A DNA stretch of 64,000 nucleotides from Muribaculum gordoncarteri. GTDB lineage: Bacteria; Bacteroidota; Bacteroidia; Bacteroidales; Muribaculaceae. Shown one piece after another: positions 1-64,000 of the stretch (its first letter is position 1; every line of letters starts with the position of its first letter). The stretch covers positions 2,356,001 to 2,420,000 of the forward strand of contig NZ_CP039393.1 of the NCBI RefSeq assembly GCF_004803695.1. The letters run 5' to 3'. The position numbers and the translations under genes were made by a program. The notes below the pieces were generated by a model. The model was given only the letters and a program-made list of their open reading frames with translations. It searched no databases and had not been told where the DNA came from.

Positions 1-99
1 TCGGGCATCGGAGGCATAGTTATCAACAAAAAGTGGCATTTATCAACATTTAACTCATTTTGAGCACAATAGTAGAGGCTTCATTGATTATATTTTTTT

Positions 100-107
100 T
101 ATCTTTG
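100..107 (+). promoter_or_regulatory. -7 promoter box for parAB
   Basis: TATCTTTG matches the Bacteroidetes -7 consensus TAnnTTTG and lies 24 bases before the parA start. No TTTG is present at the usual upstream distance, so the -33 element is weak. Confidence 0.5.
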
Positions 108-131
108 CAATGCTAATTGTAACTACACACT

Positions 132-920
132 ATGGGTAAAATCATTGCAATCGCCAATCAGAAAGGCGGCGTGGGAAAAACCACAACAACAATCAATCTT
201 GCCGCCTCACTTGCCAATCAAGGCAAGAAAGTGCTCATAATCGATGCCGACCCGCAGGCCAACGCCACATCAGGCTATGGCATAGACCCCAAAAGCATGT
301 CATCGTCGATCTATGAGTGCCTTGTCGACGACTACCCCATCGACGGCTCGCAGGTTGCCACCTGTGTCAAGGGGCTTGACCTCGTTGGCTCGCGCATCGA
401 CCTTGCGGGAGCCGAGCTTGAGCTCGTGAGCAAGCCCAATCGCGAAAAAATCCTGCGCAACGTACTCGCCTCGATAAGCGACAAATACGACTATATACTC
501 ATCGACTGCTCGCCGTCGCTCGGACTGATAACCGTCAACGCCCTCACAGCGGCCAATTCCGTGATAATACCGGTACAAGCCGAATACTTCGCCCTGGAAG
601 GCATCAGCAAGCTGCTCAACACCATACGCATAATCAAGTCGAAGCTCAATCCCTCGCTCGAAATCGAAGGATTCCTGCTCACGATGTATGACGCACGCCT
701 GCGCCTCGCCAACCAGATATACGAAGAGCTGAAAGGCCACTTCGGCGACATGGTGTTCAACACCGTCATTCCCCGCAACATCAGGCTCAGCGAAGCTCCG
801 TCACACGGACTCCCCGCCCTCATCTACGACCCGGAAAGCCGAGGAGCCACAAGCCACACCATGCTGGCCAAAGAGCTCATCGCAAAGTCGCGAAAGGCCG
901 CCGTCGAGCAACCTGCATAA
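132..920 (+). CDS. parA: Chromosome-partitioning ATPase ParA (Soj)
   Basis: This is a 262-residue ParA/Soj-type P-loop ATPase that drives origin segregation together with ParB. The deviant Walker A motif KGGVGKTTTT lies at residues 11-20, right after the first beta strand, as is typical of chromosomal ParA. The DCSPSLG Walker B region and the PVQAEYFALEG segment are present. It starts at ATG, 24 bases after a TAnnTTTG promoter box, and ParB follows after 48 bases, so the two form a par operon. Length and motifs are normal. No parS site is visible nearby. Confidence 0.97.
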   Translation: MGKIIAIANQKGGVGKTTTTINLAASLANQGKKVLIIDADPQANATSGYGIDPKSMSSSIYECLVDDYPIDGSQVATCVKGLDLVGSRIDLAGAELELVSKPNREKILRNVLASISDKYDYILIDCSPSLGLITVNALTAANSVIIPVQAEYFALEGISKLLNTIRIIKSKLNPSLEIEGFLLTMYDARLRLANQIYEELKGHFGDMVFNTVIPRNIRLSEAPSHGLPALIYDPESRGATSHTMLAKELIAKSRKAAVEQPA

Positions 921-968
921 TTTACATTTTGTTTCACTCTCCTAAACCTCTCTACACAACGACAAGAC

Positions 969-1865
969 ATGGCATCACCTAAACGTAACGCACTCGGGCG
1001 AGGACTTGACTCGCTAATATCGATGGACGATGTTCCCGCACGCGGATCATCGGCTATAAACGACATCGATGTCGAACTAATATCACCCAATCCCGACCAA
1101 CCACGAACCACATTTGACGAAGAGGCTCTTGACGAACTCGCCACATCGATTCGCGAGTTGGGAATAATACAGCCCCTCTCGTTACGTAAAACCGGGCCCA
1201 ATTCCTATCAGATAATCGCCGGCGAACGACGCTACCGCGCCGCCATAAAAGCCGGACTGACATCGGTGCCGGCCTATATACGCACGGCCAACGACAGCGA
1301 GCTCACCGAGATGGCCCTGATTGAGAACATACAGCGCGAGGACCTCAACGCCATTGAGATAGCCCTTACATTCCGCAAGCTCATCGACCAGTACAACCTC
1401 ACTCAGGAACGCCTCAGCGAGCGCATCGGAAAGAAACGCGCCACCGTGGCCAACTTCCTGCGCCTGCTCAAGCTGCCCGCCGAAGTGCAGCTCGGACTTC
1501 GCGACAAGCGCGTCGACATGGGTCACGCACGTGCGCTGCTCACCATCGACAAGCCATCGCTGCAGCTGAAGCTATATAACGAAATCATAAAACAGGGACT
1601 TTCAGTGCGAAAAGTCGAAGAGCTGGCCAAAGCCTATCAGGCCGCCGAAGAGAACGGAGAGATGCCACCCCGCCAATCCAAGCCGGCAATGAGCAACAAG
1701 GACTTCGACATTCTTAAAAAACATTTAAGCGCATCGTTCCGCACCCCCGTTCAGTTCACCTGCAACCCTCAGGGACGCGGAAAAATCACATTTCCATTCA
1801 AGAATGAGGATGAACTTGCGCAATTAATTGCTATCTTTGACACAATAAAACATTCCGACAACTGA
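969..1865 (+). CDS. parB: Chromosome-partitioning protein ParB (Spo0J)
   Basis: This 298-residue protein is the centromere-binding CTPase partner of ParA. It begins with the short Arg-rich segment (RNALGRGLDSL) that chromosomal ParB proteins use to contact ParA. The ParB/Srx domain follows, with the GERRYRAAIKAGL nucleotide-binding motif and the ENIQREDLNAIE segment at about residues 80-125. A helix-turn-helix region (TQERLSERIGKKRATVANFLRLL) and a C-terminal dimerisation domain complete it. It lies in the same operon as parA. Confidence 0.97.
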   Translation: MASPKRNALGRGLDSLISMDDVPARGSSAINDIDVELISPNPDQPRTTFDEEALDELATSIRELGIIQPLSLRKTGPNSYQIIAGERRYRAAIKAGLTSVPAYIRTANDSELTEMALIENIQREDLNAIEIALTFRKLIDQYNLTQERLSERIGKKRATVANFLRLLKLPAEVQLGLRDKRVDMGHARALLTIDKPSLQLKLYNEIIKQGLSVRKVEELAKAYQAAEENGEMPPRQSKPAMSNKDFDILKKHLSASFRTPVQFTCNPQGRGKITFPFKNEDELAQLIAIFDTIKHSDN

Positions 1866-1938
1866 CATGCCGGGAATCGATTGATTTCGCTCATTATGCT
1901 ATAGCCATTCAATCGACTGTTCATCAACAACATAAACA

Positions 1939-2835
1939 ATGAGCAAAGGTCAAGACCGCAATAAATACGATAAATTGGACCTATCGACGAGAATAGTGAT
2001 TTTAGGATTAATATTCACGTTGGTATTCCCTTTTAACATTTTTTCAGCAACTGATTCACCACAACGGCCTCAACTTCCACGGAAACCGATAAAAATCGAG
2101 GAGCCCGACAATACCACTCCCAATGATCCCGTTCAGGCTGAGCCCGACTTGAGCGAATTTCCCGACTCGATGTGGCTCACCGTGCCGCGTCATCAGCGCG
2201 TGGAGGTAGTAGGCGACTCGGTTGAGTTTACCGGCGACAGCCTTAAAGTGACGCAGATAGCAGTAGTGCCTGTCGAAACCGACACCACGGCAACCGCGAA
2301 AAATCCCGACGACGAATTTGACCCCGACTACGTGGTGAGGGACTTCAACCCCGACCCCACGAGGGCTGTGTGGATGTCGGCGCTGTTTCCCGGCCTTGGA
2401 CAGCTCTACAACCGCCGCTACTGGAAACTCCCCATCGTAATAGGCGGATTCATGGGCCTCGGCTACGCCACATCGTGGAACAACCGCATGCTCAACGATT
2501 ACACCCAGGCCTATCGTGACCTGATGGACAACGACCCGTCGACCAAAAGCTATATGGACTTCTTCCCGCCCAATGCAAAGGAAGAGGATCTCAACCGCTC
2601 ATGGATGGAGCGCACCTTCAAAGCCCGCAAGGACTTCTATCGCCGCAACCGCGACCTTTGCATAATATGCATGGTAGGCGTCTATCTCATCGCTATGGTC
2701 GACGCCTATGTCGATGCGTCACTGTCGCACTTCGACATCTCTCCCGACTTGACAATGGATGTGTATCCCACTCTGATTCCCGACACCCGCAACTCAAGAG
2801 TAGGCATCGGGCTACAGTGGGCTCTTAATTTTTAA
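1939..2835 (+). CDS. DUF5683 membrane protein
   Basis: This 298-residue Bacteroidetes protein contains a DUF5683 domain in its C-terminal half, around ALFPGLGQLYNRRYWKLPIV and the following helices. There is an N-terminal hydrophobic segment at about residues 18-36. A Pro/Asp-rich linker follows, and then membrane segments near GGFMGLGYATSW and IICMVGVYLIAMVDAYVDAS. It sits between parAB and an MltD-like lytic transglycosylase, an order I recall from other Bacteroidales. The function is unknown. Coupling to envelope growth is only a guess from context. Confidence 0.85.
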   Translation: MSKGQDRNKYDKLDLSTRIVILGLIFTLVFPFNIFSATDSPQRPQLPRKPIKIEEPDNTTPNDPVQAEPDLSEFPDSMWLTVPRHQRVEVVGDSVEFTGDSLKVTQIAVVPVETDTTATAKNPDDEFDPDYVVRDFNPDPTRAVWMSALFPGLGQLYNRRYWKLPIVIGGFMGLGYATSWNNRMLNDYTQAYRDLMDNDPSTKSYMDFFPPNAKEEDLNRSWMERTFKARKDFYRRNRDLCIICMVGVYLIAMVDAYVDASLSHFDISPDLTMDVYPTLIPDTRNSRVGIGLQWALNF

Positions 2836-2857
2836 TCTCTACCACCTGACCACCGAA

Positions 2858-4573
2858 ATGAATAAATTTGTCACATCGTTATTGCTTATAGCATCGTCAC
2901 TGGCAGTAAGCGCCGCCTCATCGATTCTGACTTTAAAAAATTCGATTACCGACAATTCAATCATATATCCCGAAAGTTTTGAAACCGACACCCACAAGAT
3001 GATGCAAAACTGGTACCTTAAGAACTATGCGGTTCTTAACGACAGTTATGCCAAAACACCTGTGGTGAATGCAACCGACGAGGAGTACATAAAGCGTCTT
3101 TCATCGATGCCCACCGAAATCGAGATGCCCTACAACCAGGTTGTGCGCTCCTACATCAACATGTATGTGCAGCGTCGTCGCGACCTCGTGGAGAGCATGC
3201 TCGGAATGAGCCTCTACTATATGCCGATATTCGAGCAGGCACTCGAGCGGAAAGGTCTTCCCCTCGAACTGCGTTACCTCCCGGTGATTGAGTCGGCGTT
3301 GAACCCCGATGCGGTGTCACGCGCCGGAGCCACTGGACTGTGGCAATTCATGCTCCCCACCGCAAGAGGACTTGGACTGGAAATAAACACTCTCGTCGAC
3401 GAGCGTCGCGACCCATACGCGTCGTCGGAAGCCGCCGCCACCTACCTTAAGCAGCTCTACGACATGTACAACGACTGGTCGCTCGCCATCGCCGCCTACA
3501 ACTGCGGCCCCGGCAACGTTAACAAGGCATTGCGTCGTGCAGGAGGCGAAAACAAGGACTTCTGGAGCATCTACTACCTGCTGCCGGCCGAAACCCGAGG
3601 CTATGTTCCCGCCTTCATCGCTGCCAACTACGTGATGAACTACTACAACCAGCACAACATAAGCCCGGCACTCGCCAAGCGTCCGATAATAACCGACTCG
3701 GTACACGTGAACAAGCGCGTGCATCTGCAACAGATTGCCGACATACTCAATCTACCCATCGAAGAGATACGTGTGCTGAATCCGCAATATCGCCGCGATG
3801 TGATTCCCGGTGATGTGCGCCCCTACTCCCTCGTGCTGCCGTCGATGCAGGTCTACAGCTACATCATGAGCGAGGACAGCATCCTGTCGCACGACTACAA
3901 CCGTTACGCCCGACGCAAAGTGGTCGAGCCCGTGACAACAATCGACGACGACCCCGACAGCGACTATGTGACAAAACTTGTTGTCAAAAGACACGTAGTG
4001 AAAAAAGGCGAAACACTATCGAAGATAGCAAAGCGCTACGGAGTCAAGACAGCCGACATAAAGAAGTGGAACGGACTGCGCAAGAACTCGCTTCGCGCCG
4101 GTTCGACACTGAAGATAAACACCTACGAGCGTGTTGCACGTGTAAAGGAACCGGAACCCGAACCCAAAACGGAAACTACCGACGACAGCAGCCTTGCAGC
4201 AGCCGAAAGCACGCAAGCGCAGGACGACGAGCCTAACTCGGGCACAGTGCAGCCGGCCGAAACCTTAGTGACCGACTCGACCGAAACAGCCTCGCAGGAA
4301 AGCGCAGCCCCCAAAGCCGAGAAGCCTGTTGAAAAAGAGAAAACCGTAGAAAAGCCCGCGCCCAAGAAGAGCGCAGCCAAGGAAAAAACCGCAGCCAAGG
4401 AGAAGGCCGCGGCAAAGCCCTCCTACACCTATCACACCGTAAAGAGAGGTGAAACACTCTCCAAAATCGCCCGCAAATACCGAGGCGTGACAATAGCCGA
4501 CATACAGAAAGCCAACGGCATCAGCGGCTCGGCAATTCAGGCAGGACAGAAACTGAAGATTCCCCGCAAGTAA
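2858..4573 (+). CDS. Lytic transglycosylase with two LysM domains (MltD-like)
   Basis: This 571-residue exported protein is predicted to cleave peptidoglycan glycan strands. It has an N-terminal signal peptide. The SLT domain carries the probable catalytic Glu145 (in LPVIESALNP), the GATGLWQFM motif and the AIAAYNCGPGNV motif. Two LysM peptidoglycan-binding domains lie near residues 377-422 and 522-569, both with HxVKxGETLSKIA cores. They are joined by an Ala/Lys/Glu-rich, probably disordered linker. It starts 22 bases after the DUF5683 gene, and a strong terminator ends the unit. Confidence 0.92.
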   Translation: MNKFVTSLLLIASSLAVSAASSILTLKNSITDNSIIYPESFETDTHKMMQNWYLKNYAVLNDSYAKTPVVNATDEEYIKRLSSMPTEIEMPYNQVVRSYINMYVQRRRDLVESMLGMSLYYMPIFEQALERKGLPLELRYLPVIESALNPDAVSRAGATGLWQFMLPTARGLGLEINTLVDERRDPYASSEAAATYLKQLYDMYNDWSLAIAAYNCGPGNVNKALRRAGGENKDFWSIYYLLPAETRGYVPAFIAANYVMNYYNQHNISPALAKRPIITDSVHVNKRVHLQQIADILNLPIEEIRVLNPQYRRDVIPGDVRPYSLVLPSMQVYSYIMSEDSILSHDYNRYARRKVVEPVTTIDDDPDSDYVTKLVVKRHVVKKGETLSKIAKRYGVKTADIKKWNGLRKNSLRAGSTLKINTYERVARVKEPEPEPKTETTDDSSLAAAESTQAQDDEPNSGTVQPAETLVTDSTETASQESAAPKAEKPVEKEKTVEKPAPKKSAAKEKTAAKEKAAAKPSYTYHTVKRGETLSKIARKYRGVTIADIQKANGISGSAIQAGQKLKIPRK

Positions 4574-4600
4574 TCCCGCTCAAAAAAACATATTCCCATA

Positions 4601-4641
4601 AGCAAGGTGCATCGTTTACAAATGATGCACCTTGCTCATTT
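4601..4641 (+). terminator. Rho-independent terminator after the MltD gene
   Basis: A perfect 13-bp inverted repeat (AGCAAGGTGCATC / GATGCACCTTGCT, arms 4601-4613 and 4624-4636) with a 10-base loop is followed by CATTTTTAC. It lies 27 bases after the lytic transglycosylase stop codon. Confidence 0.85.
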
Positions 4642-4655
4642 TTACGCCAAATAAC

Positions 4656-4686
4656 TTTACCGTCCACAAATATTTCAATAACTTTG
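4656..4686 (+). promoter_or_regulatory. Promoter of the tricorn-like protease
   Basis: TAACTTTG (4679-4686) fits TAnnTTTG. TTTA (4656-4659) sits exactly 19 bases upstream as an imperfect -33 element. The gene start at 4725 lies 38 bases downstream. Confidence 0.55.
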
Positions 4687-4724
4687 TAACTCATTGCATT
4701 ATAAAAAACCAATCAATACATAGA

Positions 4725-7700
4725 ATGAAAAAATTACTTTTACCATTGGCCTTTGCATCAATTGCAGCGACCTCATGGGCTGTCACTCCGCTATGGTTGC
4801 GCGATGTGAAAATATCGCCCGACGGCAGCTCTATTGCGTTCACCTATAAAGGTGACATATACAAAGTGGCGGCTAACGGAGGCACGGCACAACGCCTCAC
4901 CACCCAACCGTCCTACGAATCCAACCCCGTGTGGTCGCCCGACGGCAAGAGCATCGCGTTTGCCAGTGACCGTAACGGCAACATGGATGTCTACCTGATG
5001 TCGGCCAACGGAGGTAAAGCCACCCGACTTACGACCAACTCCACCAACGAGATTCCCGAATCATTCACTCCCGACGGCAAAAACGTGCTCTTCTCGGCCG
5101 CGATACAGGATGTAGCATCAAGCGCACAGTTCCCCTCGTCACGCCTCACCGAGGTCTACAGCGTGCCCGTGACGGGAGGCCGCATAACACAGCTTCTCAG
5201 CACACCCGCATTGCAGATAAGCTACTCGCTCGACGGCGACTTCTTCCTCTACAACGACCAGAAGGGATTTGAGGACGAATGGCGCAAGCATCACACCTCA
5301 TCGGTGACCCGCGATGTGTGTCGTTACGACACAAAGACCGGCAAGCACACCAATCTCACCAACCGCGCCGGCGAGGACCGCAATCCCGTCATGTCGGTCG
5401 ACGGCAAGACCGTCTACCTGCTGAGCGAGCGCAACGGCAACACGTTCAATGTCTACTCGTTCCCCATCGACAATCCGTCGGCGGTAAAGCAGCTCACTAA
5501 CTTCAAGACCCATCCCGTGCGCTTCCTTTCACAGGGCGCCGACGGAACTCTCGCATTCACCTATGACGGCGAGATATACACCAAGAAGGGCGATGCCGCA
5601 CCGCGCAAAGTCAACATCGACCTGATGCTCGACGAGGAGAATCCCATAAAGAAATACAGCGTAAGCTCATCCAACGAAGCCACTGTATCGCCCGATGGCA
5701 AGCAGGTGGCCTTCGTCAACCGAGGCGAACTGTTTGTGACATCGGTTGAATACCCCACCACCAAGCAGATTACATCGACTCCGGCCGCCGAGCGTCAACC
5801 GGCATGGGCTCCCGACAACCGCACAATCGCCTACACAAGCGAGCGCGAGGGACACCCTAATATATATGTGGCAAAAATCAACCGCAAAGATGACGCCAAC
5901 TTCCCCAATGCAACACTCATCGATGAAACTCCGCTCGTAAAAGCCAATGATGGCGTAGAGCGCACCTATCCCAAGTATTCGCCCGACGGCAAGGAGATAG
6001 CCTTCATCCAGGATCGCCGCAAGCTCATGGTGATGAATCTCGACACCAAGAAAGTGCGTCAGATTACCGACGGCTCGACCTATCCCGAGCGTAACGGCGG
6101 ATTTGACTACAAGTGGTCGCCCGACGGAAAGTGGTTTGTCATCGAATTGACCGGCAACGGACACGAACCCTACAGCGACATCGCAATCGTAAACGCCACC
6201 GGCACCCCGAAGGTCACCAACATCACCCGCTCATCCTACTTCGACATGGAACCCCAATGGGTAATGGACGGCAATGCCATCGCCTTTGTTTCCGACCGTT
6301 ACGGCTTGAGAAGTCACGCATCATGGGGCTCGCAGAACGACATCATGCTTGCATTCCTCAACCAGGACGCCTACGACAAGTATCGTCTTAGCAAGGAGGA
6401 TTACGAGTTGCGCAAGGAGCTCGAAAAGCAGCAGAAGAAGGACAAGAAGAACGACGACAAGAAAGAGAAGTCGGCCGAAAGTGACGACGATACCGATGAC
6501 ATCGTTGTGGAGCTTGACGGAATCGAGGACCGAATCGTTCGTGTAACTCCCGCGTCAAGTGACATTGGCGGATACATCTTCAGCAAGGACGGTGAGAACC
6601 TCTACTACCTCGCTGCATTTGAAAAAGCCTACGACCTGTGGAAAATCAATCTGCGCAAGCGTGATGTAAGGCTTATCAACAAGCTCAACACATCGCCTCT
6701 CAACTTCGGAATGGACAAGAAGGGCGACAACATATTCCTTCTCGGAAGCTCGTCGCTCAAAAAGATGAATGCCAACTCCGAGTCAATGACCCCGATAACA
6801 TTCTCGGCTATATTGAAACTCGATCCCGCAGCTGAGCGCGAGTACATGTTTGACTACGTTAAGCAGGAGGAGAAGGAGCGTTTCTACAACAAGAACATGC
6901 ACGGCATCGACTGGGAAGCAATGACCAAGGCCTATCGCAAGTTCCTGCCCCACATCAACAACAACTACGACTTTGCCGAACTGCTCAGCGAATTGCTCGG
7001 CGAGCTTAATGTGTCACACACCGGCGGACGCTATCGCCCCTCATCGTCGGGCGACCGCACGGCAAGCCTCGGCCTGCTCTACGACTGGACCTATACCGGA
7101 AAGGGTCTTAAAGTGGACGAGATTATCGAAAAAGGCCCGTTTGACCGCAAGAACAGCGACATAACCGTAGGATGCATAATCGAAAAGATCAACGGCGAAA
7201 CTATCGACAACAATACCGACTACACCGCGATATTCAACGATATTGCCGGCAAGAAGACGCTCGTGACAATCCACAATCCGGCCGACAACAAGACTTGGGA
7301 CGAGGTTATACTCCCCATCAGCTCGGGCACGATGAACACCTTGCTTTACAACCGCTGGGTTAAGCAACGCGCAGCCGATGTCGACAAATGGTCGGGCGGC
7401 CGTCTTGGATACGTACACCTTGAGTCGATGGACGATGCAAGCTACCGCACAATCTATGCCGACCTGCTCGGAAAGTATGTCGACAAGGACGGAATCGTAA
7501 TCGACACACGCTGGAACGGAGGCGGACGACTCCACGAGGATATCGAAGTGCTGTTCAGCGGCAAGAAATATCTCACTCAGGTGATACGCGGAGAGGATAT
7601 ATGTGACATGCCGAGCCGTCGCTGGAACAAGCCCAGCATCATGGTACAATGTGAGGCCAACTACAGTAACGCGCACGGAACTCCCTGGGTCTACAAGCAC

Positions 7701-7958
7701 CTCAACCTCGGCAAACTCGTGGGAATGCCCGTCCCCGGCACAATGACCAGCGTCAACTGGGTGACCATGCAGGATCCCTCGCTCGTATTCGGAATCCCCG
7801 TCATAGGCTACCGCACAGCCGAAGGCAACTATCTTGAAAACAGCCAGCTTGAGCCCGATTTCAAGGTTGTCAACGAGCCCGGAGTCATCGTGACAGGAGA
7901 GGACCAGCAGCTTCGCAAAGCCGTCGAAGAACTCCTGAAGGAAATCGACGCAAAATAA
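4725..7958 (+). CDS. Tricorn-like protease: beta-propeller, PDZ and S41 peptidase
   Basis: This is an exported S41-family serine protease of 1077 residues. The start at MKKLLLPLAFASIAA gives a clean signal peptide. An in-frame upstream ATG at 4632 would lie before the promoter box and is rejected. The N-terminal half consists of WD40-like/PD40 repeats (repeated SPDG motifs) forming beta-propellers. A Lys/Glu/Asp-rich stretch at about residues 564-592 follows, then a PDZ domain near 780-860 and the S41 core. The probable nucleophile is Ser981 in ANYSNAHGTPW. Tricorn relatives degrade peptides, here presumably in the periplasm. It is transcribed alone. Confidence 0.9.
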   Translation: MKKLLLPLAFASIAATSWAVTPLWLRDVKISPDGSSIAFTYKGDIYKVAANGGTAQRLTTQPSYESNPVWSPDGKSIAFASDRNGNMDVYLMSANGGKATRLTTNSTNEIPESFTPDGKNVLFSAAIQDVASSAQFPSSRLTEVYSVPVTGGRITQLLSTPALQISYSLDGDFFLYNDQKGFEDEWRKHHTSSVTRDVCRYDTKTGKHTNLTNRAGEDRNPVMSVDGKTVYLLSERNGNTFNVYSFPIDNPSAVKQLTNFKTHPVRFLSQGADGTLAFTYDGEIYTKKGDAAPRKVNIDLMLDEENPIKKYSVSSSNEATVSPDGKQVAFVNRGELFVTSVEYPTTKQITSTPAAERQPAWAPDNRTIAYTSEREGHPNIYVAKINRKDDANFPNATLIDETPLVKANDGVERTYPKYSPDGKEIAFIQDRRKLMVMNLDTKKVRQITDGSTYPERNGGFDYKWSPDGKWFVIELTGNGHEPYSDIAIVNATGTPKVTNITRSSYFDMEPQWVMDGNAIAFVSDRYGLRSHASWGSQNDIMLAFLNQDAYDKYRLSKEDYELRKELEKQQKKDKKNDDKKEKSAESDDDTDDIVVELDGIEDRIVRVTPASSDIGGYIFSKDGENLYYLAAFEKAYDLWKINLRKRDVRLINKLNTSPLNFGMDKKGDNIFLLGSSSLKKMNANSESMTPITFSAILKLDPAAEREYMFDYVKQEEKERFYNKNMHGIDWEAMTKAYRKFLPHINNNYDFAELLSELLGELNVSHTGGRYRPSSSGDRTASLGLLYDWTYTGKGLKVDEIIEKGPFDRKNSDITVGCIIEKINGETIDNNTDYTAIFNDIAGKKTLVTIHNPADNKTWDEVILPISSGTMNTLLYNRWVKQRAADVDKWSGGRLGYVHLESMDDASYRTIYADLLGKYVDKDGIVIDTRWNGGGRLHEDIEVLFSGKKYLTQVIRGEDICDMPSRRWNKPSIMVQCEANYSNAHGTPWVYKHLNLGKLVGMPVPGTMTSVNWVTMQDPSLVFGIPVIGYRTAEGNYLENSQLEPDFKVVNEPGVIVTGEDQQLRKAVEELLKEIDAK

Positions 7959-7980
7959 CGACAAACTTCATTATCTTTAC

Positions 7981-8017
7981 ATCGCCTCCGATGTGTCGAC
8001 TGACATTCGGAGGCGAT
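7981..8017 (+). terminator. Hairpin after the tricorn-like gene
   Basis: ATCGCCTCCGATGT (7981-7994) pairs with ACATTCGGAGGCGAT (8003-8017) with one bulged base. GCTATTTTAT follows. It lies 22 bases past the stop codon and is a plausible terminator with a poor T-run. Confidence 0.55.
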
Positions 8018-8068
8018 GCTATTTTATACCTGCTCCTGCGGTTGTCGTGTCATGTATAGGTCAGAGCA

Positions 8069-8118
8069 TAAAAAGAACTGCACCCCAAAGTCCTTGTATC
8101 GGACTTTGGGGTGCAGTT
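8069..8118 (-). terminator. Terminator at the end of the glyS-lemA-FKBP unit
   Basis: A perfect 18-bp stem (8076-8093 with 8101-8118, 7-base loop) lies between the convergent tricorn and FKBP genes. Read on the minus strand it is followed by CTTTTTATG. It therefore terminates the FKBP transcript best and may insulate in both directions. Confidence 0.85.
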
Positions 8119-8165
8119 TATCATGACACTGACTCGCCGTTTATCAAGTCAGTAAAAATAATGTA

Positions 8166-8723
8166 CTATTCTTCAATTTCCCAGAAAGGAACGTTTACAA
8201 GCTTGACGCCAAACTTCAGGTTGCTGTAGGGAGGAATCGAGCCTGAACCCGATGCTCCGTAAGCCGACTGGTAAGGAATCAGCACCTCCACCGAGTCGCC
8301 TACATGCATCTCCTGAAGGAGAATGGTCCATCCGGCAATCACACGACCCACCTTTGTGCGGAAAATCGAATCGCCGTAGTCGGCCATAAGCGTATAACTT
8401 GAGTCAAACGGCTCATCGTTATAAAGTCGTCCGATATACTTGACATCGACCGTCGAAGTGTAGTAAGGCTTCAGATTGCCCTGTGTGAGCTTGCGGTCGT
8501 TAAACCAGTGTGCAAGCACATATTGGCCTTTGTCGTAATCGGGGCGAATAGTATCATAATATCGAGTACCGTCAGGATTGAGGCGCTTTCCCTGCTCGGT
8601 AAGCCAGGCATTGTTGGTGTTGCGCCACTCCTTGTACTCATTCCAGTTTTCATCTTCCTCACTGCAAGAAATGAATCCCACTACGAGTCCGATAAATAAA
8701 AATATCAGAGGTAATTTTTTCAT
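8166..8723 (-). CDS. FKBP-type peptidyl-prolyl isomerase lipoprotein
   Basis: This 185-residue protein is a predicted prolyl cis-trans isomerase at the envelope. The N-terminus MKKLPLIFLF leads to a lipobox ending at Cys20 (FISCSEED), so it should be a lipoprotein. The C-terminal FKBP fold shows VDVKYIGRLYNDEPFDSSY, VIAGWTILLQEMHVGDSVEVLIPYQSAYGASGSGSIPPYSNLKF and a closing beta strand. It is the last gene after glyS and lemA on the minus strand, 23 bases behind lemA. Substrates cannot be inferred. Confidence 0.88.
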   Translation of the reverse strand: MKKLPLIFLFIGLVVGFISCSEEDENWNEYKEWRNTNNAWLTEQGKRLNPDGTRYYDTIRPDYDKGQYVLAHWFNDRKLTQGNLKPYYTSTVDVKYIGRLYNDEPFDSSYTLMADYGDSIFRTKVGRVIAGWTILLQEMHVGDSVEVLIPYQSAYGASGSGSIPPYSNLKFGVKLVNVPFWEIEE

Positions 8724-8746
8724 TGAAAATAATTGGTGTTATCGCT

Positions 8747-9331
8747 TTAGAACTGGACGGTGGGAGCCTGCTCGGCACCGGCAGCCGCCTTGAACTGGGG
8801 CTTGGGGTCAAATCCGAACCATCCGGCATAAATATTTGTAGGGAACTTCTTTATCGATGTGTTGTAGTCCTTGACCGATTCAGTGTAGCGTCCGCGAGCT
8901 GTAGTAATGCGATTTTCGGTTCCCTCAAGCTGCACTTGTAGGTCACGGAAATTCTCATTTGCCTTCAGGTCGGGATAGGCTTCGGTAACGGCGAGCAACG
9001 ACTTCAGCGCACCGGTAAGCTCGTTCTGAGCCTCCTGGAAACGCGCAAGAGTTTCCTCGTTCAGGTCATTTACATCGATGTTGACCGATGTAGCCTTGGC
9101 ACGCGCCTCGGTCACCTTGGTGAAGGTTTCCTGCTCGTGTGCGGCATAGCCCTTTACGGTGGCCACGAGGTTAGGTATGAGGTCGGCACGACGCTGATAC
9201 TGGTTTTCCACTTCAGCCCAACTCTGATCGACACTCTGCTGCTTGTCAACGAGTGAGTTGTAGTTGCACGACGAGAGGCCGAGCACGCAAGCGGCTCCGA
9301 CAACCATGAATTTAAGTCTGCTAAGATTCAT
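8747..9331 (-). CDS. lemA: LemA family lipoprotein
   Basis: This 194-residue LemA-family protein has a lipoprotein signal ending at Cys22 (VLGLSSCNYN). The family signature is visible in QQSVDQSWAEVENQYQRRADLIPNLVATVKGYAAHE and in YPDLKANENFRDLQVQLEGTENRI. The GRYTESVKDYNTSIKKFP block and FGFDPKPQF near the end also fit. The fold is a helical bundle of uncertain function at the envelope. It lies 44 bases after glyS and just before the FKBP lipoprotein, probably co-transcribed with both. Confidence 0.92.
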   Translation of the reverse strand: MNLSRLKFMVVGAACVLGLSSCNYNSLVDKQQSVDQSWAEVENQYQRRADLIPNLVATVKGYAAHEQETFTKVTEARAKATSVNIDVNDLNEETLARFQEAQNELTGALKSLLAVTEAYPDLKANENFRDLQVQLEGTENRITTARGRYTESVKDYNTSIKKFPTNIYAGWFGFDPKPQFKAAAGAEQAPTVQF

Positions 9332-9375
9332 AAGGAGGGGGTTTTAGTAAATGTAAGTTTATGTTCATGCACTCT

Positions 9376-10920
9376 TTAACCGAGCTTGCGGAGGAGAGCA
9401 TTCATGCTCACATTGTCGTGAATCAGTCGATGCAGGTCGTCGATGTTGACGCGCTTCTGCTCCATGGAGTCACGCTCACGCAGTGTCACGGTGTTGTCCT
9501 CAAGTGTCTGATGGTCCACTGTCACGCAGTAGGGAGTACCAATGGCATCCTGACGACGATAACGCTTTCCGATTGAATCCTTCTCCTCATAGTGGGTCGG
9601 GAAGTCAAACTTGAGGTCATTGACAATCTCACGCGCCTTTTCGGGAAGACCGTCCTTGCGTACAAGGGGCATAACGGCACACTTCACCGGAGCCAAAGCG
9701 GCGGGCAGATGCAGCACCACGCGGGTGTCGCCGCCTTCAAGCTGCTGCTCCTCGTAGCTTGAACAGAGCACCGAAAGGAACATGCGGTCGACGCCAATAG
9801 ATGTTTCTATAACGTAAGGAGTGTAACTTTCGTTTAATTCGGGGTCGAAGTATTGTATTTTTTTGCCCGAGAACTTCTCGTGCTGCGACAAGTCGAAGTT
9901 GGTGCGTGAGTGGATTCCCTCAACCTCCTTGAAACCGAAGGGCATCTCAAACTCGATGTCGGTAGCGGCGTTGGCATAGTGGGCAAGCTTCTCGTGATCG
10001 TGGTAACGGTACTTGTGATCGCCAAGACCGAGAGCCTTGTGCCACTTCAAGCGTGTTTCCTTCCACTTTGAGAACCATTCGAGCTCCTGACCGGGACGCA
10101 CAAAGAACTGCATCTCCATCTGCTCAAACTCACGCATGCGGAATATGAACTGACGGGCTACAATCTCGTTACGGAAAGCCTTACCTATCTGGGCGATACC
10201 AAACGGGATGCGCATGCGGCCTGTCTTCTGCACGTTAAGGTAGTTTACAAATATACCCTGAGCGGTTTCGGGACGCAGATACACTGTCATTGCACCTTCG
10301 GCGGTAGAACCCATCTCGGTGCGGAACATCAGGTTGAACTGACGCACCTCGGTCCAGTTCTTGGTTCCCGAAATGGGATCGACAATCTCCTGGTCGATTA
10401 TTATCTGGCGCAGCTCATCAAGATCGTTGTCGTTCATTGCCTTGGCGAAACGCTCATGCAGCGCGTTACGCTTTGCCACATGTTCCTGTACGCGGGGATT
10501 GGTCTCGCGGAAAAGAGCTTCATCGAAATTCTCGCCGAAACGCTTGCGAGCCTTTGCGACTTCCTTCTCAATCTTGTCGTCCATCTTGGCAATCTCCTCC
10601 TCTATCAGCACATCGGCGCGATAACGCTTCTTGGAGTCGCGATTGTCAATCAACGGGTCGTTGAATGCGTCAACGTGTCCCGACGCTTTCCATATCGTAG
10701 GGTGCATGAAGATAGCCGAGTCGATGCCCACGATGTTTTCGTGAAGCAATGTCATGGCATCCCACCAATAACGCTTGATGTTATTCTTCAGCTCCACGCC
10801 GTTTTGACCGTAGTCGTAAACAGCCGAAAGTCCATCGTATATTTCGCTGGAAGGGAACACAAAGCCGTATTCTTTGGCATGTGATACAATCTTCTTGAAT
10901 GAGTCTTCTTGTTGTGCCAT
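9376..10920 (-). CDS. glyS: Glycyl-tRNA synthetase, homodimeric class II
   Basis: This is a 514-residue class II aminoacyl-tRNA synthetase that charges tRNA-Gly, of the single-chain alpha2 type. The start MAQQEDSFKK is preferred over an in-frame upstream ATG at 10941. Visible parts are the N-terminal YGFVFPSSEIYDGLSAVYDYG, the motif 2 region (PFGIAQIGKAFRNEI), FIFRMREFEQMEMQFF and the C-terminal anticodon-binding domain starting near PAALAPVKCAVMPLV. The promoter lies 36 bases upstream, and lemA and FKBP follow. Confidence 0.95.
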   Translation of the reverse strand: MAQQEDSFKKIVSHAKEYGFVFPSSEIYDGLSAVYDYGQNGVELKNNIKRYWWDAMTLLHENIVGIDSAIFMHPTIWKASGHVDAFNDPLIDNRDSKKRYRADVLIEEEIAKMDDKIEKEVAKARKRFGENFDEALFRETNPRVQEHVAKRNALHERFAKAMNDNDLDELRQIIIDQEIVDPISGTKNWTEVRQFNLMFRTEMGSTAEGAMTVYLRPETAQGIFVNYLNVQKTGRMRIPFGIAQIGKAFRNEIVARQFIFRMREFEQMEMQFFVRPGQELEWFSKWKETRLKWHKALGLGDHKYRYHDHEKLAHYANAATDIEFEMPFGFKEVEGIHSRTNFDLSQHEKFSGKKIQYFDPELNESYTPYVIETSIGVDRMFLSVLCSSYEEQQLEGGDTRVVLHLPAALAPVKCAVMPLVRKDGLPEKAREIVNDLKFDFPTHYEEKDSIGKRYRRQDAIGTPYCVTVDHQTLEDNTVTLRERDSMEQKRVNIDDLHRLIHDNVSMNALLRKLG

Positions 10921-10955
10921 CTTATTTATGTTATTAATCAATGATTTTCAGCTGG

Positions 10956-10987
10956 CAAAGATACACAAAAATGCTTGAATCGACAAA
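10956..10987 (-). promoter_or_regulatory. Promoter of glyS
   Basis: On the minus strand TTTG (10984-10987) is followed after 20 bases by TATCTTTG (10956-10963), a good match to the Bacteroidetes housekeeping promoter. Confidence 0.7.
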
Positions 10988-11128
10988 ATTTCAATCGCTA
11001 CACAGCGTCATTCCATCGCCGAAATTAAAGAATTATACCTTTACAAGGGCTCATTTGCGATTTTTTTAGTATTTTTGTAGGAATGCATGACATGCATAAA
11101 GTTTTACTCTCGAAATCATTATCACCAA

Positions 11129-13804
11129 ATGAGCGACGAAACATATACTCCCGACGACGCCGAAGAAACGATGCCTGACGAAGGCGTCACCTCATCCCAC
11201 GGCAAGCAATGCATCACAGTCGACACATCCAACGACATCGTGCGCCATCAGCTGCGTGGAATGTACCAAAGCTGGTTTCTCGACTATGCTTCCTACGTTA
11301 TACTTGAACGTGCCGTACCCCACATAACCGACGGTCTGAAGCCCGTACAGCGACGCATCCTGCACTCGATGAAGACACTCGACGACGGACGCTTCAACAA
11401 GGTGGCCAACATCGTGGGCAACACCATGCAGTATCACCCTCACGGCGACCAGTCGATCAACGACGCGCTCGTTCAGCTCGGACAGAAGGAGCTGCTCGTG
11501 GAAACCCAGGGTAACTGGGGTAACGTGCTCACCGGAGCTTCGGCTGCGGCAGGGCGTTACATAGAGGCGCGGCTCTCGCCTTTCGCTCTTGAGGTGTTGT
11601 ACAATGCCAAGACCACCGACTGGACGGTGTCCTACGACGGACGCAAGCCCGAGCCCGTGACATTGCCGGCAAAGTTCCCGCTGCTGCTCGTGCAGGGAGT
11701 CGAGGGAATCGCCGTGGGACTGTCGTCGAAAATCCTGCCCCACAACTTCAACGAGATAATCGACGCGGCAATCGCCTATCTGCGCGAAGAGCCGTTTACG
11801 CTCTATCCCGACTTCGTGACGGGAGGATTCCTCGATGTCACCAAGTACAACGACGGAGAGAGAGGCGGCTCGGTGAAGATAAGAGCCAAAATCGAGAAAA
11901 TCGACAACCGCACGCTCGCCATTACCGAAATACCCTTCGGCAAGACCACCGGCACCATAAGCGACTCGATAATCCGTGCGGCCGAGAAGGGCAAAATCAA
12001 GGTGCGCAAGGTCGAGGACATGACCTCGGAAAATGCGCTAATCCTTGTTCATCTGCTTCCCGGCACATCATCGGACAAAGCCATCGACGCGCTATACGCC
12101 TTCACCGACTGCGAGCTCAGCATATCGCCCAACTGCTGCGTCATCTCGGATAAGAAACCTCACTTCCTCGGCGTAAGCGATGTGTTGCGTCACAGCGTCG
12201 ACACTACAAAGAATCTGCTTAAGCGCGAACTTGAGATACAGCGCGGTGAAATCGAGGAGAACCTTCACTTTGCATCGCTCGAACGCATATTCATCGAGGA
12301 GCGCATCTACAAGGACAAGGAATTTGAGGAGGGTGAATCGATGGACGATGTGTTGCTACACATCGAAAAGCGACTTGAGCCCTTCACCAAGTCGTTGATT
12401 CGTGACATTACCCGCGACGACCTGCTCAAGCTCATGGAAATCAAGATGAAGCGCATCTTGAAGTTCAACAGCGAGGAGGCCGACCGGCTGATTGCATCCT
12501 ACAAGGAACGCATAGCCGCCATCAACGATCATCTCGCCCACCTTGTCGACTACACCATAGCATGGTACACCTCGCTCAAGGAAAAATACGGCGACGCCTA
12601 CCCGCGACGCACCGTGATACGCGGATTTGACAACATCGAGGCCGCAAAGGTGGCCGAAGCCAACGAGCGACTCTACATCAACCGCGAGGAGGGTTTCATA
12701 GGCACATCGCTTAAAAAGGACGAATATGTGTGCAACTGCTCCGACATCGACGACATAATCATATTCTATAAGGACGGAAAGTACAAGATCGTCAAGGTGC
12801 AGGAGAAGATGTTCATTGGCAAGAACGTGCTCTATGTCAACGTGTTCAAGCGCAACGACCAGCGCACTATATACAATGTAATATATCAGAACGGAAAGGG
12901 CGGCATCTATTATATGAAGCGATTTGCCGTAACGGGCATTACGCGCGACAAGGAATATGACCTGACGCAGGGACTGCCCGGCTCAAAGGTAATGTGGTTC
13001 ACCGCCAATCCCAACGGCGAGGCCGAAGTGGTGAAGGTAATACTGAAGCCCAAGCAACGCCTGAAGACACTGCAGTTTGATGTCGACTTCAGCGAACTCA
13101 CCATAAAGGGAAAGCAGTCGCAAGGCAACATCGTCACGAAGAACGAAGTACACCGATTTTCGCTTAAAGAGAAAGGCGCATCAACGCTTGGAGGCCGCGA
13201 AGTGTGGTTTGACCCCGACATATTGCGACTCAACTACGAGAAACGAGGCACATTCCTCGGCGAGTTTGCAGGCAACGACCAGATACTCGTAGTGCTGAAG
13301 AGCGGCGAATACTACATGTCGACATTCGACGCCACCAACCATTACGAGGACAACATCCTGCGCATAGAGAAGTATCGCCCCGGGCATGTGTGGACGGCCG
13401 TGCTTTACGATGCCGACCAAGGCTACCCCTATCTGAAGCGCTTCACATTCGAGCCCACCAACAAGCGCACACGGTTCATCGGCGACAACGAAAAGTCACG
13501 TTTGCTCCTGCTTAGCGACGCCGAAGGTTGCCGACTGTGCGTGACATTTGGCGGCGGCGATGAATTCCGAGGCTCAATGGAGGTGGATGCAGTCGATTTC
13601 ATAGCGGTGAAGAGCTACAAGGCCAAGGGCAAGCGACTCACCACCTACGAAGTGGCATCGATAACCGAACTCGAGCCGCGCGAAGTCGACCTGCACGATG
13701 AAGAACCGCCGGCCCCCGACGATGACAACGACGCACCCGTAGAGCCCGAACGCTCCGACGATGAAGTGCGTGACGAAATCAACGGACAACAACGCATATT
13801 TTAA
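11129..13804 (+). CDS. DNA gyrase/topoisomerase IV subunit A
   Basis: This is the 891-residue DNA-breaking subunit of a type IIA topoisomerase. The start MSDETYTPDD is chosen because an upstream in-frame ATG (11087) lies only 10 bases past a TATTTTTG box. It shows LKPVQRRILHSM, NTMQYHPHGDQSIND and the active-site tyrosine, about Tyr144, in AAAGRYIEARLSPF. A long coiled region and a C-terminal propeller-like domain follow, then an acidic tail. The spacing around the active site looks more like ParC than GyrA. No subunit B gene is adjacent, so the assignment between gyrase and topo IV is left open. Confidence 0.93.
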   Translation: MSDETYTPDDAEETMPDEGVTSSHGKQCITVDTSNDIVRHQLRGMYQSWFLDYASYVILERAVPHITDGLKPVQRRILHSMKTLDDGRFNKVANIVGNTMQYHPHGDQSINDALVQLGQKELLVETQGNWGNVLTGASAAAGRYIEARLSPFALEVLYNAKTTDWTVSYDGRKPEPVTLPAKFPLLLVQGVEGIAVGLSSKILPHNFNEIIDAAIAYLREEPFTLYPDFVTGGFLDVTKYNDGERGGSVKIRAKIEKIDNRTLAITEIPFGKTTGTISDSIIRAAEKGKIKVRKVEDMTSENALILVHLLPGTSSDKAIDALYAFTDCELSISPNCCVISDKKPHFLGVSDVLRHSVDTTKNLLKRELEIQRGEIEENLHFASLERIFIEERIYKDKEFEEGESMDDVLLHIEKRLEPFTKSLIRDITRDDLLKLMEIKMKRILKFNSEEADRLIASYKERIAAINDHLAHLVDYTIAWYTSLKEKYGDAYPRRTVIRGFDNIEAAKVAEANERLYINREEGFIGTSLKKDEYVCNCSDIDDIIIFYKDGKYKIVKVQEKMFIGKNVLYVNVFKRNDQRTIYNVIYQNGKGGIYYMKRFAVTGITRDKEYDLTQGLPGSKVMWFTANPNGEAEVVKVILKPKQRLKTLQFDVDFSELTIKGKQSQGNIVTKNEVHRFSLKEKGASTLGGREVWFDPDILRLNYEKRGTFLGEFAGNDQILVVLKSGEYYMSTFDATNHYEDNILRIEKYRPGHVWTAVLYDADQGYPYLKRFTFEPTNKRTRFIGDNEKSRLLLLSDAEGCRLCVTFGGGDEFRGSMEVDAVDFIAVKSYKAKGKRLTTYEVASITELEPREVDLHDEEPPAPDDDNDAPVEPERSDDEVRDEINGQQRIF

Positions 13805-13825
13805 TGCGACAAGACCAATAGAATC

Positions 13826-14671
13826 ATGACACGTTTACTCTTATCAATATTGTGCGTGATGTTGTCGGCCATGGCATTCGCCCAGGATGAGCCGGCCACA
13901 TTGCGCCCCGTGACATCGTCCTACACCTACGAAATAGGAGGAGCCACACTCGCCAACACCTATCTCACTCCGCTCAAATACAAAGGATGGGACATGGCAT
14001 TGAACTACGAGCGCATGCAGGCGATGAAGTTCAATCCTGAAAAGTGGGTGATGAGGCTCACTGCTGGCATCGACCTCAACCGCACCGACAACCCCGCAAA
14101 AAACGCGACAATGTGGAGGCTTGTAGCCGACTTCTCATGGGGAATGACCTACAGATTCAAGCTCCCCCACAACATAACGCTGGCCGGAGGCGGCAGCACA
14201 AGCCTTGACCTGGGATGTGTGTATAACGCACGCAACGGCAACAATCCCGTAGCCGTCGAAGCCGCCTGGACAGTCAACCTCACCGGTTACGCATCGTGGA
14301 ATGTCAAGATAGGACGCCTACCCGTGACATTGCGCTACCAGCCCACAATACCCTTGACGGGAGTATTCTTCTCGCCCGACTACGGTGAGCTGTTCTATGA
14401 AATCTACCTCGGCAACCACTCGGGACTGGCCCACTGCGCATGGTGGGGCAACTACTTCAGGATGGAAAATTTCGTGACGGCCGACCTGCACCTCGGCGCG
14501 ACATCGTTACGTGTAGGATTCCGCAACAACATCCTGTCGACATCGATAAACGACATCACGACACGCACCATCACCTATTCGGCCGTGATAGGCGTGACAA
14601 CCGAGTGGATCAGCCTCAATCCGTCGCGCAAAGCCGACAACAACGCACGCATTATCTCAGCACTATATTGA
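13826..14671 (+). CDS. DUF3316 family envelope protein
   Basis: This 281-residue protein has a signal peptide ending near MAFAQDE and resembles the Bacteroidetes DUF3316 family. The rest alternates polar and aromatic residues in short beta strands (for example VTLRYQPTIPLTGVFFSPDYGELFYEIYL), which suggests a small outer-membrane barrel. It lies 22 bases behind the topoisomerase gene and 10 bases before an S41 peptidase lipoprotein, so it is probably co-transcribed with the latter. Function unknown. Confidence 0.75.
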   Translation: MTRLLLSILCVMLSAMAFAQDEPATLRPVTSSYTYEIGGATLANTYLTPLKYKGWDMALNYERMQAMKFNPEKWVMRLTAGIDLNRTDNPAKNATMWRLVADFSWGMTYRFKLPHNITLAGGGSTSLDLGCVYNARNGNNPVAVEAAWTVNLTGYASWNVKIGRLPVTLRYQPTIPLTGVFFSPDYGELFYEIYLGNHSGLAHCAWWGNYFRMENFVTADLHLGATSLRVGFRNNILSTSINDITTRTITYSAVIGVTTEWISLNPSRKADNNARIISALY

Positions 14672-14680
14672 CACTGAATC

Positions 14681-15703
14681 ATGAACCGTATATATGCATA
14701 TCTGATATTGGCCCTCCTCACGCTCTCATCATGTCACAGCCTTGAAGAGTGGGACGACAATCCTCGGGGCAACTTCGAGGCACTGTGGAAAATAATGGAC
14801 GAGCATTACTGCTTCTTTGAGGAAAAGGGCGTTGACTGGGACGAGGTCTATGCACGTTACAGCCCCAAGGTGAGCAACCAGATGACCTCCAAGGAACTAT
14901 TTGACGTGTGTGCCGATATGCTCAACGAACTGCGTGACGGTCACACCAATCTCACCGCCACATTCAACACATCATATTACCGCAAATGGTGGAGCGACTA
15001 TCCCGAAAACTACAGCGCACGACTTGTCGAGGAGCACTACCTCAATTTCAACTATCTGTCGACTTCGGGCATCGACTATGCCATTCTTCCCGAAAACATA
15101 GGCTACATGCGTTACGGCAGCTTCGGCTACACGATAGGCGAAGGCAATCTCGACCAGATACTCTTCTACCTTAACTCATGTGACGCTCTTATAATAGACA
15201 TACGTGACAATGGCGGCGGCAACATGACAAATGTCGAAACTCTTGTGCGCCGATTCATAACCGAGCGCACACTTGTGAGTTACATTTCGCACAAGACCGG
15301 CCCCGGTCACAAGGATTTCTCCAAGCCCTACGCCTACTATTTCGACCCGGCCGAGTCGGGACGCATAATGTGGGGCAAGCCCATAGCCGTACTCACAAGC
15401 CGAGGCACCTTCAGCGCAGCCAACAACTTCGCCTCGATAATGAAGCTGCTGCCCCGCGTCACAATGATAGGCTCAACCACCGGCGGAGGAAGCGGAATGC
15501 CGTTCAACTCGGAACTGCCTTGCGGCTGGGGCGTAAGATTCTCGGCCTGCTCGGTACTTGACGCCGAGGGCAACACCACCGAAAACGGCATCGAGCCTAC
15601 GGCCGGATGCGCAATAAACCTCGATCCTGCGGCGGCCATAAACGGCCACGACACCATACTCGACTTTGCGATAGAGTATCTCACTTCGGGCGGTGGAAAA
15701 TAA
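14681..15703 (+). CDS. S41 family peptidase lipoprotein
   Basis: This 340-residue protein has a lipobox at Cys18 (LLTLSSCHS) and an N-terminal helical segment with the ELRDGHTNL motif of S41 peptidases. The catalytic core contains DALIIDIRDNGGGNM and the likely nucleophile Ser245 in SRGTFSAANNFA. IGSTTGGGSGMPFN follows. No PDZ domain is obvious. It is predicted to cleave peptides or protein tails in the periplasm or at the outer membrane. It follows the DUF3316 gene closely. Confidence 0.87.
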   Translation: MNRIYAYLILALLTLSSCHSLEEWDDNPRGNFEALWKIMDEHYCFFEEKGVDWDEVYARYSPKVSNQMTSKELFDVCADMLNELRDGHTNLTATFNTSYYRKWWSDYPENYSARLVEEHYLNFNYLSTSGIDYAILPENIGYMRYGSFGYTIGEGNLDQILFYLNSCDALIIDIRDNGGGNMTNVETLVRRFITERTLVSYISHKTGPGHKDFSKPYAYYFDPAESGRIMWGKPIAVLTSRGTFSAANNFASIMKLLPRVTMIGSTTGGGSGMPFNSELPCGWGVRFSACSVLDAEGNTTENGIEPTAGCAINLDPAAAINGHDTILDFAIEYLTSGGGK

Positions 15704-15775
15704 CGCACCGTGACGCTAATTTGCAAAGCGAATCAACTATTTTTCATAATTTTACGTTTGTATATCAATTGGACA

Positions 15776-16402
15776 ATGATGAATCGAAAAGGCAAACTAT
15801 ACTTCCGATACGGAACCATGGGGTCGGCAAAGACCGCCCTGCTGCTCACCCAAGCCTATAACTTCGAGGAGCGCAACATGACCTATTCCTGCCTGAAGCC
15901 GATAATCGACACGAGGGAGAAGGATAACGTAATACGCTCGCGCATAGGCATCGAGCGCAAATGCCTATGGATCTATCCCGACACCGACCTCTACCTTCTC
16001 GCCCAGGAGATGTTTGAGGGAACGATGACGGTAATCGACTGGTTCCTAATCGATGAAGCGCAGTTTCTCAGTGCCGACCAGGTTGACCAGCTCGCCCGAA
16101 TAGTCGACGACTACGGAAGCAACGTAATATGCTACGGATTGCGCACCGACTTCCAGACCCACCTCTTCGAGGGATCACGCCGACTTTTCGAGATAGCCGA
16201 CTCAATCGACGAGATAAAGAGCACCTGCAGCTGCGGACGCAAGACAATCGTCAACGCACGCATCGACTCCAACGGCGACTTCGTTGTCGAAGGCGACCAG
16301 CTTGAGATAGGTGGTAACGACCGTTACATAGCCGTTTGCCGCAAGTGTTGGCGCAACAAACGCATCGAGCAGGCCACCCGTCACGCACTTCCCTTCATTT
16401 GA
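15776..16402 (+). CDS. tdk: Thymidine kinase (type II)
   Basis: This 208-residue cytosolic enzyme phosphorylates thymidine for dTTP salvage. The P-loop is GTMGSAKTALL near residues 13-23. The DEAQF motif (LIDEAQFLSADQVDQL), the CYGLRTDFQ segment and a zinc site built from CSC and CRKC pairs are present. The start is the first of two adjacent ATG codons at 15776. The longer in-frame extension reads through hydrophobic intergenic sequence and is rejected. It stands apart from a YhcH gene by 27 bases. Confidence 0.93.
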   Translation: MMNRKGKLYFRYGTMGSAKTALLLTQAYNFEERNMTYSCLKPIIDTREKDNVIRSRIGIERKCLWIYPDTDLYLLAQEMFEGTMTVIDWFLIDEAQFLSADQVDQLARIVDDYGSNVICYGLRTDFQTHLFEGSRRLFEIADSIDEIKSTCSCGRKTIVNARIDSNGDFVVEGDQLEIGGNDRYIAVCRKCWRNKRIEQATRHALPFI

Positions 16403-16429
16403 CATAACCCGATAACAACCGATTCCCCT

Positions 16430-16879
16430 ATGATACTTGCCGATTTAAAAGACACAACCTACAGCGACCGCCTGTCACCCGAAATAGCACGTGCGCTGAA
16501 ATGGATCAACGAGCATCGTCACGACCCGTTCATGACCGGCTCGATATTGCTTGACGACAACGGCGACATCCGCGTAAACCGCGAGGAGGTCAATCTGCGT
16601 AACGCCGACGACGCTTTGCTTGAAGCACATCGCCGTTACCTTGACATCCACGTGCCGCTGAGTGGTCCCGAAACGATAGGATGGTCGGTCACCTCCGGCC
16701 TCAGCCTTGTCGAGCAACCCTACGACAAGGAACGTGACATGGCTTTCTTCAGCGACAAGCCGCAATGTTATGTCACTGTAACTCCGGGACAATATATAAT
16801 ATTGTTTCCCGAGGACGCCCATGCGCCAAACATAGGTAACGGAACACACCACAAATTTTGCGTAAAAATAGCACTGTAA
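16430..16879 (+). CDS. YhcH/YjgK/YiaL family protein (DUF386)
   Basis: This 149-residue cupin-like protein belongs to the YhcH/EbgC family. Family features are RALKWINEHRHDPF, HRRYLDIHVPLSGPETIGW and the C-terminal metal-binding region FPEDAHAPNIGNGTHHKFCVKIAL. Relatives act on the anomers or open forms of sugars, and the substrate here is unknown. The stop codon shares a base with the next start (TAATG), so it is translationally coupled to the DUF3108 gene. Confidence 0.85.
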   Translation: MILADLKDTTYSDRLSPEIARALKWINEHRHDPFMTGSILLDDNGDIRVNREEVNLRNADDALLEAHRRYLDIHVPLSGPETIGWSVTSGLSLVEQPYDKERDMAFFSDKPQCYVTVTPGQYIILFPEDAHAPNIGNGTHHKFCVKIAL

Positions 16880-17643
16880 TGCGACACATTTATCTAACCC
16901 TCCTCTTGATTGCAGCCGTAGCGGGACAAATGCTCGCTTACGACCTGCCCGATGAAGACCTCCACTACAGCATCCTCTACAAATGGGGGCTTATAAACAA
17001 GCAGGCTGCAACCGCCGTGTTGTCATTGCGCAGCGACGGCCAACACTATCACGCCAAGCTGGCAGCCAAGACCGTGCCTTGGGCCGACAAAGTGTTCCGC
17101 GTGCGTGACACTCTCGAATCGACCATGCTGCGACAAGGATGCCTGCCGCAGATTTACAAGAAGAACACCCACGAGGGCGGCACTTACAATCGTGACATAG
17201 TGCGTTACTCCCGCAACGGCGACGAAGTGTCGGGATATGCGTCACGCTACCGGCGCAAGAAAAACGGACAGGTATCCGAGTCCGACACCGTGCTGCACGC
17301 CATAGGGATGACGGTCGACATGCTGTCGGTGTTTTACTACCTGCGCACAATCGATTTCGCCGACATGGCCGTGGGCTCGGAGATACACCTCAACGTGTTC
17401 TCGGGCAAGAAAGTAGAGAAACTTCGAGTTAGATATGACGGAATCGAAACGATAAAAATCGAGAAAAAAGCATGGCAGGCCTACCACCTCAGCTTTGCAT
17501 TCACTCATAACGGCGAACAATCATCGGACTCAATGTCAACATGGATATCGGCCGATGACAACCGAATTCCAATAAAACTTGAAGGCATACTCGCCCTCGG
17601 AAAGGTACACGCCTACTTTACCGGAGCACAAAACGCGGAATAG
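16879..17643 (+). CDS. DUF3108 domain exported protein
   Basis: This 254-residue protein begins with a signal peptide (MRHIYLTLLLIAAVAGQMLAYD). The start at 16879 overlaps the YhcH stop in TAATG, which favours it over an in-frame ATG 21 bases earlier. The body fits DUF3108: LHYSILYKWGLINKQAATAVLS at the front, the VDMLSVFYYLRTIDF region and a beta-rich end (STWISADDNRIPIKLEGILALGKVHAYFT). It is predicted to be periplasmic, with no assigned function. Confidence 0.8.
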   Translation: MRHIYLTLLLIAAVAGQMLAYDLPDEDLHYSILYKWGLINKQAATAVLSLRSDGQHYHAKLAAKTVPWADKVFRVRDTLESTMLRQGCLPQIYKKNTHEGGTYNRDIVRYSRNGDEVSGYASRYRRKKNGQVSESDTVLHAIGMTVDMLSVFYYLRTIDFADMAVGSEIHLNVFSGKKVEKLRVRYDGIETIKIEKKAWQAYHLSFAFTHNGEQSSDSMSTWISADDNRIPIKLEGILALGKVHAYFTGAQNAE

Positions 17644-17699
17644 TAGGTCAAAAACGTCTCAATAACCTAACATGTGGATGCAGTTTGGGATTTTATTCT

Positions 17700-17707
17700 T
17701 AACTTTG
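17700..17707 (+). promoter_or_regulatory. -7 promoter box for gltX
   Basis: TAACTTTG matches TAnnTTTG and lies 38 bases before the gltX start. The upstream element is not well conserved. A longer in-frame gltX start at 17674 would precede this box, which argues against it. Confidence 0.5.
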
Positions 17708-17745
17708 CAACCACTTTTAAACATTGTCTAAAAATCATAGTAGAA

Positions 17746-19269
17746 ATGGACCGTAAAGTAAGAGTAAGATTTGCACCGTCACCTACCGGACCCCTTCACA
17801 TAGGAGGTGTACGCACAGCGTTATATAACTATCTTTTTGCCCGTCAGCATGGCGGCGACATGATTCTCCGCATCGAGGACACCGATTCGACCCGCTTCGT
17901 TCCCGGCGCCGAAGATTATATCAACGAAGCACTGGCATGGCTGGGCATAGGAATCGACGAAGGTGTGCGCAAAGGCGGCAAATACGGTCCCTACAAGCAG
18001 AGCGAGCGTCGTGACATCTACCGTGAACACGTAAAGATGCTGCTCGACAACGACAAAGCCTATATAGCATTCGACACCCCTGCCGAGCTTGAGGCAAAGC
18101 GTGCCGAAATCCCCAACTTCCAATATGACGCATCAACAAGAATGTCGATGCGCAATTCATTGACCCTTCCCAAGGAAGAGGTTGACCGACTCATCGCCGA
18201 CGGTGAGAAGTATGTCGTGCGATTCAAGGTTGAGCCGGGACGAGATGTAGAGGTAAACGACCTTCTGCGCGGAAAAGTGACCATAAACTCATCTATTCTC
18301 GACGACAAGGTTCTCTACAAGAGCGCCGACGACCTGCCCACCTATCATCTCGCCAACATAGTCGACGACCACCTGATGGAGATAACTCATGTGATACGCG
18401 GCGAGGAGTGGCTGCCTTCGGCACCATTACATGTGCTGCTGTATGAAGCATTCGGATGGAGCGACACCGCACCATCGTTTGTACATCTTCCCTTGCTGCT
18501 CAAGCCCGACGGCAAAGGCAAGCTCAGCAAGCGTGACGGCGACCGCCTCGGTTTCCCCGTATTCCCCCTCGAATGGCATCCCGAAGGTGGCGAGGTGTCA
18601 TCGGGCTATCGCGAATCGGGTTATCTTCCCGAAGCCGTTGTCAACTTCCTCGCCCTGCTCGGCTGGAATCCCGGCGACGACAGCGAAATCATGTCAATGG
18701 ACCAGCTTATCGAAAAATTTGATCTCGCCCACTGCTCGCGTTCAGGCGCACGCTTCGACTACGAGAAGGGTCGCTGGTTCAACCACGAGTACCTTCAGCA
18801 GCTTCCCGACGACCAACTCGCACAGCTGTTCAAGCCCGTACTCCGCGACAACGGCATCGACCCCGATAATTTCAGTGACGACTACATAGCACGCGCCTGC
18901 GGTCTTGTAAAAGGACGCATCTACTTTGTGCGTGACCTCTGGGACCAGGCCAAGTTCTTCTTCAAGGAGCCCGACAGCTATAACCCCAAGGACATCAAGA
19001 AACGCTGGAGCGAGGACACTCCCCGCATTATGGGCGAGCTGATCGAAACGCTGCGCGGCATCGATGACTTCAGCTGCGCGTCGGCCGAACCGATAGTGCT
19101 CGACTGGATTGCATCCAAGGGCTATCACCTCGGCAATGTCATGAATGCGTTCCGTCTTGCGGTAGTGGGCGAATGCAAGGGCCCCCACATGTTTGACATC
19201 ACCGAGCTTCTCGGCAAAGACGAAACCATACGCCGCATCAATCTCGCCGTCGAGCGCATCAACGCATAA
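17746..19269 (+). CDS. gltX: Glutamyl-tRNA synthetase
   Basis: This 507-residue class I synthetase attaches glutamate to tRNA-Glu. [20 protein letters not shown] contains the HIGH-type motif, and [18 protein letters not shown] contains the KMSKS-type loop. The C-terminal half carries the helical anticodon-binding domain. The start is taken after the promoter box, where similarity to the family begins. waaA follows after 24 bases and is probably in the same unit. Length is normal and nothing looks odd. Confidence 0.96.
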
Positions 19270-19293
19270 ACAACATCGTCTTAGCACGTGCCA

Positions 19294-20526
19294 ATGACAC
19301 CTTTCTACGACTTCGCAATACACCTCTACTCATTAGGCGTAAAAATAGCATCGTTGCGACATGAGAAAGCCCGTAAAATCATCGACGGGCAAGCAGTCAC
19401 GATGCAGCGCCTCAAGAAGGAACTGTCGCCTGAAGGAGGTTACATCTGGATTCACGCCGCATCGCTCGGAGAGTTCGAGCAGGGGCGTCCGTTGATCGAG
19501 ATGATTCGCCGCAATCATCCCGATGCCAAGATATTGCTCACATTCTTCTCACCGTCGGGCTACGAAGTTCGACACAATTTCCCGCTTGTCGACGCAGTTG
19601 TGTACCTTCCCTTCGACACCAAGAAAAATGTAAGGCAATTCCTCGACACAGTAAAACCCCGCATGGCGATATTCGTCAAATATGAGTTCTGGGGCAATTA
19701 TCTCAACGAGCTGAAGCTGCGCGGGATTCCCACCTATATAATATCGGCCATATTCCGCAAGTCGCAACCTTTCTTCAAGCCTTGGGGAGGTGAGTTCCGC
19801 AAAATGCTCACCTACTTCACCCACATCTACGTGCAGGACGAAGGTTCACGCGAACTTCTTGCCGGAATAGGCATCAAAAATGTAACCGTGGCAGGCGACA
19901 CCCGCTTTGACCGCGTGACCGACATAATGGAGAGTTGCGTAGAGATACCCCAAGCCGCAGCCTTGACCCGCGATGCATCGCTCACGCTTGTGGCAGGAAG
20001 CACCTGGCCGCCCGATGAATCGTATCTGCTGCCGTGCTTCAACGCCCATCCCGAAATGAAGCTCATCGTAGCGCCTCACGAAGTGAATGAGGAGCGTATC
20101 GCCGCGATAGAATCGCAGCTCAACCGCCCCTCGTGCCGCTTGTCGACAGCATCACCCGAGGAGGCCGCCAAGTGCGACTGCATAATCGTGGATTGCTACG
20201 GAAAGCTGTCGAGCGCCTACCGTTACGGCAACATCGCCTACATAGGCGGAGGCTTCGGCGTAGGCATACACAACCTCAACGAAGCGGCGGTCTATGACAT
20301 CCCCGTAATCTTCGGCCCGCATTACCACAAATTCAAGGAAGCCCGCGACTTAATCAAGTGCAAGGGCGGATTCTCGTTCAGCAACAAAGAGGAGTTTGAT
20401 GCCATAATCGAACCCATTATCAATGACAAAAAACTTCGCGAACAATACGGCAAAAACGCCGGAAATTACATAAAAGAGAATCTCGGCGCCACGCGAATCA
20501 TCTATGCCGACATAATAGGCCGATAA
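19294..20526 (+). CDS. waaA: 3-deoxy-D-manno-octulosonic acid transferase
   Basis: This 410-residue membrane-associated glycosyltransferase adds KDO to the lipid A precursor. It has a membrane-proximal N-terminal helix and the acceptor-side motif IHAASLGEFEQGRPLIE with the catalytic Glu. Donor-side motifs follow: AGSTWPPDE, VAPHEVNEERI and GGGFGVGIHNLNEAAVYDIPV. A GTG six bases upstream is an alternative start. It follows gltX closely and precedes glmS after a promoter. It implies a lipooligosaccharide-bearing Gram-negative envelope. Confidence 0.93.
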   Translation: MTPFYDFAIHLYSLGVKIASLRHEKARKIIDGQAVTMQRLKKELSPEGGYIWIHAASLGEFEQGRPLIEMIRRNHPDAKILLTFFSPSGYEVRHNFPLVDAVVYLPFDTKKNVRQFLDTVKPRMAIFVKYEFWGNYLNELKLRGIPTYIISAIFRKSQPFFKPWGGEFRKMLTYFTHIYVQDEGSRELLAGIGIKNVTVAGDTRFDRVTDIMESCVEIPQAAALTRDASLTLVAGSTWPPDESYLLPCFNAHPEMKLIVAPHEVNEERIAAIESQLNRPSCRLSTASPEEAAKCDCIIVDCYGKLSSAYRYGNIAYIGGGFGVGIHNLNEAAVYDIPVIFGPHYHKFKEARDLIKCKGGFSFSNKEEFDAIIEPIINDKKLREQYGKNAGNYIKENLGATRIIYADIIGR

Positions 20527-20568
20527 CGGCCGTCGACATAGGCTAAACCAACTTTAAGGGTGTATCTT

Positions 20569-20599
20569 ATTGAATATTCGGATATTTTACATACCTTTG
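20569..20599 (+). promoter_or_regulatory. Promoter of glmS
   Basis: TACCTTTG (20592-20599) is preceded after exactly 19 bases by ATTG (20569-20572). The leader to the glmS start is 65 bases and holds no obvious structured riboswitch. Confidence 0.6.
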
Positions 20600-20664
20600 C
20601 ATACCAATTTTCAATTGCCGACCTCATATTAACGTTTATAAATACTTTTAGCTAATATAATATT

Positions 20665-22509
<1,845 letters not shown>

Positions 22510-22526
22510 AATTACCATCCCAAATA

Positions 22527-22558
22527 GTTGCAAAGTCGGTTTTAAATGACTACCTTTG
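22527..22558 (+). promoter_or_regulatory. Promoter of the tRNA-Leu gene
   Basis: TACCTTTG (22551-22558) with GTTG (22527-22530) 20 bases upstream. The tRNA begins 12 bases downstream. Confidence 0.65.
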
Positions 22559-22570
22559 CAACCGAATTCA

Positions 22571-22652
22571 GCGCACGTGGCGTAATTGGTAGCCGCGCTA
22601 GACTTAGGATCTAGTGTCTGACGACGTGGGGGTTCGAGTCCCTTCGTGCGCA
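22571..22652 (+). tRNA. tRNA-Leu (anticodon TAG)
   Basis: This is an 82-base cloverleaf. The acceptor arms are GCGCACG (22571-22577) and CGTGCGC (22645-22651), followed by discriminator A. The anticodon stem is CTAGA/TCTAG around the loop CTTAGGA, which gives anticodon TAG for Leu CUA/CUN codons. The T arm reads GGGGGTTCGAGTCCC. A long variable arm marks it as class II, as expected for Leu. CCA is not encoded (ACCG follows the stem). It is a single gene with its own promoter and terminator. Confidence 0.95.
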
Positions 22653-22662
22653 CCGCTCGACA

Positions 22663-22706
22663 GTCAGGGTTGTCAACATTGATGTTGACAACCCTGACCT
22701 TTTTTA
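22663..22706 (+). terminator. Terminator of the tRNA-Leu gene
   Basis: A 17-base inverted repeat (22663-22679 with 22682-22698, starting GTCAGGGTTGTC) is followed by CTTTTTTAT, directly after the tRNA. Confidence 0.92.
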
Positions 22707-22747
22707 TGCCGTCGCCGAGGGATGATGTTATTTATTGTTAAAACAGT

Positions 22748-22778
22748 TTTGCCAAGCGACGAAAAAGTCGTACCTTTG
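22748..22778 (+). promoter_or_regulatory. Promoter of rplM-rpsI
   Basis: TTTG (22748-22751), exactly 19 bases, then TACCTTTG (22771-22778). This is a textbook Bacteroidetes promoter and the best in the window. It leaves a leader of about 100 bases before rplM, which could host autoregulation. Confidence 0.8.
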
Positions 22779-22887
22779 CACACCGATTATGTCCAAATTA
22801 ATAACCCGATTCAAAGCCAGCGAGGTTTTTGGCCGAACCGCCGCCGACGGAGAATCAACTTATTCATCTATTAATTAAACATTTAAC

Positions 22888-23367
22888 GTGGATACTTTAA
22901 GTTACAAGACACTTACCCCCAATGCACAGAGCATCGAGAAGGAATGGGTAGTAATTGACGCTACCGACCAGGTACTGGGTCGCCTTTGTGCAAAAGTAGC
23001 TCTCATCCTGAGAGGCAAGAACAAGCCCACCTACTCTCCCTTTGTAGAGTGTGGCGACAACGTAATCATCATCAACGCCGACAAGGTGCGCCTCACCGGC
23101 AAGAAGATGACCGACCGTGAATATCTGTCATACACCGGCTATCCCGGCGGACAGCGTGTTACAACCCCCGAGCTTCTCATGAAGAAGGCCCACAACAAGC
23201 ACATCAAGCCCGGCTACAACCCCTTGTTCATCAAGGTAATGAAGGGTATGCTTCCCAAGAACCGTCTTGGTCGCCGCATCATCGAGAACATGCATGTATA
23301 TCTCGGACCGGAGCACCCCCATGCAGCACAGAATCCCAAAGTTATTGACATCAACACAATCAAATAA
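22888..23367 (+). CDS. rplM: 50S ribosomal protein L13
   Basis: This 159-residue ribosomal protein of the large subunit starts at GTG. The N-terminus MDTLSYKT matches the form I recall for Bacteroidales L13, which supports GTG. Family features include KEWVVIDATDQVLGRLCAKVALILRGK, KMTDREYLSYTGYPGG and MLPKNRLGRR. rpsI follows after 5 bases, the near-universal L13-S9 pair. Confidence 0.97.
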   Translation: MDTLSYKTLTPNAQSIEKEWVVIDATDQVLGRLCAKVALILRGKNKPTYSPFVECGDNVIIINADKVRLTGKKMTDREYLSYTGYPGGQRVTTPELLMKKAHNKHIKPGYNPLFIKVMKGMLPKNRLGRRIIENMHVYLGPEHPHAAQNPKVIDINTIK

Positions 23368-23372
23368 GAAGT

Positions 23373-23759
23373 ATGGAAAAGGTAAATGCAGTAGGCCGTC
23401 GTAAGGCCGCTATCGCCCGCGTAATCGTAGGTGAAGGCAATGGCGCAATCACCATCAACAAGCGTCCCCTCGAAGTATATTTCCCCTCATCTATACTTCA
23501 ATATATCGTAAAGCAGCCCCTCAACACACTTGATGCAGCATCAAAGTATGACATCAACGTAAACCTTGACGGTGGCGGCTACAAGGGCCAAGCCGAGGCA
23601 CTTCGTCTTGCCATCGCCCGCGCTCTTGTAAAAATCAACCCCGAGGACAAGCATGCACTTCGCGTGGAAGGCTTCATGACTCGCGACCCGCGTGCCGTAG
23701 AGCGTAAGAAGCCCGGTCAGCCCAAGGCCCGCAAGCGCTTCCAGTTCTCCAAGCGTTAA
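23373..23759 (+). CDS. rpsI: 30S ribosomal protein S9
   Basis: This 128-residue small-subunit protein has the N-terminal VNAVGRRKAAIARVIV, the GGGYKGQAEALRLAIARAL core and the basic tail ending PKARKRFQFSKR, whose C-terminal Lys-Arg reaches the P-site tRNA. It is co-transcribed with rplM. rpsB follows 129 bases later. Confidence 0.97.
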   Translation: MEKVNAVGRRKAAIARVIVGEGNGAITINKRPLEVYFPSSILQYIVKQPLNTLDAASKYDINVNLDGGGYKGQAEALRLAIARALVKINPEDKHALRVEGFMTRDPRAVERKKPGQPKARKRFQFSKR

Positions 23760-23888
23760 TATTTGGACAGTCATTATCAATCGTCTGTTTTCAGATAAAA
23801 TCGTGTTTAGTATCTAAATCCAGGAGATGGACACGTTCCCTACCCCCGGATTGTAAATTAAAAAAGAACGTAAACAACAACCAAAACA
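23760..23888 (+). promoter_or_regulatory. Leader upstream of rpsB (possible autoregulatory RNA)
   Basis: This 129-base gap between rpsI and rpsB has no good TAnnTTTG box, so rpsB is probably read through from rplM. It contains paired segments, for example AATCC near 23817 and GGATT near 23850, around a GC-rich loop. Ribosomal protein S2 operons often carry leader control. Here that is inference only. Confidence 0.3.
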
Positions 23889-24728
23889 ATGTCAACACCT
23901 ACATTTGACCAACTTTTAGAGGCAGGTTGCCATTTCGGTCACCTTAAGAGAAAATGGAATCCTGCCATGGCTCCTTACATTTTCATGGAGCGCAACGGTA
24001 TCCACATCATAGACCTCTACAAGACCGCAGCCAAGGTTGAAGAAGCCGCTGCTGCCTTGAAGAGCATCGCAAAATCAGGCAAGAAAGTACTCTTTGTTGC
24101 CACCAAAAAGCAGGCCAAGCAAGTAATCGCCGACAAGGCTTCATCAATCAACATGCCCTACGTAATCGAGCGCTGGCCCGGTGGTATGTTGACCAATTTC
24201 CCCACTATCCGCAAGGCAGTGAAGAAGATGGCGTCAATCGACAAGATGACCAAGGACGGAACATTTGACAACCTCTCAAAGCGTGAAAAGCTTCAGATTT
24301 CGCGTCAGCGCGCAAAGCTTGAGAAGACTCTCGGTTCAATCGCCGACCTCAGCCGTCTTCCTTCAGCTCTCTTCGTAGTCGATGTTCTTAAGGAGCGCAT
24401 CGCAGTTGCCGAGGCCAACCGTCTTGGAATCCCCGTATTCGCAATGGTTGACACCAACTCCGATCCCACCAACGTTGACTTCGTAATCCCCGCCAACGAC
24501 GACGCATCAAAGTCAATCGAGATAATCCTCGACACCGTATGCTCGGCAATGGCTGAAGGTCTTGAAGAGCGTAAGGCTGAAAAGGTTGACGCTCCCGCAG
24601 CCGAAGGCGAAGAGGCTCCCGCAGCTGCAAAGGGCGGTCGCCGTCGCGTAAACCGTCGCGCTGAAGAGGCTCCCGCAGCTGAAGAAACAGCAGCCGAGGC
24701 TACCGAAGCTACTGAAGCTGAAGCCTAA
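23889..24728 (+). CDS. rpsB: 30S ribosomal protein S2
   Basis: This 279-residue small-subunit protein has TFDQLLEAGCHFGHLKRKWNPAMAPYIF, FVATKKQAKQVI, ERWPGGMLTNFPTIRKAV and the VDTNSDPTNVDFVIPANDDA signature. Beyond about residue 230 there is an Ala/Glu-rich acidic tail with repeated EEAPAA units, longer than in E. coli S2 and probably disordered. tsf follows after 60 bases, the usual order. Confidence 0.97.
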   Translation: MSTPTFDQLLEAGCHFGHLKRKWNPAMAPYIFMERNGIHIIDLYKTAAKVEEAAAALKSIAKSGKKVLFVATKKQAKQVIADKASSINMPYVIERWPGGMLTNFPTIRKAVKKMASIDKMTKDGTFDNLSKREKLQISRQRAKLEKTLGSIADLSRLPSALFVVDVLKERIAVAEANRLGIPVFAMVDTNSDPTNVDFVIPANDDASKSIEIILDTVCSAMAEGLEERKAEKVDAPAAEGEEAPAAAKGGRRRVNRRAEEAPAAEETAAEATEATEAEA

Positions 24729-24788
24729 TAAGCTCACACTCTCCTCAAAAACAATATTTTATAAACCCTGATAAAAAGTAAAACAGAT

Positions 24789-25781
24789 ATGGCAGTAACA
24801 ATGGCCGATATTACCAAGCTCCGCGCTCTCACCAGCGCAGGCTTGATGGACTGCAAGAAAGCCCTTGCAGAAACCGACGGCGACATCCAGGCAGCCGTAG
24901 AAATCCTCCGCAAGAAAGGACAGGCGGTAGCAGCAAAGCGCGAAGACCGTCAGGCAGCCGAAGGTTGCGTGCTTTCAAAGAGCACCGGCAAGTTTGCCGC
25001 TATCATAGCTCTTAACTGCGAAACCGATTTCGTGGCACAGAACGCAGGATTCGTAGCCCTCACCCAGAAGATTCTCGATGCAGCTGTAGCTGCCGAGGCC
25101 AAAACAATTGAAGAAGTTAAGGCTCTTCAGCTCGACGGCCAGACAATCGAGGCTCTTGTAGTAGAGGAAAGCGGAAAGACCGGCGAAAAGACCGAAATCA
25201 GCGCTTACGAGAGCATCGCCGCTCCTTCAACCTCATCCTACAACCACTTCAACAACAAGCTTGCAGCCATCGTAGGCTTCAACCTTGAAGGCGTTGACGA
25301 GAAGGTTGGCCGCGATGTTGCAATGCAGGTTGCTTCAATGAACCCCGTTGCAGTTGACCGCGACAGCGTTCCCCAGTCGGTAAAGGATTCAGAGCTCAGC
25401 GTAGCAATCGACAAGACAAAGGCCGAGCAAGTAAAGAAGGCCGTAGAGGCAGCCCTCAAGAAGGCAGGCTTCAACCTCTATATCGCCGAGAACGAAGAGC
25501 ACCTCAACGAAGGCATCATGAAGGGTAACATCACCGAGGCTCAAGCCGAGGATATTCGCCAGCTCAAGGCTAAGGTAGCCGAAGAGAAGGCAGCCAACCT
25601 TCCCGAGCAGATGGTCAACAACATCGCTCAGGGCCGTCTTAACAAGTTCTTCAAGGAATCTTGCCTCATGGAGCAGGATTTCATCCAGGATGGCGAGTTG
25701 ACCGTAGGAAAGTATCTTGAAAAGATACAGAAAGGCCTCGTGGCAGTTGACTTCAAGCGCGTCAACCTCAACCAGGACTAA
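24789..25781 (+). CDS. tsf: Elongation factor Ts
   Basis: This 330-residue factor exchanges GDP for GTP on EF-Tu. It begins with the UBA-like domain (ITKLRALTSAGLMDCKKALAETDGD), then the core with ALNCETDFVAQNAGF and the dimerisation subdomain (AAIVGFNLEGVDEKVGRDVAMQVASMNP). It ends with the EQDFIQDGELTVGKYLEK region. It is the last gene of the rplM-rpsI-rpsB-tsf group and is closed by a strong terminator. Confidence 0.97.
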   Translation: MAVTMADITKLRALTSAGLMDCKKALAETDGDIQAAVEILRKKGQAVAAKREDRQAAEGCVLSKSTGKFAAIIALNCETDFVAQNAGFVALTQKILDAAVAAEAKTIEEVKALQLDGQTIEALVVEESGKTGEKTEISAYESIAAPSTSSYNHFNNKLAAIVGFNLEGVDEKVGRDVAMQVASMNPVAVDRDSVPQSVKDSELSVAIDKTKAEQVKKAVEAALKKAGFNLYIAENEEHLNEGIMKGNITEAQAEDIRQLKAKVAEEKAANLPEQMVNNIAQGRLNKFFKESCLMEQDFIQDGELTVGKYLEKIQKGLVAVDFKRVNLNQD

Positions 25782-25814
25782 TCAACAAGATAGTCATAAC
25801 AATTTTTTAATAAA

Positions 25815-25857
25815 GAAAGTCCCGTCGACCAAGTTGTTGACGGGACTTTCAATTTTT
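25815..25857 (+). terminator. Terminator after tsf
   Basis: A perfect 12-bp stem, GAAAGTCCCGTC (25815-25826) with GACGGGACTTTC (25839-25850), is followed by AATTTTTACC. Confidence 0.88.
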
Positions 25858-25892
25858 ACCACCGAAGTGGCTCTTCTATAAGGGATATTTCG

Positions 25893-25900
25893 TAAATTTG
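25893..25900 (+). promoter_or_regulatory. -7 box before the coiled-coil membrane protein
   Basis: TAAATTTG lies 19 bases before the ATG at 25920. No good -33 element is seen. Confidence 0.45.
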
Positions 25901-25919
25901 CATAAATTTTGCACGCATC

Positions 25920-26840
25920 ATGAATGATAAAATGAAGAATCCCAAATACCTCCGATGGGGTATACTCGCCTTAGCCACGCTATTGGTGATAATTATAGCC
26001 GCTTTCATCCTGACGACAAAATCAATCAACGACAAGGCTGAAGAGGCTGCGCTTGCCAATGAGCAGCTCCAGCTGACCAACGAACAGCTCCAGCTCGCCA
26101 ACGAATACCAGGCTCTCAACGTAGAGTTTCAGCAATATGAAAACCAGTCACAGCTGCTCGCCAACGACTCGCTCGTAACAAAATATGCCGCTGCCAAAAG
26201 CAAAGTGGAGAAGCTGCTTCAGGAGCTCAACTCCGAAAAGAAGAAAAGCGCCCAGCACATAAAGAAACTGCAGGACGAAATAGGTACACTTAAGAACATC
26301 CTGCGTCACTATGTAGCGCAAATCGACTCGCTCGGAAAGGAAAATGCCGGACTGCGTGCCGAGAATGCCGAAATAAAGCAGCGCAACCAGCAGCTGAGAA
26401 ATCGCGTGGCAACCGAATCGAAGCGCAATGAGATTCTGTCGGAGCGCATGACTCTCGCCGAAAAGCTGAATGTAACCGGCGTCACGCTAAATGCGCTTAA
26501 GAAGAACGGAAAGATTGAAAAGAACGTTACCAAGGCCAAGCAGCTTGAAGTGACATTCACCATACCGCAGAACAACTCAACACCCGTAGGCGAAAAGACA
26601 ATCTACCTGCGCATAACAAATCCCGAAGGTGCCCTGCTCGGTGCAGGCGGCACATTCAACTTTGAAGGCGCATCGCTGCAATGCACTGCACGCAAGACCA
26701 TCGAATATGCCGGTGAAGAGATTGGCGGATTACGCATCTACTGGGATGTAAACACCACCCTCACCCCCGGCGACTACACCGTCGAACTATTCGCTGACAA
26801 TTTCCGACTTATATCACGCCGCTTCACTTTGCGCAAATAG
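25920..26840 (+). CDS. Membrane-anchored coiled-coil protein of unknown function
   Basis: This 306-residue protein is not a family I can name with confidence. One transmembrane helix at about residues 14-32 (WGILALATLLVIIIAAFIL) is followed by a long coiled coil to about residue 185. The coiled coil includes a short repeated unit (ANEQLQLTNEQLQLANE) and many Lys/Glu heptads. The C-terminal 110 residues look like a beta-sandwich (LEVTFTIPQNN, KTIYLRITNPEGALLG, TLTPGDYTVELFAD). It is probably anchored in the inner membrane and reaches into the periplasm. The mgtC-like gene follows after 6 bases. Confidence 0.7.
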   Translation: MNDKMKNPKYLRWGILALATLLVIIIAAFILTTKSINDKAEEAALANEQLQLTNEQLQLANEYQALNVEFQQYENQSQLLANDSLVTKYAAAKSKVEKLLQELNSEKKKSAQHIKKLQDEIGTLKNILRHYVAQIDSLGKENAGLRAENAEIKQRNQQLRNRVATESKRNEILSERMTLAEKLNVTGVTLNALKKNGKIEKNVTKAKQLEVTFTIPQNNSTPVGEKTIYLRITNPEGALLGAGGTFNFEGASLQCTARKTIEYAGEEIGGLRIYWDVNTTLTPGDYTVELFADNFRLISRRFTLRK

Positions 26841-26846
26841 ACCACG

Positions 26847-27581
26847 ATGTCGACACTTATCAACCTGTTCACAACCATATACGACTCCATCAACTCAATC
26901 GAGGTCAATGTCGTGTCGTCGATTTTCAAGCTGTGTCTTAGCCTTATGCTCGGATGCTGCGTGGGCTTTGAGCGCAAACGCAAAGGCCAGATAGCGGGAG
27001 TGCGCACATTCGCGCTTATATCGATGGGCGCCACATTGGCAATGCTACTGTCGATCTACGTTCCGCAGGAGTACATGGGGCTGAAAAACGGCGACCCGGG
27101 CCGAATCGCTGCTCAGGTGGTGACAGGTATAGGTTTTCTCGGAGCCGGAGCCATCATACAGATGAAGGGCTCGGTGCGCGGACTCACCACGGCGGCCGGA
27201 ATATGGATGATTGCAGCCATAGGAATGGCCGTAGGCGTGGGCATGTACACGATAGCCATCATCGCTACCGGACTCATACTCGTAGTGCTGGTCGTGGTTG
27301 AGCGTTGGGAACACCGCATAAGTGCAGGCGTGGAGTCACGCATCATACGCATCAAACTGTCGGTCATAGCCGAGGACATCGACGGCTATCGCGAAGTGCT
27401 GAATCGTCACCATGTACACCTGAGCAACGTATACGTGGAGTATGACTACATGGAGCCGGTAACCCGACTGAATCTTGTAGTGCTCATGAAAGAAAGCACC
27501 AACTACATGATGCTATTCAAGGATTTGCGTCAGGTAAAGCCGACGATAGCAATATCGTTGGCCAACCAAGTGAGCATATAA
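26847..27581 (+). CDS. MgtC/SapB family membrane protein
   Basis: This 244-residue inner-membrane protein has the MgtC signature in LMLGCCVGFERKRKGQIAGVRTFALISMGATLAML and DPGRIAAQVVTGIGFLGAGAII. SVRGLTTAAGIWMIAAIGMAVG follows. About four or five membrane helices are succeeded by a soluble ACT-like C-terminal domain from about residue 165. Family members relate to Mg2+ homeostasis or ATP synthase control, and the exact role here is unknown. It lies between the coiled-coil protein and a cation antiporter. Confidence 0.9.
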   Translation: MSTLINLFTTIYDSINSIEVNVVSSIFKLCLSLMLGCCVGFERKRKGQIAGVRTFALISMGATLAMLLSIYVPQEYMGLKNGDPGRIAAQVVTGIGFLGAGAIIQMKGSVRGLTTAAGIWMIAAIGMAVGVGMYTIAIIATGLILVVLVVVERWEHRISAGVESRIIRIKLSVIAEDIDGYREVLNRHHVHLSNVYVEYDYMEPVTRLNLVVLMKESTNYMMLFKDLRQVKPTIAISLANQVSI

Positions 27582-27616
27582 CGCCATAACAACCCATCAC
27601 AACATCATCACTGACA

Positions 27617-29911
27617 ATGATATTCAACCTCATTTCGGCACTTGTATCGACGGCAACTGATGCAACGGCCGAAAATCCTGAAATAATGTCGGACATACAA
27701 CTGGAAACACTCATATCCGACCTTGCATTCATCCTCATACTCGGCGCCGTAGTGACCGTGCTGTTCAAATGGCTGAAACAGCCTGTCGTGCTCGGCTACA
27801 TTGTCGCAGGATTTCTCGCCAGCCCACACTTTGAATATCTCCCGTCGGTGACCACCGAAAGCAACATCGAGTTCTGGGCCCAGCTTGGAATCGTGGTGCT
27901 GCTCTTTTCGCTCGGACTCGAATTCAGTTTCAAGAAGCTGCTCAACACCGGCGGCTCGGCCGTAGTGACGGCGTTGATAATAGTGATAGGCATGATGGCG
28001 GCCGGATTCGGAATAGGTCACGTGCTTAACTTCTCCAACATGAACAGCCTGTTTCTGGGAGGAATGCTATCCATGTCATCGACAACGATCATCATAAAGG
28101 CATTCACCGACCTGAATCTGCGGCAGAAAAAGTTTGCGTCACTTGTGTTTGCCGTCCTCATTGTCGAGGACCTCTTTGCCGTCCTCATGATGGTGATTCT
28201 GTCGTCGATCGCGGTAAACAACAGTGTCGAAGGCGGAGAGATGCTGTTCAGTGTCAGCAAACTGGTGTTCTTCCTCGTAATCTGGTTTTTGGTCGGAGTC
28301 TACCTGCTTCCTACTTTGCTCAACGCCATACGCCGTTACCTCAACAACGAAACGCTCCTCGTGGTGTCGCTGGGATTGTGCTTCGGCATGGCGGTGTTCT
28401 CGGTATATTGCGGATTCTCACTCGCACTCGGAGCATTTGTCATGGGTTCGATAATAGCCGGAATAAGCTATGCCGAGCGTATCGAGCAGGTGATAACGCC
28501 GGTCAAGGACCTGTTTGGTGCCGTATTCTTCATCTCGGTGGGCATGATGGTCGACCTGCATGTAATCGAAGAGTACATCTCACCCATACTCATACTGTCG
28601 TGTGTCGTAATCGTAGGCATGATTGTTTTCGGCACATTCGGAATGCTTATCACGGGACAACCGTTGCGCATAGCCATGGAGTCGGGCTTCTCACTAACCC
28701 AAATCGGTGAATTCGCATTCATCATCGCATCGCTCGGCATGTCACTCGGCGTCTTGAATCCGATAATCTATCCTATCGTGGTGGCCGTGTCGGTGATAAC
28801 CACCTTCACCACCCCCTACTTCATACGTATGGCCGACCCGGCCTACAACTTCGTAGAGAAGCATCTGCCGCGAAAACTGCATTTCCTTATCAACCGCTAC
28901 ACCACCAACGCGACATCGGAATGTGAAACACGAGTGCTCTGGAAAACGGTGCTGAAACGCTACTTATGGCGCATACTGCTGTACTCAAGCGTCATCATCG
29001 CAATAATATTGATCACGCTCAGGTATCTGCTTCCATGGCTTGAAACCATCATTCCGTCATGGAGCCGACTTATAGCCGATGTGGTGGCCCTTTCATGCAT
29101 GTCGCACTTCCTGCTCGCCTTAGCCATGCCGGCGTCACGCAAGACCGAGCGTGAACGACTCATAGCCGCCAATGCGCGATTTGATGTCCCGCTCATCGTC
29201 ATGTCGTTGTTCCGCATGTTGCTGTCGCTCGGCTTCATCATCTACACACTGAGTGCAATTCACTCAATGCGAGTAGGTTGGATAGTGGGATTCCTGATAT
29301 TCATGTTGATGCTCATAGCCCTGTCGGGACGACTGCGCAAGCACATGCGTCGCATTGAATCGACATTCTTCAACAATCTGAACGAGCGTGAGCTGCGCCG
29401 CAGCGGACGCAACAACAACCTTGTAAGCGACATGCACCTCGCCTACATCGAGGTGGGTTACGGATGTCCGTTTGTCGGCGACCGACTTATTGATTCAAAT
29501 CTTCGACAGCGTTACGGCGTGAACGTGGCCAGCATACAGCGTGGCAGCTCATTCATAGCGGTGCCCAACGGAACAATGCGAATATTCCCCGGCGACATCC
29601 TCGGAATTATCGGTACCGATGAACAGATACAGGCTCTGCTCCCGATTATCGAGCAGGGTAACGAAACTGGGGGCGAAAACGAAAACCGTGCCGACGACAT
29701 AAAGCTGACCAACATCCTGCTGTCGGAAACATCACCGCTTATAGGCAAAACATCGGCCACCTCGCAGATTCGCGACAAATACAAGGCGCTGCTGGTTGCA
29801 ATACAGCACTCCGACGGTACCTACGACCACCCTACAGGCAACAACCTGTTCAATCCCGGCGACATACTGTGGCTCGTAGGCGACCCCAAGCAATTAGAAT
29901 CACTGAAATAA
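27617..29911 (+). CDS. KefB-type cation/proton antiporter with TrkA-C domains
   Basis: This 764-residue inner-membrane antiporter of the CPA2 family has an N-terminal Na+/H+ exchanger domain of about 12 helices (residues 30-420). Its motifs include QPVVLGYIVAGFLASP, LGIVVLLFSLGLEFSFKKL and LSMSSTTIIIKAF. A second hydrophobic block lies near 445-570, followed by two RCK_C/TrkA-C domains at about 600-680 and 690-764. No Rossmann-type TrkA-N domain is present. An alternative start is the Met at 27686. The EamA gene follows after 4 bases. Confidence 0.9.
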   Translation: MIFNLISALVSTATDATAENPEIMSDIQLETLISDLAFILILGAVVTVLFKWLKQPVVLGYIVAGFLASPHFEYLPSVTTESNIEFWAQLGIVVLLFSLGLEFSFKKLLNTGGSAVVTALIIVIGMMAAGFGIGHVLNFSNMNSLFLGGMLSMSSTTIIIKAFTDLNLRQKKFASLVFAVLIVEDLFAVLMMVILSSIAVNNSVEGGEMLFSVSKLVFFLVIWFLVGVYLLPTLLNAIRRYLNNETLLVVSLGLCFGMAVFSVYCGFSLALGAFVMGSIIAGISYAERIEQVITPVKDLFGAVFFISVGMMVDLHVIEEYISPILILSCVVIVGMIVFGTFGMLITGQPLRIAMESGFSLTQIGEFAFIIASLGMSLGVLNPIIYPIVVAVSVITTFTTPYFIRMADPAYNFVEKHLPRKLHFLINRYTTNATSECETRVLWKTVLKRYLWRILLYSSVIIAIILITLRYLLPWLETIIPSWSRLIADVVALSCMSHFLLALAMPASRKTERERLIAANARFDVPLIVMSLFRMLLSLGFIIYTLSAIHSMRVGWIVGFLIFMLMLIALSGRLRKHMRRIESTFFNNLNERELRRSGRNNNLVSDMHLAYIEVGYGCPFVGDRLIDSNLRQRYGVNVASIQRGSSFIAVPNGTMRIFPGDILGIIGTDEQIQALLPIIEQGNETGGENENRADDIKLTNILLSETSPLIGKTSATSQIRDKYKALLVAIQHSDGTYDHPTGNNLFNPGDILWLVGDPKQLESLK

Positions 29912-29915
29912 GACC

Positions 29916-30791
29916 ATGTGGATAGTCCTTGCCATAGTATCGGCGTTGTGCCTCGGCGTCTATGATGTGTTCAAGAAACTGTCGCTCAACGCAAACAATG
30001 TACTCATCGTACTTTTCCTGAACACGCTCTTCAGCTCGCTGCTGATGGCGCCCATCATCGTAAGCGGACTCGTTGACGGTGACATAGGGCTCGGCGGCAA
30101 CATCACGGGTCACCTCTACATCGTGGTCAAGGCATTTATCGTGCTCACCTCCTGGCTGTTGGGCTACTACGGCATCAAGCATCTTCCGCTCACGATAGCC
30201 GGCCCCATCAATGCGTCACGACCGGTAATTGTGCTCGTGGGCGCACTCTTAATATTCGGCGAACGGCTCAATCTCCTGCAGTGGATAGGTATCGCGCTCG
30301 GTTTATGGTCGCTCTACTTCATCAGCCGCATAGGAGGCAAGGAGGGATTCTCGCTCAAGCACAGCCGCTGGTTGTGGATGAGCCTCGGAGCCACTTTCAT
30401 GGGAGCGGTGAGCGCACTCTACGACAAATATCTGCTGAAACATTACGAGCCGCTGGAGGTTCAGGCATGGTATTCGTTCTACCAGTTCATAATAATGGGC
30501 ATAACGATAGCCATAATGCTGCGCGCCACCAAGAATCACACCAAATTCCAGTGGCGGTGGACCATACCGTGCATATCACTCTTCCTCACCATAGCTGACA
30601 TCGCCTACTTCTACTCACTGTCGATCGACGGCTCAATGATATCGGTGATTTCAATGATACGCCGAGGCAGCGTCATCGTGTCATTCCTCTACGGAGTCAT
30701 GGCCCTCCACGAAAAGAATGTAAAGATGAAACTGATCGATCTGTCGGTACTTCTTGTGGGACTTGTATGCCTTGTTCTCGGAAGCCGCTGA
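29916..30791 (+). CDS. EamA/DMT family permease
   Basis: This 291-residue inner-membrane protein has about ten hydrophobic segments arranged as two EamA repeats. Recognisable parts are the N-terminal ALCLGVYDVFKKLSLN, the middle GPINASRPVIVLVGALLIFGERLNLLQWIGI and the second-repeat end MIRRGSVIVSFLYGVMALHEKN. Family members export metabolites, and the substrate is unknown. It begins 4 bases after the antiporter gene, so the two are probably co-transcribed. It ends 86 bases before guaA. Confidence 0.88.
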   Translation: MWIVLAIVSALCLGVYDVFKKLSLNANNVLIVLFLNTLFSSLLMAPIIVSGLVDGDIGLGGNITGHLYIVVKAFIVLTSWLLGYYGIKHLPLTIAGPINASRPVIVLVGALLIFGERLNLLQWIGIALGLWSLYFISRIGGKEGFSLKHSRWLWMSLGATFMGAVSALYDKYLLKHYEPLEVQAWYSFYQFIIMGITIAIMLRATKNHTKFQWRWTIPCISLFLTIADIAYFYSLSIDGSMISVISMIRRGSVIVSFLYGVMALHEKNVKMKLIDLSVLLVGLVCLVLGSR

Positions 30792-30832
30792 TTTCGGTCG
30801 AGCCTATGTCGGCATATATCATTTTTATTTTG

Positions 30833-30840
30833 TAAATTTG
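30833..30840 (+). promoter_or_regulatory. -7 box of guaA
   Basis: TAAATTTG, 37 bases before the guaA ATG. The -33 position is not conserved. Confidence 0.5.
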
Positions 30841-30877
30841 CACAAAGTAATTTTCATCAATCCATCACATTTGGACT

Positions 30878-32401
30878 ATGCAAGAGAAAATCATCATTCT
30901 TGACTTCGGCAGTCAGACGACACAGCTAATAGGCCGTCGAGTGCGCGAACTCAACACCTATTGCGAAATTGTGCCCTACAACAAGTTTCCGCATGACGAT
31001 CCGTCGGTAATAGGCGTCATTCTTTCGGGTAGCCCGTTCTCCGTTTATGACGAAAAAGCCTTCAAGGTCGACCTGAGCAACATCCGCGGCAAATATCCCA
31101 TTTTGGGCATCTGCTACGGCGCTCAATTCATGTCCTACACCAACGGCGGAAAGGTAGAGCCGGCAGGCACTCGTGAATATGGCCGCGCCCACCTTGAAAA
31201 GTTTGATCACGAGAATCCCCTGCTCCACGGGCTACGTGACAACTCACAGGTGTGGATGAGTCATGGCGACACGATTACCGCCATCCCCGACAATTTCAAA
31301 ATCATAGCATCGACCGACAAAGTAGCCGTTGCAGCCTATCAGGCTGAAGGCGAGAAGCTATGGGGAGTACAGTTCCACCCCGAAGTATATCACACCGAGG
31401 ACGGAACCCAGCTGCTCAAGAACTTCGTAGTCGATATATGCGGCAGCCGTCAGGACTGGAGCGCAGCATCATTCATCGAAAGCACTGTGGCCGAACTCAA
31501 AAAGCAACTCGGCGACGACAAGGTTGTGCTGGGACTTAGCGGCGGTGTCGACTCATCGGTAGCGGCAGTGTTGCTCAACAAGGCCATCGGCAAAAATCTC
31601 ACCTGCATATTTGTCGATCACGGAATGTTGCGCAAAAACGAGTTCAAGAATGTGCTTCACGACTATGAATGTCTTGGACTGAATGTCATAGGAGTTGACG
31701 CAAGCAAGAAATTCTTCAGCGAACTTGCAGGCGTTACCGAGCCCGAGCGCAAACGCAAAATCATAGGAAAAGGCTTCATCGATGTATTTGACGAAGAGGC
31801 CCACAAGATAAAGGATGTAAAGTGGCTTGCCCAGGGAACCATCTATCCCGACTGCATCGAGTCGCTCTCCATAACAGGAACCACAATCAAGAGCCACCAC
31901 AATGTGGGCGGACTCCCCGAAAAGATGAACCTCAAGCTTTGCGAGCCGCTTCGCCTCCTCTTCAAGGACGAAGTACGCGCCGTAGGACGCGAGCTCGGAA
32001 TGCCGGAGCATCTCATCAAGCGTCATCCCTTCCCCGGCCCCGGACTTGCAGTGCGCATACTCGGTGACATAACTCCCGAAAAGGTGCGCATACTTCAAGA
32101 TGCCGACGACATATTCATCCAGGGACTTCGTGACTGGGACCTCTATGACAAAGTATGGCAAGCCGGAGTGATACTGCTTCCCGTGCAGAGCGTAGGCGTA
32201 ATGGGCGACGAGCGCACCTATGAACGCGCCGTAGCACTTCGCGCAGTCACCTCAACCGATGCCATGACCGCCGACTGGGCCCACCTGCCCTACGACTTCA
32301 TGGCGAAAGTGAGCAACGACATCATCAACAAAGTGAAAGGCGTAAACCGAGTTTGCTACGACATCTCCTCCAAGCCACCGGCAACAATCGAGTGGGAGTA
32401 A
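30878..32401 (+). CDS. guaA: GMP synthase (glutamine-hydrolysing)
   Basis: This 507-residue enzyme converts XMP to GMP. The class I glutamine amidotransferase domain is at residues 1-190 with Cys79 ([10 protein letters not shown]), and [11 protein letters not shown] supplies the catalytic His and Glu. The ATP-pyrophosphatase domain follows with the PP-loop [13 protein letters not shown]. The C-terminal dimerisation domain ends in the conserved [10 protein letters not shown]. The gene is intact. Its last 18 codons are echoed by two degraded copies 2.2 and 2.7 kb downstream, so this 3' end appears to serve as an insertion site. Confidence 0.97.
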
Positions 32402-32439
32402 ACTCGAATTTTTCGTCACAAACGCAAATGGCTATTATA

Positions 32440-32478
32440 CAGTTGCTTATATTCTACATTTAAGAATCTAAGCAACTG
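32440..32478 (+). repeat. Long inverted repeat between guaA and the EcoRI-type genes
   Basis: CAGTTGCTTA-T-ATTCT (32440-32455) pairs with AGAAT-C-TAAGCAACTG (32463-32478). This gives 15 base pairs with a single T-C mismatch and a 7-base loop. The heptamer GCTATTA lies just outside at 32431, overlaps the right end at 32478, and recurs inverted near 32511. No T-run follows, so it is a poor terminator. A regulatory element or an island end is possible. Confidence 0.6.
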
Positions 32479-32524
32479 CTATTAATCTAAATGCATAATA
32501 AAAAATTTCTAATAGCATACTGTA

Positions 32525-32554
32525 ATTGCACCCCACATTTTTTTCGTATTTTTG
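32525..32554 (+). promoter_or_regulatory. Promoter of the EcoRI-type operon
   Basis: TATTTTTG (32547-32554) with ATTG (32525-32528) 18 bases upstream. The R-gene ATG at 32573 is 18 bases further on. A Bacteroidetes-style promoter here means the foreign operon should be readable by the host. Confidence 0.6.
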
Positions 32555-32572
32555 CATTATAGACTAAAAAAT

Positions 32573-33406
32573 ATGGCAAAAAAGAACCAATCTAAAAGAT
32601 TAACCCAACAACATAAAACCACTCACGGTGTAGTGGGTATATTTGGTGAAGGAGCAAAATTGCACGACATGACAGTTGGGCAGGTATCACATATGGTTCT
32701 AACTCAACTTAAAACTGATTTTCCTACATTATCGTTTAGATATAGAAATAGTATTCGCAAGGAAGAAATTAATTTGGCACTACAAAAAGTTGACAAAGAA
32801 TTGGGTCAAACATTATTTGTTCCAAATTCCAGTATTATTCCAGATGGCGGTATAATAGAAGTCAAAGATGATTATGACGAATGGCGCGTAATCTTGGTAT
32901 CAGAAGCTAAACATCAAGGGAAAGATATAGAAAATATATTGGCAGGTAAATTAGTTGGCAAGAATAATGACCAAGATTTAATGGCGGCCGGAAATGCTAT
33001 TGAGAGATCTCACAAAAACATCTCAGAGATAGCAAATTTTATGTTAGGTGAATCACACTTTCCCTATGTCCTTTTTCTGGAGGGCTCCAACTTTTTGACG
33101 GAAACAATTAGAATTACCCGTCCTGACGGGCGTATGGTTGTTCTTGAGTATAATTCTGGAATGCTTAATAGATTAGACCGACTAACTGCTGCAAATTATG
33201 GATTGCCTATAAATACAAATCTATGTAAAAATAGGTTTGTTCACCATAAAGATAGAACAATAATGATCCAAGCTGCATCCATTTACACCCAAGGTGACGG
33301 AGGGCATTGGGCAACTGAGCAGATGTTCTATATCATGTTAGAAATTGCAAGAACATCTATCCAAGTTCTTTACAGCGATTTATTTTGTCAGGTTCAAAAC
33401 AAATAA
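32573..33406 (+). CDS. EcoRI-type type II restriction endonuclease
   Basis: This 277-residue protein has the same length as E. coli EcoRI. By recall it aligns with EcoRI without gaps in the regions compared, sharing long identical blocks such as MAAGNAIERSHKNISEIANF and LNRLDRLTAANYG. The PD-(D/E)xK catalytic residues fall at EcoRI numbering: Asp91 (IPDGG), Glu111 and Lys113 (SEAKHQG). The recognition residues Asn141, Glu144, Arg145, Arg200 and Arg203 are all present, so cleavage of GAATTC is predicted. The start MAKKNQSKRL is taken after the promoter. The gene is clearly more AT-rich than the core genes around it, which suggests transfer. The cognate methylase follows after 12 bases. Confidence 0.95.
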   Translation: MAKKNQSKRLTQQHKTTHGVVGIFGEGAKLHDMTVGQVSHMVLTQLKTDFPTLSFRYRNSIRKEEINLALQKVDKELGQTLFVPNSSIIPDGGIIEVKDDYDEWRVILVSEAKHQGKDIENILAGKLVGKNNDQDLMAAGNAIERSHKNISEIANFMLGESHFPYVLFLEGSNFLTETIRITRPDGRMVVLEYNSGMLNRLDRLTAANYGLPINTNLCKNRFVHHKDRTIMIQAASIYTQGDGGHWATEQMFYIMLEIARTSIQVLYSDLFCQVQNK

Positions 33407-33418
33407 AGTTACTTTTTT

Positions 33419-34423
33419 ATGGCAAGAAAAGCGACTAATACGATTTTACATAAAGCAAAGAGCTCAAAGAGTGATGAGTTCTACACATTGCGTGAAGATA
33501 TTGAGCGAGAACTGACATTTTACAAAGATTCCTTTCACGGAAAAACTGTATATTGCAACTGTGATAATCCAAAGGAAAGTAATTTCTTCAAATACTTCTT
33601 TGAGAATTTTAAGCTCATCGGTTTAAAAAAGCTTATTGCATCATACTTTGTTCCTAATACCCAAGATTTATTTAACGAATCAGAGCCTAAGCATGGCAGT
33701 TATATATCGGTAACTTTAGACGACCTCGACACCAATATATCAGACTTGCCATGCAAACCTCTCAAAGGGAATGGTGATTTCAGAAGTTATGAATGTACTT
33801 CATTATTGAAGCAATCTGACATAATCGTAACAAATCCACCATTTTCTCTTTTTAGGGAACATATTTCACAAATTGTTCGATATAGAAAACAATTTCTTGT
33901 TATTGGCAACATAAATGCAATTACATATCAAGAGGTATTTAATCTGATACAATCAAACAGAGCATGGTTGGGAATACATCTTGGGAGGGGAATCTCAGGG
34001 TTTAAAGTTCCCGATCATTATGAAATGTATGGAACTGAAACACATATATCAAGTAACGGTGATCGAATTATTTCACCAAACAATTGCTTATGGCTCACAA
34101 ATATTGATATTCAATCCAGACATGATCTTCTACCGCTGACAAAAATATACCGTGGAAATGAGGATTTATACCCTAAATATGATAATTACGATGGCATTAA
34201 TGTCAACAGAACTCAAGATATACCAATGGACTATGAAGGTGCCATAGGTGTGCCTATAACTTTTCTACACAAATATAATCCATCACAATTTGAGATTATT
34301 CAGTTCAGAAAAGGCAATGATGGTAAAGATCTTTCAATCAACGGTAAATGTCCTTACTTTCGTATCCTTATAAAAAACAAGGAGCCTATCAAGGCAACTT
34401 ATCAAAGTTCTTTGTTTGCTTAA
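33419..34423 (+). CDS. EcoRI-type adenine-specific DNA methyltransferase
   Basis: This 334-residue N6-adenine methyltransferase closely resembles M.EcoRI by recall. Shared features are the N-terminal ARKATNTILHKAKSSKSDEF, the SAM-binding region YCNCDNPKESNFFKYF and catalytic motif IV NPPF at residues 139-142. WLGIHLGRG and the C-terminal INGKCPYFRILIKNK also match. It should protect GAATTC by methylating the second A. It has about eight extra C-terminal residues compared with the 326 I recall for M.EcoRI. It lies 12 bases after the endonuclease gene and appears intact. Confidence 0.95.
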   Translation: MARKATNTILHKAKSSKSDEFYTLREDIERELTFYKDSFHGKTVYCNCDNPKESNFFKYFFENFKLIGLKKLIASYFVPNTQDLFNESEPKHGSYISVTLDDLDTNISDLPCKPLKGNGDFRSYECTSLLKQSDIIVTNPPFSLFREHISQIVRYRKQFLVIGNINAITYQEVFNLIQSNRAWLGIHLGRGISGFKVPDHYEMYGTETHISSNGDRIISPNNCLWLTNIDIQSRHDLLPLTKIYRGNEDLYPKYDNYDGINVNRTQDIPMDYEGAIGVPITFLHKYNPSQFEIIQFRKGNDGKDLSINGKCPYFRILIKNKEPIKATYQSSLFA

Positions 34424-34554
34424 TTATTTGCAGTAGAAGAAACCTGCTATTTTCAGATTATTTCATTTGAATTAGCTGGAATATAGCTAATCTACAGAGG
34501 GTTAACCTCAACCAGATTTTCGTAATCGTGCCAAAATGCGCCCTGACAATGATA
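34424..34554. other. AT-rich intergenic stretch after the methyltransferase gene
   Basis: No gene is supported. It contains two small hairpins: GCAG/CTGC at 34430-34447 followed by TATTTTC, a weak terminator candidate, and ATTAGCT/AGCTAAT at 34471-34491. From 34471 an open frame without a start codon runs into the guaA-like tail described next. Confidence 0.4.
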
Positions 34555-34608
34555 AAACTAACTTATAATGCTGATAATCAATCCTTCTGCATTATCGAGT
34601 TGGAGTAA
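34555..34608 (+). repeat. Degraded copy A of the guaA 3' end (18 codons)
   Basis: These codons read KLTYNADNQSFCIIELE-stop and align without gaps to the guaA ending [17 protein letters not shown]-stop. The last 17 bases around the stop, ATCGAGTnGGAGTAAAC, differ from guaA at one position. The copy lies between the EcoRI-type pair and the HigA-like gene, as expected for an attachment-site duplication. Confidence 0.6.
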
Positions 34609-34668
34609 ACCAACGCAACGCAAACGCCATAAAATCATAAAAAACAGCTGAACATTTACTCTATAATA

Positions 34669-34700
34669 TTTGTCTGATTATTACTAATTAGTTATATTTG
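34669..34700 (+). promoter_or_regulatory. Promoter and possible operator of the HigA-like gene
   Basis: TTTG (34669-34672), 20 bases, TATATTTG (34693-34700). The spacer contains the perfect palindrome ACTAATTAGT (34683-34692), well placed for autorepression. The first ATG is only 4 bases past the -7 box, so the mRNA may be leaderless. Confidence 0.65.
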
Positions 34701-34704
34701 CGAC

Positions 34705-35010
34705 ATGAAATTAGCCACGCTCCCTACTGCAAATAAGATGCTCGATGAAAAATACGGCGAATTGGGTTCTCTTTCGCGAGAACAGTTCAACGAGGAATCT
34801 ATCGCGTGGTTCTATGGCAATATGATTCGTGAACGCCGTAAAGAATTGAAAATGACCCAGAAGCAGATAGCTGACAAAATTGACCGTGAGCAAAGTTATA
34901 TCGCACGAGTAGAACAAGGCAAAACCGACATACAATTATCGAGTTTCTTTCGCATAGCTGCCGTGCTTGGTATCCAATTTATCCCAACGTTTGTTTCGGT
35001 TTTAAAATAA
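34705..35010 (+). CDS. XRE-family regulator, HigA-like orphan antitoxin
   Basis: This 101-residue protein has a Cro/C1-type helix-turn-helix at about residues 45-95 (IRERRKELKMTQKQIADKIDREQSYIARVEQGKTDIQLSSFFRIAAVLG). The N-terminal segment LDEKYGELGSLSREQFNEES resembles HigA antitoxins of RelE/HigB systems. No toxin gene lies on either side, so it is an orphan. Because the ATG at 34705 is almost on top of the promoter, the Met at 34738 is a realistic alternative start (90 residues). Copies of the guaA tail lie before and after it. Confidence 0.85.
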   Translation: MKLATLPTANKMLDEKYGELGSLSREQFNEESIAWFYGNMIRERRKELKMTQKQIADKIDREQSYIARVEQGKTDIQLSSFFRIAAVLGIQFIPTFVSVLK

Positions 35011-35047
35011 ACAAAGATTCGATCAAAACAGCACCCCGTCAATGACG

Positions 35048-35101
35048 AGGATAACATATAATGCTGAGCATCAACACATCCGCATTATAGAGTGGGAGTA
35101 G
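35048..35101 (+). repeat. Degraded copy B of the guaA 3' end (18 codons)
   Basis: These codons read RITYNAEHQHIRIIEWE-stop and align gap-free with the guaA tail [17 protein letters not shown]-stop. GAGTGGGAGTA is identical to guaA. Copy B matches copy A at 38 of the 47 bases from 35054 to 35100. It separates the HigA-like gene from the Hip module. Confidence 0.65.
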
Positions 35102-35130
35102 CTTTGTTTCCGTCAGACGACAAACTTATC

Positions 35131-35163
35131 ATAAGCCCCGGCTATGCCGAGGCTTATTTTTTT
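35131..35163 (+). terminator. Terminator behind guaA copy B
   Basis: ATAAGCC-C-CGGC (35131-35142) pairs with GCCG-A-GGCTTAT (35146-35157) around a TAT loop and runs into TTTTTTT. It begins 29 bases after the copy B stop codon. It may be the original guaA terminator displaced by the insertions. It also ends the HigA-like transcript. Confidence 0.85.
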
Positions 35164-35185
35164 ATCTCGCAGAGGACTCAACAAC

Positions 35186-35265
35186 AAAATCACAACATAT
35201 TGTGATTTTAGCTCTATTTATCAAATATTTTTTCGTATATTTGCAAAAACCACAATATATTGTGA
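35186..35265 (+). promoter_or_regulatory. Paired HipB operators flanking the hip promoter
   Basis: CACAACATATTGTGA (35191-35205, within a palindrome with 10-bp arms at 35186-35209) and CACAATATATTGTGA (35251-35265) differ at one base. They start exactly 60 bases apart, so they should face the same side of the helix. The -7 box TATATTTG (35236-35243) lies between them. The second operator ends two bases before the hipB ATG. Confidence 0.8.
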
Positions 35266-35267
35266 AA

Positions 35268-35474
35268 ATGGAATCCATAGGAGAACGAATAAAACAACGC
35301 CGCAAAATGCTCAACATAACCCAAGAGCAGCTTGCCGACATTGCGGAAGTAGGCATAAACACCTTGACGAAAATAGAACGTGACGAGGGAAATCCGACCT
35401 TGAAAGTCCTGCTAAAAGTACTTGACACCCTCGGCCTTGAAATAAAAATAACCATTAAAACTATGAATCAATAA
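35268..35474 (+). CDS. hipB: HipB-like helix-turn-helix antitoxin
   Basis: This 68-residue XRE-family DNA-binding protein has IGERIKQRRKMLNITQEQLADIAEVGINTLTKIERDEGNPTL as its helix-turn-helix and a short C-terminal strand (LEIKITIK) suited to dimerisation. The ATG at 35268 follows the second operator. A longer frame would begin inside the promoter. The stop codon overlaps the next start (TAATG). By context it is the repressor of a HipBST-type module. Confidence 0.88.
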   Translation: MESIGERIKQRRKMLNITQEQLADIAEVGINTLTKIERDEGNPTLKVLLKVLDTLGLEIKITIKTMNQ

Positions 35475-35797
35475 TGAGAATGGCAAACGTATATATAAAC
35501 AATGTATTGGCCGGAGTAATCGTTGAAAATAATCGCAATGATTACATATTCCGGTATGATAACACATACTATCAAAACCGTTCAAATCCACCGGTAAGCC
35601 TGACGCTTCCGCTTACTCGGCAAGAGCATCGTTCCACTCACCTGTTTCCGTTCTTCTCCAACATGTTATCGGAAGGAAGCAATCGTCGCATTCAGTCCCG
35701 ATTCCTTAAAATTGACGAAAACGATAATTTCGGACTATTGTTGGCAACTGCACAATACGACACTCCGGGAGCCATTACCATAAAGCCCATTAAATGA
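35474..35797 (+). CDS. HipS-like protein (HipA N-terminal subdomain)
   Basis: This 107-residue protein corresponds to the N-terminal subdomain of HipA kinases, encoded separately as in HipBST systems. Typical segments are ANVYINNVLAGVIVENNRNDYIFRYD, PPVSLTLPLTRQEHRSTHLFPFFSNMLSEG and NDNFGLLLATAQYDTPGAITIKPI. It is coupled to hipB by TAATG and to the kinase remnant by ATGA. The frame is intact. In HipBST systems this protein can act as the antitoxin. Confidence 0.85.
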   Translation: MRMANVYINNVLAGVIVENNRNDYIFRYDNTYYQNRSNPPVSLTLPLTRQEHRSTHLFPFFSNMLSEGSNRRIQSRFLKIDENDNFGLLLATAQYDTPGAITIKPIK

Positions 35798-36031
35798 TGG
35801 AAATAAATCACTGCCCCTCACTTCTCATTCCGGGTTATTCAACCTATTCTCAAACAGCGTTGAAAAGGCTCACATCAGGACTTCCGGTAAGCCACGTGCT
35901 CCCCTATACTTCTCTTGCATCAAATGAAGTAATAACTAAATGCCTCGTTCCTGTCGGATGAGCTAAAACGCACATATCGACTGATATATCGCACACGATT
36001 GAAAAGTTACCTCCAGGCGGGCATTGATTGA
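35794..36031 (+). pseudogene. Remnant of HipT/HipA kinase with large internal deletion
   Basis: The first frame, 55 codons from 35794, has the start of a HipA-type kinase (CPSLLIPGYSTYSQTALKRL, VSHVLPYTS) and stops at 35961. From about 35945, in another frame, the sequence resembles a HipA C-terminus (SFLSDELKRTYRLIYRTRLK) and ends at TGA 36029-36031. The whole catalytic core is missing, about 200 or more residues by comparison with complete family members. The start overlaps the HipS-like stop, so this was the third gene of a hipB-hipS-hipT operon. Confidence 0.85.
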
Positions 36032-36262
36032 GCGGAAATATTATGGTTCATTAAGAATTGACTCCATGAAAATAAAGTTTAAGCATTGCCGGCGGAAGTT
36101 ACCTTCGCCTCGGCCACTCGTTGGCGATTTTCCTCATCTCTTTCGGTCACGATGGAACCCCATCGCTCCCTCAATAGCTAAAGAAAATCACTTAACAATT
36201 GACCGCCCTGCCATTAACATTTATTGTCGTACCGGCTCTATAGTGTGATTGACTTTTTTTCG
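36032..36262. other. Intergenic tail of the accessory island
   Basis: No convincing gene. An open frame with a TTG start (36024-36248) has no recognisable domain and overlaps the hip remnant. A GC-rich imperfect hairpin lies at 36088-36114. Composition shifts back towards the chromosomal value here, so the island's right boundary is probably within this stretch. Confidence 0.4.
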
Positions 36263-36270
36263 TAACTTTG
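36263..36270 (+). promoter_or_regulatory. -7 box before the DUF4494 gene
   Basis: TAACTTTG, 45 bases before the ATG at 36316. No clear -33 element. Confidence 0.5.
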
Positions 36271-36315
36271 TATTACAATTACAATTTCATTTAATAATTA
36301 AACTGAACAGAAAAA

Positions 36316-36768
36316 ATGGCACAATGGTTTGAATGTAAAGTGCGCTACGATAAATTGATGGAAAACGGTATGCAAAAGAAGGTCAACGAGCCTTACATGG
36401 TTGACGCTCTCAGCTTTACCGAAGCCGAAGCACGCATAATCGAGGAAGTAACCCCGTTCATTTCAGGCGACTTTTCAGTATCGGCTGTAAAGCGCACCAA
36501 CATATCGGAAATATTCTGGGACGACTCAGCCGACAAGTGGTATCACGTAAAAGTAAACTTCATCACCATCGATGAAAAAAGTGCGGTAGAAAAGAAAACC
36601 ACATCCCACATACTCGTGGCCGCATCCGACTTCAAAGGCGCACTCGACAACTTCATGGAAGGCATGAAAGGCACAATGGCCGACTTCGAGATAGCATCCA
36701 TCGCCGAAACCACTATAATGGATGTTTACAAGGCCAAGCTGTCATCGACCTCACCTGCTGAAGCATAA
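36316..36768 (+). CDS. DUF4494 domain protein
   Basis: This 150-residue cytosolic protein of the Bacteroidetes DUF4494 family has the conserved N-terminus WFECKVRYDKLMENGMQKKVNEPYMVDALSFTEAEARIIEE. The SEIFWDDSADKWYHVKVNFITIDE block follows. It has no signal peptide or membrane segment. Function unknown. The YggS-type gene starts 22 bases after it, so the two are probably co-transcribed. Confidence 0.88.
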   Translation: MAQWFECKVRYDKLMENGMQKKVNEPYMVDALSFTEAEARIIEEVTPFISGDFSVSAVKRTNISEIFWDDSADKWYHVKVNFITIDEKSAVEKKTTSHILVAASDFKGALDNFMEGMKGTMADFEIASIAETTIMDVYKAKLSSTSPAEA

Positions 36769-36790
36769 CAAAATCACTCCTCGGCTCGCC

Positions 36791-37462
36791 ATGAACGACA
36801 TAGCGCAACGCATACACGACATCAAAGCCAATCTCCCCGGAAACGTGGAGCTGGTAGCTGTGTCAAAATTCCACCCCAAGGAAGCCATAATGGAGGCTTA
36901 CGAAGGTGGTCACCGAGTATTCGGCGAAAGTCGTGCCAATGAACTGGTCGAAAAAGCACGTTCACTGCCCGATGACATAGAGTGGCACTTCATAGGCCAC
37001 CTGCAGACCAACAAGGTGTCAACCGTAGTACCCTACGTGAAGATGATTCAAAGTGTCGACTCGGAGCGACTGCTTATTAAGATCAACAATGCAGCATGCG
37101 ACACATCCCGTCAGGTTGATGTGCTCCTTCAGCTTCACGTGGCCTTGGAAGAAACCAAATTCGGATTCACACTCGATGAAATCGACGCGCTGCTCGGCAC
37201 CGGGTTGCTCGACCGGCTCAACATGGTAAAGGTAAGAGGCGTCATGGGCATGGCCTCGAATGTCGACGACGAAAACAGAATACGACAGGATTTCATGGCC
37301 ATAAAATCGGCTTTCGACGCGCTAAAAGGGAAATATTTCGCTGACGACAGTGATTTCAACATCATAAGCATGGGCATGAGCCACGACTATGAAACAGCCG
37401 TGGAATGTGGCAGCAACATGGTCAGAATAGGGACAACAATATTTGGAGAGAGAGAATATTAG
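36791..37462 (+). CDS. YggS family pyridoxal-phosphate homeostasis protein
   Basis: This 223-residue single-domain TIM-barrel protein binds PLP without known catalysis and helps keep PLP and amino-acid pools balanced. Lys26 in VELVAVSKFHPKEAI is the PLP lysine. FGESRANELVEKA, WHFIGHLQTNKV and ISMGMSHDYETAVECGSNMVRIGTTIFGER are family signatures. The ATG at 36791 fits the family start. A longer frame would overlap the DUF4494 gene. A terminator follows. Confidence 0.93.
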   Translation: MNDIAQRIHDIKANLPGNVELVAVSKFHPKEAIMEAYEGGHRVFGESRANELVEKARSLPDDIEWHFIGHLQTNKVSTVVPYVKMIQSVDSERLLIKINNAACDTSRQVDVLLQLHVALEETKFGFTLDEIDALLGTGLLDRLNMVKVRGVMGMASNVDDENRIRQDFMAIKSAFDALKGKYFADDSDFNIISMGMSHDYETAVECGSNMVRIGTTIFGEREY

Positions 37463-37465
37463 TAA

Positions 37466-37523
37466 TTCAGCCGATTTGCATTATGTTTTATAGCATCATT
37501 GCAATGTCGGCTGAAATTTTTTA
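37466..37523 (+). terminator. Terminator after the YggS-type gene
   Basis: TTCAGCCGA (37466-37474) pairs with TCGGCTGAA (37507-37515), with further pairing inside, followed by ATTTTTTAG. Confidence 0.75.
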
Positions 37524-37591
37524 GTTAAATTTACGCGATTATACTGATATCTTAAATTAATCATCAAATAACCACCTGTTCATAACAAACA

Positions 37592-39007
37592 ATGGAAACA
37601 ACTCAATCTAAATCGAACGGACGATTAATCGCAATCATTGCAATGTTCTTCATATTCGCAATGATATCTTTCGTCACAAATCTTGCTGCCCCAATCGGCA
37701 CTATATGGGGAAATGAATTTGAAGGTAACAGCGTGCTCGGAATGATGGGCAACATGATGAACTTCCTCGCCTACCTCTTCATGGGTATCCCGGCAGGAAA
37801 CCTTCTCGTTAAAATCGATTATAAAAAGACCGCACTGTGGGCCATGGCAGTGGGCGTAATCGGTCTTTTCGTTCAATATCTTTCAGGAGTGATCGGTACC
37901 GACACCGCCCTCTTCTCAATGACATCAAGCATCGATGAAGGCGGACAAATGGTAACCAAGGAATTTGTAGTTCGCTTGAACTTCTTCGTATATCTGCTCG
38001 GAGCATTCATCTGCGGTTTCTGCGTGTGCATGCTCAACACTGTTGTAAACCCCATGCTCAACCTTCTCGGTGGCGGCGGTAACAAAGGCAACCAGCTTCT
38101 CCAGACAGGCGGTGCGCTCAACTCACTCTCGGGAACTCTTACTCCCCTCTTCGTAGGCGCACTCATCGGCCAGCTCTCCAAGTCAACCACAATGCAGGCC
38201 GTTGCTCCCCTGTTGTTCATCGCAATCGGCGTATTCGTTGCAGCATTCATCGTAATCTCATTCGTAAGCATACCCGAACCCAACCTTGCCAAGTCGGGCG
38301 CCAAGAAAGTAAAATACAGCCACAGCCCCTGGAACTTCCGTCACACCGTACTTGGTGTAATCGGTATATTCATCTACGTAGGTATCGAAATCGGCATCCC
38401 CGGCACCCTCAACTTCTACCTTGCCGACCAGAAGGCATCGGGAGCAGGCGTGATAGGTGACGCATCGACAATCGCCGGAGCCATTGTAGCAATCTACTGG
38501 CTGCTCATGCTCGTAGGCCGAAGCCTCAGTGGAGCCATCAGCGGCAAGATATCGACCCGCATTCAGCTCATCACCGTGTCGGCAGTAGGTATATGCCTCG
38601 TCATCGCAGCTATATGCCTTCCCAAGAGCATCACCGTTAGCGTGCCCTCATTCATCTACAGCGGCCCTGCCGGCGAAATAGCTTCGGTACCCGTAAGCGC
38701 CTATCTCCTCGTATTGTGCGGACTCTGCACATCGGTAATGTGGGGCGGCATCTTCAACCTTGCAGTTGAAGGCCTTGGCAAATACACCGCTCAGGCATCG
38801 GGCATCTTCATGATGATGGTTGTAGGCGGTGGCGTACTGCCTCTCGTTCAGCAATTCATAGCCAAGGAAGCCGGTTACATGACAAGCTACTGGCTCATCG
38901 TGGCATGCCTCGGCTATCTTCTCATCTACGGCCTCGTAGGTTGCAAGAATGTCAACACCGACATTCCCGTCGACATCGAGGAGGAGCTTAAAGAAGAACT
39001 CGTATAA
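37592..39007 (+). CDS. MFS sugar transporter, FucP-like
   Basis: This 471-residue inner-membrane protein has about 12 membrane helices in major facilitator layout. The N-terminal half has GNSVLGMMGNMMNFLAYLFMGIPAGNLLVKIDYKKTA, and a cytoplasmic loop follows near residue 230. The C-terminal half has IYVGIEIGIPGTLNFYLA and YWLLMLVGRSLSGAISGKIS. It most resembles FucP/hexose-proton symporters. The substrate is uncertain. transketolase follows 52 bases later, which hints at sugar or pentose uptake, but only by context. Confidence 0.83.
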   Translation: METTQSKSNGRLIAIIAMFFIFAMISFVTNLAAPIGTIWGNEFEGNSVLGMMGNMMNFLAYLFMGIPAGNLLVKIDYKKTALWAMAVGVIGLFVQYLSGVIGTDTALFSMTSSIDEGGQMVTKEFVVRLNFFVYLLGAFICGFCVCMLNTVVNPMLNLLGGGGNKGNQLLQTGGALNSLSGTLTPLFVGALIGQLSKSTTMQAVAPLLFIAIGVFVAAFIVISFVSIPEPNLAKSGAKKVKYSHSPWNFRHTVLGVIGIFIYVGIEIGIPGTLNFYLADQKASGAGVIGDASTIAGAIVAIYWLLMLVGRSLSGAISGKISTRIQLITVSAVGICLVIAAICLPKSITVSVPSFIYSGPAGEIASVPVSAYLLVLCGLCTSVMWGGIFNLAVEGLGKYTAQASGIFMMMVVGGGVLPLVQQFIAKEAGYMTSYWLIVACLGYLLIYGLVGCKNVNTDIPVDIEEELKEELV

Positions 39008-39059
39008 TGTAAATAAACATTATTAATCCTAATATAACAACCTAAACTTAATTAACCTT

Positions 39060-41090
39060 ATGGACAAAAACGTTTTAAATCGCGCAGCCGACAATATCCG
39101 TGTCCTTGCAGCTTCAATGGTGGAAAAGGCTAAGTCAGGCCACCCCGGAGGTGCTATGGGCGGTGCCGACTTTGTCAACGTGCTCTACTCTTCTTTCTTA
39201 GTAACCGATCCTGACAATCCCACCTGGATTGCACGTGACCGCTTCTTCCTCGATCCCGGTCACATGTCATCAATGCTATATGCAGTGCTCGCCCTTACCG
39301 GCAAGTACACCGTTGACGAGCTTAAGGAATTCCGCCAGTGGGGAAGCGTAACTCCCGGTCACCCCGAAGTTCATCCCGAACGTGGCGTTGAAAACACCTC
39401 AGGCCCCCTCGGACAAGGTCATGTAATGGCAGTAGGTAGCGCAATTGCCGAGCGCTTCCTCCAGGCTCGTTTCGGCGACTGGATTGCCCATAAGACTTAC
39501 GCATTCATCTCCGACGGTGGTATCCAGGAAGAGATTTCACAGGGCGCAGGCCGTCTTGCAGGATATCTCGGACTGAACAACCTCATCATGTTCTACGACA
39601 GCAACGACATCCAGCTCTCTACCGAGGTTAAGGCCGTTACTGCCGAAGACACCGCCGCCAAGTATCGCGCTTGGAACTGGAACGTAATCGAAGTTGACGG
39701 TACCGATCCCCTTGCAATGGCAGGAGCTCTCGAAACCGCCATCGAGGAGAAGCATCGTCCTACAATAATCATAGGCAAGACCGTTATGGGTCGCGGCGCA
39801 GTCACCGCCGAAGGCGAGTCTTACGAAGGCAAGTGCTCAACCCACGGTAACCCCTTGAGCAAGTCAGGTGCATCCTACGAAAAGACCATGGAGCACCTCG
39901 GAGCCGATCCCAAGGATCCCTGGCACATCTGGGAAGACACCAAGAAGCTCTATGCCGACCGTGCCGAAGTGCTTCGCGCAACAGTGAAGCTCCGTCACGA
40001 AGAGGAGAAGGCTTGGCGTGCAGCCAATCCCGAGCAGGCTGCTCTTCTTGACAGCTACATTGCAGGCAAGCTTCCCGAAATCGACTGGAAGGCTATCGCC
40101 CACAAGCCCAACATCGCAACCCGTCAGGCATCGGCCGATGTACTCGGCGAGCTCGCAAAGAAGGTTGGCAACATGATTGTAGCTTCAGCCGACCTTGCCA
40201 ACTCTGACAAGACCGACGGATTCCTCAAGAACACCCACGCCCTCACTCACGGCGACTTCAGCGGCGCATTCCTTCAGGCAGGTGTTGCCGAGCTTACAAT
40301 GGCAGCCATCATGAACGGTATAGCACTCCACGGAGGTTGCATCGCAGCTTGCGGTACATTCTTCGTATTCTCCGACTACATGAAGCCCGCAGTGCGTATG
40401 GCAGCCCTTATGGAACTTCCCGTTAAGTACATCTGGACACACGACGCATTCCGCGTAGGCGAGGACGGCCCGACTCACGAACCCGTTGAGCAGGAAGCCC
40501 AGATACGCCTCATGGAAGAGCTCCGCAACTTCAAAGGCGAACCCAGCATGCTCGTTCTCCGTCCCGGTGACGCTGCTGAAACATCGGTTTGCTGGAAGAT
40601 GGCCATGGAGAACACCAAGACTCCTACCGCCCTCATCCTCAGCCGTCAGGACATCCCCGACCTGCCCGCAGCAAGCGGCGACCGCTACAACGAAGCACTC
40701 GGCGCTGAAAAGGGCGGTTATGTGGTAGTAGACGCAGCCAACCCCGATGTAACCCTCGTTGCCAACGGTTCAGAAGTATCACTTCTCGTAGAGGTTGCCA
40801 AGCTTCTCGGCGCCGAAGGCGTAACTGCACGCGTTGTGTCAGTTCCCTCAATCGGCCTGTTTGAAGTACAGCCTCAGGATTACCGCGACAGCGTTATTCC
40901 CGCCAACGGCAAGGTATTCGGTCTTACCGCCGGTCTTCCCTCTACCCTTCGCGGCGTAGTAGGTCGCAACGGCGAAGTATTCGGTCTTGACCACTTCGGA
41001 GCATCGGCACCCTACAAGGTACTTGATGAGAAGTTCGGCTTCACCGCTCCCGCAGTTCTTGCTCAGGTTAAAGCCTATCTTGCAAAATAA
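39060..41090 (+). CDS. tkt: Transketolase
   Basis: This 676-residue thiamine-diphosphate enzyme of the pentose phosphate pathway has the N-terminal ThDP domain with MVEKAKSGHPGGAMGGADF, SGPLGQGHVMAVG and the metal-binding region DGGIQEEISQG. The pyrimidine domain has GIALHGGCIAACGTFFVFSDYMKPAVRMAALM and HDAFRVGEDGPTHEPVEQ. The C-terminal domain ends near AVLAQVKAYLAK. The start is close to the family norm. Two hairpins close the unit. Confidence 0.96.
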   Translation: MDKNVLNRAADNIRVLAASMVEKAKSGHPGGAMGGADFVNVLYSSFLVTDPDNPTWIARDRFFLDPGHMSSMLYAVLALTGKYTVDELKEFRQWGSVTPGHPEVHPERGVENTSGPLGQGHVMAVGSAIAERFLQARFGDWIAHKTYAFISDGGIQEEISQGAGRLAGYLGLNNLIMFYDSNDIQLSTEVKAVTAEDTAAKYRAWNWNVIEVDGTDPLAMAGALETAIEEKHRPTIIIGKTVMGRGAVTAEGESYEGKCSTHGNPLSKSGASYEKTMEHLGADPKDPWHIWEDTKKLYADRAEVLRATVKLRHEEEKAWRAANPEQAALLDSYIAGKLPEIDWKAIAHKPNIATRQASADVLGELAKKVGNMIVASADLANSDKTDGFLKNTHALTHGDFSGAFLQAGVAELTMAAIMNGIALHGGCIAACGTFFVFSDYMKPAVRMAALMELPVKYIWTHDAFRVGEDGPTHEPVEQEAQIRLMEELRNFKGEPSMLVLRPGDAAETSVCWKMAMENTKTPTALILSRQDIPDLPAASGDRYNEALGAEKGGYVVVDAANPDVTLVANGSEVSLLVEVAKLLGAEGVTARVVSVPSIGLFEVQPQDYRDSVIPANGKVFGLTAGLPSTLRGVVGRNGEVFGLDHFGASAPYKVLDEKFGFTAPAVLAQVKAYLAK

Positions 41091-41119
41091 TTTGCATCGA
41101 CAATCTTGATTAAAATAAG

Positions 41120-41153
41120 CAGGGGATGCCCGTAAAGGCATCCCCTGTTCTAT
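41120..41153 (+). terminator. Terminator after tkt
   Basis: A perfect 11-bp stem CAGGGGATGCC / GGCATCCCCTG (41120-41130, 41137-41147) with a CGTAAA loop, then TTCTATTTAT. Confidence 0.8.
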
Positions 41154-41210
41154 TTATATCATCGCCCAAACGTAGGTTCTTGCGAGAACCGATTATGAAC
41201 CGTATACACC

Positions 41211-41259
41211 ACTAAAAGAAAAGGATTCAATCCCCACTAAGGGAATTGAATCCTTTTTA
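41211..41259 (-). terminator. Terminator of the sdhCAB operon, probably bidirectional
   Basis: AAAAGGATTCAATCCC (41219-41234) pairs with GGGAATTGAATCCTTTT (41241-41257) with one bulge. T-runs lie on both sides: TTTTCTTTTAG on the minus strand and TTTTT on the plus strand. It lies 20 bases after the sdhB stop. Confidence 0.85.
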
Positions 41260-41279
41260 AGTATTGGATAAGGGAATTA

Positions 41280-42029
41280 TTATTCCTTGATCTTAGCCTT
41301 GATGAACTCGCGGTTAAGACGAGCGATGTTGCTCAGCGAGATGCACTTGGGACATTCAGCGGCACAAGCACCTGTGTTGGTACAGTTACCGAATCCAAGC
41401 TCATCCATCTTCTTAACCATTGCACGAGCGCGACGGGCACGCTCAACCTGACCCTGGGGAAGAAGAGCAAACTGGCTTACCTTAGCCGAAACGAAGAGCA
41501 TTGCCGATCCGTTCTTACAAGCAGCCACACAGGCACCGCAACCTATACAGGTAGCCGAGTCCATAGCAGCGTCAGCTGCAGTCTTGGCGATAGGAAGGCT
41601 GTTGGCATCCTGAGCGCCGCCACAGTTGAACGATACATAACCGCCGGCCTGCTGAATCTTGTCAAATGCATTACGGTCGACCATGAGGTCCTTTATAACG
41701 GGGAATGCAGCCGAACGCCAGGGCTCTACGGTGATTGTTTCACCATCGTGGAAGCGGCGCATATAGAGCTGGCATGTTGTAGCTCCGGTAGCGGGTCCGT
41801 GGGGATGTCCGTTGATATAGAGTGAGCACATACCGCAGATACCCTCGCGGCAGTCGTGGTCGAAGACTACGGGCTCTTCATGATTCTCAACGAGCTGCTC
41901 GTTAAGGATGTCAAGAGTTTCAAGGAAAGAGGTGTCGGTATCGGTCTCGACTGTATAAGTCTTGAATTCACCCTTAGCCTTTGGCCCGGCTTGACGCCAA
42001 ATCTTAAGATTAACAGTTATATTTGCCAT
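41280..42029 (-). CDS. sdhB: Succinate dehydrogenase/fumarate reductase iron-sulfur subunit
   Basis: This 249-residue electron-transfer subunit is last in the minus-strand operon. The N-terminal [2Fe-2S] site is in [23 protein letters not shown] with a further Cys downstream. The C-terminal ferredoxin-like part has [18 protein letters not shown] and [15 protein letters not shown], which ligate the other clusters. In anaerobic Bacteroidales the complex mainly reduces fumarate, and direction cannot be read from sequence. It begins 31 bases after the flavoprotein gene. Confidence 0.95.
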
Positions 42030-42060
42030 TTGAGTTTACTTTCTAATGTTGTGTGAAATT

Positions 42061-44037
42061 TTATGACTTATAGTTACGTGTCTGAACCTTGATAGCCTCA
42101 TAGTGCAGGGGCTCCTTGATGAGTTCGGGCGCCTTTTCGTCGCTTCCCTGGTAATCCCAGCATGAAACGTAGAAGTAGTTGGCGTCGTCACGCTTGGCCT
42201 CGCCCTCTTCAGTCTGATACTCTTCACGGAAGTGACCGCCGCAGCTTTCGTTACGGTTAAGAGCGTCATAAGCGATGAGCTCACCCATGGTGATGAAGTC
42301 GTTCAGGCGGAATGCCTTGTCGAGCTCAACATTCATGCCTTCGGCAGTACCGGGCACATAAAGGTTGGTTTCAAATTCCTTACGTATTTCTTTCAGGCGC
42401 TGAAGAGCAATCTTCAAGCCCTCTTCGTTACGTGCCATTCCGACATACTCCCACATAACGTGTCCGAGTTCCTTGTGGATAGAGTCGACCGAACGCTTTC
42501 CGTTGGTCTTGAGGAGCTTCTCCTGAGCGGCGATACACTTGGCCTCGGCTTCGTCAAATTCCTTGGTGTCGGTTGAGAAGCGGGGAACTGTAATCTGATC
42601 CGACAGATAGTTCTGGATTGTGTAGGGAAGCACGAAATAACCGTCGGCAAGACCCTGCATAAGAGCCGAAGCACCAAGACGGTTGGCACCGTGATCCGAG
42701 AAGTTACATTCGCCGATGGCAAACAAGCCCTTCAACGAAGTCTGCAACTCATAGTCAACCCAGATACCACCCATTGTATAGTGGATAGCGGGGAATATCA
42801 TCATCGGTTCGTCGTAAGGCGATACATCGGTGATCTCCTCATACATGTCGAAGAGGTTGCCGTAGCGCTGTGCCACTGCATCCTTGCCAAGACGGTTGAT
42901 GGCGTCGCTGAAATCGAGGAACACGGCAAGACCGGTGTTGTTGACACCGAAGCCCTTGTCGCAGCGTTCCTTGGCGGCACGCGATGCAACGTCACGGGGT
43001 ACGAGGTTACCGAATGCCGGATAGCGGCGCTCGAGATAGTAGTCGCGATCCTCTTCGGGAATCTGCGAACCGCGAATCTCACCTGCCTGAAGCTTCTGAG
43101 CATCCTCAAGTTTCTTGGGAACCCAGATGCGGCCGTCGTTACGAAGCGACTCCGACATGAGGGTCAGCTTTGACTGCTTGTCGCCGTGTACGGGAATACA
43201 TGTGGGGTGAATCTGAACGTAGGCGGGGTTTGCGAAGTATGCGCCCTTGCGGTAGCATGCCATAGCAGCGCTACAGTTACATCCCATTGCGTTGGTCGAA
43301 AGGAAGTAAGCGTTACCGTAACCGCCGGTGGCGATAACCACTGCGTGAGCAGCAAAACGCTCAAACTTACCTGTTACAAGATTCTTGGCGATAATACCGC
43401 GGGCACGGCCGTCGATCATAACCACGTCGTGCATCTCGTAACGGTTGTAGCTCTTCACCTTGCCGAGCTGAATCTGACGGTTAAGCGAAGAGTAGGCACC
43501 GAGAAGGAGCTGCTGACCGGTCTGGCCCTTGGCATAGAATGTACGTGACACCTGGGCACCGCCGAATGAACGGTTGGCAAGCAAGCCGCCGTATTCACGT
43601 GCGAAAGGTACGCCCTGAGCCACACACTGGTCGATGATGTTGTTTGACACCTCGGCAAGACGATAAACGTTGGCCTCGCGTGCACGGTAGTCACCACCCT
43701 TTACAGTATCATAGAATAGACGATACACCGAGTCACCGTCGTTCTGATAGTTCTTTGCTGCGTTTATACCACCCTGCGCTGCAATTGAGTGAGCACGACG
43801 GGGAGAATCCTGAATGCAGAAATTCAATACGTTGAATCCCATTTCGGCAAGCGAAGAGGCAGCCGAAGCTCCGGCAAGACCGGTACCTACGACGATGATG
43901 TCGAGGCGACGCTTGTTGGCGGGGTTCACGAGTTTTTGATGAGCCTTGTAGTTGGTCCATTTCTCAGCGATAGGACCTTCCGGGATTTTAGAATCGGCCG
44001 GATTCATCACTTTAACGTTTTCTTTAGTATTTTCCAT
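42061..44037 (-). CDS. sdhA: Succinate dehydrogenase/fumarate reductase flavoprotein subunit
   Basis: This 658-residue catalytic subunit interconverts succinate and fumarate. The Rossmann FAD motif is [25 protein letters not shown] at about residues 46-70. His83 in [14 protein letters not shown] is the probable covalent FAD attachment site. Active-site regions include [30 protein letters not shown] and [17 protein letters not shown]. The C-terminal helical domain is complete. It sits between the cytochrome b and iron-sulfur subunit genes. Confidence 0.96.
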
Positions 44038-44045
44038 ATCGCTAA

Positions 44046-45029
44046 TTAGTTTTCGGGTTGTTCTTCAATCGGTTGAGCGGCAGGAGCTGCTTCATTGTCA
44101 ATCATGAAGTAGTCGAGGAACGCCTTGGCATGCTGATACTTCGACAGCAATTCCTGATGTCCTTCGGGAGTAAGACCGGTCTGCATCTGAACCTGAGGAT
44201 CGCTGAGCTGAGCGGCAAACTGAGGATCGCTGAGCACATTTAGGTTCTGCTCGATAACCATCGGGAGCTGCTCGGTTGAAACGCGGTCAACGGGAAGACC
44301 TACCATCTTGCCGATAACGCCTACATACTGGCTGCGGAGTGCATCGTCAGTCTTGTAGAAATCGTTGTGAGCGTTTACGGTGAACACTACTGCCTGAGCA
44401 ATGAAGAGGGCAATAACGATTGTTGTCCACCAGCAAGAAATCTTCTTGAGGCGAGGAAGCCAGGTGTCATTGTCCCAACCGCATGACTGGAACATCGACC
44501 AGAAACCATGGTTCATGTGGAACCACAATGCGATGAAGCCGATGATGTAGACGATCGGAGTGTAAACCATGGAGAAAGCCTCCTGGATGAACAGCGTACC
44601 CATCGACGGAGGAAGTGTGCCTTCCACACCGCGAATTTCCTGAAGCTGCATCTTGGCCCAGAACTGGATGAGATGCACAACAAGGAATGCAAGTACAACG
44701 ATACCGAGCACGAGCATGTTCTGCGAAGACCATTCTACGCTCTTGGGCTTGGCGGTTACAGCATAGCGGTCGTTACCGCGAGCCTTACGGTTTTGAAGTG
44801 TCAACCACACTGCATAAATAATGTGTATGATGAAGAGAAGCGCAAGACCGGCCGAGGCAGCAAGTGCATACCAGTTGGCGCCAAGCAACTCACATATTAC
44901 ATTGTAAGATGCCGGCCAGACAATGGCTACTGCGTTCATCAAGCAGTGAAACGTTACAAATAGGACGAGGCACGCTCCGGTGATAGCCATGACGAGCTTC
45001 CTTCCTATAGATGAGCTTGTTAACCACAT
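44046..45029 (-). CDS. sdhC: Succinate dehydrogenase/fumarate reductase cytochrome b subunit, extended
   Basis: This 327-residue membrane anchor belongs to the family with five helices and two haems. It shows [64 protein letters not shown] and [20 protein letters not shown], which carry the haem and quinone-region histidines. The usual family length is roughly 220-240 residues. Here about 90 extra residues follow the last helix. They are polar and Gln/Asp-rich and end in a Pro/Glu-rich tail ([15 protein letters not shown]). It is first in the operon. Confidence 0.93.
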
Positions 45030-45102
45030 AGTAGTTTTGAAATTAGAAAATTAGAAAATTAATTGATTATTGTAAGTTACTTAAAAGCTATCGATTACTA
45101 TG

Positions 45103-45134
45103 CAAAATTAAGATAATTTATGCGCTGCTACAAA
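45103..45134 (-). promoter_or_regulatory. Promoter of the sdhCAB operon
   Basis: On the minus strand TTTG (45131-45134) precedes TAATTTTG (45103-45110) by 20 bases, 73 bases before the sdhC start. Confidence 0.65.
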
Positions 45135-45614
45135 TATTAAAGAAAAAATTCATTATTAAATGTGTCTTTTTGATACCGTGACATCGAAAATATATGTTAT
45201 AAAACATAAACGCGTTTTTTTGCCGATAAAAATTGTGTAAATACAATCAAAAATACTTAAACTTGCACTGTGAAATTATACAAACCAAAACAATTAACTA
45301 AAACAACAATTATATCGTTATTTTTAACCCTCTTTTTCACCTAAGCAAAACAGATGATAAAACGCCTGTTTATTTTTGTAGCACGAAAAAAGGCGACCTG
45401 AAAAAATCATGTAAATACCACCAGACAACATTCAAGTAAAAACATTCAAAGAATCCATCAATAATAGTAGATAGATTTCTCATGAATTTAAGGACGGCAG
45501 GGCTTGTGATAAGTAATGCCGTCTGTTTTTTGTGTATTAGACGGTTTATGTGTAATTTTACACCCTTAAACGGCCGATTGCCGTCAACAACATCACAATC
45601 ACAGTAATCGTAAA
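45135..45614. other. Long AT-rich intergenic region between sdhC and the DUF5715 gene
   Basis: No protein gene is supported. The first half is very AT-rich, with A/T runs. The middle holds a plus-strand TATTTTTG box (45371-45378) and a hairpin with a T-run (45493-45531), listed separately as a candidate small RNA. A 39-codon frame from the ATG at 45482 has no coding character. Confidence 0.5.
45385..45531 (+). ncRNA. Candidate small RNA
   Basis: TATTTTTG at 45371-45378 could start a transcript near 45385. GACGGCA (45493-45499) and TGCCGTC (45517-45523) form a stem followed by TGTTTTTTG, a plausible terminator. The roughly 145-base product has no open frame of note. No -33 element is seen, and I recognise no known RNA family. 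Confidence 0.35.
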
Positions 45615-46409
45615 ATGAATCATATAACCCGATACATCACTGCGGCTATAGCGTTAACGGCCATCGTTTGGCTCACGGTACTATGCACAAGAAGCTGTTC
45701 AAGCGACTCTTCACAGGCTTTTCCGTCGACGGTGGACACAATCAACAACTTCTATACTCATCTCGATTCGATGCCCGACGGAGGGTGTGTAAAGCTGAAA
45801 ATCAACCCGATAGGCGGTTCTTTGCCGCGAGTGTTCAACGACAGCAACTACATTCATCTGAACGAAGCACAGGCTATAGGCATAAAACCCATCTCCAATC
45901 CGGCCGACGCATGGCACATAAATCGTCCGTTGCGTCACATAGGCACCTGCCGCGAATATTACCTCGACGACCTCACCCACTCGCTCCCGTTTCTCGTGCC
46001 CGAAGCGGCCGACCTGCTGCGTGACATAGGCCAACGCTTCAACGACTCGCTCATGGCCCGTGGTGGCGGCAGCTACCGATTGAAAGTGACGAGCGTACTA
46101 CGCACAGGCAGCAGCGTCACCAGCCTGCGCCGCCGAAATGTCAACGCGGTAGAGGCATCGGCCCATCAGTACGGAACCACCTTCGACATCAGCTATGCCA
46201 AATTCATCTGCGACTCGGTGACGGTGGCGCGCACACAGGAAGACCTAAAAAACCTGCTTGCCGAGGTTTTGAAGCAACTTCGCGACGAGCAACGCTGTTA
46301 TGTAAAGTATGAGCGCAAGCAAGGTTGCTTCCACATAACCGCCCGACGGCCTAAAAACGACAACATAGAATCATCATACGATGGAAAAGAACAAGCAAAA
46401 GAGTCCTAA
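45615..46409 (+). CDS. DUF5715 family protein, M15-like peptidase fold
   Basis: This 264-residue envelope protein has an N-terminal hydrophobic segment (ITAAIALTAIVWLTVLC). The body fits DUF5715. Around residues 155-195, SVLRTGSSVTSLRRRNVNAVEASAHQYGTTFDISY resembles the zinc-binding SxHxxGxAxD motif of D-Ala-D-Ala carboxypeptidases, with His and Asp retained. KQGCFHI near the end could supply the third ligand. A peptidoglycan peptidase role is plausible but unproven. Its last 29 bases overlap the AsmA-like gene. Confidence 0.8.
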   Translation: MNHITRYITAAIALTAIVWLTVLCTRSCSSDSSQAFPSTVDTINNFYTHLDSMPDGGCVKLKINPIGGSLPRVFNDSNYIHLNEAQAIGIKPISNPADAWHINRPLRHIGTCREYYLDDLTHSLPFLVPEAADLLRDIGQRFNDSLMARGGGSYRLKVTSVLRTGSSVTSLRRRNVNAVEASAHQYGTTFDISYAKFICDSVTVARTQEDLKNLLAEVLKQLRDEQRCYVKYERKQGCFHITARRPKNDNIESSYDGKEQAKES

Positions 46410-49400
46410 GCCCCTTTGGCGCAAGCTGCTGAAAGCCGCAGCTTGGATTGTAGGCGTTGTGCTGCTCCTCATGGTGCTTACGCTGGGAGGCATTGTGTGG
46501 ATTCTCACGCCGCAAAAGCTGACACCGCTGATCGAAAAGACCGCCAACGGCTACATCGACGGACGCCTCGACCTGTCACGCGCCGAGCTCACTGTGTGGA
46601 AAACATTCCCTCATCTCTACATCGACATCGATTCGCTCACTCTCACTGGCAACGCGTTCAACTCACTCGACCCGGCACAGCGCGAGTCGCTGCCCGTGTA
46701 TGCCGACACAATAGCCACTGTCGACCGCTTCCACGGCGGAGTAAATGTAATGGCGCTCCTCATCGGCAAGATTCGCCTCTACGATGTGGAGCTTAAGTCG
46801 ATGCAGCTTAACGCCGTTGTCTACGACAGTGTCACGGCCAACCACAACATCGTTCCTCCAAGTCCCGATGACAATTCGGAGGCCGCAACTTCGATTCCCG
46901 ACATAACCATCAACCGGTTTGACATAATCGACGCTCTCGATGTGCGATATTTCTCGGCAGCCGACAGCATCGATGTCGCACTACGGCTCAGCAACTCCCG
47001 CCTTAAGGGCAACGATCCGGGCTACGACATAACGATGGACAGCCGCCTGTCGGCCATGATTTCGCCCGACATAAACATCGACTCGCTGCGTGTGGGCATC
47101 AACGGACGGCTTGACTGGCATCACGACCGACCGCAGGAGCTCGAACTGAAGGATTTCACCCTGGCTGTCAACGAGCTGTCGACACGTTTCGACTCCAGGC
47201 TCAAGCTTTGGGACGAATTCACCGTCGAAGACCTCGACTTGACCGTAACGCCATTCTCGCCAGCTCAGGCACTTGCCTCAATCCCCGCACAATGGAGGCC
47301 CCAACTGCCTGCATTTGACACCGACATGAACATAGCGATGACGGCCAAGCTCGCCAAGCCCTATGTTCCGGCTACCGACAGCCTGCCATCGATGACCGTG
47401 ACGGTCGACATTCCGCGATGCTCGGGTTACTACGACAAATATCATTGGGACGCCTTATCTCTTGAGGCCGAGGCCAATGTCAACGGCGACGACATCGACA
47501 AGTCGGTGGTTACGGTGAAATCGCTCACCGCATCGGCCGACGGCATGAAACTGTCGCTCAACGGCACGGCCACGGCATTGACGACCGATCCCGCAGTCGA
47601 CGCCGACATTGTGGCATCGGCCGATTTCAACCGAATGGCCAAGGCCATGAAATCGGACATCCCGGGCACAATCGCCGGAAAGCTCGACATCGACACCCAC
47701 GTAAAGATGCAACTGAGTCACCTTAACAAAAACTCTTTCCACAACATGCTGCTCAACGGCACGCTCACGCTTAAAGAGTTTGACTACGACTCACCCGACA
47801 CCGACACGCGCATCTACACTCACCTGTCGGAGTTTAAGCTCGGCACCAACGAAAGCTTCGTCCGCGACACCAATCGCGTCGACTCACTGCTTACGGCATC
47901 GGTCAGCATCGACACCGCCGCCTTCACCGGCCGGGGAGTGTCGCTTTTCGCCAGGTCGCTGAAACTCGGAGCCGGATGCAGCAACAACTCATCGTCATCC
48001 GACACCACTGTCGTGACTCCCATCGGCGCAACATTCCGTGCCGAATACATAAACTTCCTGTCAAGCGACGACTCCACCAAAGTGAAGTTGAACAACATCC
48101 GCGCCTACGCCGCGCTGAAGCGTTACGAAGGTCAGGCGCGAGTGCCGCAGCTCGGCATGAACATAGCCACCGAACAGGCTCAGTATGCCGACCGTTACAA
48201 TCGCCTCATACTGCGTGACGGACAGTTCAACATATCGGCCCACCTCAGGCAGACCCCTGTCGTAAACCGCAGGCTGAAAATGCGCTACGACTCGCTGCGC
48301 GCACAACATCCCACCCTCTCGACCGACTCCATAATCGCAATGATGCGGAAAATGTCGTCACGCAACAGCCGTCACGACTACGAAACCCTCGACCTCACCG
48401 TAGGCACCTCCATGCAACGGCTTCTGCGCCAATGGGATGTGAAGGGCTCCATAAAGGCCAAGCGCGGAGGCATGTTCACGCCGTTCTTCCCAGTGAGAAA
48501 CAGGCTCAGCAATGTCGTCCTTGAATTTACCACCGACAGCGTCACGCTCGACAGCGTGAGATACGATGTAGGCCGCTCCGACTTCATGATTTCGGGAAAG
48601 TTGCGCAACATCAGGCGCGCATTCACCTCGGGAGGCACCCTGCAGGCCGACCTTAACGTGACAAGCGACTCACTAAATGTCAACGAAATCGTGCAGGCCG
48701 CCTACGCCGGTTCGGCTTTCGCCGAGAAGGCCGGCGAAGGGGTTGTCACAACTGCGACTGTCGACAACACCCATCAGCTCGACAGCCTCGCTTCGGCGGC
48801 TGCGGCCTCAGGCGAAACGAGCGCACTGCTCGTTCCCACCAACCTGCGGGCCAACATATCGGTCAAGGCACATAACATCATATACTCCGACCTGGCGATG
48901 CACGACTTCAACGGTGAACTCATAGTGAACCGGGGAGCCATAAACCTGCGCGACCTCTCGGCGTCGTCCGACATAGGAAGCGCTCGCCTCACCGCGCTCT
49001 ACTCGGCACCCCGCAAGAGCGACATCCGATTCGGCATGGGACTCGTGCTCAACGGTGTCAACGTGCACCAGTTCCTCAACATGATGCCCGCCGTCGACTC
49101 GCTGATGCCGCTACTCAACAGCTTCGAAGGCATAATCGACGCCGACATAGCGGCCACCGCCGACATTGACTCGCTGATGAACATCGAGCTGCCGTCGCTT
49201 GAAGCGGCAATAAAGCTCTCGGGGCGTGACCTAGTGCTTCTCGATGCCGAAACCTTCCGCACCCTATCCAAGTGGCTCATGTTCAAGGATAAGAAAGTCA
49301 ACCGCATAGCATCGATGGATGTCGAGATGCTTGTCGAGAACTCGACGGTCGAGATGTTCCCCTTTGTCTTCGACTTCGACCGCTATCGGCTTGCGGTGAT

Positions 49401-49818
49401 GGGCTCCAACGACCTCGCCCTCAACTACAAGTACCACATATCGGTGCTGAAGTCACCGCTGCCGTTCAAGTTCGGACTCAACATTTCGGGCAACGCCGAC
49501 AAGATGAAAATCAGGCTCGGGGGCGCGAAATACAAGCCCAATCAGTCGGGCGAGCGCATAGCGATCGTCGACACCACGCGCATCAACCTCATGCGCGAAA
49601 TCGAGCGCGTATTCCGCCGAGGCACCAACGCCGCCCGTGTAGGCCGACTGAATGTAAGCCGTCGCCCCGAAGCCGTAAACTTCAGTGCCGAGGGCGACAC
49701 AATATCCCACGCCGATTCGCTCATATTTATAAAGGAGGGTCTTATTCCGGCTCCGCCGAAACCCGAACCTGCCCCCGACGAGCAAAAGGATAACAAGAAA
49801 AAATCACGCAAGAAATGA
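46381..49818 (+). CDS. Large AsmA-like membrane protein
   Basis: This 1145-residue protein has one N-terminal membrane helix at about residues 18-42 (AAAWIVGVVLLLMVLTLGGIVWIL). A long periplasmic region follows, made of repeating beta strands with many Asp and Ser residues. The opening LTPLIEKTANGYIDGRLDLSRAELTVWKTFPHLYIDIDSLTL is typical of AsmA N-terminal domains. Near the C-terminus SLEAAIKLSGRDLVLLDAETFRTLSKWLMFKDKK fits the AsmA_2 type. Such proteins form elongated grooves for lipid movement between membranes. A Pro/Lys-rich tail ends it. It overlaps both neighbouring genes. Confidence 0.85.
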   Translation: MEKNKQKSPKPLWRKLLKAAAWIVGVVLLLMVLTLGGIVWILTPQKLTPLIEKTANGYIDGRLDLSRAELTVWKTFPHLYIDIDSLTLTGNAFNSLDPAQRESLPVYADTIATVDRFHGGVNVMALLIGKIRLYDVELKSMQLNAVVYDSVTANHNIVPPSPDDNSEAATSIPDITINRFDIIDALDVRYFSAADSIDVALRLSNSRLKGNDPGYDITMDSRLSAMISPDINIDSLRVGINGRLDWHHDRPQELELKDFTLAVNELSTRFDSRLKLWDEFTVEDLDLTVTPFSPAQALASIPAQWRPQLPAFDTDMNIAMTAKLAKPYVPATDSLPSMTVTVDIPRCSGYYDKYHWDALSLEAEANVNGDDIDKSVVTVKSLTASADGMKLSLNGTATALTTDPAVDADIVASADFNRMAKAMKSDIPGTIAGKLDIDTHVKMQLSHLNKNSFHNMLLNGTLTLKEFDYDSPDTDTRIYTHLSEFKLGTNESFVRDTNRVDSLLTASVSIDTAAFTGRGVSLFARSLKLGAGCSNNSSSSDTTVVTPIGATFRAEYINFLSSDDSTKVKLNNIRAYAALKRYEGQARVPQLGMNIATEQAQYADRYNRLILRDGQFNISAHLRQTPVVNRRLKMRYDSLRAQHPTLSTDSIIAMMRKMSSRNSRHDYETLDLTVGTSMQRLLRQWDVKGSIKAKRGGMFTPFFPVRNRLSNVVLEFTTDSVTLDSVRYDVGRSDFMISGKLRNIRRAFTSGGTLQADLNVTSDSLNVNEIVQAAYAGSAFAEKAGEGVVTTATVDNTHQLDSLASAAAASGETSALLVPTNLRANISVKAHNIIYSDLAMHDFNGELIVNRGAINLRDLSASSDIGSARLTALYSAPRKSDIRFGMGLVLNGVNVHQFLNMMPAVDSLMPLLNSFEGIIDADIAATADIDSLMNIELPSLEAAIKLSGRDLVLLDAETFRTLSKWLMFKDKKVNRIASMDVEMLVENSTVEMFPFVFDFDRYRLAVMGSNDLALNYKYHISVLKSPLPFKFGLNISGNADKMKIRLGGAKYKPNQSGERIAIVDTTRINLMREIERVFRRGTNAARVGRLNVSRRPEAVNFSAEGDTISHADSLIFIKEGLIPAPPKPEPAPDEQKDNKKKSRKK

Positions 49819-50558
49819 TTGACGAGCAAAAAGCAATACTTAACTACCTCTCACGACGCGACCTGATGAGCTTCTCCCCTGTGGCGGCGCTTATCGACAT
49901 GGACGGTACCCTATATGACTCGATGGGACACCATGCCGACGCATGGTATCGCCTCATGACCGAGGAGGGCATTCCCACCGACCATGACGAGTTCTATCTC
50001 TATGAGGGCCGCACGGGTGTGTCGACTATCAACCTGCTGTTTCAGCGCACATTCGGTCATGACGCCACTCCCGAGCAGGCCGCCGAGCTATATCACCGCA
50101 AAACGCTATATTTCAGCGCGATGCCGCCGGTAGAGCCTATGCCGGGCGCAAAACGCATGGTCGACCTGCTCATGTCGCGCAACATCACTACGGTACTCGT
50201 CACCGGTTCGGGCCAGAACTCGCTTCTAAACCGCCTCGATGCCGACTATCCGGGAGCGTTTCCGCCCGACCGCAGGGTCACCTCGCGCGATGTGAAGCAC
50301 GGCAAACCCAATCCCGAGCCCTTCCTCAAGGCCATGGAACTTGTCAACGCATATCCCGAAAACTGCATAGCCATCGACAACGCTCCGCTCGGGGTAATGT
50401 CAGGACACGCATCGGGAGCATTCACCATAGGAGTTGTCACAGGCCCCATCCCCGAGCAACAGCTCATCGATGCGGGAGCCGACATCATCTATCATTCGAT
50501 GCCGCAACTCGCCGAGCGACTTCCGCTGCTGCTCGACACTTTCAACACATCAATCTGA
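49815..50558 (+). CDS. HAD family phosphatase
   Basis: This 247-residue haloacid-dehalogenase hydrolase resembles beta-phosphoglucomutase and sugar-phosphate phosphatases. The nucleophile Asp28 and acid/base Asp30 lie in ALIDMDGTLYDSMG. A helical cap covers about residues 40-100. Motif II is TTVLVTGSGQ, motif III lies near VKHGKPNPEPFLKAM, and motif IV is CIAIDNAPLGVMSGHASG. Its ATG overlaps the previous stop (ATGA). aroB follows after 5 bases. The substrate is unknown. Confidence 0.9.
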   Translation: MIDEQKAILNYLSRRDLMSFSPVAALIDMDGTLYDSMGHHADAWYRLMTEEGIPTDHDEFYLYEGRTGVSTINLLFQRTFGHDATPEQAAELYHRKTLYFSAMPPVEPMPGAKRMVDLLMSRNITTVLVTGSGQNSLLNRLDADYPGAFPPDRRVTSRDVKHGKPNPEPFLKAMELVNAYPENCIAIDNAPLGVMSGHASGAFTIGVVTGPIPEQQLIDAGADIIYHSMPQLAERLPLLLDTFNTSI

Positions 50559-50563
50559 AATAC

Positions 50564-51637
50564 ATGACGATGATGAAACATCAAGACATAATATTCACCA
50601 ACTCCGTTGCCGAGCGGCTCTCCTCGATGATCGAAGGCATGAACTGCTCGGGCACATTTATCCTCGTGGATGAAAACACCGATAATCATGTGTTGTCAAA
50701 GATTGTCGGACAATTTCCCGCAATCGACAACGCTACAGTCATAAAGGTAAAGCCCGGCGATGTCAACAAGAATCTCGACTCGCTCGTCCATATATGGAAC
50801 GAATTGCAGCGTGCCGGAGCCAACCGCCGCTCCCTGATGGTCAATCTCGGCGGAGGCATGGTCACCGACATGGGAGGCTTCGCCGCCGCCACATTCAAGC
50901 GCGGCATCCACTTCATCAATGTGCCCACCACCCTGCTGTCGGCCGTCGACGCAGCCGTGGGCGGAAAAACCGGAATCAACTTCAACGGGCTTAAAAATGA
51001 GATAGGCTCATTCCGCGAAGCCGATGCCGTCATAATCTCCACCTGCTTCCTCGACACACTCCCCGTCGAGGAAATCCGCTCAGGCTATGCCGAAATGCTG
51101 AAGCACGGCCTCATCGACAGCGCCGAAGCCTATCACCGCCTGCTTGAATGTGATGTCACGTCAATCGATAGCGAGCGCATGCTTGCACTGCTTGAGGAGT
51201 CGGTGAGCGTGAAGCGCCGAATCGTGGAAGAGGACCCCACCGAGAAGGGCATACGCCGCGCCCTCAACCTGGGTCACACCGCAGGTCACGCCTTCGAGAG
51301 CCTCGCAATGCGACGCGACAACCCCGTGCCTCACGGCTACGCGGTAGCTTGGGGATGTGTCGTGGAGCTCGTGCTGAGTCACCTTGCCATGGGATTCCCC
51401 AGCTCGGAGCTGAAGCGGTTTGCCGACTATGTTTACAACAACTACGGCATATTCCCCATAACCTGCGACGACTACCCCGCATTGCTGGAGCTGATGCATC
51501 ACGACAAAAAGAACACTTCGGGCGACATCAATTTCACCCTCCTGAGCGAAATAGGCCGTGTGCACATTGACTCGATATGCAGTGAGGACGACATAAAGAC
51601 AGCACTCGACATATTCCGCGACCTGATGCACATTTAG
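50564..51637 (+). CDS. aroB: 3-dehydroquinate synthase
   Basis: This 357-residue NAD-dependent enzyme performs the second step of the shikimate pathway. The NAD-binding region is NLGGGMVTDMGGFAAATFKRGI, followed by NVPTTLLSAVDAAVGGKTGINFNGLKNEIGSF. Metal ligands lie in RSGYAEMLKHGLI, ALNLGHTAGHAFES and VPHGYAVAWGC, and HHDKKNTSGDINFTLL is the late motif. It starts at the ATG at 50564, with alternatives at 50570 and 50573. It is the last gene in this run before a new promoter. Confidence 0.95.
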   Translation: MTMMKHQDIIFTNSVAERLSSMIEGMNCSGTFILVDENTDNHVLSKIVGQFPAIDNATVIKVKPGDVNKNLDSLVHIWNELQRAGANRRSLMVNLGGGMVTDMGGFAAATFKRGIHFINVPTTLLSAVDAAVGGKTGINFNGLKNEIGSFREADAVIISTCFLDTLPVEEIRSGYAEMLKHGLIDSAEAYHRLLECDVTSIDSERMLALLEESVSVKRRIVEEDPTEKGIRRALNLGHTAGHAFESLAMRRDNPVPHGYAVAWGCVVELVLSHLAMGFPSSELKRFADYVYNNYGIFPITCDDYPALLELMHHDKKNTSGDINFTLLSEIGRVHIDSICSEDDIKTALDIFRDLMHI

Positions 51638-51699
51638 GCCCCTCACGGCCGTCAACACCCGCCCGCACACCCGTCTTGCACGAAAAAATGCGGCAAAAG

Positions 51700-51730
51700 T
51701 TGATTAATTGGAAGATAATGTATAACTTTG
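51700..51730 (+). promoter_or_regulatory. Promoter of the yceD-rpmF-fabH group
   Basis: TTGA (51700-51703), exactly 19 bases, TAACTTTG (51723-51730). It lies inside a longer open frame that begins at 51676, which shows that frame's upstream ATG codons are not used. Confidence 0.65.
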
Positions 51731-51753
51731 CGGCGGATTTTCAAAAAACTATC

Positions 51754-52350
51754 GTGGGAAAATTTTCAGCTTATAAGCTCCCGTTAAAGTCATTGCCTGT
51801 TGGCAGCCAAGAATTTGACTACCATCTTGACAAGCAATTCTTCGTGGATATGGAGAGTTCCGACATCCACGGAGCCGATCTTGATGTACATGTAACAGTA
51901 GTCAACAAAGGCGACATCTATGACATGACCATAGACATTGCCGGCGAAATAACCTTGGTATGCGACCGCTGCCTTGACGACCTTGAGTGGCCCGTTGATA
52001 CGAGCTACCACATCTTCGTCAAGTATGGGCCCGACTTCAACGACGACTCCGACGAGTTGCTCGAAATCCCCGAAGGCGACGCCTATCTCAACATCGCCTA
52101 CATGATTTATGACACCGTTGCTCTCACAATCCCCATCAAGCACGTGCACCCGCTCGGAAAGTGCAACCGCGCAATGAGCACACTGCTCAAGAAGCATCGC
52201 GCACAAGGCAGTGCAGGCGAAGAGGACGAGGATGAAGAGATGATGGACGAAATCATGGAGGAGGTCGATGACACTATCGACGACGCATCATCCGACGACA
52301 ACACCGATCCTCGTTGGGACGAACTTAAGAAACTTAACGACAACAATTAA
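51754..52350 (+). CDS. YceD family protein (DUF177), large-subunit rRNA accumulation factor
   Basis: This protein of about 198 residues belongs to the YceD family, conserved next to rpmF and linked to 23S rRNA or L32 metabolism. I choose the GTG at 51754 because it follows the promoter and gives the family-like start (M)GKFSAYKLPLKSLPVGSQEFDYHLD. LVCDRCLDDLEWPVD contains the conserved Cys pair. The C-terminus is a long Asp/Glu-rich tail. rpmF follows after 19 bases. Confidence 0.88.
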   Translation: MGKFSAYKLPLKSLPVGSQEFDYHLDKQFFVDMESSDIHGADLDVHVTVVNKGDIYDMTIDIAGEITLVCDRCLDDLEWPVDTSYHIFVKYGPDFNDDSDELLEIPEGDAYLNIAYMIYDTVALTIPIKHVHPLGKCNRAMSTLLKKHRAQGSAGEEDEDEEMMDEIMEEVDDTIDDASSDDNTDPRWDELKKLNDNN

Positions 52351-52369
52351 ATAAATACAATAAACAAAA

Positions 52370-52555
52370 ATGGCACATCCTAAACGAAAACAATCAAAGA
52401 CTCGTACAGCTAAGCGTAGAACTCATGACAAGGCTGTAGCTCCTACTTTGGCAATCTGCCCCAACTGCGGTTCATGGCACGTATACCACTGCGTATGTCC
52501 CGAATGCGGATACTATCGCGGAAAAGTGGCTATCGAAAAGAGTGCTGCCGTATAA
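52370..52555 (+). CDS. rpmF: 50S ribosomal protein L32
   Basis: This 61-residue large-subunit protein begins AHPKRKQSKTRTAKRRTHDKA after Met. Four cysteines (C30, C33, C43, C46 in CPNC and CPEC) can bind zinc, so this is the zinc-containing form. The position between the YceD-type gene and fabH is the classic arrangement. Confidence 0.96.
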   Translation: MAHPKRKQSKTRTAKRRTHDKAVAPTLAICPNCGSWHVYHCVCPECGYYRGKVAIEKSAAV

Positions 52556-52577
52556 CGTAGCTTTATCACGGCATTTG

Positions 52578-52648
52578 GGCTCAAGTTTTGAGCCGTCAAA
52601 AAAACAACATCGTCACCGGGCATCTGGCTTTGCCCGGGCGATGATTTA
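52578..52648 (+). terminator. Hairpins between rpmF and fabH
   Basis: GGCTCAA/TTGAGCC (52578-52594) is followed by a larger stem: CATCG-TCA-CCGGGCA (about 52608-52622) with TGCCCGG-G-CGATG (about 52631-52643), then ATTTATTC. They could attenuate or process the mRNA ahead of fabH. As a terminator the T-run is weak. Confidence 0.45.
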
Positions 52649-52681
52649 TTCATTCTGAAGCCATAAACCACAAGATAAAGC

Positions 52682-53665
52682 ATGCTTTACCCAAGAATTG
52701 CAGGCATTGCCTCATACACTCCCGATGACATCCTCGACAACGAAATGCTGTCGAAAATGGTTGACACCAGCGATGAGTGGATTACAACACGTGTCGGCAT
52801 CAAACAACGACGCATCCTGAAATTGGAGAATGAAGGTTCGTCCTACCTTGGCATCAAGGCTGTCAACAAGCTTCTTGAATCAACAGGCACAAATCCCGAG
52901 GAAGTGGATCTGTTGATATGTGCGACTTCCAACCCCGATTACCGATTCCCCTCCACGGGCTCGATAATAGCCCACAACTGCGGGCTCACCCACGCCTACG
53001 CCTACGACATTCAGGCCGCATGCGCGGGATTCCTTGTTTCTCTTCAAGATGCAGCAGCCTACATCCGCTCGGGAATATACAAGAAAGTCATCGTCGTGGC
53101 TGCTGAAAAAATGTCATCGATGACCAACTATAGCGACCGCACCACCTGCCCTCTCTTCGGCGATGCTGCAGGTGCTATGCTCATTGAGCCTTCGGAAGAG
53201 AAGGTGGGCATAATCGACGGTGTGTTCCACATCGACGGCACCGGACTCCCCCACCTGCTCATGAAAGCGGGAGGTTCGGTTCATCCGGCAACTCACGAAA
53301 CCGTAGACAACAACGAGCACTTCATCTATCAGGAAGGCCGTGCAGTCTACAAGCACGCAGTTACCGACATGCTCACCTCGTCAATCGATGTCGCAACCCG
53401 CAACGGATTGACTATGGACGATGTAAACTGGCTCATACCTCATCAGGCCAATCTTCGCATAATCGAAGCCGTGGCCGAGCGTGCAGGCATCGACCACTCC
53501 AAGGTACTCGTCAACATCGAGCACTACGGCAACACATCGGCCGCCTCGATTCCCTTGTGTATCGATGAGTACAAAAACACCCTCAAGAAGGGCGACAAGA
53601 TTATACTCACAGCATTCGGAGCAGGATTCACCTGGGGTGCTCTATATATTATATGGGATCTCTGA
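52682..53665 (+). CDS. fabH: 3-oxoacyl-ACP synthase III
   Basis: This 327-residue thiolase-fold enzyme starts fatty-acid synthesis by condensing acyl-CoA with malonyl-ACP. Cys114 in YDIQAACAGFLVSL is the nucleophile. His lies in WLIPHQANLRI and Asn in YGNTSAASIPL, completing the triad. Other landmarks are DTSDEWITTRVGIKQRRI and the C-terminal AFGAGFTWGALYI. It is downstream of yceD-rpmF, as in many bacteria, and a strong terminator follows. Confidence 0.96.
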   Translation: MLYPRIAGIASYTPDDILDNEMLSKMVDTSDEWITTRVGIKQRRILKLENEGSSYLGIKAVNKLLESTGTNPEEVDLLICATSNPDYRFPSTGSIIAHNCGLTHAYAYDIQAACAGFLVSLQDAAAYIRSGIYKKVIVVAAEKMSSMTNYSDRTTCPLFGDAAGAMLIEPSEEKVGIIDGVFHIDGTGLPHLLMKAGGSVHPATHETVDNNEHFIYQEGRAVYKHAVTDMLTSSIDVATRNGLTMDDVNWLIPHQANLRIIEAVAERAGIDHSKVLVNIEHYGNTSAASIPLCIDEYKNTLKKGDKIILTAFGAGFTWGALYIIWDL

Positions 53666-53695
53666 TGCTCTGACTCCATTCATCACTCACAATAC

Positions 53696-53726
53696 AACGC
53701 CGTGCCTTTTGACACGGCGTTTTTTA
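53696..53726 (+). terminator. Terminator after fabH
   Basis: AACGCCGTG (53696-53704) pairs with CACGGCGTT (53713-53721) and runs into TTTTTTATTG. Confidence 0.92.
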
Positions 53727-53832
53727 TTGCCCTGCGCTAACCTTCAGTGCCCCGTTCCCCAATATTTGTCAACACGGAGTTCTCAATACTTCAATCCTGG
53801 TTACCCACCTCCTTGTGTTAATTTCTGCTAAT

Positions 53833-53877
53833 TATAGTACTTTGTATTGCATAGTACTATAATCGCCCCTATCTTTG
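53833..53877 (+). promoter_or_regulatory. padR promoter with overlapping operator
   Basis: TTGC (53847-53850) and TATCTTTG (53870-53877) are spaced 19 bases. The inverted repeat TATAGTAC (53833-53840) / GTACTATA (53854-53861), with a 13-base spacer, overlaps the -33 region. It is well placed as a PadR autoregulatory site. Confidence 0.65.
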
Positions 53878-53904
53878 CAGCGTAATCACCATTTTTCACA
53901 TAAA

Positions 53905-54231
53905 ATGAATCCCGATAACATCAAATCACAAATGCGAAAAGGCCTGCTTGAATACTGCATCCTTCTTTTGCTGCACAGGCACAAGGCCTACTCTACCGAC
54001 ATCATAAGCTCCCTGAAGGAAGCGTCGCTGATTGTCGTAGAAGGGACTCTCTACCCTCTCCTCACCCGGCTCAAAAACGAAGGACTGCTGACCTACGAAT
54101 GGAAAGAGTCGACATTAGGCCCTCCACGAAAGTACTACTCTCTCACTCCCCAAGGCGAGTCATTTCTCGATGAGCTCGAGAAATCCTGGAATGAAATCAA
54201 CAACACTGTAAACCATCTACGCAACTATTAA
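53905..54231 (+). CDS. PadR family transcriptional regulator
   Basis: This 108-residue winged-helix repressor begins NPDNIKSQMRKGLLEYCILLLLHRHKAYSTDII. The wing region EGTLYPLLTRLKNEGLLTYEWKESTLGPPRKYYSLTPQGE is a clear PadR signature. The ATG at 53905 lies 27 bases past the -7 box. The PspC-domain gene follows after 11 bases, an arrangement common in Bacteroidetes, so PadR probably controls itself and the membrane protein. Confidence 0.92.
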   Translation: MNPDNIKSQMRKGLLEYCILLLLHRHKAYSTDIISSLKEASLIVVEGTLYPLLTRLKNEGLLTYEWKESTLGPPRKYYSLTPQGESFLDELEKSWNEINNTVNHLRNY

Positions 54232-54242
54232 TCGACAAAACA

Positions 54243-55274
54243 ATGGAACGTACAATCACCATCAATATGGGCCAACGCACATTCGTCATCAACGAAGATG
54301 CCTACTATATGCTCAAGGACTACCTCACCACACTCCGACAGGTTTTCGCCGGCAACAACAGTTCCGATGAAATCATAAGCGACATCGAAAGCAGCATAAG
54401 CGACATCTTCGCCGAAAAATACGGTACCGAGCCTGGAACAGTGATAACAATCGATGATGTACGCGAGGTCATCAACCGCGTCGGACGCCCCGAGGACTTT
54501 TCGTCATGCGACAACGACGAGGGCGACGAATGTCATCAGGCATCATCAGCCAAATGCCGCAAGCTTTTCCGCGATCCTTGCAACAAGGTGTTGGGCGGAG
54601 TGTGCAGCGGATTGGGAGTCTACCTGAATGTCGACCCCATGTGGATACGCATTCTCTTTGTATGCCTCACTCTCTTCACCAATATAATCACTGTAGTCCT
54701 CTATGTAGTCCTGTGCATCATAATACCCGAAGCCAAAACTCCGGCCGACCGAATGGCAATGGAGGGCCAGGCCCCTACACTCGACAACATAGCCCAGACA
54801 GTGACCCGGCAGTATGACAAGGCACGCGACTACATCAATTCTAATGATGTCAAATCGAAATTCAACAATGCATGTCATGGCACAAAATCGGTTTTTAATA
54901 CAATTTTCAAGGTTTTATTTATCCTAATAGCCATAGCAAGCATTGTTTTATTCGGCTATATCATCGTCGGATTCAGCTCCATTTTTTTGGACCCCATCTT
55001 AGGCCTATTCTCTATGAGCATTAATTCCTTTGGAGTATGCACATTCCCCAATCTCCCGTTCATTTGTATCGGCGCAATACTCTTCATCGGCATTCCATTG
55101 CTCGCCTTAATCATGCTGATCTACAACATCATCTTCGCCTCATCTAAGCCGATAAGCAAGGCCGGCCGCATCATTCTCCTCTCACTCTGGATAATAGGAA
55201 TAGTATTAATAATCGCAAGCTTTGTGTTAAATCATTTCGCAATACTACCTACATTCTCCTTTAGTTTTTCATAA
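54243..55274 (+). CDS. PspC domain membrane protein
   Basis: This 343-residue protein has an N-terminal cytosolic region (residues 1-90) that resembles the dimerising domains found beside PadR. The PspC domain follows at about 113-175 (KLFRDPCNKVLGGVCSGLGVYLNVDPMWIRILFVCLTLF and a second helix). Four more hydrophobic segments lie in the C-terminal half, near residues 225-250, 255-285 and 300-340. Relatives respond to envelope stress. It shares the padR operon. The 3' third is more AT-rich than the 5' part. Confidence 0.88.
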   Translation: MERTITINMGQRTFVINEDAYYMLKDYLTTLRQVFAGNNSSDEIISDIESSISDIFAEKYGTEPGTVITIDDVREVINRVGRPEDFSSCDNDEGDECHQASSAKCRKLFRDPCNKVLGGVCSGLGVYLNVDPMWIRILFVCLTLFTNIITVVLYVVLCIIIPEAKTPADRMAMEGQAPTLDNIAQTVTRQYDKARDYINSNDVKSKFNNACHGTKSVFNTIFKVLFILIAIASIVLFGYIIVGFSSIFLDPILGLFSMSINSFGVCTFPNLPFICIGAILFIGIPLLALIMLIYNIIFASSKPISKAGRIILLSLWIIGIVLIIASFVLNHFAILPTFSFSFS

Positions 55275-55291
55275 TCACGAACAAAAGCGTT

Positions 55292-55299
55292 ACATTTGC
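55292..55299 (+). promoter_or_regulatory. -7 box of cdd
   Basis: TACATTTG, 24 bases before the cdd ATG. Confidence 0.5.
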
Positions 55300-55323
55300 A
55301 TTAATACATAACACGCTTGCGAT

Positions 55324-55800
55324 ATGAAAGAACTGCAAATAACCACCCCGATAGTAGTCATGCAATATGATGAACTCGACCCGACCGACCGCTCGCTCGT
55401 CGATGCCGCACGCCAGGCCACATTCCGCGCCTACTCACCCTACAGCCATTTCTCGGTAGGCGCTGCGATACTCCTCGACAACGGAGAAACAGTCACAGGC
55501 TCCAATCAGGAGAATGCTGCCTACCCGTCGTCGCTCTGTGCCGAGCGCACCGCCGCCTATTACGCCCACTCACGCTATCCCGATGCCAAATTCATGACCA
55601 TCGCAATAGCTGCACGCGAAACATCGGGCAACGAAATCAAGACGCCTATATCGCCGTGCGGAGCCTGTCGGCAGGCATTGCTTGAATACGAAACGCTCGC
55701 GGGCCACAACGTGAAAGTGATTCTTGCCGGAGCCGGCGAATGTTACATCCTTCCGTCGGTAAAATCACTCATGCCGTTGTCGTTCACCGAGTTTGAGTAA
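55324..55800 (+). CDS. cdd: Cytidine deaminase
   Basis: This 158-residue zinc enzyme deaminates cytidine and deoxycytidine in pyrimidine salvage. Zinc ligands are Cys72 in the CAE motif (SSLCAERTAAYYA, with catalytic Glu74) and Cys112/Cys115 in SPCGACRQALLEY. AYSPYSHFSVGAAILLDNG and GSNQENAAYPSS are substrate-binding segments. It has its own promoter and terminator. The function complements tdk elsewhere in the window. Confidence 0.96.
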   Translation: MKELQITTPIVVMQYDELDPTDRSLVDAARQATFRAYSPYSHFSVGAAILLDNGETVTGSNQENAAYPSSLCAERTAAYYAHSRYPDAKFMTIAIAARETSGNEIKTPISPCGACRQALLEYETLAGHNVKVILAGAGECYILPSVKSLMPLSFTEFE

Positions 55801-55828
55801 ACGAGGCAAGCACAACTAAACCATAGAG

Positions 55829-55874
55829 AGCGAGGCTGTGTCACAAAACCCACCGACACAGCCTCGCTTTAATA
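55829..55874 (+). terminator. Terminator after cdd
   Basis: A perfect 14-bp stem AGCGAGGCTGTGTC / GACACAGCCTCGCT (55829-55842, 55855-55868), followed by TTAATAT. Confidence 0.85.
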
Positions 55875-55891
55875 TATACGTACTCATCATT

Positions 55892-55925
55892 ATATATGTA
55901 TATACCACATATATGTATATACCAC
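55892..55925 (+). repeat. 17-bp tandem repeat, two exact copies
   Basis: ATATATGTATATACCAC occurs at 55892-55908 and again immediately at 55909-55925, in the gap between cdd and the GLPGLI gene. Confidence 0.9.
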
Positions 55926-55990
55926 TTGGCAACATGTATTACGACATGACAACAGTCATCACTATTTTTTGACATAAAGTATGTTAAATC

Positions 55991-56033
55991 GATAACTAAA
56001 ATTTTAGGTTATCTCGAAAAAGAGATATATTTG
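55991..56033 (+). promoter_or_regulatory. Promoter of the GLPGLI operon with palindromic site
   Basis: TTTA (56003-56006), 19 bases, TATATTTG (56026-56033). A near-perfect palindrome, GATAACTAAAATTTTAGGTTATC (55991-56013, one extra base in the right arm), covers the -33 element. CGATAACTA at 55990-55998 recurs inverted at 56052-56060, just before the start codon. This suggests a two-site operator. Confidence 0.6.
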
Positions 56034-56062
56034 CACCGCAAACTAAGATTATAGTTATCGTT

Positions 56063-56977
56063 ATGAAATCATTTCACATCTATGCAATGGCCTTTGCGAT
56101 AATTGCAATGCCCACAATCACAGCCCAAGCGCAATCCGACGAGATACGCGTAACAGGGACATCGGCCGTCAAGAAGAATCCCACTTCCGACAACCCTCCT
56201 AAGGAATACACCGCCCTTGGCAATTCACTCTACGAATGTGTCTATCAGTACGACATCATGGCAACCGCCAAAAGCGGCGAAACAGTCCCCGAAACCTACT
56301 CGACCATCCTGCAGATTGGCAACAATTCGGCAAAATTCACCGACATGGCCACCTACTGCATCGATTCTCTTGCGATGAAGCCCGATGCCGACGGCAATGA
56401 GATAGCCGAACTCACCAACAAACGCAACAAAAAAGAATTCCTGTTTACCGGAGAGGTCTACCAAAACATTCCCGAAGGCAAAACCACCTATACCGACATC
56501 GTTATTCCCAACATCGTGGAGTATGAGGAGGATTTCGCCCCGTTTGAATGGACTTTGACCGAGGACACGCTCACCGTGTGCGGATATCCTTGCATGAAAG
56601 CCACAATGACCTACGGAGGCCGCAACTGGGAAGCTTGGTACACCGAAGAGATTGCATCGAGCAACGGCCCGTGGAAATTCGCCGGCCTGCCCGGACTTAT
56701 AATGAAGGTGAGCGACGACAAAGGCCGGCACACATTCACCGCCGTATCGTTCCGTGAATCGGCTATGCCCATGGGCAAGTTACGCAACATAAATATCCAG
56801 AAAACTTCGCGTGACAAGTTCCTTCAATCGAAGAACTACATGGAGGAGGACCCGATGCGTCGCATCTCAACCGAATCGATCAGCAACATAACCGTCACCG
56901 CCAACAAATCGATACTCATAAACGGAGTACCGCTTATACAGCGCCCCAACGGCTACACCCCCATCGAACTTAAATAA
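56063..56977 (+). CDS. GLPGLI family protein
   Basis: This 304-residue exported protein has a signal peptide (MKSFHIYAMAFAIIAMPTITAQAQ). The family-defining FAGLPGLIMKVSD lies near residues 205-217, preceded by the typical WEAWYTEEIASSNGPWKF. The function of the family is unknown. Members are usually encoded next to outer-membrane receptors, and that is the case here: the next gene begins 9 bases later and is probably co-transcribed. Confidence 0.92.
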   Translation: MKSFHIYAMAFAIIAMPTITAQAQSDEIRVTGTSAVKKNPTSDNPPKEYTALGNSLYECVYQYDIMATAKSGETVPETYSTILQIGNNSAKFTDMATYCIDSLAMKPDADGNEIAELTNKRNKKEFLFTGEVYQNIPEGKTTYTDIVIPNIVEYEEDFAPFEWTLTEDTLTVCGYPCMKATMTYGGRNWEAWYTEEIASSNGPWKFAGLPGLIMKVSDDKGRHTFTAVSFRESAMPMGKLRNINIQKTSRDKFLQSKNYMEEDPMRRISTESISNITVTANKSILINGVPLIQRPNGYTPIELK

Positions 56978-56985
56978 CCGCTGCC

Positions 56986-59583
56986 ATGAACGCACGACCG
57001 CTGATCACATTTCTCATGACTATTTTCGGCATCGTCACCGCCCTGCCCCAGGTGACGATAACAGGCAATGTTGAAGATGCCGACAAGCAGCCTCTTCCGG
57101 GAACGGTCGTGCGCTTATACTCCGAGGGCCGCATAAAGGCCTTCGCTTCAGCCAACTCCAAAGGCGAGTTCTCGCTTAAAGTCCCTGCCCTTGCAGCCGA
57201 CTCGCTCGATGTGACGGCACAATGCATCTCCTACGACAAGGCGACGTTGCGCATTGCCAACAGGCAGCAGCACCTAAGCGTAACGCTCCACCCCGCCGAA
57301 AACAAGTTGAAGGAGGTCACCGTAGCGGCCCCGATGATAAACGAGCGCGGCGACACACTCGTCTACAGGCTGGCATCGTTCCTCGGCAAGAGCGATGTGA
57401 CGCTTGAGGACGGATTGAAGAAACTCCCCGGAATAAACGTAAGCGGCAACGGCCAAATCAGCTACCTCGGCAAAAGCATCAGCAACTTCTACATCGAGGG
57501 CATGAACATGCTCGGAGGCAAATACAATCTCGCCACCCGCAACATGCCGGCCAAGTATGTCAAAAACGTAGAGGTGCTGAGCAACCATCACGATGCACTC
57601 GTCGACAAGGGCAAGCCAAGTGACGATGTAGCATTGAATGTCACGCTCGACAACAGCGTGAGGTTCAAGCCGGTCGGCACCTCCGAGATGCTCGTCGGTT
57701 ACGGCGACGAGTGGCTCTATCGCATCGGAGTCACAGGCATGATGTTCACCCCGCAGTTCCAGACAATCGTTTCGGCCAAGGCAGGCAACGATCGCCAGTT
57801 TGCCATAGCCGATGCCTACGACCACATCACAATCCCGGGAGCCGACAATGAAAGCCTGGCCTCACAGGCGCTCGGCTCACTGTCGGGAAGCCGACCGCCC
57901 CTGAAAGGCTACCGTTACATCTCGCCCGACGACCGGCTTGTCAATGCGTCATTCATGCGCAAGTTCACCGATGTGTCGTCGCTGAAAGCCAACGCCACTT
58001 ACGCCTATAGCGCAACCGACTACTCCTACAGTCAGTTCAGCCGATACTACGCCGGCGAGGAGATCGTGACATTCAATGAAGCAATATCGCCCTACAGTCG
58101 CACCCATCGCCCGTCGCTCGATGTCACCTACAACCACAACAGCGCGTCACGTTATGTCGACAACCGCTTCTCGGCCCGCGCCGACTTCCTCACCGAACGC
58201 ATCTCGACAATCGAGGACAACCGTGACATAAACCAGTTGCGCAAAGCACGCACGGTCAACCTCTCCAACTCATTTTCATGGCGCATCAACCGAGGCCCCA
58301 TGCAGTGGAACCTGTCATCGTCACTGAGATACCGCATCGCACCCGAAGCCGACCTCAATGTCGCCTTACAAAACAGCGACGACAACGACACCGAGGCCAC
58401 GCAGCACCTCTCAAGCAACCGGCTCGAGTTCTCGGCCAATGCATCGACAGCCTACAACCGACGGCGCTCCACAATGTATCTGCCCCTCTCGGTGAAATAC
58501 TCACGCTCACGGCTCAAAAGCGACCTCGTCGGAACATCGCATCTCAACGACATTACGGGAAATTTCGGCAACTTATCCCTGTCGCCAAGCTACCAATACG
58601 TAGCCCCGGCTCGCAAAGTGGAACTCGACCTCCACATGACGCTCAGAATGATGGTCATGCACGCCCGCAATCACGCCACAGGAAGCAAAATCGACTACGA
58701 CCGCCCTCTGTTTGACCCCTCGATGCGCCTGAAGTACAACATTTCGGGCAATTCGTCACTGACCGTGAACTCATCGCTTAACCACAGCATCGGTGATGTG
58801 CTCGACCTGATGACGGCTCCCGTCATGACATCCTATCGCACCAACAGGGCAGCATCGGGACTGCTCGCACGAAGCCGCACCTTTTCATCGGGATTTCGGT
58901 TTGAATTCAAGAAGCCCATGGATTTCTGGTTTTTCAACGCATCGGCCAACTACTCCGACGCCAAGCGCAATCTCATGAGCTCTCAGATTGTCGACTCAAG
59001 CGATATTGCCACAAGCGCAATAGCCGCCGACAACTCCTCACAGTCGCTGTCGACATCGGCATCCGTCACCAAGCAGATAATCCACATTGGAGCAAAAATC
59101 ACATTGTCGGGCAACTACTCGTGGTCGCGCAACAAAATGATGCAGCAAAACCGACCCATACCCTACTACGGTCAATCCTACAGCATCAGTGCCGACATAA
59201 CGCTGGCTCCCTGGCGGCTTATCGAGATTCGCTATTACGGGAATTACAGCAAGTCATTCAGCCATTACCTTTCAAGTCACAGCTCATTTGACATGATGTC
59301 ACACGACATAAAGCTATCGCTCTATCCGCTTGACGGAATGGAGCTCTTCGGACAGACCGAACTGCTGAGAAAGCAGATAACCGCCGACGAACACAAGAGC
59401 ATATCGCTCTTCGACCTCGGCATAAGCTACAAGCTGAAGCAATTCAAGTTCACGTTACGCGCCGACAACATCCTCGACACCCGCAACTACTATTACACCG
59501 TTTACAGCGCACTCGACACCTACAGCTACTCCTACAGGCTGCGTCAACGCTCGTTCACGTTTAGCGTCACATTCACCCGCTGA
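56986..59583 (+). CDS. Outer-membrane beta-barrel receptor with CarboxypepD_reg domain
   Basis: This 865-residue protein has an N-terminal signal peptide. A carboxypeptidase-regulatory-like domain at about residues 22-105 follows (TITGNVEDADKQPLPGTVVRLYS). A plug-like segment comes next (LKKLPGINVSGNGQISYLGKSISNFYIEGMNML). The remaining 600 or so residues form an outer-membrane barrel with alternating aromatic strands, ending SYRLRQRSFTFSVTFTR. It is TonB-dependent-receptor-like. The ligand is unknown. It pairs with the GLPGLI gene immediately upstream. Confidence 0.87.
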   Translation: MNARPLITFLMTIFGIVTALPQVTITGNVEDADKQPLPGTVVRLYSEGRIKAFASANSKGEFSLKVPALAADSLDVTAQCISYDKATLRIANRQQHLSVTLHPAENKLKEVTVAAPMINERGDTLVYRLASFLGKSDVTLEDGLKKLPGINVSGNGQISYLGKSISNFYIEGMNMLGGKYNLATRNMPAKYVKNVEVLSNHHDALVDKGKPSDDVALNVTLDNSVRFKPVGTSEMLVGYGDEWLYRIGVTGMMFTPQFQTIVSAKAGNDRQFAIADAYDHITIPGADNESLASQALGSLSGSRPPLKGYRYISPDDRLVNASFMRKFTDVSSLKANATYAYSATDYSYSQFSRYYAGEEIVTFNEAISPYSRTHRPSLDVTYNHNSASRYVDNRFSARADFLTERISTIEDNRDINQLRKARTVNLSNSFSWRINRGPMQWNLSSSLRYRIAPEADLNVALQNSDDNDTEATQHLSSNRLEFSANASTAYNRRRSTMYLPLSVKYSRSRLKSDLVGTSHLNDITGNFGNLSLSPSYQYVAPARKVELDLHMTLRMMVMHARNHATGSKIDYDRPLFDPSMRLKYNISGNSSLTVNSSLNHSIGDVLDLMTAPVMTSYRTNRAASGLLARSRTFSSGFRFEFKKPMDFWFFNASANYSDAKRNLMSSQIVDSSDIATSAIAADNSSQSLSTSASVTKQIIHIGAKITLSGNYSWSRNKMMQQNRPIPYYGQSYSISADITLAPWRLIEIRYYGNYSKSFSHYLSSHSSFDMMSHDIKLSLYPLDGMELFGQTELLRKQITADEHKSISLFDLGISYKLKQFKFTLRADNILDTRNYYYTVYSALDTYSYSYRLRQRSFTFSVTFTR

Positions 59584-59745
59584 TGTCTATTAACAACCGT
59601 AAATACAGGGCAATTGTCGTAAATATCAGCCCGTTTATAGAAATTTGCCATTTTTTCGCCAAAATAAATTAAACCTTTATTTAGTTAGAAAGTCATAGTA
59701 ACTGTAAATTGAAATTAATTACCAACCTATTTATACTGATTTAAA

Positions 59746-62568
59746 ATGCGACGAATACTCATCGCCTTACTCTTTACGGTGTTTTGTGCCGCGGCCGTGA
59801 CAGCCGCCGACATAAAAGGAAAGGTCATCGACGAAACCGGTGAACCCCTAATCGAAGCTACCGTAAAGCTGCTTGCTGCAAAAGACAGTGCGTTTATCAA
59901 GGGAGTGACAACCAATGTCAACGGACGATTCACCATCTCCAATGTCAAGTCAGGAAAATACATTCTGCAATGCGTATACATCGGTTACGCCAACTCCGAC
60001 TCCAACTTAACCGTAGGATCATCCAACCTGCAGCTCAAGGACATTGTCATGCGGGAGTCATCGATCATGCTTAAGGAAGCCGTTGTCACGGCCGTCAAGA
60101 CCGAAATCACAGTGAAAGAGGACACCATAGAGTATAACGCCGGTTCCTACAAGACCCAGCCCAATGCCGTGATGGAGGATCTTCTTAAAAAACTTCCGGG
60201 TGTCGATGTCGACTCCGACGGTAAGATTACCGCAGGAGGTAAGAGCGTCACCAAGATTCTTGTCGACGGCAAGGAGTTCTTCGCCGACGACCCCAAGGTG
60301 GCATCCAAGAACCTGCCTGTCGACATGATTGAAAAGCTTCAGGTGATCGACCGCAAGAGCGACCTTGCACGACTCACCGGTGTCGACGACGGCGAGGAGG
60401 AAACCGTGATCAACCTGACGGTGAAGAAGGATATGAAAAACAGCTACTACGGCGTTGTGAACGCAGGTTACGGTACCGACGACCGCTATGCCGGCAACTT
60501 CTATATCAACCGTCTTTGGAACGACAATCAGTTTACATTCATCGGCAACTTCAACAACGTGAATCAGCTTGGATTCACCGATGGTGGCGGACAATTCATG
60601 AACTTCGGCGGTGGCAACGGTATAACCACTTCGCAGTCGCTGGGCGTGAACTTCAACGTAGGAAAATCCGATGAAACATTCCGCGTGGGAGGTAATGTCG
60701 ACTACAGCCACACCGACCGTGACACACGTACACGCAGAAACCGTCAATACCTCTTCCCCGACTCTACATCATTCAATGAAAGCGCGTCAAGCACCCGCAA
60801 CAAGGGTCACAACATACGCGGTAATTTCCGCATCAAGTGGGAAAAGGACACCCTCACTACATTTGAGTTCCGTCCCCGATTCTCGTTAAACTACAACCGC
60901 TACCTCAGCGGCGACTCTTCGCTCACTCTCGCAGGCGATGCCAACCGCTCCAAAGTGACACGAAGCTTGAACTCCGGCTCATCGAAGGGTACATCTTACA
61001 GCGCAGGCGGCGACATCTGGTTCAACCGCAAGTCGGGCTCACATCCCGGACGATCCTTCTCGCTGTCGTTAAACTACAATCTCAGCAACACAACCGAGGA
61101 CTATGACAGCTACTCGTTCAACCGCTTCTTCCTTCTGAACGACTCGATCGACCTCTACGACCAGTACACCGACAATCACACCTGGAGCAACCGCGTGGGA
61201 TTGCGCGCCACCTGGACCGAGCCGCTGGGCAACATCAAGAACGCCCGCTTCCTTATATTCAGCTACAACCTGAACTACCGCTGGAACAATGCCGACAAGC
61301 TCGTCTACGACCATCCCGTCACATATCCCGAGGTAGGCGACCCGATAATCGACTACGACAACCTCGTGTTCAACGACTCGCTCAGCAACCGTTTCCGCAA
61401 CGACTTCTTCACCCAGCGCATACAGATTGGATTCCGACAGGTGCGCAGTACCTACAACATGGAAGTCGGCTTGACACTTACGCCCTCGATGTCACGCAGC
61501 GACGATTTGATCAACTCGGAGCGCAACATCCCCACCCGCTGGGTATGGAATCTCGCGCCCTACATGCGTTATCGCCACAAGTTCACCAAGTCACGCACAC
61601 TCAATGTCGACTACCGAGGCAACACTTCCGAGCCCTCGATGCAACAGTTACAGCCTGTGGCCGACAAGAGCAACCCGCTGCGCATCGTAATCGGTAATCC
61701 CGACCTGAAGCCCGCGTTTACCCACAACATCCGCATCCGCTTCAACGACTTCAACATGGAGGCACAGCGTTCAATCATGGCGATGCTCAACTTCAGCATG
61801 CGACAGAACAGCATCGTTTCCAAGACCACGTTCAGCCCCGAAACCGGCGGTCAGGTGACTACCTATACCAATGTCAACGGCAACTGGAGTTCGTCACTCT
61901 TCTCGATGCTGTCGCTCCCCTTCCGCAACAAGAACTGGCAGTTCAACGCCAATATGCACGCATCCTACAACCAGAACATAGGTTTCAACAACGGTCTTCG
62001 CAACCGCAGTAACTCGCTCAATCTGCGCCCGTCGATAGCTATTGCATTCCGTCCCGAGGCTTGGGAATTTGAGCTCCGCCCCTACTACGGCTTGCAGAAC
62101 ACCCGCAACACCCTGCAATCGGCCGTCAACCGCAATGTACAGGACTACGGAGGAAGCTTCTACGCAGTATGGTACGCTCCGTTCGGACTCGTAATCAACA
62201 GCGACTTGACCTTCTCGACAACCAGCGGTTACTCGGCAGGTTACGACCAGAAGCAGTGGATGTGGAACGCATCGATCTCCTATCTGTTCCTCAAGGGACG
62301 CGAAGCCACTGTAATGTTGCGCGGATATGACCTCCTGCAACAACGCAAAAACATATCGCGCAGCGTCACCGCCAACTACATCGACGACTCAAGCTACAAC
62401 TCGCTCACCCGTTACTTCATGCTCTCGTTCTCCTACCGTTTCAACACATTCGGCAAGGGTAGCAAAAACTCCAACCGAGGAGAGTTCGGAGGTCCCGGCG
62501 GATTCGGCGGACCCGGCCATGGCGGAGGTCGTCCCGGTGGAGGCGGAGGTCGTCCCCCTCGTCGATAA
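59746..62568 (+). CDS. Outer-membrane beta-barrel family protein with Gly-rich tail
   Basis: This 940-residue protein has a signal peptide (MRRILIALLFTVFCAAAVTAAD). A CarboxypepD_reg domain at about residues 22-105 follows (DIKGKVIDETGEPLIEATVKLL). A plug-like region comes next (MEDLLKKLPGVDVDSDGKITAGGKSVTKILVDGKEFF). A barrel with many aromatic strands runs to about residue 900. The end is a Gly/Pro/Arg tail (GGPGGFGGPGHGGG and GGGGGRPPRR) instead of the usual terminal aromatic strand. It has a 162-base upstream gap and its own terminator, so it is separate from the preceding pair. Confidence 0.87.
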   Translation: MRRILIALLFTVFCAAAVTAADIKGKVIDETGEPLIEATVKLLAAKDSAFIKGVTTNVNGRFTISNVKSGKYILQCVYIGYANSDSNLTVGSSNLQLKDIVMRESSIMLKEAVVTAVKTEITVKEDTIEYNAGSYKTQPNAVMEDLLKKLPGVDVDSDGKITAGGKSVTKILVDGKEFFADDPKVASKNLPVDMIEKLQVIDRKSDLARLTGVDDGEEETVINLTVKKDMKNSYYGVVNAGYGTDDRYAGNFYINRLWNDNQFTFIGNFNNVNQLGFTDGGGQFMNFGGGNGITTSQSLGVNFNVGKSDETFRVGGNVDYSHTDRDTRTRRNRQYLFPDSTSFNESASSTRNKGHNIRGNFRIKWEKDTLTTFEFRPRFSLNYNRYLSGDSSLTLAGDANRSKVTRSLNSGSSKGTSYSAGGDIWFNRKSGSHPGRSFSLSLNYNLSNTTEDYDSYSFNRFFLLNDSIDLYDQYTDNHTWSNRVGLRATWTEPLGNIKNARFLIFSYNLNYRWNNADKLVYDHPVTYPEVGDPIIDYDNLVFNDSLSNRFRNDFFTQRIQIGFRQVRSTYNMEVGLTLTPSMSRSDDLINSERNIPTRWVWNLAPYMRYRHKFTKSRTLNVDYRGNTSEPSMQQLQPVADKSNPLRIVIGNPDLKPAFTHNIRIRFNDFNMEAQRSIMAMLNFSMRQNSIVSKTTFSPETGGQVTTYTNVNGNWSSSLFSMLSLPFRNKNWQFNANMHASYNQNIGFNNGLRNRSNSLNLRPSIAIAFRPEAWEFELRPYYGLQNTRNTLQSAVNRNVQDYGGSFYAVWYAPFGLVINSDLTFSTTSGYSAGYDQKQWMWNASISYLFLKGREATVMLRGYDLLQQRKNISRSVTANYIDDSSYNSLTRYFMLSFSYRFNTFGKGSKNSNRGEFGGPGGFGGPGHGGGRPGGGGGRPPRR

Positions 62569-62588
62569 CTCATAGTCATCACCATAAC

Positions 62589-62627
62589 CGATGGCGGCAG
62601 TAGACCCTACTGTCGCCATCGCTTTTT
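62589..62627 (+). terminator. Terminator after the Gly-rich-tail barrel gene
   Basis: CGATGGCG-G-CAGTAG (62589-62603) pairs with CTACTG-T-CGCCATCG (62607-62621), followed by CTTTTTAAG. Confidence 0.9.
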
Positions 62628-62737
62628 AAGAGCCGGCTCCATTATTTGTTAATGCTTGACCGCACCGGCGTGAACAAATATTGGGGAGTGGGGTCTTATT
62701 CTTTATCTCAGGTTGAGTGATTACCACTTTTTTTTTG

Positions 62738-62745
62738 TAAATTTG
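62738..62745 (+). promoter_or_regulatory. -7 box of pheT
   Basis: TAAATTTG after a T-run, 56 bases before the pheT start. The -33 element is not clear. Confidence 0.5.
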
Positions 62746-62801
62746 CGCGAATTTATGTGTGGAGCATCCATTCATCACCTCCACAATCAAGACATTATAA
62801 A

Positions 62802-64000
62802 ATGAACATATCATATAACTGGCTTAAACAGTACATCGACTTCTCGCTCACGCCCGAGAAACTCGCCGATGCACTCACATCAATCGGCCTTGAAACGGGA
62901 GGCGTAGAGGAGGTCGAATCGATTCGCGGAGGATTGCGCGGAATCGTAATAGGCAAAGTCCTCACATGCGAAGAACACCCCAACAGCGACCACCTTCACA
63001 TAACTACGGTCGACCTCGGCACGGGAGAACCCACACAGATTGTGTGCGGCGCACCCAATGTTGCGGCCGGACAGACTGTGGTCGTAGCCACTGTAGGCAC
63101 AACGCTCTACGACGGCGACAAGGAGTTTGTAATCAAGAAATCCAAGATTCGCGGCGTCGAGTCAATGGGCATGATATGCGCCGAGGACGAAATCGGCATC
63201 GGCACAAGCCATGACGGCATCATAGTCCTCGACCAAGAGATTAAGCCCGGCACTCCGGCTGCCGAATACTATAACCTCAAGAGCGACTACGTTCTTGAAG
63301 TGGATCTCACCCCCAACCGCATCGATGCCGCATCGCACTACGGCGTGGCACGTGACTTGAGCGCATGGCTAGCCTGTCACGACAACGCCTCACAGCTTCA
63401 CCGCCCTTCGGTCGATTCATTCAAGGCCGACCGCAACGACGGAGCCATAGCCGTGGAGGTGGCCGACGCCCAGGCTTGTCCGCGATACTCGGGACTCACC
63501 ATACGCAACATCAAGGTGGCTGAAAGCCCCGAATGGCTCAAGACACTCCTCTCGGCCATCGGACAGCGCCCCATCAACAATGTTGTCGACATAACCAACT
63601 TCATCCTGCACGGAATGGGCCAGCCCCTGCACTGCTTCGACCTCGCCAAGGTAAAGGGCGACAAGGTGGTAGTGCGTCACTGCCCCGAAGGCACCCCCTT
63701 CACCACCCTCGACGGCGTTGAGCGCAAACTCGATGCACGCGACCTGATGATATGCAACGCCGAGGAGCCAATGTGCATCGCCGGTGTATTCGGAGGTCTT
63801 GATTCTGGCGTAACTGAAGAAACCACTTCGGTGTTCCTCGAAAGCGCCTACTTCAACCCCACCTCGGTGCGCAAGACTGCACGCCGTCACGGACTGAACA
63901 CCGACGCTTCATTCCGCTATGAGCGCGGCACCGACCCCAACGCCACCGTTTACTGCATCAAGCTTGCAGCACTGATGATCAAGGAGCTTGCAGGCGGTGA
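62802..64000 (+). CDS. pheT: Phenylalanyl-tRNA synthetase beta subunit (partial, runs off the window)
   Basis: An open frame from the ATG at 62802 continues past the window edge, giving 399 codons here out of roughly 800 expected. It starts MNISYNWLKQYIDFSLTPEK. The tRNA-binding OB-fold follows at about residues 40-155 (GIVIGKVLTCEEHPNSDHLHITTVD, IVCGAPNVAAGQTVVVA, MGMICAEDEIGIG). The B3/4 editing domain comes next, with INNVVDITNFILHGMGQPLHCFDLAKV and CIAGVFGGLDSGV. FRYERGTDPN is near the cut. It forms the alpha2-beta2 enzyme with PheS, whose gene is not in this window. Confidence 0.96.
   Translation, partial: MNISYNWLKQYIDFSLTPEKLADALTSIGLETGGVEEVESIRGGLRGIVIGKVLTCEEHPNSDHLHITTVDLGTGEPTQIVCGAPNVAAGQTVVVATVGTTLYDGDKEFVIKKSKIRGVESMGMICAEDEIGIGTSHDGIIVLDQEIKPGTPAAEYYNLKSDYVLEVDLTPNRIDAASHYGVARDLSAWLACHDNASQLHRPSVDSFKADRNDGAIAVEVADAQACPRYSGLTIRNIKVAESPEWLKTLLSAIGQRPINNVVDITNFILHGMGQPLHCFDLAKVKGDKVVVRHCPEGTPFTTLDGVERKLDARDLMICNAEEPMCIAGVFGGLDSGVTEETTSVFLESAYFNPTSVRKTARRHGLNTDASFRYERGTDPNATVYCIKLAALMIKELAGG

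Follow-up and report, generated by a model that had tools for sequence, protein, structure and literature searches.

An EcoRI-type restriction-modification pair in a compact, integrase-less module with att-type ends behind guaA of Muribaculum gordoncarteri

In a 64,000-nucleotide stretch of the genome of Muribaculum gordoncarteri (hereafter, the window; C1:2356001-2420000), we found a complete EcoRI-type restriction-modification (R-M) pair located at the 3' end of guaA, in a module of about 2.2 kb (32402-34608) that has definite boundaries and has spread horizontally between genomes. The module is probably an integrase-less, att-bounded R-M cassette, similar to a cis-mobilizable element (CIME), which entered by site-specific recombination supplied in trans; we put the probability of this reading at roughly 0.7. 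What is new is where the pair sits: an att-bounded R-M module that lacks an integrase occupies a guaA socket common to other R-M types, integrase elements and a prophage. The features of the region are collected in Table 1.

Table 1. Features at the guaA end of the window (positions in window numbering).
Feature	Position	Strand	Basis
guaA, GMP synthase, 507 aa; 3' end is the insertion site	30878..32401	+	
Left core, final 15 bases of guaA, ATCGAGTGGGAGTAA	32387..32401	+	
Left-end hairpin, 16-nt arms 94% complementary, begins 54 nt from the core start	32440..32478	+	
Candidate arm-type box AATTGCACCCC (family form AATTGTACCC)	32524..32534	+	by eye
Candidate Bacteroidetes -7 promoter box TATTTTTG, 18 nt upstream of R	32547..32554	+	sequence
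EcoRI-type restriction endonuclease (R), 277 aa	32573..33406	+	Pfam, EcoRI structure match, residue check
EcoRI-type adenine methyltransferase (M), 334 aa, NPPF at 139	33419..34423	+	Pfam, residue check
Right end of attR type, homologous to those of integrase-bearing guaA elements	34487..34608	+	92.1 bits, window sequence itself in model
Right core, guaA-end copy ATCGAGTTGGAGTAA, 1 mismatch	34594..34608	+	repeat search
Second inserted module, 493 bp, one HTH gene and own right end	34609..35101	+	
HTH_3 protein, 101 aa, antitoxin- or C-protein-like	34705..35010	+	
Second right end; core 35087-35101, 2 mismatches	34980..35100	+	82.1 bits, also in model
Terminator-like hairpin and T run directly past the last core	35131..35157	+	strict terminator finder

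By sequence, R and M belong to the EcoRI family. The two ORFs are adjacent and uninterrupted (R starts with the ATG at 32573), R matched the Pfam EcoRI profile over positions 2-257 of 257 (476 bits, E 2.1e-143) and M matched EcoRI_methylase (411 bits, E 6.9e-123), which agrees with the complete pair announced in the original prediction. EcoRI crystal structures aligned with residues 1-276 of R (2oxv, E 9.8e-130). As had also been claimed, R has the 277-residue length of EcoRI and all eight residues D91, E111, K113, N141, E144, R145, R200 and R203 are found at EcoRI numbering; we take the first three to be catalytic and the remaining five to serve recognition. Since these eight residues are in place, the predicted specificity is very likely GAATTC, and the pair is an EcoRI isoschizomer by every sequence test made. 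The NPPF motif of the methylase was confirmed to start at residue 139. Plasmid-borne EcoRI proteins of E. coli, Klebsiella and Raoultella are 71-73% identical to R (best 72.6%) and the corresponding methylases 63-65% identical to M (best 64.6%); two of the properties on which the prediction had hinged, an identity to EcoRI that is not low and intact catalytic residues, are both present. The reported AT-richness was likewise seen, with a GC content of 36% in R, 34% in M and 34% in the module, versus 52% in the window outside 32402-36300. The EcoRI-family gene is present as a single copy, on contig C1 of the 3.43-Mb, three-contig genome.

The genome contains 663 GAATTC sites (193 per Mb, the fourth lowest of 14 in the genus), so that methylation would be required if R is active. 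We compared GAATTC frequency in 40 hand-chosen genomes (nine carriers of an EcoRI gene, 13 congeners and 18 genomes from the carriers' genera). The median was 143 per Mb in the nine carriers versus 265 in the 31 others (p 0.005, with a statistic that ignores kinship); for the control word CTTAAG, the reversed site, the values were 107 and 102 per Mb (p 0.67). In four of the nine carriers, the EcoRI gene lies away from guaA. The modest GAATTC deficit of carriers is compatible with past or present restriction and is a weak hint at the putative active barrier of the original prediction.

The module is delimited by copies of the end of guaA. The final 15 bases of the gene recur with one mismatch after M and with two mismatches further downstream (Table 1), both distal copies terminate 82-nt repeats, and the R-M pair fills the DNA between guaA and the first copy. 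R and M are the only large ORFs there, the listed ORFs of 56 and 52 aa overlapping them, and neither the ORF list nor Pfam analysis of R and M revealed an integrase or transfer gene within 32402-34608. The original prediction had placed the pair behind guaA in the core chromosome; the position was correct, but the pair is held by an inserted module and is not part of the core. The core copy after M is also present in L022 and L023, two EcoRI loci from other genomes, which are homologous to each other from guaA through R and M up to the right core, where the homology stops. The three EcoRI modules with both ends (window, L022 and L023) measure 2207, 2202 and 2212 bp, respectively. With R1, a model built from sequence alone on six right ends, of which the window supplied two, the right end was not recognised in L018, L019, L020 and L021, i.e., in four of seven EcoRI modules. 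The direct repeats kept at the module ends are of attL/attR type, and we infer their role as att sites from sequence.

The left ends of the modules share a hairpin, which starts 45-55 nt from the core start in ten cassette left ends (L018 counted twice) and in L111, and at 61 nt in the left ends of both integrase elements described below. The hairpin arms differ in sequence; in 12 of 13 sequences none of 100 simple shuffles reached the observed arm score, and for one integrase element (B) 1 of 100 did. Boxes of the TTGTACCC type are present in other left and right ends. The consensus of the Bacteroidetes -7 promoter box is TAnnTTTG, and a candidate of this kind precedes R. In L018 (5246-5836) we noted two guaA cores 576 bp apart, with no gene noted between them and the EcoRI module next to them, an instance of tandem accretion. 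We also noticed by eye that the right ends in the window, L023, L131, L132 and others contain an open frame of about 20 codons that ends like the GuaA C-terminus (IEWE-stop or near); the open frame in the right end of L022 is without ATG. This may reflect coding mimicry or mere conservation of the DNA site.

A second inserted module, with its own right end, follows the right core directly. Its HTH gene was considered as a C-protein regulator of the R-M pair, and this control is unsupported because the gene is located past the right core, in a separate module. The hairpin immediately beyond the last core was reported by the strict terminator finder and is absent from the list of a second, standard scan. 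The strict finder gave a positive result for 4 of the 11 right ends and for 27 of 500 random stretches; among 32 guaA ends that have no module-type left end (and may include other element types), it was positive for 18. The hairpin is likely guaA's own terminator, which would have been displaced by insertion between the terminator and the stop codon. Further downstream, at 35202-35961, there are ORFs for a hipB-like HTH protein (90 aa), a HipA N-terminal-domain protein (107 aa) and a 55-aa product resembling the start of the HipA kinase; the latter had no Pfam match and its likeness to HipA was judged by eye. The region resembles a hipB-hipS-hipT toxin-antitoxin module with a truncated kinase. 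A 20-nt direct repeat AAAATCACAACATATTGTGA at the start of the hipB-like ORF (35186-35265; copies 90% identical, 60 nt apart) is a candidate operator of the hipB-like protein.

The R-M pair itself adds a member to a known group. In assembled genome contigs we found 101 relatives of R and kept 80 loci, 45 of which are from Bacteroidota by record title; the rest are from Patescibacteria, Clostridia, one cyanobacterium, Helicobacter and others. Of 297 genomes sampled from the window's family, 9 carry an EcoRI gene, and none was found in the 13 other congeners, 12 of which gave a guaA match (93-95% identical in seven, 89-92% in five). EcoRI-type systems are not rare in Bacteroidota, and the notion that such a pair is unusual in this phylum had to be dropped. 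Among IMG/VR viral contigs, R gave two relatives, 77-78% identical to it (L202 and L203).

The guaA gene adjoins R in 6 of the 80 kept loci (L018-L023), the same six that rank nearest to the window among those 80 (R 85-89% identical); in the DNA around the other 74 loci, many pieces of which are short, no guaA match was found. L019, L020, L022 and L023 correspond to family genomes G209, G101, G214 and G170, and thus five of the nine carriers in the family, window included, have the gene at guaA; in the other four (G010, G035, G056 and G165) there was no guaA within the piece examined. In the tree of R proteins (75 rows: the window and the 74 of the 80 loci with a nearly complete unbroken match; L023, whose R has two in-frame stops, was left out), the six guaA-linked proteins form one clade with support of 100/99. 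In the tree of R and M together, built for the window and 15 chosen loci of the 80 (L033, which is without M, was dropped), all seven guaA-linked rows, L023 included, form one group (100/100). R is open in six of the seven guaA-linked loci (broken in L023) and M in all seven, which fits selection for function.

The module is horizontally spread, as the original prediction had supposed. Between L018 and the window, R is 89% and M 82% identical although GuaA is only 70% identical, and the path length between the two is 0.20 in the R+M tree versus 1.25 in the GuaA tree. The R+M tree pairs L022 and L023 as sisters (100/99), and the GuaA tree weakly joins L022 with L019 (80/84); forcing L022 together with L019 in the R+M tree was rejected (p 2e-56), joining L019, L022 and L023 was not (p 0.07), and joining L018 with L021 was only marginally rejected (p 0.046). 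This tree conflict, partly marginal, argues against vertical inheritance with losses only. GuaA is the sole host gene compared, and it could itself have been exchanged. At fourfold sites, L022 and L023 are 68% identical in M versus 37% in guaA. All other pairs are near saturation at these sites, so that most modules would be old residents; fourfold-site divergence was abandoned as a clock for the same reason.

The guaA end also receives R-M genes of other types. Behind guaA and between the same kinds of ends, G174 carries an N6/N4 methylase with a type II REase found by PADLOC, in a module of 2459 bp; the module in G227, of 2401 bp, has a C5 methylase and a HindVP-type REase. Neither genome contributed to model R1, which matched them with E values of 2.3e-25 and 1.2e-22, respectively. 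Relatives of both types were found at guaA, in G120 for the G174 type (REase 88% identical) and in G024 for the G227 type (91%); overall, guaA was in the examined piece for two of four genomes with G174-type R-M and two of ten with HindVP. The left end in G120 is of a different type, and no right end was recognised there, only 625 bp of contig extending beyond R. In G024, which is also without a recognised right end, the left end is by eye of the integrase-element type, with R-M in the place of the integrase. Relic left ends without the EcoRI pair are present in L111, G086 and G126. Among the congeners (L111-L122) the DNA downstream of guaA differs, only pairs such as L111/L113, L116/L117 and L119/L120 being alike by eye, so the site is variable. 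When the DNA after the right ends was compared with 54 pieces of DNA from downstream of guaA (taken from congeners and from genera g7, g22 and g30, with some genomes present twice and the carriers' own included), no empty-site sister genome was found.

Integrase-bearing elements occupy the same position. A two-box pattern of the TTGTACCC type was found in 2 of 149 family genomes, at two sites in each, with 0 matches for the reversed control, and both box pairs bound elements of 8.2 and 8.9 kb (elements A and B) directly behind guaA. Both elements have a tyrosine integrase gene immediately after guaA. The integrase of element A (in G014) matched Phage_integrase, Arm-DNA-bind_5 and Phage_int_SAM_5; further inside, one protein matched ParB weakly (E 1.1e-05) and another, of 195 aa, is of Phage_integrase type, and the gene content of element B is similar by eye. 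The right end in the window is 75% and 73% identical to those of A and B, compared with a mean of 52% and a maximum of 57% in shuffles. Model R1 matched 11 of 294 family genomes. Of these, 10 have one or more matches, either to the right end or to the left-end boxes, behind guaA (in G256, behind its apparent last 8 bases at a contig start); G038 had no guaA in the piece examined up to the contig end.

The integrase was detected at E<=1e-40 in 12 of 297 family genomes. All four copies with 65-100% identity (G014, G096, G256 and G171, the last a partial gene) are located directly behind guaA or its last bases, and several of the group with 34-38% identity have a guaA-end-like match nearby with another left-end type. 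The copy in G256 stands at the start of a contig that also carries genes for an amidase, the terminase large subunit and a portal protein, which indicates a prophage. In the genome of the window itself the integrase had no match at this threshold, so no helper was seen there. Searches of viral contigs yielded no integrase among 14 candidate stretches and no exact 21-base box pair; the 15-base right-end piece was present in 35 contigs, and R1 had no match on seven of these (L204-L210). By eye, a second guaA left-end type (...CTCTGAACTATAGC...) was seen in L136, L138, L139, L140, L106, L180 and L242; it lies near integrases 34-38% identical to the one studied in L136, L138, L139 and L140 and occurs with R-M genes in L242. 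The same guaA end thus appears to serve a second family of elements.

We consider mobilisation in trans the likeliest way in. The module would have been inserted at the guaA 3' end through site-specific recombination at the core ATCGAGTGGGARTAA, rebuilding the guaA stop codon, with a recombinase provided in trans by elements that target guaA and have ends of the same kind, either the 8-9-kb integrase elements or related prophages. Once resident, M would methylate GAATTC and R would cut the unmethylated sites, and the pair, if active, could provide defence against phages and plasmids as well as post-segregational retention of the module. The module may also be mobile at present. A serious rival, possible and in our view the strongest, is decay: a larger guaA element with R-M cargo may have lost its integrase and other genes by deletion, leaving a fixed, immobile relic kept for defence. 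This would suit the near saturation of fourfold sites between most modules, the modules in which no right end was recognised, the own genome without an integrase match, the integrase-type left end of G024 with R-M where the integrase would be, and the relic left ends in L111, G086 and G126. However, the nearly equal sizes of the three complete EcoRI modules look as if one compact unit had spread, and not like separate deletions; the modules of L022 and L023 have a recent common ancestor although guaA of their hosts is near saturation, and the same compact layout is found in three unrelated R-M types.

Alternatively, the module could have been moved without any recombinase, by homologous recombination between the guaA genes of related species. 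Islands can move by exchange of flanking core genes, and the long homology on the left side, starting in guaA, would agree with this. Such passive transfer is nevertheless unlikely, since L022 and L023 align no further than the right core and so show no right-flank homology, the GuaA proteins of L018 and the window are 30% different, and the right ends are common to integrase elements. The simplest explanation would be chance, i.e., ordinary R-M genes that happen to lie behind guaA, with the core copies as random matches: the window has four core matches at up to three mismatches where 1.2 are expected in 64 kb, and 4 of 100 shuffles equal that number. We regard it as very improbable, because three core copies follow one another at module ends over 2.7 kb, two of the three being embedded in conserved end sequences about 125 bp long, and the link to guaA recurs across seven EcoRI loci and two further R-M types.

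Mobilisation in trans, if correct for the window, can be extended tentatively to the family, an extension to which we give somewhat less than an even chance. The guaA end in this family of gut Bacteroidales may be a shared socket for interchangeable type II R-M cassettes of 2.2-2.5 kb, which have the left and right ends of guaA integrase elements and no integrase, and which would spread non-autonomously by means of an integrase from guaA phages or from satellite-like elements; the R-M system would then ride on phages and restrict them. Little is known of how small type II R-M systems pass from one chromosome to another when no vehicle is visible. The combination of a defined attachment site, differing R-M modules and candidate helpers with an identified integrase opens this question to direct testing. 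R-M genes would, if mobilisation in trans is true, be passengers of the phages they cut.

The closest known R-M relatives are EcoRI itself and, alongside it, RsrI, LraI and other EcoRI-like systems. The EcoRI system of E. coli and Klebsiella plasmids shares with the window pair the R and M families, the length of R, the key residues and the order of R followed by M in one direction; it differs in that the best identity is only 73% for R and 65% for M, and in that the window pair lies in a chromosomal guaA module and not on a small plasmid. Integron gene cassettes are modules without a recombinase gene of their own, and in this they resemble the window module, in which no integrase was seen and an attC array would be conjectural. 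Unlike attC sites, which are not conserved in sequence, the right ends studied here are conserved over about 125 bp. SCC elements form arrays at one gene end, that of rlmH; the array at a single gene end is a likeness, whereas no ccr genes were seen here. Unlike integron cassettes and SCC, the guaA relatives have a tyrosine integrase with Arm-DNA-bind_5.

REBASE held 526 putative EcoRI-like proteins according to the accessible part of PMC5896346. Defence islands of unclear mobility are discussed in PMC10121019, the available text of which does not mention guaA. Our literature search, mostly at the level of titles and abstracts and covering few subscription journals, found nothing on guaA R-M modules in Bacteroidales. 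In other phyla, IMEs are known to integrate at the guaA 3' end, and type II R-M systems have been noted in IMEs (PMC5704250, in the part available); ATE-1, the IncP island and GIsul2, IMEs described there, use the same gene end as the window module. E. coli phage vB_EcoP_ZX5 also integrates at guaA, and its published att core attgagtgggaatgatt overlaps the core in the window (PMC9782041, as far as accessible). The guaA IMEs and vB_EcoP_ZX5 encode a tyrosine integrase and belong to other phyla, whereas the window module has no such gene. The nearest parallel is the CIME, defined in the accessible text of PMC5704250 as a cis-mobilizable element that has lost its integration and transfer genes and kept attL and attR: the att-type ends are kept, there is no integrase, and accretion at one site is in tandem. 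The difference is that the cargo of the module is R-M alone, and that three unrelated types of R-M have this layout, at a size of 2.2-2.5 kb.
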